Below, one piece after another: positions 1 through 37,525 of a stretch of DNA of 37,525 bases (positions within the stretch are counted from its first letter, which is position 1; every line of letters begins with the position of its first letter). A program made the translations under genes and the position numbers. The notes beneath the pieces are model-generated. The model did no database searches and was not told the DNA's origin. It saw only the letters and a program-made list of their open reading frames with translations. Origin of the DNA: Pseudobdellovibrionaceae bacterium (GTDB taxonomy: Bacteria; Bdellovibrionota; Bdellovibrionia; Bdellovibrionales; Bdellovibrionaceae); contig JACMMZ010000088.1 of NCBI GenBank assembly GCA_014378775.1, positions 1 through 37,525 of the forward strand, in the 5' to 3' direction.

Positions 1-267
1 CAGTCCCTAAAAGTGATTGCCGCAAAAGATTTAACATCGCGACCTGAATCAGGTCCGCTTCGGGGATCAAACGAAATGTTAGGGGCCGGCGTCGGACAAG
101 CTATGCCCGCGGATCTTTTAAGTTCCGAGGACGGCACGGATGCTTCCAACAGCGCAAAAGCTAAATCCGGTCTTTTAAACAACAATTCATTTTTAGGTTT
201 GATTTTTGTTATCCTGGCCATAGCCGGATATATCGGATTCAAATTTTATAAAAAACGTGATCACTAA
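1..267 (+). CDS. 3' end of a CDS open to the window edge; C-terminal transmembrane anchor with basic tail
   Basis: Frame 1 is open from base 1 (CAG TCC CTA AAA GTG...) to TAA at 265-267. C-terminus FLGLIFVILAIAGYIGFKFYKKRDH is a hydrophobic helix plus basic tail. The true start is probably upstream of the window. Confidence 0.6.
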   Translation, partial: QSLKVIAAKDLTSRPESGPLRGSNEMLGAGVGQAMPADLLSSEDGTDASNSAKAKSGLLNNNSFLGLIFVILAIAGYIGFKFYKKRDH

Positions 268-743
268 TTCATAACAAAATCAGTGAAGTAAACATCTTTA
301 ACCAATCCAACTTTAAGAACGCGATTAACTTCCTGAACAATTTTGTCTTTTAAAAATAGTTTTCCTTGAATAGTTTCTAACTCATCAAATGTTTTATCAT
401 TTAAAAGTCTTACGATACTATCGCGTGCGCGAGCCCGATTTTCGGTATCCATAATACTTTCAAAAGATTCGGCACTGATCATGTCTAAATTAACTTGAAT
501 ACGAATCGTTCTTTTGGGTTGACCCGATAAGTTCACAATAAATTTATCCATAGTGTAAACCATTGGACCTTCGCTGAGGTGCTCGGGAAGGCTCGCCACG
601 CTTCTCAGAGATGTTTCCGTGATGGATGGATTCTCATATCCCATGGTCGACATATAAACCCAATATGATCCAAGGCCTAACACGCCGAGGTTCATCAAAG
701 TAAAAAGACCCAGAAGTAGGGATTTGATTTTCGAATGCATCAT
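264..743 (-). CDS. fliL: Flagellar basal body-associated protein FliL-like
   Basis: N-terminal TM followed by ...YTMDKFIVNLSGQPKRTIRIQVNLDM...ARDSIVRLLNDKTFDELETIQGKLFLKDKIVQEVNRVL...VKDVYFTDFVMN, typical of FliL. GGAGG precedes ATG. Confidence 0.85.
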   Translation of the reverse strand: MMHSKIKSLLLGLFTLMNLGVLGLGSYWVYMSTMGYENPSITETSLRSVASLPEHLSEGPMVYTMDKFIVNLSGQPKRTIRIQVNLDMISAESFESIMDTENRARARDSIVRLLNDKTFDELETIQGKLFLKDKIVQEVNRVLKVGLVKDVYFTDFVMN

Positions 744-762
744 AACCTCCGCATACCTATTT

Positions 763-790
763 GTATCGGACTTTTCACAGCAAGACTTTA
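763..790 (-). promoter_or_regulatory. Candidate sigma28 (FliA)-type promoter for fliL
   Basis: Minus strand TAAAGTCT-N12-TCCGATAC, close to consensus TAAAGTTT-N11-GCCGATAA, about 20 nt upstream of the fliL ATG. Confidence 0.55.
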
Positions 791-886
791 AGTAGATAAC
801 ACTTTGTTAAGACATAGAAAGCGCAAACACATACGACCTGCGTCCGGTCCTGTAGATAAGATTAACAGTTTTACGGCAATTCGAGA

Positions 887-1063
887 TTAATTAGGGTCAG
901 TCACTTTGTTCTCAAGATCAATCTTTGAAGAATCTGACTCCAGATCGGCTAAAGCTTTGATGTGCTGATCATATTCGGCCTGTGTTAATCGACCTAAACG
1001 CAAATTAAGATCCAATAAACGAGAATCAAACTTTAAATTTTCTACAGCTTTGTTCAAAGACAT
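887..1063 (-). CDS. Small 58-aa protein, unknown function
   Basis: Below the ORF-track size cutoff. MSLNKAVENLKFDSRLLDLNLRLGRLTQAEYDQHIKALADLESDSSKIDLENKVTDPN*, ATG preceded by CGGAGC. Looks like an amphipathic helical short protein ('LGRLTQAEYDQHIKALADLE'). Confidence 0.6.
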   Translation of the reverse strand: MSLNKAVENLKFDSRLLDLNLRLGRLTQAEYDQHIKALADLESDSSKIDLENKVTDPN

Positions 1064-1127
1064 ATTTGCTCCGGGTTGATAATTATTGGAACTTCACAAA
1101 GTAATGTATATTAGATTAAAGATCCAG

Positions 1128-1868
1128 CTAATTCCAGTATTTTGGATTATCGTCTTTGTCGTTTTTCTCGTTATCGATCACCAGGCGTAGGGAATTATTT
1201 TTCTTCTTCATTTTTCCCGCGATTTGCTTCAATTTAAAATAGGCATGGGACTTCAAGGTGGCATAACCTACAGCAATGCCTCCTAAATGAGCTAAATAGG
1301 CGACTTCAGTTCCTGAGAAACCCGAACTGAGCAGCGAAGCAAAATCAATTCCCCCGACAATCATCACGAAGTACTTGGCCTTCATGGGAAACATTCCCAT
1401 GAAATAAGTGATTCTTTCCGAGAAAATAATTCCATAGGCCAATAACAAACCGAATAAAGCCCCTGAGGCCCCCATGACCGGTAAAACCAACGGAGTACGG
1501 ATCGAAGTGGTCGCAGAGTAAATAGCCACCCCTAAACAGTACAGAATGGCCGCTCCGATACCAGTTACAAAATAATACGTGGTAAAAAATTTAGAGCCCC
1601 AATGTTTTTCTAATTCTGAACCAAAAAAATACAGCATCAGCATATTAAACAGAATATGAAACGGCGACATGGCGTGCAGAAACATGTACGTCAGCAATTG
1701 CCAAACATAAAAATTTTCAATCACCTGGGCCGGATACAACGCTAAGGGTTGCCAAATATTGACTTTAAAAATTCCGCCGATGACGACTTGTAAAACAAAC
1801 CAGACAAATCCCGTGACGATCATTAATCTTTTAACAACCGGAGTCACCGGCATCATTTGAAGACTCAT
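1128..1868 (-). CDS. Rhomboid family intramembrane serine protease
   Basis: Multiple TM segments; GASGALFG catalytic Ser motif; AHLGG catalytic His motif; HILFNMLMLYFFGSELE N-terminal rhomboid motif. Confidence 0.9.
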   Translation of the reverse strand: MSLQMMPVTPVVKRLMIVTGFVWFVLQVVIGGIFKVNIWQPLALYPAQVIENFYVWQLLTYMFLHAMSPFHILFNMLMLYFFGSELEKHWGSKFFTTYYFVTGIGAAILYCLGVAIYSATTSIRTPLVLPVMGASGALFGLLLAYGIIFSERITYFMGMFPMKAKYFVMIVGGIDFASLLSSGFSGTEVAYLAHLGGIAVGYATLKSHAYFKLKQIAGKMKKKNNSLRLVIDNEKNDKDDNPKYWN

Positions 1869-2506
1869 GCGTTCTCCTTAACTTTATAATTTTGAAAATA
1901 TTTTTTAAACGTGGCTACTGTGTCATCCACATTTTCGATCACAAGCTTAGTCTCGGCAATCAAAGGGAAAAAATTCAAATCTCCGTTCCAACGAGGCACG
2001 AGATGAAAATGCAAATGATCAGGAATTCCTGCTCCGGCTGCGGATCCATTATTTAAACCCAAATTATAACCCTGAGGATTATAAATTTGAGTCACAGCTT
2101 GCACCGCAAGCTTTAAAGTTTGCATCAAATCAGCGTACTCCAGCGGCTCGAGTCCTAAAAAATCACCGCAATGACGATGCGGTAAAATCAGAAGGTGGCC
2201 ACTGTTGTAGGGAAATTTATTCACCACGATTTGTGAATATTTTGTCCGGTAAACACATAAATTTTCTTCCATGCGATCCTGTTCGGCAACGCTATCGGCA
2301 TAACAAAAAACACAGCCCTGTTTTTTCATTAATTTTCGCACGTACTTGAGTCGCGCTGGACGGAAAAGAACATCGCGCTCGATCGGCCAAATATCTTGGT
2401 TTAAACCGACCAATGAAGGTCCAGCTAAAGAACTTTTAGCCGTCATCTTTTTTCGAGAAGTCGATTTGGGCTTTGGTGTTAAAGATTTTTTAGTCTTTTT
2501 TTTCAA
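1865..2506 (-). CDS. HIT domain protein (Ap4A-type hydrolase/phosphorylase-like)
   Basis: CVFCYADS..., NKFPYNSGHLLILPHRH, DHLHFHLVPRW (HxHxHxxP). Basic N-terminal tail. Overlaps the rhomboid gene by 4 bp. Confidence 0.88.
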   Translation of the reverse strand: MKKKTKKSLTPKPKSTSRKKMTAKSSLAGPSLVGLNQDIWPIERDVLFRPARLKYVRKLMKKQGCVFCYADSVAEQDRMEENLCVYRTKYSQIVVNKFPYNSGHLLILPHRHCGDFLGLEPLEYADLMQTLKLAVQAVTQIYNPQGYNLGLNNGSAAGAGIPDHLHFHLVPRWNGDLNFFPLIAETKLVIENVDDTVATFKKYFQNYKVKENA

Positions 2507-2507
2507 A

Positions 2508-3515
2508 TTACCAATATCCCGGCATCATAAATAACGGTTGATTCAATAACTCAGTTTTAAAAATATTTTTCATTAAACGAGATGTTGAAAATAACGGAGA
2601 CGGAGCAAAAGTATTGAGTTCATCTTCATCACGGTTATTAAATATCGTCTCAAACCAGTTATCTTTACCTTTTGAAGGCTTCACGACTTTATAATCATCA
2701 CCCAGCTTCGCCATCGTGGCCGCCATGCGAACCGCATCTTCAAAAGTTCCTTCCGCATCAGCAAATTTTAATCTCACCGCAGTAGACCCGGTCATAACCC
2801 GTCCATCAGCATACTGAGAAACAATTTCCTCACTTAAGTTTCGAGAATTCATCACGGTTGTTTTAAATTGAAGATAAACTTCATCGATCATGCTTTGAAA
2901 TAATTGTCTTTCATCTTCCCGCATCGGACGGTATTCAGATCCTGAATCTTTGAATTTTCCCGAAGTGATAGTGTAACGTTGAACCTTCGCCCATTCATAA
3001 AGTTTTTCTAAATTAGCAAATTCCATAATGACGCCGATTGAACCGATCATGGCACCCGGAGCCACTAAAATTTTGTCGCAGGCTAATGCTGCGTAATATC
3101 CGCCACTGGCAATAAGCCCGGTTGAAACACATACAATAGGTTTTTTAGTTTCTTTTCGAGCCCGAATAATTTCGTAATAAATTTCCTGCGACGGACCCAC
3201 TGCCCCGCCCGGGGAATTGATATCAATAACAATGGCTTTTATGGAAGGATCTTTTTTATATTTTTTTAATTTTTTCAAAAAAGATTTTCCGTTCATGATC
3301 ACGCCATTAATTTCTAAATTCAGAATCTGATTCTTCGACATCGTCGTTTCACCATCAGACCCCTCGACATCTTTTGAACTCATAAAGTATCGAACCGCAA
3401 TAATTGCAAAAAAACCAACAAACAATAAAATCATAAACTTACGACCGAACGACCAATTTTTCACTAAAAACAACCTTTCGAGAATCAGCCCGTAACTGAA
3501 TGAAACAGACTTCAC
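2508..3515 (-). CDS. sppA: Signal peptide peptidase SppA (S49 family)
   Basis: DINSPGGAVGPSQEIYYEI, STGLIASGGYYAALACDKILVAPGAMIGSIGVIM, VVMNSR, DGRVMTG. GTG start proposed by the ORF track; an internal start is possible. Confidence 0.88.
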   Translation of the reverse strand: MKSVSFSYGLILERLFLVKNWSFGRKFMILLFVGFFAIIAVRYFMSSKDVEGSDGETTMSKNQILNLEINGVIMNGKSFLKKLKKYKKDPSIKAIVIDINSPGGAVGPSQEIYYEIIRARKETKKPIVCVSTGLIASGGYYAALACDKILVAPGAMIGSIGVIMEFANLEKLYEWAKVQRYTITSGKFKDSGSEYRPMREDERQLFQSMIDEVYLQFKTTVMNSRNLSEEIVSQYADGRVMTGSTAVRLKFADAEGTFEDAVRMAATMAKLGDDYKVVKPSKGKDNWFETIFNNRDEDELNTFAPSPLFSTSRLMKNIFKTELLNQPLFMMPGYW

Positions 3516-3524
3516 ATAGTAAGG

Positions 3525-3711
3525 GTCCTCTCTTGTCAGTTTTCAGTCATCTCGCTTCGCAGTATGGAAAGCCGGATGTTACGTGAGTTCTACCCATCCC
3601 CTCCGAAGGAAATCAGGAATTTTGTACCCAAAATTCCTGATTAACCAACGAACCGGGGAATAGGCTTATACATGGAGTAAACAAGAGGCGGTAAGCCGAA
3701 CCGTAATCCTC
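3525..3711. ncRNA. Candidate structured RNA or structured leader between rpsA and sppA (strand unresolved)
   Basis: Perfect 14-bp inverted repeat AATCAGGAATTTTG-TACC-CAAAATTCCTGATT. Enclosing CCCC/GGGG and CTCTTGT/ACAAGAG complementarities. Flanked by a bidirectional terminator hairpin at 3712-3746. Confidence 0.35.
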
Positions 3712-3746
3712 AAAAAAAAGGGAAGCTTTTTCAAGCTTCCCTTTTT
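3712..3746 (-). terminator. Rho-independent terminator of rpsA (bidirectional hairpin)
   Basis: AAAAAAAAGGGAAGCTT-TTTC-AAGCTTCCCTTTTT: perfect GGGAAGCTT/AAGCTTCCC stem. An 8-U run follows on the minus strand and a 5-U run on the plus strand. Confidence 0.85.
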
Positions 3747-3771
3747 ACAAATTCATTTACTTTTCTGCCAA

Positions 3772-5562
3772 CTAGTCTTTTTTAAGACCCTTAAGCTGAT
3801 CACCGAACATATCACCGAAGCTTGTTTTTGCTGTTGTAGCTGCTTTTTTCACGTAATCATCGACATTGGCTTTTTGATCACGAAGCGTAATCAACTTCGC
3901 TGATAATCCTACTTTTCGAGCATCTTTGTCGATGCTGATAACTTCGGCCTTAATTTTACCGCCCACTTTGATAAAATCTTCAACCGTTGTGATTTTATCA
4001 ACAGTTAATTCAGAAATATGAATGAGTCCTTCGATATCACTTTCGAGTTCTACAAAAGCTCCGAAATCAACTGTCTTAGTCACTTTGACTTCGTGTTGAG
4101 TTCCGATTCCGTATTTAGTTTCAATTTGTGACCAAGGATCAGATTCTAATTGTTTAACCCCTAAAGAGAAACGTTCATTTTCAGTGTCTACACCTAAAAC
4201 AACCGCGCGAACTTTCGCACCTTTAGCAAACATTTCAGAAGGATGATTCACACGTTTCGTCCATGAGAAATCAGAGATATGAACTAAACCGTCAATACCG
4301 TCTTCGATTCCGATGAATACACCGAAATCAGTGATCGATTTAACTTCACCTTCAATGATCGTTCCTGGAGGGTAAGATTCTTTCATCTCAACCCAAGGAT
4401 TTGTTTGAAGCTGTTTCATACCTAAGCTGATTTTTCTGTTTTCAAAATCAATGGCGATAACTTGTACGTCAACTTCTTGATCGACTTGTACGATTTGATT
4501 CGCGTGCTTGACACGTTTTGTCCAAGACATTTCAGAAACGTGAATAAGTCCTTCGACTCCGTTGCCTAATTCAACAAACGCTCCGTATTCAGCTAAAGAT
4601 ACAACTTTACCTTTAGCTTTAGAACCAATTGGGAACTGAGACTGAACTGCTGCCCATGGGTCGTCAGTTAATTGCTTCATTCCTAATGATACGCGTTCTT
4701 TTTCAGTGTCGTACTTAAGAATTTTAACGTTGATTTCCGCACCGACTGAAATGACTTCAGAAGGATGCTTTATGCGCCCCCAGCTCATGTCAGTGATATG
4801 TAGTAATCCGTCAATACCACCTAAATCGATGAATGCTCCGTAATCAGTGATATTCTTAACAAGACCAACAACCGTTGCGCCTTCTTTCATGGTATCAGCT
4901 GTTTGAGCTTTGAGGTTATCACGTTCACTCTCAAGTATCGCGCGACGAGATAAAACAATGTTTCCACGTTTTTTATTGAATTTGATAACTTTAAATTTAT
5001 ATTTTTTACCCAAGTAAACATCCATATTACGTACCGGACGTAAATCGATTTGTGAACCTGGTAAGAATGCTTTAACTCCGATATCAACCGATAGTCCGCC
5101 TTTAACTTTAGCGATGACTGTTCCTTCGATAATTTCTTCGTTTTCAGCAGCTTTAGAAATATCGTTCCATGCACGTAACATATCGGCCTTATCTTTCGAT
5201 AACGCGATCATGCCGTTTTCATTTTCGATACGGTCAATCAGGACTTCGACGGTTTCACCTACATTAACTTGGCGAACGCCATCAACGATTCTAAATTCGT
5301 TGATCGGAATGAGACCTTCTGATTTGTAATTGATATCAACCAATACATAATCAGATTGGACTTCGACAACTTTACCGGTAACGACGTCACCGACACGGAA
5401 GTCTTGATCTAGAGTTGATGCCTGAAACATCGTTTCGAACTCACCCGTTTTATCTGCTTGTGCATTAAAACCTGGATTTGCGGCTATATTTGAGTCTTCA
5501 GCATCTAGCATCGCTAATACTGATAGTTTTTCTTTTTGGCTCTTGCTTATCGTTTTGTTCAT
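3772..5562 (-). CDS. rpsA: 30S ribosomal protein S1
   Basis: Repeated S1 domains, e.g. GLVKNITDYGAFIDLGGIDGLLHITDMSWGRIKHPSEVI and GKVVSLAEYGAFVELGNGVEGLIHVSEMSWTKRVKHANQIV. Gene order cmk-rpsA. Confidence 0.97.
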   Translation of the reverse strand: MNKTISKSQKEKLSVLAMLDAEDSNIAANPGFNAQADKTGEFETMFQASTLDQDFRVGDVVTGKVVEVQSDYVLVDINYKSEGLIPINEFRIVDGVRQVNVGETVEVLIDRIENENGMIALSKDKADMLRAWNDISKAAENEEIIEGTVIAKVKGGLSVDIGVKAFLPGSQIDLRPVRNMDVYLGKKYKFKVIKFNKKRGNIVLSRRAILESERDNLKAQTADTMKEGATVVGLVKNITDYGAFIDLGGIDGLLHITDMSWGRIKHPSEVISVGAEINVKILKYDTEKERVSLGMKQLTDDPWAAVQSQFPIGSKAKGKVVSLAEYGAFVELGNGVEGLIHVSEMSWTKRVKHANQIVQVDQEVDVQVIAIDFENRKISLGMKQLQTNPWVEMKESYPPGTIIEGEVKSITDFGVFIGIEDGIDGLVHISDFSWTKRVNHPSEMFAKGAKVRAVVLGVDTENERFSLGVKQLESDPWSQIETKYGIGTQHEVKVTKTVDFGAFVELESDIEGLIHISELTVDKITTVEDFIKVGGKIKAEVISIDKDARKVGLSAKLITLRDQKANVDDYVKKAATTAKTSFGDMFGDQLKGLKKD

Positions 5563-5620
5563 GTTTTGTTTTTTTTCCTTCTACGCAGAAAGCCCTCTTG
5601 GAGCTTAAAGGTGAACAGCA

Positions 5621-5649
5621 GTTCTACTTTTTTTACAGAATTCGGTCAA
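5621..5649 (-). promoter_or_regulatory. Candidate sigma70-type promoter for rpsA
   Basis: Minus strand TTGACC-N17-TAGAAC, in the 114-bp cmk-rpsA spacer. Confidence 0.5.
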
Positions 5650-5676
5650 GGCCAAATCGTGAGGTATTTCCTTCGT

Positions 5677-6354
5677 TTAACGTTGGACCTTCGGCCATGA
5701 GAAATCATAGGCCTTTTGGACGACTTGTTCTAAAGTGAGTTCACTGGTGTCGACCACTAAAGCTTCTGCAGGAACCTGCATAGGGGCGACTTTGCGTGTG
5801 GAATCTTGGATATCGCGTTGCTTTTGTTGGGCTTTTAAAACGTCTTTATCTAAACCTAATTCTTGAGCCCGACGAGAGGCGCGATCTTCCGAGCGCGCCG
5901 TTAAATAAATTTTGGCTTCGGCCAAAGGAAAAACCACCGTGCCACAGTCGCGACCTTCGGCAATGAGACCCTGATTTTCCACGGCACAATTTCTTTGATG
6001 GTCCAATAGTGACTGCCGCACTTCAGGAAAGTGGCTGATTTTGCTGGCGATATTTCCTACGTCTTCATGAGACGTTTTATCTGTGACGTCGACCCCGTCA
6101 AACCATACTTGAGTTTTTTCGGTGGTCATCACAATTTTCCAGGTTTTTGAAAAACAGAGCTCAGATAAAGCGATCGGGTTATCAAGGTCGGTTTTCATCT
6201 GTTGCGCCACATAGGCTAATCCGCGGTAAAAAGCCCCCGTTGAAACCCATGGGATACCTAATTTTTTAGAAAGCTCTCGACTCACTGACGATTTGCCAGA
6301 AGCCGCAGGTCCATCTATTGTAATTACGTAGCCCATTTTTTCTACCCACTTCAT
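5677..6354 (-). CDS. cmk: Cytidylate kinase
   Basis: YVITIDGPAASGKSSVSRELSKKLG...STGAFYRGLAY; GRDCGTVVFPLAEAKIYLTARSEDRASRR. Confidence 0.95.
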   Translation of the reverse strand: MKWVEKMGYVITIDGPAASGKSSVSRELSKKLGIPWVSTGAFYRGLAYVAQQMKTDLDNPIALSELCFSKTWKIVMTTEKTQVWFDGVDVTDKTSHEDVGNIASKISHFPEVRQSLLDHQRNCAVENQGLIAEGRDCGTVVFPLAEAKIYLTARSEDRASRRAQELGLDKDVLKAQQKQRDIQDSTRKVAPMQVPAEALVVDTSELTLEQVVQKAYDFSWPKVQR

Positions 6355-6367
6355 TTAAAACCACACG

Positions 6368-7489
6368 CTAACTGATTTCAGGAATCTCAGCTAGCATTTT
6401 CTCGATTGCTTCGATGGCTTTTTTATTTTCAAATGCTTTACCCACAGTCATTCTGAGATAATTTGGAAAACCGTAGTTAGCAACAGGTCTAAGAATAATC
6501 CCTTTTTTAAGCAAGTTCACAAAACAGGTTTGAGCGTTACGTTTAGTATCAAATAAAATAAAATTTCCGTCTGATTTATAAAAAGGAAGATTTAAACGCG
6601 TCAACTCGCTGTAAAAATAATCCAAACCTTCCCAAGTTATTTTCTGCGATTCGGCCCTGTAAGCGTCATCGTCTAAAGCCGCAACCGCGGCGATTTGAGC
6701 CAAATCATTCACGTTAAATGGATTGCGCACCCGATTATAGAATTCGAGCACATATTCCGGCGCTAAAAGAACGCCCAGTCTTAATCCAGCCATTCCATAA
6801 ACTTTTGAAAATGTTTTGAGAACTAAAACATTGGTGTATTTTTGATAAAACTGAGCCGCCGCTTTAAATTCGGGATTTCGCACGTATTCTGTGTACGCTT
6901 CATCAAAAACCAAGAGCACATCGTCGCGATTTCCTAAACGGACCAAAAAATCATCTAATTCAGAGCCTCCGACAGAAGTCCCCGTGGGGTTGTTAGGATT
7001 CGGAATGAAAATGAGACGAATCTTAGCGCTGGGATTTCGGAAAAAGTGATCAGCAAAACCTTTCAGGTCCATGGTTAGATCCGGCCTCAAATCTACCGTA
7101 CGAACTTTAACTCGTGCCGCTTGAGCGCAAACTTGATAAGCGACGAAAGCCGCTTGCGACGTCAGGACAGCGTCGCCGGGTTCGCAAAAAATTCGAATCA
7201 ATAAATCAATAATTTCATTGGAACCGTTTCCTACACCGACTTGCGTCGTCGGCACATTCCATTTTTCTGAAATTTTTTGAATAAGATCATGACAAGAAGG
7301 ATCCGGATAAAGATGTTGCTGATCTAAAGCATTCTTAATCGCCGTGATGACTTGAGGACTAGGCCCCAAAGGATTCTCATTGCTGGCGAGTTTATAAACT
7401 TCGGTTAAACCATACTCTCGTTTTGTTTCAGCAATCGGTTTACCTGTTTTATAGGGAACTAAATTTAATATCTCCGCAGACACTTTCAT
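6368..7489 (-). CDS. hisC: Histidinol-phosphate aminotransferase
   Basis: KLASNENPLGPSP; NPNNPTGT; VFDEAYTEY; LKTFSKVYGMAGLRLG (PLP lysine region); NYLRMTVG. Confidence 0.92.
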   Translation of the reverse strand: MKVSAEILNLVPYKTGKPIAETKREYGLTEVYKLASNENPLGPSPQVITAIKNALDQQHLYPDPSCHDLIQKISEKWNVPTTQVGVGNGSNEIIDLLIRIFCEPGDAVLTSQAAFVAYQVCAQAARVKVRTVDLRPDLTMDLKGFADHFFRNPSAKIRLIFIPNPNNPTGTSVGGSELDDFLVRLGNRDDVLLVFDEAYTEYVRNPEFKAAAQFYQKYTNVLVLKTFSKVYGMAGLRLGVLLAPEYVLEFYNRVRNPFNVNDLAQIAAVAALDDDAYRAESQKITWEGLDYFYSELTRLNLPFYKSDGNFILFDTKRNAQTCFVNLLKKGIILRPVANYGFPNYLRMTVGKAFENKKAIEAIEKMLAEIPEIS

Positions 7490-7491
7490 GT

Positions 7492-7520
7492 TTGACCTTT
7501 TTCTTTTACGACTTTACAAT
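7492..7520 (+). promoter_or_regulatory. Candidate sigma70-type promoter for the HyuA/HyuB-like pair
   Basis: TTGACC-N17-TACAAT in the hisC/hyuA-like divergent gap; -10 ends 13 bp before ATG at 7534. Confidence 0.6.
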
Positions 7521-7533
7521 TTCCCAACTTATT

Positions 7534-8862
7534 ATGACGGACAACCAGACTCAAGCAAATTTAGCTCTATTTATTGGTGAAACTTACTGCGAGATCGAAG
7601 TCCAAAATCTGGACCACCAAATTATTTTTTCCAAAGAAATTTTTCTGCCTCAAATTACCCTCAAAAACGCGCTCCAAACAACGGCGGCCGAAGTTTTGAA
7701 GTTAGGCTGCACCATTCAAAATGTTTACACCGTTTGCCGCTACCTAGAAAGACTGAAAAACTTTCGATTAGGTGGAAGCGTCATTCAAGTAACCCACAAG
7801 GGTTTGGAAAATAATTACATGCTGGAAAACACCGGGCGCTTTTCGTTAGCGGCTTCATCACTGATCATCGCTATCGATGCTCAGGCTAACATGACCGATC
7901 TTTCAGAATACCTAAGCACTGAATTTGATCGCACCCGCAAAATCAATCCGGAAGCAAACAAAGTAGTCATGAATCTTGATCCAAAGCAAATATCCGTCGC
8001 AAAAAATAAAATGATCCAAAAATTCTTTACTGAAAAAAACTTCAAACTTTTTTTTAATTCAACGCCTTACGATCTGAATTCGATTCGCCAAGTTCTGCTT
8101 AACGCGGGAACCGAAGGGACAAAAGAGGAATTAACTAAAGAGATCCAAGACGCTTTTCCGGCGGCTGAAATATTATTTTGGTCTCAGGATCGATTTTTAA
8201 CTGAGATCGAAAATTATCAACTGTATTTTAGTGCGGATGACTTTCTCGGATCGACGATTTTCGCAGACAAAAACAGTTCAGTCGATAAGGTGATCCATTT
8301 AGATATTGAAAATTGGATGGTGCTTGAGAAATCGCATCAATCCTGCTGGGACAGTCCCTGGGGGAAAATACAACGGTCTCATTTTCGAAATACCCCACTA
8401 TCACTTCACCCGCTGACAGAAATACTCATCGATGAAAATGCCTTTCTTCAGTTTTCAAAAATGCCGGCTCCTAGCGAACCGGGACCGATGACGGCTGGTC
8501 GCGGTGTGAAATCTCTGATCTTAGACGTGTTCTTTGCTGATTTGAAAAATCAGGCTTTATTGAACCGGTTATTTCCGGCTTTGCAAAACGCCAACATTGA
8601 AAAAAAAATACAATCCCAATTTAAAGTTTTAGAACATGGTCAAAAAACGGAGAGTAAAACATTGAATCAATCTGATATTAAAGAATTTATCCAGGAATTG
8701 ATTCACTTCGACATCAACCGCCTCGGCTGCAGTGATGAAAATTCGCTCTGTACCGGTAATATGTCATTTTTAAAAAAAGAGGGATCCAAAAAATCAAACC
8801 ATTTGAAACATTTTAGATGGACCGAAGAAATTTTTAAAAAAGTGGCTGAGGTGAAAACGTGA
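7534..8862 (+). CDS. Divergent hydantoinase/oxoprolinase subunit A (HyuA)-like protein
   Basis: MTDNQTQANLALFIGETYCEIEV... with APSEPGPMTAGRGVKSLILDVFFADL, matching the HyuA 'DPGPxxYGRGGxxPTVTDANLVLG' region. Immediately followed by a HyuB-like gene. The N-terminal GxDxGGTxTD-type nucleotide loop is not visible. The ORF-track start at 7423 lies inside hisC, so ATG 7534 is preferred. Confidence 0.6.
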   Translation: MTDNQTQANLALFIGETYCEIEVQNLDHQIIFSKEIFLPQITLKNALQTTAAEVLKLGCTIQNVYTVCRYLERLKNFRLGGSVIQVTHKGLENNYMLENTGRFSLAASSLIIAIDAQANMTDLSEYLSTEFDRTRKINPEANKVVMNLDPKQISVAKNKMIQKFFTEKNFKLFFNSTPYDLNSIRQVLLNAGTEGTKEELTKEIQDAFPAAEILFWSQDRFLTEIENYQLYFSADDFLGSTIFADKNSSVDKVIHLDIENWMVLEKSHQSCWDSPWGKIQRSHFRNTPLSLHPLTEILIDENAFLQFSKMPAPSEPGPMTAGRGVKSLILDVFFADLKNQALLNRLFPALQNANIEKKIQSQFKVLEHGQKTESKTLNQSDIKEFIQELIHFDINRLGCSDENSLCTGNMSFLKKEGSKKSNHLKHFRWTEEIFKKVAEVKT

Positions 8863-10100
8863 TTTCACATTTAGAGTCTCATAAATTCGGATCGATCATC
8901 AGTCACTTTAACAATGCCTCGATTGTAAACAGCAAAGGCGAACTTCTTTTTTCAAAAGATGCGGATCCGTTTAAAACCACCACCAGTCGTTTAGTTTTAT
9001 TTCAAATTGCGAAAAAATACCTTTCTCCCAGTACTGGTGACATCATTATCTCCAATGATCCTGAAAACGGCGGAACGTCTCTATCGCGTATTTATTTTAT
9101 AAGTTGCCTAAGTCTCAATTTATTTCTGATTTGGGATGCTGAATTTTATCCTATCGATTTTAAGATTCCGCTATCTCCATTTGTGGAAAATGGAAAAATA
9201 AGCCCCTTTATGAAAACGGCCTTGATTGAATCGCAGCCGAACAAAGAACACTACTCTGCCTTTTTTGAGACGGAAATTGGTAAATTCAATACGGTTAATA
9301 AATTCAAGGAATTCATTCGCGAAGCTTCTGGGGAAGACTTTCAAAAGCAGTGGTTTATGGTTTGCAAAAATATTTTCATCAATCATTTTGAAGCCAAAGC
9401 TTTCGGGCAGAGCGAGCTCAGTTATAAATACAAAACAGATCATCTTTTGAAACTAAGAACCGAAGTAGATGAAAAACAAAATCAGCGCTTCTTTAAAGTC
9501 GATTTTTCGGGATCCAGCCTGGCCAAACCAGGGCCCGCACAAATTTCTTGCGCATCACACGTCATCGAGAGTGGTCTCATTATCGAGTTTAGTAAGTATT
9601 ATGCTTTAGAAAAGTATTTATCTCAGCCCATCTTAGATCACGTAAAGCTCATCTTGCCGCCGAAGTCTATTGTGAGTAATGCTCACAAGGCGGGTGAATT
9701 TAATTTCGAACTTCAAAAAATGGCCCGTCAGATGATGAAATTTAATTTGACGCAAATTAATGCTCAAACTAAAAAAAATGACAAGAAATTTTCTCTGTAT
9801 TCAACCCACCTGTTGCAAATGACATCCGGTACGGAAACAAACTTATTCTTTTTATCCAATTCGCGAATTCAATTTGAAAATTTGAATTCGTTTCATCAAA
9901 AAATTCTCCAAAACACCGATGGCGAATATAAAGCGTGCTTGGTTTATAACTCCGATAAACCATTAACGATTCGGGTAAGTGGAATTTCTTCAGACGAAGA
10001 TCACGCCAAACGTTGGCTCAAAATTAATAAAGCACCCGTCAGACATGGCACTTTCAATTTAAAAAAAGGTGACGAATTCATTTTGAATTGGAAAATTTAA
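8859..10100 (+). CDS. Divergent hydantoinase/oxoprolinase subunit B (HyuB)-like protein
   Basis: SPSTGDIIISNDPENGGTSLSRIYFIS resembles HyuB 'GDVFITNDPxxGGTHLPDI'. VDFSGSSLAKPGPAQISCASHVIESGLI resembles 'VDFSGTSPQxPGPxN'. Overlaps the upstream gene by 4 bp. Confidence 0.65.
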   Translation: MISHLESHKFGSIISHFNNASIVNSKGELLFSKDADPFKTTTSRLVLFQIAKKYLSPSTGDIIISNDPENGGTSLSRIYFISCLSLNLFLIWDAEFYPIDFKIPLSPFVENGKISPFMKTALIESQPNKEHYSAFFETEIGKFNTVNKFKEFIREASGEDFQKQWFMVCKNIFINHFEAKAFGQSELSYKYKTDHLLKLRTEVDEKQNQRFFKVDFSGSSLAKPGPAQISCASHVIESGLIIEFSKYYALEKYLSQPILDHVKLILPPKSIVSNAHKAGEFNFELQKMARQMMKFNLTQINAQTKKNDKKFSLYSTHLLQMTSGTETNLFFLSNSRIQFENLNSFHQKILQNTDGEYKACLVYNSDKPLTIRVSGISSDEDHAKRWLKINKAPVRHGTFNLKKGDEFILNWKI

Positions 10101-11306
10101 TTAGACCTGAGCGCCCGTTTTTTGAATGGCTTTACGAATTACTTCGATATGTTCGTGATCGATAGTTTCAATCACAAAATCGATTTTAGTTTGCTTCATC
10201 CCGAGATCGCTTCCGATGCGGTCATGGTGAACTTCTAGAATATTAGCTCGGTTATCGGCTAAAATCTGAGTGAGGCGGCTTAAACTACCAGGAATATCGG
10301 GTACAATCACGGAAAGCTCACACAACCGACCACGTTGAATTTGTCCGTGCTGAATCACCCCGGAAATCATATTTAGATCGACATTTCCACCGCAAACCAA
10401 AACGCAGGTTTTCGAACCCAATTTTAAATTTTTATGAGATAAAATTGCGGCCAATCCCACCGCGCCCGAACCTTCCGCCACTGTTTTTACCCTTTCGAGT
10501 AAAAAAACCATGGCTTCAGCGATTTGCCCTTCGGTCACCGTCACGATTTCGTCCACGTATTTTGATATGAAATCATCGTACATGATTTGACTGGGTTTCT
10601 TAATGGCGATGCCGTCCGCTAAAGTCGATATCGGATTTTGAATCATCTCAAATTTATGTTGATGAAAAAGTTGTGACATAGTGGAAACAGTTTCCGTTTG
10701 GGCCCCAATAATTTTAATTTTCGGGTTTATACTTTTTGCCGCGATCGCGATCCCACTGATTAAACCCCCGCCTCCAACCGGCACCACGATGCTGGTTAAA
10801 TCAGGAATTTGCTCGAGGACTTCTAGTCCAATCGTACCCTGACCGGCGATGACTTTTTCGTCTTCATAAGGGTGAACAAAAATGTAACCTTTCTCTTTGG
10901 CTAATTGAATCGAATAATCTTTAGCTTCGTCAAAACTTGTACCATAAAGTATAACGGTCGCGCCGTAATTTTTAGTTGCTTCAACTTTTGATAAAGGCGC
11001 ATTGATCGGCATTACAATTGTTGACTGCACACCGTGAATTTTTGAACTTAAGGCCACCCCTTGGGCGTGATTACCGGCTGAACAGGCAATGACACCACAT
11101 TTTTTCTCAGCTTCGGTCAGACTCAAAATTTTATTTGTGGCTCCTCTGATTTTAAAGCTTCCCGTACGCTGCGTATTTTCCAGTTTAAAAAATACTTCGC
11201 AGCCGACCAAAGCGGTTGCTGAACGAGAGTAATCACAAACGGTTAAATTGATACTGTCAGCTATATTCTGACGTGCATTTTGGATGTCTTGTAAGGTGAC
11301 TTTCAT
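10101..11306 (-). CDS. ilvA: Threonine ammonia-lyase (threonine dehydratase) with C-terminal ACT domain
   Basis: [21 protein letters not shown] (PLP Lys); [24 protein letters not shown]-terminal [31 protein letters not shown]. Confidence 0.9.
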
Positions 11307-11330
11307 GGCCCTTAATTTAGGGCGAAGTTT

Positions 11331-11567
11331 CTACCAATACAAGCTGATTCCGAGAATTGGTGGGTATTCGGTTTTTAAAAAAGACTTCGGTGTTTGAGAT
11401 GTGCGAGTTCGATCTTGAACATCTGATGCGGTTTCCGCATTGTCCGAAGGATCGTTACAAAACATAAAAGGAGCCAGATATTTTCCGCAAGCCTCGCAGC
11501 GCTCGATTTTTTGAGTTTCCGATTCAGATGTTTTATTGCAAATATGGCAGCGGCGGATGTGAACCAT
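11331..11567 (-). CDS. Small zinc-ribbon-like protein
   Basis: MVHIRRCHICNKTSESETQKIERCEACGKYLAPFMFC: two CxxC knuckles. Preceded by a good promoter. Confidence 0.6.
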   Translation of the reverse strand: MVHIRRCHICNKTSESETQKIERCEACGKYLAPFMFCNDPSDNAETASDVQDRTRTSQTPKSFLKTEYPPILGISLYW

Positions 11568-11591
11568 GTATGAAACCTCGCGTATAAGTTT

Positions 11592-11619
11592 AGTATAAAT
11601 CTTACTTAAAAAGCTGCAA
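11592..11619 (-). promoter_or_regulatory. Candidate sigma70-type promoter for the zinc-ribbon gene (and possibly ilvA)
   Basis: Minus strand TTGCAG-N16-TATACT, upstream of ATG at 11567. Confidence 0.5.
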
Positions 11620-11727
11620 GACTCTCACCTTCAAATCTCGTAATAAGATCGAATGAATAATGCCGCGATGAATTTTATCAAACTGAGACGACTAATGACT
11701 TTACGCGCAAGCCAAAAAAGGAACTTC

Positions 11728-12471
11728 TTACGAATCGAAATTGCAAATATCCAGAAAACTCGTCACCTCAAGCGAAGCTCCCCCAATAAGGAATCCATCA
11801 ACGTGATCGAGCGCTATCAGATCTTTCGCATTATCGGCTTTAACGCTGCCACCGTAAATTAATTGAAAGTTTTTAAAATTCATCGACGTCATTTTTTGGA
11901 AAAGTTCGGCGTGAACTTCTTTGACCTGATCAAGGCTTGCCACCTGGCCTGTGCCGATGGCCCAAACCGGTTCGTAGGCGACAACGATACGTTTACTCAA
12001 ATTAACGGCGGATAACGCTGCTTCTAATTGTTCAAAACAAACTTTCAGTGTTTCGTTTTTTTGGCGCTGCTCCAGGCTTTCTCCGATACAAAGAACCGGC
12101 AGTGTATCCAGACTTTGGCTGAGCAAAACTTTCTTATTTATCGAAGAATTTAATTCTGAGAAAATTTGACGACGTTCGCTGTGACCGATTAAACAAATGG
12201 TTGAACCGATAGACTGAGCAATGGCTAAAGAGTTTTCGCCAGTGAATGCGCCTTTGACTTCGATGTGAATTTGCTGCGGTCCGAACCGAACCGGTGATTT
12301 TTTTAAATTTTGAGACAGCTTATCCAGAGAAAAATTTTGCGGAAAAATAAAAGCTTCTTTAGTTTCAAAAAATTTCTCACTTGTTTTAGCCAAAAAATCC
12401 TGAGCAAACGCAGCGGCTTGATCAGGGGTTTTATTTAATTTCCAGTTCGCCGCAAAAATTTTTTTATTCAT
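11728..12471 (-). CDS. tpiA: Triosephosphate isomerase
   Basis: MNKKIFAANWKLNKTP; IGHSERRQIF; VVAYEPVWAIGTG; LIYGGSVKADNAKDL; DGFLIGGASL. Start at internal Met 12471 rather than 12537. Confidence 0.95.
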   Translation of the reverse strand: MNKKIFAANWKLNKTPDQAAAFAQDFLAKTSEKFFETKEAFIFPQNFSLDKLSQNLKKSPVRFGPQQIHIEVKGAFTGENSLAIAQSIGSTICLIGHSERRQIFSELNSSINKKVLLSQSLDTLPVLCIGESLEQRQKNETLKVCFEQLEAALSAVNLSKRIVVAYEPVWAIGTGQVASLDQVKEVHAELFQKMTSMNFKNFQLIYGGSVKADNAKDLIALDHVDGFLIGGASLEVTSFLDICNFDS

Positions 12472-12478
12472 TTGAAGC

Positions 12479-13717
12479 CTAAAATGTAGGGGTGCTGGTT
12501 GAAGATTCAGATTGTTTACGTTTACGTAAGACTTCAAGTCCCGGTAGTCTTTCCCCTTGAAGGTATTCGAGACTCGCCCCGCCTCCGGTAGAAATATGGG
12601 TCATCTTATCTGCAAATCCAGAAATTTCGGCTGCCGCCGCTGAATCCCCGCCGCCCACAATCATGGTACCTGGGTTTGCGGCCATCACTTCCGCAATTGC
12701 AAAAGTTCCCTTTGAAAATTCTGTTGTCTCAAACACTCCCATCGGTCCATTCCAAAAAACAGTTTTAGCTTCGGCTAAATATTTCTTATAAAGCTCAATG
12801 GTTTTTGGACCAATATCCAATCCGATTTCGTTTTCTTTAATTTGATGATTCGTTGTGACTCGGATATTTTTGGTGTCACCAAAGGCTTGGCTGGTAATGT
12901 GATCCACCGGTAATAGTAAAGTTTTACCTCGAGCTTCGATACGTTCAATCATTTCTTTGGCATATTTCAATTTATCTGCTTCGACTAATGACTTCCCAAC
13001 TTCCACGCCCTGAGCTTTTAAAAAAGTGTAGGCCATGGCTCCGCCAATAACAAAACCATCAACCACGTTGATCAGTTTTTCAATGACAGGAATTTTGTCG
13101 GATACTTTTGATCCACCAAGCACTGCGATGTACGGTTTTTGTGGCTTGTCGAATAAACCATCGAGCATTTTAATTTCTTTTTCGATCAGAAATCCGACGC
13201 CTTTTTCTTGCATCATTTCTGGTAAGGCCGAAATACTGGCATGGGCTCGGTGCGAAGCTCCGAACGCATCATTAATATAAATATCCGCGTAGGAAGTCCA
13301 CATGACGGCAAGCTCCGTGCTGTTTTCTACTTCACCTTGATCAAAGCGAAGATTTTCTAAACAGATAATCTGATTTTTCATCGGGCCGTAAAGAATATGT
13401 TTAACCCCTTCAGAATCAGGTTCTTCCATCAGAACTACTTCAAGATCAAGCAATTCACCCAATCTTTTTGCTACCGGCTCCATTGAATACTGACGATCAG
13501 CCGAAGTCTTCGGACGACCTAAATGAGACGCGATAATGATTTTCGCCCCTTTTTCGAAACAGTATTTAATGGTTGGAAGACTGGCCGTGATGCGCGTTTC
13601 ATCTGTGATATTTCCCTCTTTGTCCATTGGAACATTTAAATCTAATCTTAGAAATACTGTTTTACCTTTAAGTTCAAAATCCCGGACGGTTTTGATTCCT
13701 TTTAAACCATCAGACAT
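12479..13717 (-). CDS. pgk: Phosphoglycerate kinase
   Basis: VFLRLDLNVPMD; ASHLGRPK; NLRFDQGEVEN; AVLGGSKVSDKI; FWNGPMGVFE; GGGDSAAA; STGGGASLE. Confidence 0.97.
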   Translation of the reverse strand: MSDGLKGIKTVRDFELKGKTVFLRLDLNVPMDKEGNITDETRITASLPTIKYCFEKGAKIIIASHLGRPKTSADRQYSMEPVAKRLGELLDLEVVLMEEPDSEGVKHILYGPMKNQIICLENLRFDQGEVENSTELAVMWTSYADIYINDAFGASHRAHASISALPEMMQEKGVGFLIEKEIKMLDGLFDKPQKPYIAVLGGSKVSDKIPVIEKLINVVDGFVIGGAMAYTFLKAQGVEVGKSLVEADKLKYAKEMIERIEARGKTLLLPVDHITSQAFGDTKNIRVTTNHQIKENEIGLDIGPKTIELYKKYLAEAKTVFWNGPMGVFETTEFSKGTFAIAEVMAANPGTMIVGGGDSAAAAEISGFADKMTHISTGGGASLEYLQGERLPGLEVLRKRKQSESSTSTPTF

Positions 13718-14718
13718 TAGTTCTTCTCCATCATAAATAAAGCCATATCCACCATTCGACTTGAGAACCCAGTTTCATTATCGTACCAAGATAATACTTT
13801 AGCGGTTCTTTGACCCACCACCATGGTCGTTTTACTGTCGACGATGGATGATAATTTATTTCCGTTAAAATCTATACTAACTAATTCCTCTGTTTCAAAA
13901 CCAAGGACACCTTTAAGTTCACCTTGAGAGGCTTCTTTTAATGCCGCATTGATTGATGCGACCGACACATCTTTTTCGGTATTAAAAGTAAAATCAACCA
14001 AGCTGACATTCGGTGTTGGTACGCGGATCGATAATCCGTCAATTTTACCTTTGAGTTCTGGCAAAACTAAACCCACTGCTTTTGCGGCCCCGGTTGTTGT
14101 GGGAATCATCGATACTGCGGCCGAGCGAGCTCGACGCATATCTTTGTGAGCCGCATCTAATATTTTTTGATCATTGGTGTACGAATGAACCGTAAGCATT
14201 GTTCCGTTCACGATACCAAAAGATTTATGTAATACATGAGCCAACGGCGCTAAACAGTTCGTCGTGCACGAAGCATTAGATAAAAAAGTATGCTGTGCGG
14301 GATTGTATTGCTTATGATTAATTCCGTAAACAACCGTTATATCGACTCCGTCAGCGGGAGCCGAAACCATAACTTTTTTGGCTCCGGCCGTGATATGTTT
14401 TTGATAATCTTCTTTTCCTTTAAGCGCCCCGGTACATTCCATAACTAATTCAACGCCCCAAGCTTTCCACGGAATGTGTGCCGGATCTTTTTGTTTAGTT
14501 ACCGGAATTTTTTTTCCGTTAACGATGAGGTTTTCTCCGTCGTGAGTTACATCAGCTTTAAAAATTCCATGAGATGAATCATATTTTAATAAATGCACAA
14601 TTCCTTCTAAATCATCTAAAGAATTAATTCCTACGATATCTAACTGTTCAAAACCTTCGCGAAAAAATACGCGCCCGATGCGACCGAAACCATTAATTCC
14701 AACTTTCATTTTTCCCAC
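13717..14718 (-). CDS. gapA: Glyceraldehyde-3-phosphate dehydrogenase
   Basis: KVGINGFGRIGRVFFRE; SNASCTTNCLAPLAHVL; HSYTNDQ; SWYDNETGFSSRMVD. Confidence 0.97.
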   Translation of the reverse strand: MGKMKVGINGFGRIGRVFFREGFEQLDIVGINSLDDLEGIVHLLKYDSSHGIFKADVTHDGENLIVNGKKIPVTKQKDPAHIPWKAWGVELVMECTGALKGKEDYQKHITAGAKKVMVSAPADGVDITVVYGINHKQYNPAQHTFLSNASCTTNCLAPLAHVLHKSFGIVNGTMLTVHSYTNDQKILDAAHKDMRRARSAAVSMIPTTTGAAKAVGLVLPELKGKIDGLSIRVPTPNVSLVDFTFNTEKDVSVASINAALKEASQGELKGVLGFETEELVSIDFNGNKLSSIVDSKTTMVVGQRTAKVLSWYDNETGFSSRMVDMALFMMEKN

Positions 14719-14734
14719 CTAAGTACTCCTTTGA

Positions 14735-15544
14735 TTAATTCCAGTTAATTTTTTTAAATAATTTGAGAGCATTTTGTTTCGTTACTTCACACAAAATATC
14801 CATCGTAACATTTTTTAATTCCGCCACCACTTTTGCTGTATGTAACATGTAAGCTGAAGTGTTCGGCCGCCCGCGCATCGGCACCGGAGCTAAAAAAGGC
14901 GAATCTGTTTCGACATGGAGGCGGTCCAACGGGATAATATTTTTAACGATATCACGCAAAGCCGTGGCATTTTTAAAAGTCGCTACCCCGGAAATAGAAA
15001 TATTAAATCCCACATCTAAAGCTTTTCTGGCCAGCCATTCGGTTCCAGTGAAGCAATGAATGACGCCGCGGACATCACCTTTATACTTATTTAAAATGCG
15101 AATTGTTTCTTCTTCTGCATCACGGGTATGGATTTCAACTGGTAAATTTAATTTTTTAGCGATGTCTAGTTGCTTTTCAAAGGCTTCAATTTGCTCGCTG
15201 CGAGGTGACTGATCGTAATAATAATCTAATCCTATTTCGCCGATGGCCACCACTTCGGGACGAGGTGCATTTTTGATCAGGAATTCCCCCACTTCATCGG
15301 TGTACTTAACTCCTTCGTGCGGGTGAACGCCAATGGTGCAGTAAACATCAGGCGCGTACTTGACCGCCAAATCGATAACCGTTTGTAAATCTTCAGGCTC
15401 CGTCCCAATCGTAATGATTTTCGATACCCCGGCGGCGCGCGCCAGATTCAACGCGGCTTCGGATCCGCCTTCTAAGCGATCAAGATGACAGTGAATATCA
15501 ATCCATGTAGGTAGCGCTGACGATTCATTTTTACTTTCGCGCAT
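14735..15544 (-). CDS. tatD: TatD family deoxyribonuclease
   Basis: WIDIHCHLDRLEG; VYCTIGVHPHEG; AIGEIGLDYYYD; HTRDAEEE; VIHCFTGT; VETDSPFLAPVPMRGRPN. Confidence 0.93.
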   Translation of the reverse strand: MRESKNESSALPTWIDIHCHLDRLEGGSEAALNLARAAGVSKIITIGTEPEDLQTVIDLAVKYAPDVYCTIGVHPHEGVKYTDEVGEFLIKNAPRPEVVAIGEIGLDYYYDQSPRSEQIEAFEKQLDIAKKLNLPVEIHTRDAEEETIRILNKYKGDVRGVIHCFTGTEWLARKALDVGFNISISGVATFKNATALRDIVKNIIPLDRLHVETDSPFLAPVPMRGRPNTSAYMLHTAKVVAELKNVTMDILCEVTKQNALKLFKKINWN

Positions 15545-16493
15545 GCATCACCCATAAACTTTCTACCGACATGGTGCTATCAGCATAGCCGAGAAGATCT
15601 TTTTGCATTTTCAAAAGACCAGATATAAATCGATTGATTCGAGCATTATCTAAAAAAATAAATTTATGCAGTCGATCCATCTGATCGCTGTTCAAAACGC
15701 TAGTTAGCTCGTTCAGCTTGAGCACCAGAACATCGCGCATGACCAGAATCCAATTTTTAATAATATCCTGAGCTTCTTCGCGGTCTTTGAAAAAATTTCT
15801 CCATCCTGTTGAATTTAAAAAATCAGCTTCCGTCCAAAAAGATTCTAAAAGATCAAAACTTTGAATTCTTTTTGTCATGCCCTCGGGGCTGGACAATTGA
15901 GCCACGGCATTTAGTTGACCCCGGCTGCATTTATACACCCATTCAGATAAACCGGGTATAATTGATTTAATTTCGGCTTCCGTTAATGGATGAAACCGAA
16001 TAACTTGTGACCGAGAACGAACCGTTCTCATCATGGATTCTGCCTCCGGCGCGATGAGAATAAAGTAAACATTTTGATTTGGCTCTTCTAATATTTTTAG
16101 AATAGAGTTCGCGGCCTGCGGATTAAATAAATGAGCTTGATCAATAATGATTGCACGATTTCGTCCAAAATTAGATAAGTTTAAAAATTGAATGATCTCT
16201 CGCGCTTGATCGACTTTGATATTTTGTCCGGCCGGTTCAATAAAAAGAATATTTTCAGATTGGTGCTTAGCGACTCGAATGCACGAAGGACAAATCCCGC
16301 AGGGAGAATCCGGCATGTCCTTAAGGCCTTCACACAAAAGCTTTTGCGCGACGGCGTAAGCGACCATTTTTTTTCCGATACTTTCCGGTCCGGTAAACAG
16401 CATGGCATGCGGAAGTCGCCCACGTTCTATCGCGTCTTCGATTTTCGTGATCTGGGCTTTGTGTCCGCGAATTTGTGATTTCAGATTTAGCAT
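15531..16493 (-). CDS. holB: DNA polymerase III subunit delta'
   Basis: GRLPHAMLFTGPESIGKKMVAYAVAQKLLC; CGICPSC zinc knuckle; DQAREIIQFL; ANSILKILEEPNQNVYFILIA. Preferred ATG at 16493 overlaps the tmk stop (TGATG); the ORF track extends to 16505. Confidence 0.88.
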   Translation of the reverse strand: MLNLKSQIRGHKAQITKIEDAIERGRLPHAMLFTGPESIGKKMVAYAVAQKLLCEGLKDMPDSPCGICPSCIRVAKHQSENILFIEPAGQNIKVDQAREIIQFLNLSNFGRNRAIIIDQAHLFNPQAANSILKILEEPNQNVYFILIAPEAESMMRTVRSRSQVIRFHPLTEAEIKSIIPGLSEWVYKCSRGQLNAVAQLSSPEGMTKRIQSFDLLESFWTEADFLNSTGWRNFFKDREEAQDIIKNWILVMRDVLVLKLNELTSVLNSDQMDRLHKFIFLDNARINRFISGLLKMQKDLLGYADSTMSVESLWVMHARK

Positions 16494-17140
16494 CACGAAA
16501 TCCAACTTCGGCTGCGGAGTTCATCGATTAGAGTTTTAAATAATTCGTCGGGCGCTAAAGCTGCGTTGAGAACCAACCAATTATTTCTTCCCGATGACTT
16601 TGATTCCAAAGCTTGACTGAGAAAAGCGGAGCGAACGCGTTCGTGAAATTCATCTTTTTCGGATTCAATGCGATCATCTTCGCTACCGGTTTGGTCACTT
16701 CTTTTTAATCGACGTTTTTTAGATTCCCCCACGGATAAATCTAACAACACAGTCAAATCAGGCACCAGATTATTGGTTGAAAACTGATTCAGCCATTCGA
16801 CTTGCTCTTTGGAAATCCCGCGCCCGCCGCCCTGAAAAGCGACTGAGCTCGCTGAAAATCGGTCACACAGGACCCATTTTTTTTGGGCTAAGCCTGGTCG
16901 AATCACCAGATCAACATGTTGAGAACGGCTCGCTTGATAAAGTAAAAGTTCAGTTCGAGGAGTTGGAGCTTGATCGCGTTTTTGTAAAAGGAGATCACGA
17001 AGTTGGTCTCCAACATCCGTTCCTCCGGGCTCACGTGTAACGACTGTCAAAAAAGAAAGGCCGGCTAAATGTTCATCCAACATTTTTATCAACGATGACT
17101 TACCGGAACCATCTAGACCTTCAAAGACCATAAAAAACAT
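16493..17140 (-). CDS. tmk: Thymidylate kinase
   Basis: MVFEGLDGSGKSSLIKMLDEHL; TREPGGTDVGDQLRDLLL; LLYQASRSQHVDLVI; WVLCDRFSASSVAFQGGGRG. Confidence 0.94.
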   Translation of the reverse strand: MFFMVFEGLDGSGKSSLIKMLDEHLAGLSFLTVVTREPGGTDVGDQLRDLLLQKRDQAPTPRTELLLYQASRSQHVDLVIRPGLAQKKWVLCDRFSASSVAFQGGGRGISKEQVEWLNQFSTNNLVPDLTVLLDLSVGESKKRRLKRSDQTGSEDDRIESEKDEFHERVRSAFLSQALESKSSGRNNWLVLNAALAPDELFKTLIDELRSRSWIS

Positions 17141-17307
17141 AGCTTTAAGGTATCTCTCACTCGGTGTTTTTTGTCATCATTAAACAGTGCGTAAAAATGG
17201 CTCAAAAGGCTCCTTGGCTCAAGACATGGAGCTTTTAGTTCTAGACGAAACAATAGTTTTTAGTTTAAGTTTAATTTCTTTTATAACTCAAAACGGAGAC
17301 GCTCTTT

Positions 17308-17631
17308 ATGATGACATTTTTAGGAACAGTTCACTTGATCGCATGTCTTGCTTTAATCATTTTAGCCATGATGCAGGATTCTAAAGGCGGAGGAATGTTC
17401 TCGTCTCAAACATCATCAAATTCAGTTTTGGGTGCAACCGGTGGTGCTTCTTTAGCCGTGACTATGACAAAAATTCTTTCCGTTATTATTCTCATTACCT
17501 GTGTAAGTATCGCCATGATCTACACCAATTCCAATAAATCCGTCGTCGATAGTGGCGTTATGGGCGGATCGCCTGCGCCAACAACGGTCCCGGCCGCTGC
17601 AACTTCAGCTGATAACACCCAAAGTAAATAA
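17308..17631 (+). CDS. secG: Preprotein translocase subunit SecG
   Basis: LGTVHLIACLALIILAMMQDSKGGGMFSSQTSSNSVLGATGGASLAVTMTKILSVIILITC: SecG-type two-TM protein with SKGGG...FG-like loop. Confidence 0.9.
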   Translation: MMTFLGTVHLIACLALIILAMMQDSKGGGMFSSQTSSNSVLGATGGASLAVTMTKILSVIILITCVSIAMIYTNSNKSVVDSGVMGGSPAPTTVPAAATSADNTQSK

Positions 17632-17635
17632 TTCG

Positions 17636-18442
17636 ATGAAATCTTGGCTTATACCTGGTTTAATCACAGCCGGTATTGCTCTGATCGGAACGGCGTTAAT
17701 TATTCCCAGTCGCTCCATCGACTCGATTGGAAAAAAAGTCATCGCTCAAGTCATCAATTTTAAAGGTTCAGCCACCGTTGAAGGTCTTGACCAAACGGAC
17801 ACGGCCACCATTCGAGAGAAAACAAAAATAAAAAATTTAGATGTCATTAAAACAAAGTCTTCGAGTGAAGCCCTGGTTGAAATCTCGACTAACGGTGATG
17901 AAGTTCGAATTTTAGAAAAATCACACATCCTTTTTGAAGAAAATACCGAGGGTTCAATTGTTCTGACTATCAAAGAAGGTGACCTAATGATTGAAAATTT
18001 AGGTCAAAAAACTGATGCGAGAGATCCTGCGGTGAGACTGTGGATTAAAAAAGAAGGTCGTCAGTTGTCGGCTTTAGATTACGCCATCACCAATGAGAAA
18101 AACTCCACCTCTTCTCCGATTGAAAAATCTAAATTTGTGTCAAATATTCCTAAAAGTGATTTCTTGGCTCAAAGTAAGATTGAAGAGATTCTCAATGCAA
18201 AAAAAAATGATTTCTTTCGTTGTTACGGACAACTTATTCAAAAAGAAGAGCAAGCTCATGGTCAGTTGTTGTTATCATTTGAAATATTACCCACCGGAAA
18301 AGTCGCTTCCGTGAATGTGACGAAAACAGACATTAGTCAGCCTTCGTTTTTATCGTGCCTTAAAGAGGTTGTTTCACGAACGATCTTTCCACCGTTCAGT
18401 GGGCGCGCCATGACCACGGTTTTTCCACTCAAATTTGACTAA
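17636..18442 (+). CDS. Membrane-anchored protein with FecR-like region and AgmX/PglI-type C-terminal domain
   Basis: N-terminal TM (MKSWLIPGLITAGIALIGTALII). Middle: IREKTKIKNLDVIKTKSSSEALVEISTNGDEVRILEKSHILFEE (FecR-like). C-terminus: FRCYGQLIQKEEQAHGQLLLSFEILPTGKVASVNVTKTDISQPSFLSCLKEVVSRTIFPPF (AgmX/PglI/TonB-like tail). ATG 17636 preferred over 17552, which overlaps secG. Confidence 0.65.
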   Translation: MKSWLIPGLITAGIALIGTALIIPSRSIDSIGKKVIAQVINFKGSATVEGLDQTDTATIREKTKIKNLDVIKTKSSSEALVEISTNGDEVRILEKSHILFEENTEGSIVLTIKEGDLMIENLGQKTDARDPAVRLWIKKEGRQLSALDYAITNEKNSTSSPIEKSKFVSNIPKSDFLAQSKIEEILNAKKNDFFRCYGQLIQKEEQAHGQLLLSFEILPTGKVASVNVTKTDISQPSFLSCLKEVVSRTIFPPFSGRAMTTVFPLKFD

Positions 18443-18456
18443 CTATTTTAACGTCA

Positions 18457-19530
18457 TTAGTATTCGTGCAGATAATCAATATCGTTTCGGATCCACGGTT
18501 CAAAAATACCTTCAAGTTCGTAAACTTTTCCGTTCTCGACCCTTTTCTCACGTAAGGGTTGAATCTGACATTGCCACGTATGCGAAAGAATTTTTTGTTC
18601 GATCAGATAATTGAAAATCATCTCGAAAGACGACAAACCCAAAATGCGACGTTTAATGAGATCTTCGAAGGATTTCACCAGCATATTTGAAGTGAATCCG
18701 TAGTGTTCCTTAAGACTGGAAATAATCCGACCGAGCTCTTCTAATGATAAACGCTGATCTTGCACAAGATCTAAAGCGATCTGGAATGTATCATAGGTGG
18801 CCATGCAACGACGACCGTATTTGATATAATACTGGGGATCCGTATCGGTGGCTAAATTTATATAAATTTTATCAACCGGATCTTGAATCTGTAGCATGGT
18901 TTGTAGCCGTAAAATTTCTTCGATCTGCTGTGCACTGACTCCAAGTCGCTCAAGCAACTTGGATAGTTGCAAAGTCGTGTGACGTCGGGTGCAGATGTCA
19001 GAAAATAAAGTATAAATCGTGGCATCGGATTCAGAATCATCACCAAAACAAATTATTTTTACATTTTCACCTAATTGCACGCGCAATTGCATCAGCGCTT
19101 GCACTTTATAACCGATTTGTTTTTTCAAGAATAAAAATTTAGACGGAACCAGGTTTTTCAAATTATCTTTATAAAACATCATCAATGGACTAATATTGTC
19201 GAGTTGAAATTTTTCCAAAATTTTGGATTCCATCTGCGGAGGTGAAGCCGATACAAAAAATAAGGGTAAAATATCATCTTGATAATGTTTTTTACGAAAG
19301 CGAGTCATACTCGTGATGAGTTCTGAGGATCCGGGCACATTTTTTTTGGTCAAAGACTTTTCAAAAATGGTAGCCAGCAATCCACGGAAAGAATCAATTT
19401 TTGTGTCTAAATAAGTTTTATCTAAATCCCATACATAGACTTCAGAAAATTGCGAAATATCCAAACCTTTGCTGTAATCAAAACAAACGACGTCAAGTTG
19501 AGTCTCTGATCGGTTATGCCATCCACGCAT
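18457..19530 (-). CDS. HAD-fold protein resembling App1/DUF2183 phosphatidate phosphatase
   Basis: VYVWDLDKTYLDT (DxDxT), FFVSASPPQMESKILEKFQLDNISP, KIICFGDDSESDATIYTLFSDI (GDxxxxDxxIY). Confidence 0.65.
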   Translation of the reverse strand: MRGWHNRSETQLDVVCFDYSKGLDISQFSEVYVWDLDKTYLDTKIDSFRGLLATIFEKSLTKKNVPGSSELITSMTRFRKKHYQDDILPLFFVSASPPQMESKILEKFQLDNISPLMMFYKDNLKNLVPSKFLFLKKQIGYKVQALMQLRVQLGENVKIICFGDDSESDATIYTLFSDICTRRHTTLQLSKLLERLGVSAQQIEEILRLQTMLQIQDPVDKIYINLATDTDPQYYIKYGRRCMATYDTFQIALDLVQDQRLSLEELGRIISSLKEHYGFTSNMLVKSFEDLIKRRILGLSSFEMIFNYLIEQKILSHTWQCQIQPLREKRVENGKVYELEGIFEPWIRNDIDYLHEY

Positions 19531-19532
19531 AA

Positions 19533-20573
19533 TTAGACTTTCTTATCCGCTTTAAGCGAATGCAGTACGGATACTGATAAAATGGTTAATCCACTCAGTC
19601 CCGTGATCCATTCCGGAATGTGTACAAATGATCCAAATAACATGATAATTGCTAAAGAACCTAAAGCATAAAAAGCTCCATGCTCAAGATACTTAAAGTT
19701 ATCGACCGTATTTTTATCCACAAAATAAATGGTTAAACTTCGCACGAAAAAGGCTCCGATACCCAGCCCGATCATAATCAAAAATAAACTGTTAGTTAAA
19801 GCAAAAGCCCCTACCACACCGTCAAAACTAAAAGAGGCATCTAGAACCTCTAGATATAAAAATGTTCCCACACCAGCCGAAGCCACCACGGTTTGTGCGT
19901 CGGAGACCACATCTTTACTTTCCAGAAATGCTGAGATTCCGTGGACGAATAAAAAAGTGATAATTCCGAATACGCCTGAAATCAGAAAGGCGTATTTCTC
20001 TTCAATATTGTCAAACATTCCCGCGAACAGAATAAGAACGATTAACGTCAAGACGAGTTCAACCCCTTTAAATTGACCAAACTGGGCCATCGGCTTTTCT
20101 ACAAAATGGATCCAGTGAACTTCTTTTTCTTGATCAAAAAAGAAATGAACAAACACCATAAATAAAAATATTCCCCCGAAGCTGGCCACATAGATATGAG
20201 ACGACGTCATAATTTCAGCGTACTTGATGGGTTCGTTGATCGACATCATCAAAGCTTCGATCGGTCCAATTTTTCCTAAGACTGAAACTATTCCTAACGG
20301 AAAAAGTAGTCTCATACCGAAAACGGCAATCAGCATCCCCCATGTTAGAAATCGTTTTTTCCAAACCTCGGACATCGTTTTCATAACCGTCGCATTCACC
20401 ACGGCGTTATCAAATGATAATGAAATTTCAAGAATGGATAAAAGCACCGTCGTCATTAAGGCCTGCATCACCTGAGCCATCGATTGAGTCTGATACCAAA
20501 TCATGCCAACCACGAGTAGCAATCCCGCCACTGTGATCCAAATAGACGATTTAAAATATTTTAGCATACCCAC
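19533..20573 (-). CDS. DUF475 / TerC-superfamily integral membrane protein
   Basis: Polytopic; VLLSILEISLSFDNAVVNATVMKTMSEVWKKRFLTWGMLIAVFGMRLLFPL, VLDASFSFDGVVGAFALTNSLFLIMIGLGIGAFFVRSLTIYFV. Confidence 0.8.
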   Translation of the reverse strand: MGMLKYFKSSIWITVAGLLLVVGMIWYQTQSMAQVMQALMTTVLLSILEISLSFDNAVVNATVMKTMSEVWKKRFLTWGMLIAVFGMRLLFPLGIVSVLGKIGPIEALMMSINEPIKYAEIMTSSHIYVASFGGIFLFMVFVHFFFDQEKEVHWIHFVEKPMAQFGQFKGVELVLTLIVLILFAGMFDNIEEKYAFLISGVFGIITFLFVHGISAFLESKDVVSDAQTVVASAGVGTFLYLEVLDASFSFDGVVGAFALTNSLFLIMIGLGIGAFFVRSLTIYFVDKNTVDNFKYLEHGAFYALGSLAIIMLFGSFVHIPEWITGLSGLTILSVSVLHSLKADKKV

Positions 20574-20579
20574 CCTTTT

Positions 20580-23261
20580 TTATTTGACCATGACTCGTTT
20601 TAAATAATCAGCCGTAATGCTCTTGCTATTTTTGACTTTAATAATTTGCTCGGGGGTCCCTTCGGCCACAATGTGTCCGCCGTAAATACCGCCGTCCGGC
20701 CCTAAATCCACGATGTGATCGGCGGTCTTGGCCACTTCCATGTTGTGTTCAATAATCAGCACGGTGTTTCCTTGATCGGTTAATTCCTGTAAAAGTTCGA
20801 CCAGCTTTCGCACATCATCGAAATGAAGTCCCGTAGTTGGTTCATCTAATATATACAGAGTCTTACCGGTTCCCCGCTTAGATAATTCCTTAGATAGTTT
20901 GACCCGCTGGGCTTCTCCGCCCGATAAAGTCGTTGAAGCCTGACCAAGCGTCATATAATCAAGTCCAACTTTTTGCAGCGTTTGAAGTTTGCGGCTAATG
21001 TGAGAATGATTTTTGAAAAATTCTAAAGCTTCTTCCACATTCATTTTTAGCACGTCATCAATATTTTTATCTTTAAATTTAATTTGTAAAGTTTCACGGT
21101 TGTAGCGTTTTCCATTGCAGGTATCACAGGTGACGTAAACATCGGAGAGAAAATGCATTTCCATTTTAATTTGTCCATGCCCCATGCATGTTTCACAGCG
21201 TCCGCCTTTGACATTGAAACTAAAACGACCCGGAGGAAATCCGCGTAATTTACTGTCTGGTAAAGCGGCGTACAATTCACGAATGATCGGTAGTAAACCC
21301 ACGTAGGTCGCAGGTGTTGATCGAGGTGTTCTTCCAATCGGTCTTTGATTGATATCTATGACTTTATCAATTTGATCTAACCCTTCAACTTTTTTATAAT
21401 TGGCCGGTACAACATTGGCTCGGTAAAAATGCTTAGCTAATATTTTATAAAGAGTATCAATGATCAAAGTTGATTTGCCACTTCCAGAAACTCCGGTGAT
21501 GCAAGAAAGTTTACCCAGGGGAATAGTTAAGTTTACATTTTGTAGATTGTTGCCGGTCGCTCCGATGATCTTTAAAAAATGTCCGTTTCCTTGGCGGCGC
21601 ACTTTCGGCATCGCGATTCTTTTTTTACGGGATAAATATTGGCCCGTCATCGAATCTGGATTTGCCATTAATTCCTGAGGCGTTCCCTGCGCCATGATTT
21701 CACCCCCCAATTTACCCGCGCGTGGCCCGAGATCGACGACAAAGTCTGCTGACATAATCGTGTCTTCATCGTGCTCGACTAAAATGATGGTGTTTCCACG
21801 TTCTTTCAATTCTTGAATAATTTCCAATAACCGATGGTGATCACGAGGATGTAAACCAATACTGGGTTCATCCATAACATACATACAGCCGATTAAAGCC
21901 GATCCTACCTGAGTCGCCAGACGAATTCGCTGAGCTTCTCCTCCGGATAAGGTGCTGGCCTGGCGGGAAAGTGACAAGTACGAAGTTCCCACCCGATCCA
22001 AATAATTCAAGCGATCAATGATCTGCTTGGTAATTTTATCGGCAATAAATTTATTTTTTTCGCTCCATTTTATTTTAGATATAAACTGGTTCAGCTCGAC
22101 AATTGAAATTGCGGAAAGTTCTGCGATATTTTTATCTTCAATTTTAACATTAAGACTTTCTTTTTTCAGTCGAGCCCCGTGACAGTCTGGACAAGCGGTA
22201 ATAATGATTTCGTCTTCCTCTTCATCATCATCACTGTCTGAAATTTTTTGTCCTTTGTAACTGTATTTCACTTTATCTAATTTGCGCGCGCCAATATCGG
22301 ATTCCGAAAATTCTTCCTCTTCCAATAAATCTAAAGTTCCTAAACCATGACAGGTCAGACAAGCTCCGCGTGGGTTATTGAAACTGAAAAGGCGCGGCTC
22401 CATTTCAGGAAAACTAAAACCGCATTTTGGACAGGCCGAATGCAGTGAAAAATTAGTCCGACTACCCTGTGCAGTCTCGATGACAATGCGTCCTGCAGCT
22501 AAAGACAGAGCCGTATTTATGCTTTCGGATAAACGATGCCGAATGCCGTCTTTAAGAATGATTTGATCAACCACCAAATCAATATTGTGTTCTTTAGTTT
22601 TTGCCAATTTTTTTGAAGCGGAAATCAAGGTTTCTAATTCGAAAAATTCGCCGTCGACTTTAACTTTAACAAAGCCTTTTTTAAACCACTTCTGAAATTC
22701 GGCTAGGAACTCACCCTTTTTTCCTTCCGCCATCGGGGCCATCACTAAAAGTTTGGCTCCGTTTCCTTTTTTGAGGACGTCATCAATAATTTGATGCGGG
22801 GTTTGAGAGCTGACCGGAATATGATGTTCTGGACAAAGCGGAGTTCCGACTTTGGCAAACAACAAACGAAGATAATCGTAAACTTCCGTTATAGTGCCAA
22901 CGGTTGAACGCGGATTAAGTCCCACCGTTTTTTGATCGATGGCGATGGCCGGACTTAGTCCAGTCACTGAATCCACATCCGGTTTTTTCAGTTGCTCTAA
23001 GAAATTTCTGGCGTAGGCCGATAAACTTTCGACATAACGTCTTTGTCCTTCGGCGTACACAGTATCGAAGGCTAACGATGATTTACCGGAGCCGCTTAAC
23101 CCCGTAAATACGGTGACTTTATTTCGTGGAATAGTAACCGAAATGTTTTTGAGATTGTGCTCGCGTGCACCTTTAACAATAATTCCTTCATCAAAATTAT
23201 TTTGAACACGAGCTTTTTGATCGACTGAATTTGAATTTACTTTTTTTGGCAGTTTTGACAT
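20580..23261 (-). CDS. uvrA: Excinuclease ABC subunit A
   Basis: [35 protein letters not shown]; zinc-finger [65 protein letters not shown]. Confidence 0.97.
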
Positions 23262-23755
23262 ATCCCGTACAATTCTAGGATATGTCCGGTCAGTTTAAAA
23301 CCAAATTGCGCTGCGACTTGCTGCTGTAATTTTTCGATTTTTTCATTTTCAAATTCACTAATATTTCCGCAGGATGTGCAAGTCAAGTGATCATGATGTT
23401 CTTTAGTGGTGAGCTCGTAGCGAGAGGGCTGACCACCCATTCGAACCTCGGTCACCATTTCATTCAATGTTAATTCACGTAAGAAACGATAAACCGTCGC
23501 AAAACCAATGCTGGAATCTTTCCGATGACATTTTTCAAACAGCGCTTGAGCGGTTACGTGGCGCTCAGAATAGGATAATTGGTTGTCGTACAAACAAGAA
23601 AATATAATCAAGCGCTGGTCCGTTACCTTCAAGCCCATCGATCGGATCATTTTTTTAAAATCATCACTTTGATTGTACTTGGCGGTTACCGTCGTCGGCA
23701 CATCGACGTGTTGAGGAAGGACCGGGGTGAATTCGAATTCGCTTCTTGATCTCAT
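23237..23755 (-). CDS. Fur family transcriptional regulator (Fur/Zur/PerR type unresolved)
   Basis: MGLKVTDQRLIIFSCL...IGFATVYRFLRELTLNEMVTEV...HHDHLTCTSCGNISEFEN...[12 protein letters not shown] at 23755 preferred over the TTG at 23791. Confidence 0.88.
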   Translation of the reverse strand: MRSRSEFEFTPVLPQHVDVPTTVTAKYNQSDDFKKMIRSMGLKVTDQRLIIFSCLYDNQLSYSERHVTAQALFEKCHRKDSSIGFATVYRFLRELTLNEMVTEVRMGGQPSRYELTTKEHHDHLTCTSCGNISEFENEKIEKLQQQVAAQFGFKLTGHILELYGICQNCQKK

Positions 23756-23776
23756 CTTATCAGTTGTATTGAAATC

Positions 23777-23795
23777 GAGAATGAATATCAATTAC
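23777..23795 (-). promoter_or_regulatory. Candidate Fur-superfamily operator upstream of the Fur-family gene
   Basis: Plus strand GAGAATGAATATCAATTAC matches the 19-bp GATAATGATAATCATTATC Fur consensus at 13/19 positions by hand count; about 22 bp upstream of ATG 23755. Confidence 0.35.
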
Positions 23796-23797
23796 AA

Positions 23798-24670
23798 TTA
23801 GCTATTCTTACTCATTTGGCTAGTCGCATTGTGAGGATGGAGACTTTCTAAATGCTCGGCCGTAAGTTTGTAATCTTGAATACTTGAATCTGAGTCCAAT
23901 AAAGCAGCAACTTTACGAACGGCATCTTCACAAAACATCGTATTCGCAGCATTTAACCGGGCAAATTCCATTTCATCCGCTTTTTTTACCGCGGTTTGAA
24001 CCGGGGTTTCTAAGCAGCCCTCGATTTTTTCAATCCATTTCGAAATTTCAAATTCGGCACCGGGATGAATTTCTAATTCAACCATCATCGTACTTCGCTG
24101 CGCATGGGGTGTGGCCGGAAAAATTTGTTCCGATTCATACCAGTGCTGAAGCTCAGTTGGACTCAGTTTTTGATTCTTGAAATATTCTTTTGATAATTTA
24201 GCTGACTGGGGACAGGTGCTTGAGTAAGTCACTACGAATTGAATCACTAATTTGGTTAAATTTTTCTGATCGGCCTCAGCCGTAATTTCTACCGGATAAG
24301 AACGAAAACCTTCAATACCTGATTTTAAAGATTTGGTGTGAATCAGGGTTTGATATTTCAATCGCATTTTGGCCTGTGAGGACAGGCCTTCCTGCGAAGC
24401 AATCGCCTGAATTAAAACATCTTGAAGCTGGTGCAGACTGACTTTCTTTCCTAAAATGGACTTCATTTGCAGTTGATACAACCGCGACATGTGAATACCA
24501 CGATATCCTGACTTCAGATTTACAAAGAGATCTAATTCCATCGGAATTTGATGATTGCCTTCTGTAATAAACGACTGAATTTTTGACATTCCCACCCAGT
24601 TGATTCCACGGTAGTTACTGTGGACCAAAGATTGTTCATCAGATTTAATATCCTGCTTGTCGTTTTTCAT
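23798..24670 (-). CDS. folE2: GTP cyclohydrolase I type IB (FolE2)
   Basis: NWVGMSKIQSFITEGNHQIPMELDLFVNLKSGYRGIHMSRLYQLQ; TYSSTCPQSAKLSKEYF; TPHAQRSTMMVELEIHPG; ANTMFCEDAVRKV. Confidence 0.92.
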   Translation of the reverse strand: MKNDKQDIKSDEQSLVHSNYRGINWVGMSKIQSFITEGNHQIPMELDLFVNLKSGYRGIHMSRLYQLQMKSILGKKVSLHQLQDVLIQAIASQEGLSSQAKMRLKYQTLIHTKSLKSGIEGFRSYPVEITAEADQKNLTKLVIQFVVTYSSTCPQSAKLSKEYFKNQKLSPTELQHWYESEQIFPATPHAQRSTMMVELEIHPGAEFEISKWIEKIEGCLETPVQTAVKKADEMEFARLNAANTMFCEDAVRKVAALLDSDSSIQDYKLTAEHLESLHPHNATSQMSKNS

Positions 24671-24740
24671 TTTTCTGACTTATCATATAATCGTGGATAA
24701 TGTAACATTTAAGTATAAAAAAGGGTCGGATCCTTCCATT

Positions 24741-26003
24741 ATGGCGAACAGTTTGTTCTTTCTTAAAAATCTTCAACATAATACAAAATCGCTCGAGGTT
24801 TACCTTGAACGCCGTGATTTCATTGTCCAAACCGAAAGCACCGTCTCAATCGCACTGGAAAAAATTCTGGAATCAAAGCCTGCATTTGTATTCGCGGCAT
24901 GGGATCATCACGACAAAGCGGTCGAATCGATCATATCTCAAATCCCGGCTGAAACCGTGGTCATTCCCTACATCACATCGACTTCAGGTCCCGATACTCG
25001 CAAATTGATGAATTTAGACGTTCCATTAAAAATGTTTCCACCCTTGTCCGGACCCGCTATACAAAGACTTGTCCATCGGTTTGAGAAAGAAAAACACAAT
25101 TTAAACAGCTCTCAGAACAAAAAACTAACTTCTTCCAAAGCTAACTTAAGTGATGACTCTACGGGAACTTTCGTCAACAAAGGCGAGCGCTTCAAAACCA
25201 TGAACACCCTTATCACCAGCCGGGCTCGCGGAGAAATACAAAATATTTCCTCATTCGACAGCGAAACGGATTTGACCTTAGCTAAACCGACGGCTCGATT
25301 CTCTAAAAGCATGCAGGTTAAAATTTCCGAAATCCAAAAGCAATCGCTTGAGGCCAAATTCGATGGGAAAATTCAAGAAGAGCTCAAAGAAATAATTGAA
25401 ACGGCCAAAGAATTAACGACGGCTGATCATCAGCAAACAATTTTTTGTATGCTGATACAGGCCATCGATTGTTCCGGTCTAGTTTTGCTTAATACAGCGT
25501 GGAACCTTCATCTTGAAGATGCCCAGTCAGCTCTTTCCACCTGGGGTAACGTGCTGACCTCGCAATATCACAAAAATGAGGTCAATAAAGATGCGTTTCA
25601 ATCGGATATTTTTGCCATTCACATGCCGACGGATTTAAATGTTTTTGATATTTGTAGTTCTAAATCAAGTATTCAAAAAGAAATTATCGTCGATGGAAAG
25701 AAGACCGTGATGGCATTCTTCGATATGCAGCACAATCCTTTTAATTTAAACTCGAGCGAGAATGAAAATTATTTATCGATCGATTCGGACTGTCTTCACG
25801 AAAATTCATCTATTCCTTTTGATGTCTATTTTGAACTTAAAGAGAACAAAAAGATGCTCAAGATGTTTAAAAAAGAAACGCTTCTTTCGGATAAGGACAT
25901 GGCTTCTATTTCGGAGAAAAAAATTAATCCGTTGCTCATTTCTGCAAATGATGAATTACTTTGGTATAAATATGGAGTTGAGGTTTATTTAAAAAAATTA
26001 TGA
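24741..26003 (+). CDS. Conserved-looking protein of unknown function with N-terminal receiver-like segment
   Basis: MANSLFFLKNLQHNTKSLEVYLERRDFIVQTESTVSIALEKILESKPAFVFAAWDHHDKAVESIISQIPAETVVIPYITSTSG suggests a response-regulator-like alpha/beta fold. Start uncertain (24657, GTG 24693 or ATG 24741). Confidence 0.6.
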   Translation: MANSLFFLKNLQHNTKSLEVYLERRDFIVQTESTVSIALEKILESKPAFVFAAWDHHDKAVESIISQIPAETVVIPYITSTSGPDTRKLMNLDVPLKMFPPLSGPAIQRLVHRFEKEKHNLNSSQNKKLTSSKANLSDDSTGTFVNKGERFKTMNTLITSRARGEIQNISSFDSETDLTLAKPTARFSKSMQVKISEIQKQSLEAKFDGKIQEELKEIIETAKELTTADHQQTIFCMLIQAIDCSGLVLLNTAWNLHLEDAQSALSTWGNVLTSQYHKNEVNKDAFQSDIFAIHMPTDLNVFDICSSKSSIQKEIIVDGKKTVMAFFDMQHNPFNLNSSENENYLSIDSDCLHENSSIPFDVYFELKENKKMLKMFKKETLLSDKDMASISEKKINPLLISANDELLWYKYGVEVYLKKL

Positions 26004-26593
26004 AAATAATATTAGCCAGTACGTCAAAATACCGAGCCCTTTTAGTCGCTAAACTTGGTCTTCCGTTTGAAACCGTCAAACCGCTCGCCGATGAAGAGAT
26101 CATCAAAAGCTTATTGATGGCGGAAAATGCATCGCCGATCCAAATCGCCGAAACGCTTTCAAAACAAAAGGGCACATCGATCCAATCGCTGTATCCAAAC
26201 GATGTCATTATTTGTGGCGATCAGCTCGTCAACTTCCATGGAAAAATTTTAGGTAAACCGGGGACGAAAGAAAAAGCCGTCGAACAATTGATGATGATGA
26301 ATAATCAGTTCCATGAACTCGTCACTTCCACCACGATTATTGCCGACGGAAAACTCCACCACAATAACAATATCACCAAAATGAAAATGAAAAATTTAAC
26401 GGAAGCTGAAATTCGAGCCTACGTCGAATTAGACAATCCGATTGATTGCGCAGGCTCTATTAAAATAGAAAGTTACGGCATCACTCTGTTTGAAAAAATT
26501 GAATCAACCGATTTTTCGGCCATCCAGGGCCTTCCGCTGATTTGGATTTCGAACACTCTTAAAGGATTAGGCTATGAGCTTTTTAAAAAATAA
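26000..26593 (+). CDS. maf: Maf-like nucleoside triphosphate pyrophosphatase
   Basis: MKIILASTSKYRALLVAKLGLPFE; VIICGDQLVNFHGKILGKPGTKEKAVEQL; YVELDNPIDCAGSIKIESYGITLFEKIESTDFSAIQGLPL. Confidence 0.9.
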   Translation: MKIILASTSKYRALLVAKLGLPFETVKPLADEEIIKSLLMAENASPIQIAETLSKQKGTSIQSLYPNDVIICGDQLVNFHGKILGKPGTKEKAVEQLMMMNNQFHELVTSTTIIADGKLHHNNNITKMKMKNLTEAEIRAYVELDNPIDCAGSIKIESYGITLFEKIESTDFSAIQGLPLIWISNTLKGLGYELFKK

Positions 26594-26984
26594 ATTAATC
26601 GACATTGCTTTAGAAGCTCGTCACTTTTCTCACTCTCCGTATTCTACCAAAAAAATCGGCGCCGCCATTCAACTTGATAACGGAAAAATTTATTCGGGCT
26701 GCAACATCGAAAACGCATCCTACGGTGGTACCGTTTGTGCCGAACGCGTAGCTATTTGGAAAGCCTACAGTGAAAATAGCTTGCCGATTAAAATCAAATC
26801 TATAGCGATCTCGAGCGACGAAAATTCTCCGTGGCCCCCATGCGGATTCTGCCGCCAAGTTATGGCCGAATTCTCTACCGCGGAAACTGAAATTACGTTG
26901 GTCAACTTGCAAAAAAAAGAAGTCACCATGAAATTTTCTGAACTTTTCCCATTCGCATTTGAAGCGAAACATTTGGGAAAATAA
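26574..26984 (+). CDS. cdd: Cytidine deaminase
   Basis: GAAIQLDNGKIYSGCNIENASYGGTVCAERVAIWKAYSE; SPWPPCGFCRQVMAEF (zinc site CAE + PCxxC). Confidence 0.93.
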   Translation: MSFLKNKLIDIALEARHFSHSPYSTKKIGAAIQLDNGKIYSGCNIENASYGGTVCAERVAIWKAYSENSLPIKIKSIAISSDENSPWPPCGFCRQVMAEFSTAETEITLVNLQKKEVTMKFSELFPFAFEAKHLGK

Positions 26985-27505
26985 TGAAACAAAGTAAGTT
27001 GTTTTTTTATGGATTACTTGTAGGATTTTTAAGTTGTTACTTTCTTTTAAAAAATAAGACGGCACCAGAAAAAATTGTGGCGCAAGAATCTAAACTCGCG
27101 GCCTTTCAGCCAAAACCTAAATTATCACTTCCAACTCGAAAAGTAATCATTCCTGAGAAGAAAGAAATTGAGCCGCAAACTCACCATGAAGTTCAAGCGA
27201 CTATGGAAATGGTCCATACGATGCCCGCAGAAACCATCAAAAGAAAAAAGAAGATTCAATTCTCACTTCAAGACATCATGACTATGGAAAGTCAGTGGCA
27301 AGAGCTTCAAGACCAAATTCAAGTCAGCCGAGAGGATCGTGGCTGGCGTGTGAAAATGCTAACTCCGAATACAGTTTTCGCCACCACTGGGTTGGTCGAA
27401 GGAAATTTAATCACTTATGATTCTATTCGCGCACTGGGCGATGAGGCCAGTTCAAGTTTACCCTACCGAATATCTACCATTCTCAATCACGTTTCAGTTC
27501 AATAA
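26984..27505 (+). CDS. Membrane-anchored protein with possible short PDZ-like C-terminal segment
   Basis: N-terminal TM FFYGLLVGFLSCYFLL; linker rich in P/K/E; GWRVKMLTPNTVFATTGLVEGNLITYDSIRALG resembles a GspC/PDZ 'GxRV..l.p.s.f...GL..GD.I' segment. Confidence 0.5.
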   Translation: MKQSKLFFYGLLVGFLSCYFLLKNKTAPEKIVAQESKLAAFQPKPKLSLPTRKVIIPEKKEIEPQTHHEVQATMEMVHTMPAETIKRKKKIQFSLQDIMTMESQWQELQDQIQVSREDRGWRVKMLTPNTVFATTGLVEGNLITYDSIRALGDEASSSLPYRISTILNHVSVQ

Positions 27506-27507
27506 AA

Positions 27508-29934
27508 TCATTGTCTTAACTTTGCTCCGATCATTTTTTCCGCCGAGGCCATGATCTTATTTACGTTTTCGATAATTTGAGCTTCCGTTAGATCCGCTTC
27601 TCCGCTTTGCAAAGTAACTCGCACGGAAATTGATTTTTGGTTTTGATCCAGTTTGTCGCCTTGATAAATATCAAAAATATGAACGTCTTTGCAAACGCTG
27701 CCTAGGGATTTTTTTACATCAACCATGAAATCACCCATTGTTTTGTTTGAATCGACCACGAATGAAAAATCTCTCTCAACGGCTTGAAATGCGGAAACAG
27801 ATTTGAAACGCATCGGCCGAGGTTGTCCCAGGCAAATGAGATCAAGGTTAAGTTCAGCTACGGCTACATCGACTCGAATTTTTTCTTGTTGAATCAACTG
27901 AGGATGAATTGTTCCGATAAAGCCCACGGCTTTACCTTCAACCAGAATCTGAGCACTTTGTCCGAAATGAAGAAAAGAAACTTTGGCTTCAATTTCTTTA
28001 AACGTGTAGGAATTGATTCCTAACAAAGAAAATAATTTTTCAATTGCGGATCGTACTTTGTAAACATTGGGCGTTGAATTTGAATAAAGACCAAATTCAT
28101 TTCCCCAGGAAGAAATCGCTAAACGATTCGATTCTATGTACCGACCATCTGATTTTGAAAACGCTGGACCGATTTCAAAGAGCTGTCCCCGTTCATTTCC
28201 CATGTGAAAATTCTCCGTGGTATTCTTCCAAATTGAAAAAGATGTTAATCGTCTCATGGAATTCAAATCTTCACTTAAGGGATTACGAATCATGACCGAT
28301 TCATCGTCGATTTTAAATCCATAAGTCTGTAGTGTTTTGGCCGATTGCATGAATTTTTGCTCTTGATCGCGTGAAGTGAAGGCGTAATTAAAAGCCTGCG
28401 AAAATCCGGAAGCTTGCATAACGTTAGAGATTTTATTTTTAAGGATATAAAATGCATCATGTTGCGTTGGCGATCGATCAAATCGAGGTACGGTTTCTTC
28501 GATTTTTTCATACCCGTTGAGTCGCGCGTACTCTTCCACTAGATCCATTTCTTGTTCCATATCAAAGCGGAAAAGCGGTGGCGTGACCGAATAAACTCCG
28601 GTGGATTTTTTGCTGACCTTACACTGAAGTCCCGACATGAATTGTTCAAATAATGAAGCATCCGCCGCGTAACCTAAGCGATCAGAAATAGTTTGAATAT
28701 TTGTTTCAATCGGATTTTTCGTAACCGGTTTTGGATAAACGTCATGATGATTTCCAAAAGCCTCACCACCTGCACACTGTGAAATCAGAAGGACGGCCCG
28801 GTCCAAGGCATCAAGTGTTTGACTGGCATCTACACCCCGAGCGAATCGATAAGCTGAATCGGTTTCAATTCCATTGGCCCTGGCTGATTTTCGGGTGCTG
28901 AGCGCGTTGAAATTAGCACTTTCAATAAAAATATTCTGAGTTTTTTCGCTTACACCAGAATTGAGTCCACCGATAACGCCGGCTAAAGCGACGGCTTTTT
29001 CTCCGTCACAAATTAAAAGCTCATCGCCTTTAAAAGTCAGATCTTGTTCTTTTAATGTTTTAAATTTTTCGTTTGGCTGAGCCTGGCGAACCTGAATGGT
29101 GCTTTTGGCCAGCGAGTCCGCATCGAACGCGTGAAGCGGTTGTCCCATCTCTAGCATCACGTAATTGGTGACGTCGACCACATTGTTAATCGAATTCATA
29201 CCGATGGATTCTAAGCGGGCCTTCAACCATTCAGGACTAGGGCCAATTTTTACACCAGACATGTATCGTCCAGAATAGCGAATACATAGATCTGAATTCA
29301 CTTCTAATTTAATTTTATCAGTGGTCTTCTGATTTGAGAATTTGGAAAATATTTCGATTTTTTTTACCGGGCGATTCAACAGACATCCGATTTCACGAGC
29401 TAAGCCGTAGTGACTTAAGCAGTCGGCACGATTTGGAGTAACCTTTAATTCAAAGGTCACATCACTTTGTCCCGCATAATCAGCGTAAGGCAATCCGATC
29501 GGGGCATCTGCTGGCAAAATAACGATACCTTCGCTAGGCTTATCTACGCCTAATTCTTTAAACGAACATAGCATTCCGTTACTTTCCATGTCTCTAATTT
29601 TTGATTTTTTAATGGCGAAATTTCCCGGTAAAACAGCACCGGGTAAAGCCACAACCACTTTATCACCGGTTTTATGGTTCTGAGCTCCGCACACGATTTG
29701 TGCCGTTACCCCTTTCGCCACTTCAACTTGGCACAGCGAAAGTTTATCCGAGTTTGGGTGTTTATCTTTTAGCGTAATGTGACCAATCACCACATGATTT
29801 AAAGCCTGGGCTTGATCGGTGATTTCTTCGACCTCTAAACCAGCACGCGTAAGTATCGCCGCCAGTTCATCGGTTTTTTTAAAATAGTCCGTCACGTCGA
29901 CGTAGTCATTAAGCCATTGGAGAGAAATTTTCAT
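27508..29934 (-). CDS. pheT: Phenylalanyl-tRNA synthetase beta subunit
   Basis: MKISLQWLNDYVD; tRNA-binding domain HPNSDKLSLCQVEV...IVCGAQNH; VTPNRADCLSHYGLAREI; C-terminal FDX-ACB FQAVERDFSFVVD. Confidence 0.97.
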   Translation of the reverse strand: MKISLQWLNDYVDVTDYFKKTDELAAILTRAGLEVEEITDQAQALNHVVIGHITLKDKHPNSDKLSLCQVEVAKGVTAQIVCGAQNHKTGDKVVVALPGAVLPGNFAIKKSKIRDMESNGMLCSFKELGVDKPSEGIVILPADAPIGLPYADYAGQSDVTFELKVTPNRADCLSHYGLAREIGCLLNRPVKKIEIFSKFSNQKTTDKIKLEVNSDLCIRYSGRYMSGVKIGPSPEWLKARLESIGMNSINNVVDVTNYVMLEMGQPLHAFDADSLAKSTIQVRQAQPNEKFKTLKEQDLTFKGDELLICDGEKAVALAGVIGGLNSGVSEKTQNIFIESANFNALSTRKSARANGIETDSAYRFARGVDASQTLDALDRAVLLISQCAGGEAFGNHHDVYPKPVTKNPIETNIQTISDRLGYAADASLFEQFMSGLQCKVSKKSTGVYSVTPPLFRFDMEQEMDLVEEYARLNGYEKIEETVPRFDRSPTQHDAFYILKNKISNVMQASGFSQAFNYAFTSRDQEQKFMQSAKTLQTYGFKIDDESVMIRNPLSEDLNSMRRLTSFSIWKNTTENFHMGNERGQLFEIGPAFSKSDGRYIESNRLAISSWGNEFGLYSNSTPNVYKVRSAIEKLFSLLGINSYTFKEIEAKVSFLHFGQSAQILVEGKAVGFIGTIHPQLIQQEKIRVDVAVAELNLDLICLGQPRPMRFKSVSAFQAVERDFSFVVDSNKTMGDFMVDVKKSLGSVCKDVHIFDIYQGDKLDQNQKSISVRVTLQSGEADLTEAQIIENVNKIMASAEKMIGAKLRQ

Positions 29935-29959
29935 ATATTTTACACCTTGAAGTTAAAAA

Positions 29960-30988
29960 TTAAAATTGATTTAAAAACCGGATGTCATTCTTCGGAAAGT
30001 GGCGGATATCATCCACACCATATTTAATGATAGCCATTCGCTCGATCCCGAAGCCAAACGCAAAACCTTGCCACTGCGGATAGGGAATTTTGGCAAATTC
30101 AAAAACTTTAGGATTGATCAGGCCGCAGCCTCCAATTTCAATCCAGCCCGATTGTTTACACAACGAACATCCTTTGCCTTTGCAAATCGGACAGGAGCAA
30201 TCGACTTCGGCTGAAGGTTCAGTGAATGGAAAAAAACTGGGACGAAATCGCGTTTTAAGATTTGGCCCGAAAAATTCTTTTACGAAAAAAGAAATGGTAC
30301 CTTTTAAATCCGCCATGGAAACTTTTTCATCTACGCACATGCCTTCGATTTGATGAAAATTGGGAAGATGCGAAATATCACTGTCGCAGCGAAAAACTGA
30401 ACCGGTTCCGATAATACGTAAAGGTGGTTTTTCATTTTCTAAACTGTGAATTTGAATGGGCGAAGTGTGCGTTCGCAAAACGTGTGATTCGTCCACGAAG
30501 AAAGTATCTTGCATGTCGCGCGCCGGATGATTGGGCGGAATATTAAGCGCTTCAAAATTGTAGTAATCTTTTTCAATTAACGGACCTGTTCTTAAACTAT
30601 AACCTAACCGAGACATAATCGAGACGATTTCATTGGTCACTTTAAAAATGGGATGCTCGTGCCCCAGTGGGAAGCTTGCGGCCGAAAATGAAAGGTCTAA
30701 TTTTTCATTCTGCATTTTTGCATCAATTTCTTTATTTTTTATTTTCGATTCAATATCAAAGTAAACGGTTTCTAATTCCGCTTTTACCTCATTGACTAAT
30801 TTACCAAAAAGCGGCTTATCCTCTTTCGGGAGAGCCGCCATTAACTTCATAGCTTCGGTCAAGGCACCGGACTTACCTAAATACTGCACTTTGAAGTTGT
30901 AAAGCTCAGCGGTGCTTTGGGCTTTTGTAAAATCTTTAATCGCGCTGTCTTTGATACTTTTGAGTTGGTTTTGAACGTTGTTTTCCAT
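29960..30988 (-). CDS. pheS: Phenylalanyl-tRNA synthetase alpha subunit
   Basis: [100 protein letters not shown]. Confidence 0.97.
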
Positions 30989-31006
30989 AATATTTCCTTG
31001 AAAGCT

Positions 31007-31034
31007 TATTATAGAATTTATTTAAGTCTTTTCA
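31007..31034 (-). promoter_or_regulatory. sigma70-type promoter for pheST
   Basis: Minus strand TTGAAA-N16-TATAAT, just upstream of pheS ATG. Confidence 0.7.
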
Positions 31035-31078
31035 AGAGTTTAGCCGTATGATATGTAAGTATTCTCAAGGCGGATATT

Positions 31079-31906
31079 GTGGCGCATAAAAATAAAGAAA
31101 ATTACAGCCCCTATAAAGCTCGACAAGAAAAAGCCGGTCGTAATCTAAAGGACAAAAGCATCGTTGATCAGCAAAAAGGCACCCACAAGAAGCCCGACCA
31201 AGTCTTCAGTGTGGCCGAAGCAAATAACCGGATGTACGATATTTTCAAAAATCATGATTTTAAATGCTCTCACGAAGAACGCCAGAAACTGGCTGAATTC
31301 TATGCCCTGCTGATGGAAAACCAAGAGAACAAAAACTTCACGCGGTTGTTAAAATTAAAAGATATCGCCATCAAACATTTCATCGATTGTCTGATTATCA
31401 CCGAGCTGACTGAACTTAAATTCCCTTTGCTTGATGTCGGAACCGGGCCAGGATTTCCCGGGATTCCGCTTAAAATTCGCTATCCAAATGAAAAGATACT
31501 ATTAGCCGAAGGTGTTCAAAAACGCGTTGAATTCTTAAAACAGGCACGCGAAAAAATGAAGCTTGAAAACTTAGATATTATCGGGCGCAATATCAATCCC
31601 TATTTCGAATATCCAGTTCAAGGTGTCATCACTCGCGCCGTCGAAGATATTTCAAACACCTTACGAAACGTTCTAAGTTGTCTTCAAGAAGGTGGCTGTG
31701 TGTACTTCATGAAGGGGCCCGGAGTTAATCCGGAAATTGACCAAGTTCCTGAAGATCTCAAAAATTATTACGAGCTTCATGCGGATCACGTTTATGATTT
31801 ACCTAAAACAGAAAATCATCGGCGCCTCGTGATCTATAAAAAAATCAAAAATGCTCCTTTACCTGAAGATGAAGACAACGATATTTTATTGAATGAAAGT
31901 TTTTAG
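31079..31906 (+). CDS. rsmG: RsmG-like 16S rRNA methyltransferase with basic N-terminal extension
   Basis: FYALLMENQENKNFTRL...HFIDCLI...LLDVGTGPGFPGIPLKIRYPNEKILLAEGVQKRVEFL...GVITRAVEDI. GTG start. Confidence 0.82.
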   Translation: MAHKNKENYSPYKARQEKAGRNLKDKSIVDQQKGTHKKPDQVFSVAEANNRMYDIFKNHDFKCSHEERQKLAEFYALLMENQENKNFTRLLKLKDIAIKHFIDCLIITELTELKFPLLDVGTGPGFPGIPLKIRYPNEKILLAEGVQKRVEFLKQAREKMKLENLDIIGRNINPYFEYPVQGVITRAVEDISNTLRNVLSCLQEGGCVYFMKGPGVNPEIDQVPEDLKNYYELHADHVYDLPKTENHRRLVIYKKIKNAPLPEDEDNDILLNESF

Positions 31907-31909
31907 ATT

Positions 31910-32665
31910 ATGAAAACACTGGAAATTGGATCAAAAGATAATCCGACCTTTAGGAAATTGAAACAGCTTTTAACATCAAAAGGCATCAAAGATGAAAAAT
32001 CTTTTTTTCTGATGGGTGAAAAACTCATTGAAGAATTTTTGCAAAAACCCCATCCTGATTTCAAAATCAAAAATGTAGTGACTTTTGAAGGCCAAGAACT
32101 TCCACTTTTAGATTCTCAAATTAAATTAAAAAAGGAATTGTTCAATGAATTAGACGTGCTCGGCACGCATTATCCCATGCTGGTTTTAGAACATAAAGAT
32201 TTGAATGAATTTAATTTTCAGGAACAACCGGTGGGCTTAGAAGTTATTTCTCCATTAGGTGATCCTAAAAATTTAGGGGCACTGGCCAGGTCAGCACTGG
32301 CATTCGGGGCTTCAAAATTAATCTTAACTCACGATTCGTGTCATCCCTTTTTGCCTCACACGATTAAGTCTTCTGCCGGAGCAATCCTGAATCTACCAGT
32401 TTATTTAGGGAAGATAAAATTAAATCAAATTCCCATGGTTGGGTTTAATGTGGCGCTGGATTTAGAAGGGGAAAAGATTCGAGATTTCAAATGGAATAAA
32501 AATCTGCGATTATTCATCGGAGAAGAAGGACCGGGCATTGATTTAACACCCGATCAAAAAAGAAAAATTCAGTTTGTGTCAATTCCGATGAACTCAATGA
32601 TCGAATCGCTCAACGCAACCGTTTCGGCGTCAATTGCCATGTGGGAATGGCGATCGTCTACTTAA
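31910..32665 (+). CDS. TrmH/SpoU family RNA 2'-O-methyltransferase
   Basis: SPLGDPKNLGALARSALAFGASKLIL; RLFIGEEGPGIDL; VSIPMNSMIESLNATVSASIAMWEW (motifs 1-3 of the SPOUT TrmH family). Confidence 0.9.
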   Translation: MKTLEIGSKDNPTFRKLKQLLTSKGIKDEKSFFLMGEKLIEEFLQKPHPDFKIKNVVTFEGQELPLLDSQIKLKKELFNELDVLGTHYPMLVLEHKDLNEFNFQEQPVGLEVISPLGDPKNLGALARSALAFGASKLILTHDSCHPFLPHTIKSSAGAILNLPVYLGKIKLNQIPMVGFNVALDLEGEKIRDFKWNKNLRLFIGEEGPGIDLTPDQKRKIQFVSIPMNSMIESLNATVSASIAMWEWRSST

Positions 32666-33140
32666 CGATAATGTTGCAAAATTTCTGTTGAACAAGGCCC
32701 TTCTCAACAAGAGTAAAAACAGACTTATAATTCAAAGTCTGTTTATCCGTAAATTCAATAATTTGGAGCTGAGTTCCTACGATAGTTTTTTTATTTTTCA
32801 ACCAAATCGAATCACTCATAAATTTATTTTCGACGGTGTCACTTTTAACATTGAGAATAGTTTTCACTTCGGATGGCAATTGGTCAGACACCAAATTGAT
32901 TGATGGAATTAATAATTCAATTCCTGCTGCCGAAATTTCTAAATTTGTTCGGCCCTGAGCTTGAATCATTTCAATTCGAGCCGGCTTGAAGTCGGCTTTT
33001 TTAAGTTCTTTTTCAGATTCAGAACAGCGGATAAATGAAATGCCTCTGGTGTAAGGCTGCATGGCTTCCATAAAATTGATATCGTTAGCGAAAGCTGTTC
33101 CCGAACATAACAAAGCCATAAATAAAATTTTCATTTTCAT
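32658..33140 (-). CDS. Predicted secreted protein, unknown function
   Basis: Signal peptide MKMKILFMALLCSGTAFA followed by 140 aa of soluble sequence. Confidence 0.6.
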   Translation of the reverse strand: MKMKILFMALLCSGTAFANDINFMEAMQPYTRGISFIRCSESEKELKKADFKPARIEMIQAQGRTNLEISAAGIELLIPSINLVSDQLPSEVKTILNVKSDTVENKFMSDSIWLKNKKTIVGTQLQIIEFTDKQTLNYKSVFTLVEKGLVQQKFCNIIVK

Positions 33141-33421
33141 AAATCCTCCAGATAAGTGTGCGTACCTACGGCAGTTAAAGCAAGATGCAGGCTGAGCTAT
33201 ATTTGTCTCAGTCTGAGATGAGCGCTAGTTCGTGTCTAAGTTCTGCATATTGTGTCAAAAAGGGCCAGCGTCGACGCTTTAGACAGATGTCAGGGTCCAT
33301 CATACAGCTATCTTTTTTTGATACGACCAAAGCTATCTGAGTGAAGAGGCCACTGGCATTGCGCTTGCTTTAGTAGTGAGTAACAGCAACTTAAAAAAGT
33401 AACAAATCATAGGGGGAAATT

Positions 33422-34090
33422 ATGATGAAATTAACTTTAGTTTTAACGGCTCTGATCGCATTAACTTCGTGTGGTAACACCAAAGAAGAAACGAATTCGA
33501 ATAATATAAATACTTTCGCATCGACAGCTAACAAAACGTTGGCCAGCTGTAATAAAAAATCGACCGCAGATATTGGTTTAAGTTCAACTGCAGTTCAAGA
33601 TCAAATGGGAACTCAAGATAACAATTGGCTCAAAATTAAAATGACTTTCCTTTCAACTAAAGCCACGGCTTCGGGAAATATTTTGAAATTTTTTAAATGG
33701 AAAATGGTCAACGGCGCGGCTTATTTAGATCAAACACCAATAAGTTTTTACACTTACAACATTTCATCTGGGGTATCTTCAACCACAGCCGTCACTCAGA
33801 TTACAGCGGCTTCGGTTAATTCTTCAATCGGTTACAACATTTATCTAAACGATTTAAGCGGAACTTACCAAGTTATCAAAGCAGTAGTTTACTCATCTGA
33901 TGGCGCAGTTATCGCGCAATCTGATTCTTTGATTCCACAGTTTTTGTCAAACCCAGCTCAGTATGCAATAAATTCTGACGGTTCGGCTCGATCTTCGAAT
34001 CTTCAAGCTTTACATCCTTTAAACTCGACCAACACGACGTCGTGGAATGAAGCTCAATTCACAAATTATTTTCAAGCATTTTGCTTTTAA
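33422..34090 (+). CDS. Predicted lipoprotein, unknown function
   Basis: MMKLTLVLTALIALTSCGN lipobox; Ser/Thr/Asn-rich mature region; AGGGGG SD-like sequence upstream of ATG. Confidence 0.65.
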   Translation: MMKLTLVLTALIALTSCGNTKEETNSNNINTFASTANKTLASCNKKSTADIGLSSTAVQDQMGTQDNNWLKIKMTFLSTKATASGNILKFFKWKMVNGAAYLDQTPISFYTYNISSGVSSTTAVTQITAASVNSSIGYNIYLNDLSGTYQVIKAVVYSSDGAVIAQSDSLIPQFLSNPAQYAINSDGSARSSNLQALHPLNSTNTTSWNEAQFTNYFQAFCF

Positions 34091-34091
34091 T

Positions 34092-35090
34092 TTAATGCGA
34101 ACTTTCGGTGGAAACTTCTTCCGCTTCCAGATTTTCCCCCTGGCGGTACCGTTCAAGAAGACTTAAATCAGTAGTTGGAAATGAAAACAAGAGTGAATGT
34201 ACTTGAGTTTCTGGCTCTTCTTCAGTGATGACCAAATAATGAAGATCTTTTTCGTTTGATTCGCTGACTTCTTTTATAAAATTCACTAAGATGTTTCCTT
34301 CAGAACTGACTTGACGCCAAATTTCATCAGGATTATTAATCGTATCATCTCGAAATTCGGCATATTCTTTAAATTTATCAGTAGGTATATCTTTATCTGA
34401 GCGAAGCTTTATCATAGATTCTAGTAAACCGATGGCTAAATAATCCCCTTCTAAGAGCGAATCTCCTTCGAGCGCGGCAAACTGAACCGATTCAAGTTTA
34501 CTATGATAAATAATTTCTTTTTCTCGGAAAACTTCCGTCAAGTTAGCGTCGACGGTGGCAAAATGTAGGAAAACAAAAGTGGGGTAATTTTCTTCCGAAT
34601 TCAAATAAACAATCGCGACGTAATTAAAAACGTCGTCCCCGTCTTGAACTTCTTTAACTAGAGTATACACGACTAAGTCATCGAAAGTATCTGTATTAGC
34701 CCAAATCTCGTCGGGATCATCTAAAGTTTCATCTAACCAGTAATCTAAATTATCGATTTCTTCGCGCGAAAAATCGATTTTAAAATCATAATTTTTCAAA
34801 TATTTATCTTCGATGGCTTTGATGGTGTTTGCAAAATATCCGTAAAGTGTTTTTTCATTTTCGAAAATAAGCCCTTTGGCTTCATCGACAACGATCAACT
34901 CTTTGTCTTGAAACTTTTTTGTGGTCTTACGCATCTTGATTTTTGACGTTCGCTTTTGAATCGACGAAGCCTTGAGTTTTTCTTTAGCCTTACTTTTGGT
35001 TTTAACTTTTATTTTAATATTTTTCGATTTCACTTTTGATGCGACAGAAGATTCGATCTTTTTGTTTAATTTACCAGCAGGCTTTGTCAT
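34092..35090 (-). CDS. Protein with Lys-rich N-terminal tail and two tandem PBECR-like (nuclease-fold-like) domains
   Basis: Tail MTKPAGKLNKKIESSVASKVKSKNIKIKVKTKSKAKEKLKASSIQKRTSKIKMRKTTKKF. Internal repeat: ETLDDPDEIWANTDTFDDLVVYTLVKEVQDG... versus DTINNPDEIWRQVSSEGNILVNFIKEVSES.... ATG at 35090 preferred over 35231. Confidence 0.6.
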   Translation of the reverse strand: MTKPAGKLNKKIESSVASKVKSKNIKIKVKTKSKAKEKLKASSIQKRTSKIKMRKTTKKFQDKELIVVDEAKGLIFENEKTLYGYFANTIKAIEDKYLKNYDFKIDFSREEIDNLDYWLDETLDDPDEIWANTDTFDDLVVYTLVKEVQDGDDVFNYVAIVYLNSEENYPTFVFLHFATVDANLTEVFREKEIIYHSKLESVQFAALEGDSLLEGDYLAIGLLESMIKLRSDKDIPTDKFKEYAEFRDDTINNPDEIWRQVSSEGNILVNFIKEVSESNEKDLHYLVITEEEPETQVHSLLFSFPTTDLSLLERYRQGENLEAEEVSTESSH

Positions 35091-35224
35091 GATGTAATCT
35101 CCACTGCTGAATATCGTAGCGAGAAACATCACGCATGTAAAAGAAACTTGATGACTTACTAAGTCATCAAAAAGGCTTCTTGATACTTTTTCCTTCGTCT
35201 TTAGACTTTTGAATTGAGGTACCG

Positions 35225-35554
35225 GTGTCAAAAATTGACGTTTATTTAGATGAAAAACAAATCGATAATCTGAAAATGATTCTCAATCAGTCGCACGTCG
35301 GTATACATCTACTTTTTGACAATCAATTTATCTCTCAAGTCTTCAAACAAGATTTCAAAGAAGACGATTTTTTTACCGTGGAAAATTTGGTCCGCGCCCA
35401 GGAAGATCTGATTCGATTAATTAAGGCTCAAACCATCGAACAAAAAAAAACATTTATTTCGAAATTAAATTGTGAACAGCAAAATCGCTTAGTTCGGGCT
35501 TACTTCTACATCATTGAAAACGATATCAAACAGAATCAATCTCGCCCGCACTAA
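35225..35554 (+). CDS. Small protein of unknown function
   Basis: 109-aa GTG-start ORF, predicted helical, divergent from the PBECR-like gene. Confidence 0.5.
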   Translation: MSKIDVYLDEKQIDNLKMILNQSHVGIHLLFDNQFISQVFKQDFKEDDFFTVENLVRAQEDLIRLIKAQTIEQKKTFISKLNCEQQNRLVRAYFYIIENDIKQNQSRPH

Positions 35555-35606
35555 GACCTAGACCTAAATCTATTTTGTTTTATCTCACTTCTACCGATAA
35601 GACCCT

Positions 35607-35897
35607 ATGCGGATGGGTCTTACAATTTTTTTGGCTCTGATATCTCTGTCGGTCAAAGCGGAATACCGCATGTTTGTACTTGAGATCAATAATAGCAAGA
35701 TGCAAAAATCAAGAACCGTTTACAGCACGATGGATCCCCTTCAGTACAAAACGATCTATCCTTTAGCGGCTGACGAGAGTATCAAATACTCCTCAACTTG
35801 GAGATGCAGAGGCAACACCAGTGGGTTCAAAATTCACTGTGCTCGTCCATTAGATAAAATAGCTGAAAATCAGTCGCAAGATTCACCCCAGAACTAA
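35607..35897 (+). CDS. Small predicted secreted protein
   Basis: Signal peptide MRMGLTIFLALISLSVKA; two Cys (WRC...IHC) in the mature part. Confidence 0.55.
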   Translation: MRMGLTIFLALISLSVKAEYRMFVLEINNSKMQKSRTVYSTMDPLQYKTIYPLAADESIKYSSTWRCRGNTSGFKIHCARPLDKIAENQSQDSPQN

Positions 35898-35913
35898 GTC
35901 TAGAATAAGTCTA
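35895..35913 (+). repeat. Phased 8-bp direct repeat TAAGTCTA-GAA-TAAGTCTA
   Basis: Exact copies at 35895-35902 and 35906-35913 (11-bp period); the second overlaps TATAAT at 35912-35917. Confidence 0.7.
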
Positions 35914-35933
35914 TAATCGTCTCAAAAAACAAA

Positions 35934-35960
35934 TATTTTGACTTAAATTGAGTCAAAATA
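35934..35960 (+). promoter_or_regulatory. Perfect inverted repeat TATTTTGACT-N7-AGTCAAAATA at the Hsp20-like gene start region
   Basis: 10-bp perfect arms, 7-nt loop containing the TTG start candidate; ATG start candidate at 35966. Confidence 0.7.
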
Positions 35961-35965
35961 AAAAG

Positions 35966-36673
35966 ATGTCAACCACCATTAAACCTAAATTGGATACGCA
36001 ACTCAAACGTCAAATTTCACAAGGCATGAGTGAAAGAAGAACTGAGCAAACATCACAACAGCTTGAGAGTTTAAAAAATTTGGGCCAAGCCATTAAACAA
36101 AGCCATGCTGATCAGCGAGCAGTCGCCAATGCAACTCACGCGGTTAACCACATACAATCAAAAGATGATGTCACTTCAAATAGCGACAGCACCCGATTGT
36201 ATACACGGCAAGGAAAGCTCGAAAATCTGAACGCCAGTGATATCGCGGATCCTGAAGTTGAAGATGCTGAAGACCGTTTTGTTCGTCATAAAAATGAAAA
36301 GTCTGATACTCAAGAAGCTCAGCAGGTAGCCAGAGATCAAGATGAATTTTATCAGGTGAAAGACCGTGGAAATACTATCAAAGAAGATTCGCAAGGCTAT
36401 TACATCGACGCCTATGCTCCAGAACATGAAAAAGCCGGCGTGCGTGTTTCGATCACTCATGATAAGGCGGTTATTTCGGGAAGTCGCAAAGCCGAAGCGG
36501 AAGAATCAAATGCTCGAGGAAAGATGGTCACCAACAACTTTCAAACCTTTCGTGAAGAATTTAAATTTGACACCCCGGTCGTGGCAAATGGCATGACCCG
36601 AGAACGTTCAGGTGACTATATTCGTTTTTTCATACCTAAATTAGGTGTAAGTGATGGATCCGACGAATCCTAA
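35966..36673 (+). CDS. Hsp20/alpha-crystallin-like protein with long polar N-terminal region
   Basis: C-terminal SQGYYIDAYAPEHEKAGVRVSITHDKAVISGSRKAEAEE...TFREEFKFDTPVVANGMTRERSGDYIRFFIPK follows the sHSP pattern (y.i...P......v.v.i....l.I.g.r......f...f.lp..v.......G.l.i.iPK). Start 35948 (TTG) or 35966 (ATG). Confidence 0.65.
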   Translation: MSTTIKPKLDTQLKRQISQGMSERRTEQTSQQLESLKNLGQAIKQSHADQRAVANATHAVNHIQSKDDVTSNSDSTRLYTRQGKLENLNASDIADPEVEDAEDRFVRHKNEKSDTQEAQQVARDQDEFYQVKDRGNTIKEDSQGYYIDAYAPEHEKAGVRVSITHDKAVISGSRKAEAEESNARGKMVTNNFQTFREEFKFDTPVVANGMTRERSGDYIRFFIPKLGVSDGSDES

Positions 36674-36713
36674 GTTGTCTCCTTGACCGCCTTGTTATAC
36701 ACTCGGTTTTGAA

Positions 36714-37418
36714 ATGATCTTCGAAAATATCACCCACCTTTACCAGGAACTGAAAACCAATAATAAACACAGTCTTTGTGTTTTTGATCTGGACTCAACT
36801 CTTTTTAACGTGAGTCCCCGCTCGGAAAAAATTCTTCATGAATTTGCCGTTGATCGCAACTTTCCCGAGCTGCTCAAGATCAAGATTCAGATGGAAGACT
36901 GGGGTATTTATGAAGCCTTACTTCGGGCTGGTTACGATAAAGTACAAAATGAAGATCTTCATCAGAATTTGAAAAAATACTGGAACGAAAAATTTTTCTC
37001 TCATGAGTATATTCATTACGATACGCCTTACTTGGGTGCCATTCATTTTGTGCAGTCCTTGAAATTAAGTGGTGTCGGTATCAAGTACCTGACCGGACGG
37101 GATGTTTTTCGTATGGGTCAAGGAACGGCCGAAGTTTTGAAAAAATGGGGACTTCCCTGCGACCCGGCCCAGATTCATCTCAAGCCACAAAAGGAAATGG
37201 ATGATCACTTATTTAAGTTAGAATGGTTACAGAAATTAGCACAAGATCATCCAAAATCTCAAATTTACTTTTTTGAAAATGAACCAGTTAATATCAATCT
37301 GGTCGGAGATCATATGCCCAATGTGCGTCTTATTTATATGAATACTACACACTCCCGCAGGGATAATGTGCGAGCGCTGCACACCGAGATTTTTAACTAC
37401 ACCATAGAGAGGGATTAA
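36714..37418 (+). CDS. HAD family hydrolase
   Basis: LCVFDLDSTLFNVSPRSEKIL (DxDxT), KYLTGRDVFRMGQGTAEVLKKWG, HLKPQKEMDDHLFKLEWL, YFFENEPVNINL. Confidence 0.8.
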   Translation: MIFENITHLYQELKTNNKHSLCVFDLDSTLFNVSPRSEKILHEFAVDRNFPELLKIKIQMEDWGIYEALLRAGYDKVQNEDLHQNLKKYWNEKFFSHEYIHYDTPYLGAIHFVQSLKLSGVGIKYLTGRDVFRMGQGTAEVLKKWGLPCDPAQIHLKPQKEMDDHLFKLEWLQKLAQDHPKSQIYFFENEPVNINLVGDHMPNVRLIYMNTTHSRRDNVRALHTEIFNYTIERD

Positions 37419-37525
37419 ATGTTGCACTTAGTAGCTACTCCAATCGGAGACTTCACTGAAATCACTTTTCGCGCCGTAGAAATTTTGAAATCGGCCGATG
37501 TCATCCTTTGTGAATCCACAAAAGA
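37419..37525 (+). CDS. rsmI: 5' fragment of RsmI (16S rRNA 2'-O-ribose C1402 methyltransferase)
   Basis: [35 protein letters not shown]..., characteristic RsmI/YraL N-terminus; runs off the window end. Confidence 0.85.

Follow-up and report, generated by a model that had tools for sequence, protein, structure and literature searches.

A probable pseudoenzyme pair derived from HyuA/HyuB and retained at a fixed chromosomal site across the Bdellovibrionales

Two overlapping genes, A and B, in the window (the whole stretch of 37,525 nucleotides that was analyzed) probably encode an ancient, vertically inherited pseudoenzyme that descends from the ATP-dependent, ring-opening hydantoinases of the HyuA/HyuB family and is likely to form a heteromer with a changed role. 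By sequence, the pair combines the features by which a pseudoenzyme is recognized, i.e., descent from an enzyme family, loss of the residues needed for catalysis, and selective retention. Since it sits at the same chromosomal spot throughout this order of Bdellovibrio-like predators and their relatives and is kept by selection despite its lost sites, it probably does a different job. The genes and their surroundings are as follows.

7534 to 8862, plus strand: gene A, degenerate HyuA-like protein of 442 aa (ATG at 7534, stop at 8862, frame intact)
8859 to 10100, plus strand: gene B, degenerate HyuB-like protein of 413 aa (GTG at 8859, stop at 10100, frame intact)
8859 to 8862, plus strand: 4-bp overlap of the A stop and the B start, read from the sequence, with the same -3 offset in many congeners
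6368 to 7489, minus strand: hisC-type aminotransferase gene, divergent neighbor of A, conserved order-wide
5677 to 6354, minus strand: cmk-type kinase gene, conserved neighbor
3772 to 5562, minus strand: rpsA (S1 domains), conserved neighbor
10101 to 11306, minus strand: ilvA-type threonine dehydratase gene, convergent neighbor of B, conserved order-wide
7492 to 7520, plus strand: promoter-like TTGACC-17-TACAAT separating the hisC-type gene from A, a weak candidate (1 found versus 0.7 expected in shuffles)

A sequence-only reading of this DNA had described two intact genes of 442 and 413 aa with a 4-bp overlap; we confirmed both frames, and the HyuA and HyuB signature peptides that it quoted are present in A and B. 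The A frame is already open upstream from a TTG at 7423, but the ATG at 7534 is the preferred start because the congeners align from there. The overlap likely couples the translation of the two genes. The gap between A and the divergent hisC-type gene measures 44 bp, and the TTGACC of the promoter-like element in it is kept in three congeners, although this conservation is ambiguous because the element overlaps the hisC ribosome-binding region. The end of B abuts that of the convergent ilvA-type gene (10100/10101). Protein A retains an ASKHA-like N-terminal part and the EPGP-GRG motif without the DxGGTxTD motifs and the C-terminal domains, and protein B retains the NDP-GG, IPP, and DFSG motifs without the metal ligands. 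Also on the minus strand, a 78-aa open reading frame (ORF) with paired CxxC motifs (11331 to 11567), resembling a small zinc-ribbon protein, adjoins the ilvA-type gene, which is also flanked by three consecutive genes (11728 to 14718) for triosephosphate isomerase, phosphoglycerate kinase, and glyceraldehyde-3-phosphate dehydrogenase, a cluster also seen at the corresponding site in congeners.

The window B protein matched Pfam Hydantoinase_B at 27.5 bits (E = 1.4e-6), above the curated cutoff of 26.8. Window A alone gave no match in direct single-sequence searches of Pfam, NCBIfam, or PDB, and its homology was instead established with aligned relatives. Among the 34 aligned members, 18 matched Hydant_A_N (best, 2.4e-19) and all 34 matched Hydantoinase_B (E up to 1). 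Family profiles made from the alignments of these 34 relatives, one for A and one for B, were searched against PDB, and the best match of both was N-methylhydantoinase (PDB 7hk5, 9h03; E for 7hk5, 1.3e-15 with A and 7.5e-21 with B). The caprolactamase subunits were also matched, CapA (6yra_A) by the A profile at 2.7e-13 and CapB by the B profile at 1.1e-12, as were an acetophenone carboxylase subunit (3.7e-10) and an acetone carboxylase subunit (5e-5) by the A profile.

In profile-profile comparisons, the genus-level A alignment reached canonical HyuA directly with a probability of just 0.6%, but it matched the A family of the wider order at 100% (E = 3e-51), which in turn matched canonical HyuA at 99.8% (E = 1.5e-27). 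For B against canonical HyuB, the direct comparison gave 95.4% and that of the family 100%. As crossed controls, A against canonical B gave 1.5% and B against canonical A gave 38.6%, the latter over 57 residues at the extreme end of the canonical A set, a region that runs into the B part in fused proteins. The pair is thus a highly diverged HyuA/HyuB whose descent can be traced by way of intermediate sequences, and the kinship originally proposed for it was borne out for both subunits with the help of the relatives. A search of PHROGs returned nothing meaningful for the pair, which argues against a phage origin.

The closest known systems differ from the pair in several respects. CapAB, the ATP-dependent caprolactamase of Pseudomonas jessenii (PDB 6yra), has subunits homologous to A and B by profile, but these are 696 and 581 aa long, compared with 442 and 413 aa here, where A has no C-terminal domains. 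The N-methylhydantoinase 7hk5 is a single chain of 1288 residues, whereas A and B are separate, short proteins that lack the motif residues of that enzyme. The acetophenone and acetone carboxylases (ApcABCD and AcxABC) have A-type subunits related to A by profile; unlike in these systems, no third subunit gene adjoins the pair, and the ATP and metal residues are lost. One genome of the order (G042) carries, on contig 52 (L110), an ordinary HyuA/HyuB with the gene order A then B, as in the pair, and with intact DxGGTxTD motifs. Its proteins of 706 and 586 aa fit the canonical lengths that the sequence-only reading had given. The same genome has the degenerate pair at a different location, the ancestral site, on contig 13 (L077).

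Important for the activity of the caprolactamase are the ATP-site residues D11 and D295 of CapA and the metal-site residues D41, H99, D101 or D102, and H124 of CapB (PMC8453981; its abstract and text disagree on D101 versus D102), and D18, T15, K32, and T299 of CapA are proposed nucleotide contacts (PMC8453981). We compared these positions between 47 A/B pairs from the lineage and six canonical A and B sequences. With a mapping that relies on alignment at 14 to 24% identity outside the genus, D11 was found in 2 of the 47 A proteins, and D295 in 2 different ones. No protein retained T299 or D302, the second canonical ATP-site motif, DMGGTSTD, was lost as well, and another sequence stood in place of the GAGGGS glycine loop. 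The N-terminal GxDxGGTxTD motif, which A had been said to lack, is indeed lost, but it has been overwritten in place rather than removed, as the canonical IGIDVGGTFTD aligns with LALFIGETYCE. Remnants of the first phosphate loop persist (Gly13 in 41/47, Ser or Thr at position 15 in 41/47, and an acidic residue at position 18 in 37/47), and A may have some nucleotide or Mg binding left, given the Ser/Thr at 15 and the acid at 18.

The metal site of B has fared no better. At the CapB positions, which we infer in the lineage from motif and spacing, H99 was found in 0/47 proteins, D102 in 5/47, and H124 in at most one, and the segment carrying D41 was deleted. The inspection of active-site residues that had been suggested for this pair thus found both the ATP and the metal residues missing in nearly all 47 pairs, D11 and D295 of CapA and D41, H99, D102, and H124 of CapB among them. 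Nearly all A proteins end 112 to 153 residues past the PGP motif, compared with 348 in the canonical copy, and their C-terminal domains are therefore gone; in the window genus, B has further lost its glycine-rich C terminus as well as a stretch that followed the old metal motif. A single relict Asp was seen in four A proteins, D295 in L065 and L068 and D11 in L074 and L122, and these residues appear to be traces of stepwise erosion. A true hydantoinase or oxoprolinase of the HyuAB type, merely divergent and still dependent on ATP and metal, would agree with the above-cutoff Hydantoinase_B match and with the matches of the family profiles to active enzymes, but such an enzyme is very improbable, as almost every member lacks all four metal ligands and, in the ATP site, the key Asp and Thr residues.

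The old catalytic positions were not simply released, as new conserved residues are found there. The T299 position of A holds Glu in 42 and Asp in 4 of the 47 proteins, and an acidic side chain at this place should repel phosphate. In the alignment of 34 relatives, G277, P293, D331, and G408 of A are invariant, and E259, W272, S274, W276, P316-G317-P318, and G322-R323 are nearly so. The lineage signatures in A include W-x-S-P-W-G and, outside the genus, a Q-P-T that replaces the glycine loop. One tentative view is that the pair forms a Bdellovibrionales-specific complex on a hydantoinase scaffold, with both emptied sites refitted for a new activity. That activity, on an equally speculative footing, could be ligand sensing or an ATP- and metal-independent chemistry unlike that of any HyuAB relative seen. 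A somewhat different proposal is a neofunctionalized enzyme that is still active, working with the new residues (Glu and W-x-S-P-W-G) without the old metal, or with altered ATP binding. The conservation of the new residues in the old nucleotide cleft, the partly kept first phosphate loop, and the strong purifying selection described below are consistent with it, but we consider it rather unlikely, as both classical active sites are lost and the remaining residues point to no known enzyme chemistry.

The search for the pair covered genomes of the same phylum. Within the genus, both A and B were present in all 14 sampled genomes, that of the window included, with the contig of G007 ending within A. 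Across the order, the A profile matched in 84 of 141 genomes (65/103 of the high-quality ones and 30/66 genera), counts that may include a few hits to canonical HyuA (G042, for example, carries both types). In all intact and uncut loci of the family that were read, a same-strand HyuB-like ORF came directly after A, often with a 4-bp overlap. The site is fixed order-wide: an ilvA-type gene comes first, B and A follow, encoded on the other strand, and hisC, cmk, and rpsA come next; hisC is divergent from A and usually lies less than about 120 bp away. Short A/B-like genes were also found in two genomes from another family of the same class, and in one of these two, G277 (locus L122), they lie between ilvA and cmk-rpsA. 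In the rest of the phylum, the sampled matches were mostly ordinary fused HyuAB with frames of 1074 to 1304 aa, whose motifs were intact in the five that were read. The degeneration belongs to an order-wide lineage and is not peculiar to the window genome or its genus. Accordingly, the earlier idea of a retained pseudoenzyme pair held with regard to retention, the loss of catalytic residues, and the lack of decay, with the changed function as a probable part of it, but not as a local event. In G010, two different copies were seen on contigs 129 (L060) and 172 (L059), each beside a hisC-type gene, possibly because two strains were binned together and not because of a duplication.

In ten genomes that lack the pair, hisC neighbors ilvA in the same orientation, and nine of the ten have no ORF of at least 100 aa in between. 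As the pairless genomes occur within the same family and the pair occupies the same site in the wider class, its absence is most readily explained by repeated clean loss, and these losses indicate that many relatives can do without it. They also bear on the idea that the pair regulates its neighbors, modulating HisC, IlvA, or local amino acid pathways. The order-wide synteny with the divergent hisC and with ilvA would fit this idea; however, both genes are still present in genomes that have lost the pair, and the housekeeping synteny of this neighborhood would be conserved anyway, making such regulation improbable. We also considered whether the pair is an accessory of an active paralog. This was rejected because canonical Hydantoinase_A was found in only 1 of 60 relatives (G042) and not in the window genome.

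Between L049 and L050, the closest usable congener pair, the dN/dS ratio was 0.057 for A and 0.045 for B, similar to those of the neighboring hisC (0.055), cmk (0.060), and ilvA (0.094); L049/L050 was used for the estimate, as synonymous-site saturation precludes one between the window and most congeners. The ratios point to strong purifying selection on A and B, like that on their housekeeping neighbors. Over longer distances, A and B evolved about 2.5 times faster than the neighbors (tree lengths of 25.1 and 21.1 versus 8.9). The A and B distances remain correlated once the shared phylogeny is accounted for (partial r = 0.70), as expected for partners, though this is not proof of partnership.

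The fast long-distance evolution might suggest a decaying pseudogene pair whose frames are intact by chance, and one such case does exist: G003 carries on contig 24 (143280 to 144744; L053), away from the ilvA/hisC site, a second, decayed copy with a 168-aa frame of the C-terminal part of A and pieces of B with internal stops, which exemplifies a real pseudogene of the A/B pair. We nevertheless regard decay of the main copy as extremely improbable and rejected it on the grounds of selection and synteny, since the dN/dS ratio is about 0.05 in the closest usable congeners and the frames are open throughout the genus, save at the contig end, and across the order. The sequence-only reading, which had named dN/dS and pseudogenized orthologs among its checks, was therefore right to set decay aside.

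AlphaFold2 models of A and B, built with alignments of the window, L001, and L002 only, reached pLDDT values of 45 and 40, and Foldseek searches with these low-pLDDT models gave no match at an E value of 0.001 or better. The top match of the A model, at a nonsignificant E of 0.004, was N-methylhydantoinase. We draw no structural conclusion from these models; judged by sequence, A and B may share the fold of HyuA and HyuB. Our search of a full-text literature collection found no report of this A/B pair and nothing relevant on a hydantoinase or oxoprolinase in Bdellovibrio; the main text of a Bdellovibrio Tn-seq paper (PMC6561027) contains no mention of hydantoin, hydantoinase, or oxoprolinase.

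For the pseudoenzyme that we favor, a mechanism may be proposed in which A and B would still form a CapAB-like heteromer. Such a heteromer could neither use ATP to phosphorylate lactams or amides nor keep the metal in the second active site. Its emptied clefts, refitted with Glu in place of Thr299, W-x-S-P-W-G, and Q-P-T, might instead bind another ligand or partner. As the weakest step of the proposal, the complex could then act as a binding or regulatory module.

An apparent orthologous pair is present in G123, which we take to be Bdellovibrio bacteriovorus HD100, with A on the minus strand at about 1,005,500 to 1,006,800 and B next to it, so that a knockout is feasible. Any hydantoinase or oxoprolinase label from automatic annotation would misstate the chemistry of the pair. 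With the catalytic residues of both subunits of an ATP-driven enzyme lost and the genes yet kept at one site, the pair would represent a clean case of scaffold reuse.
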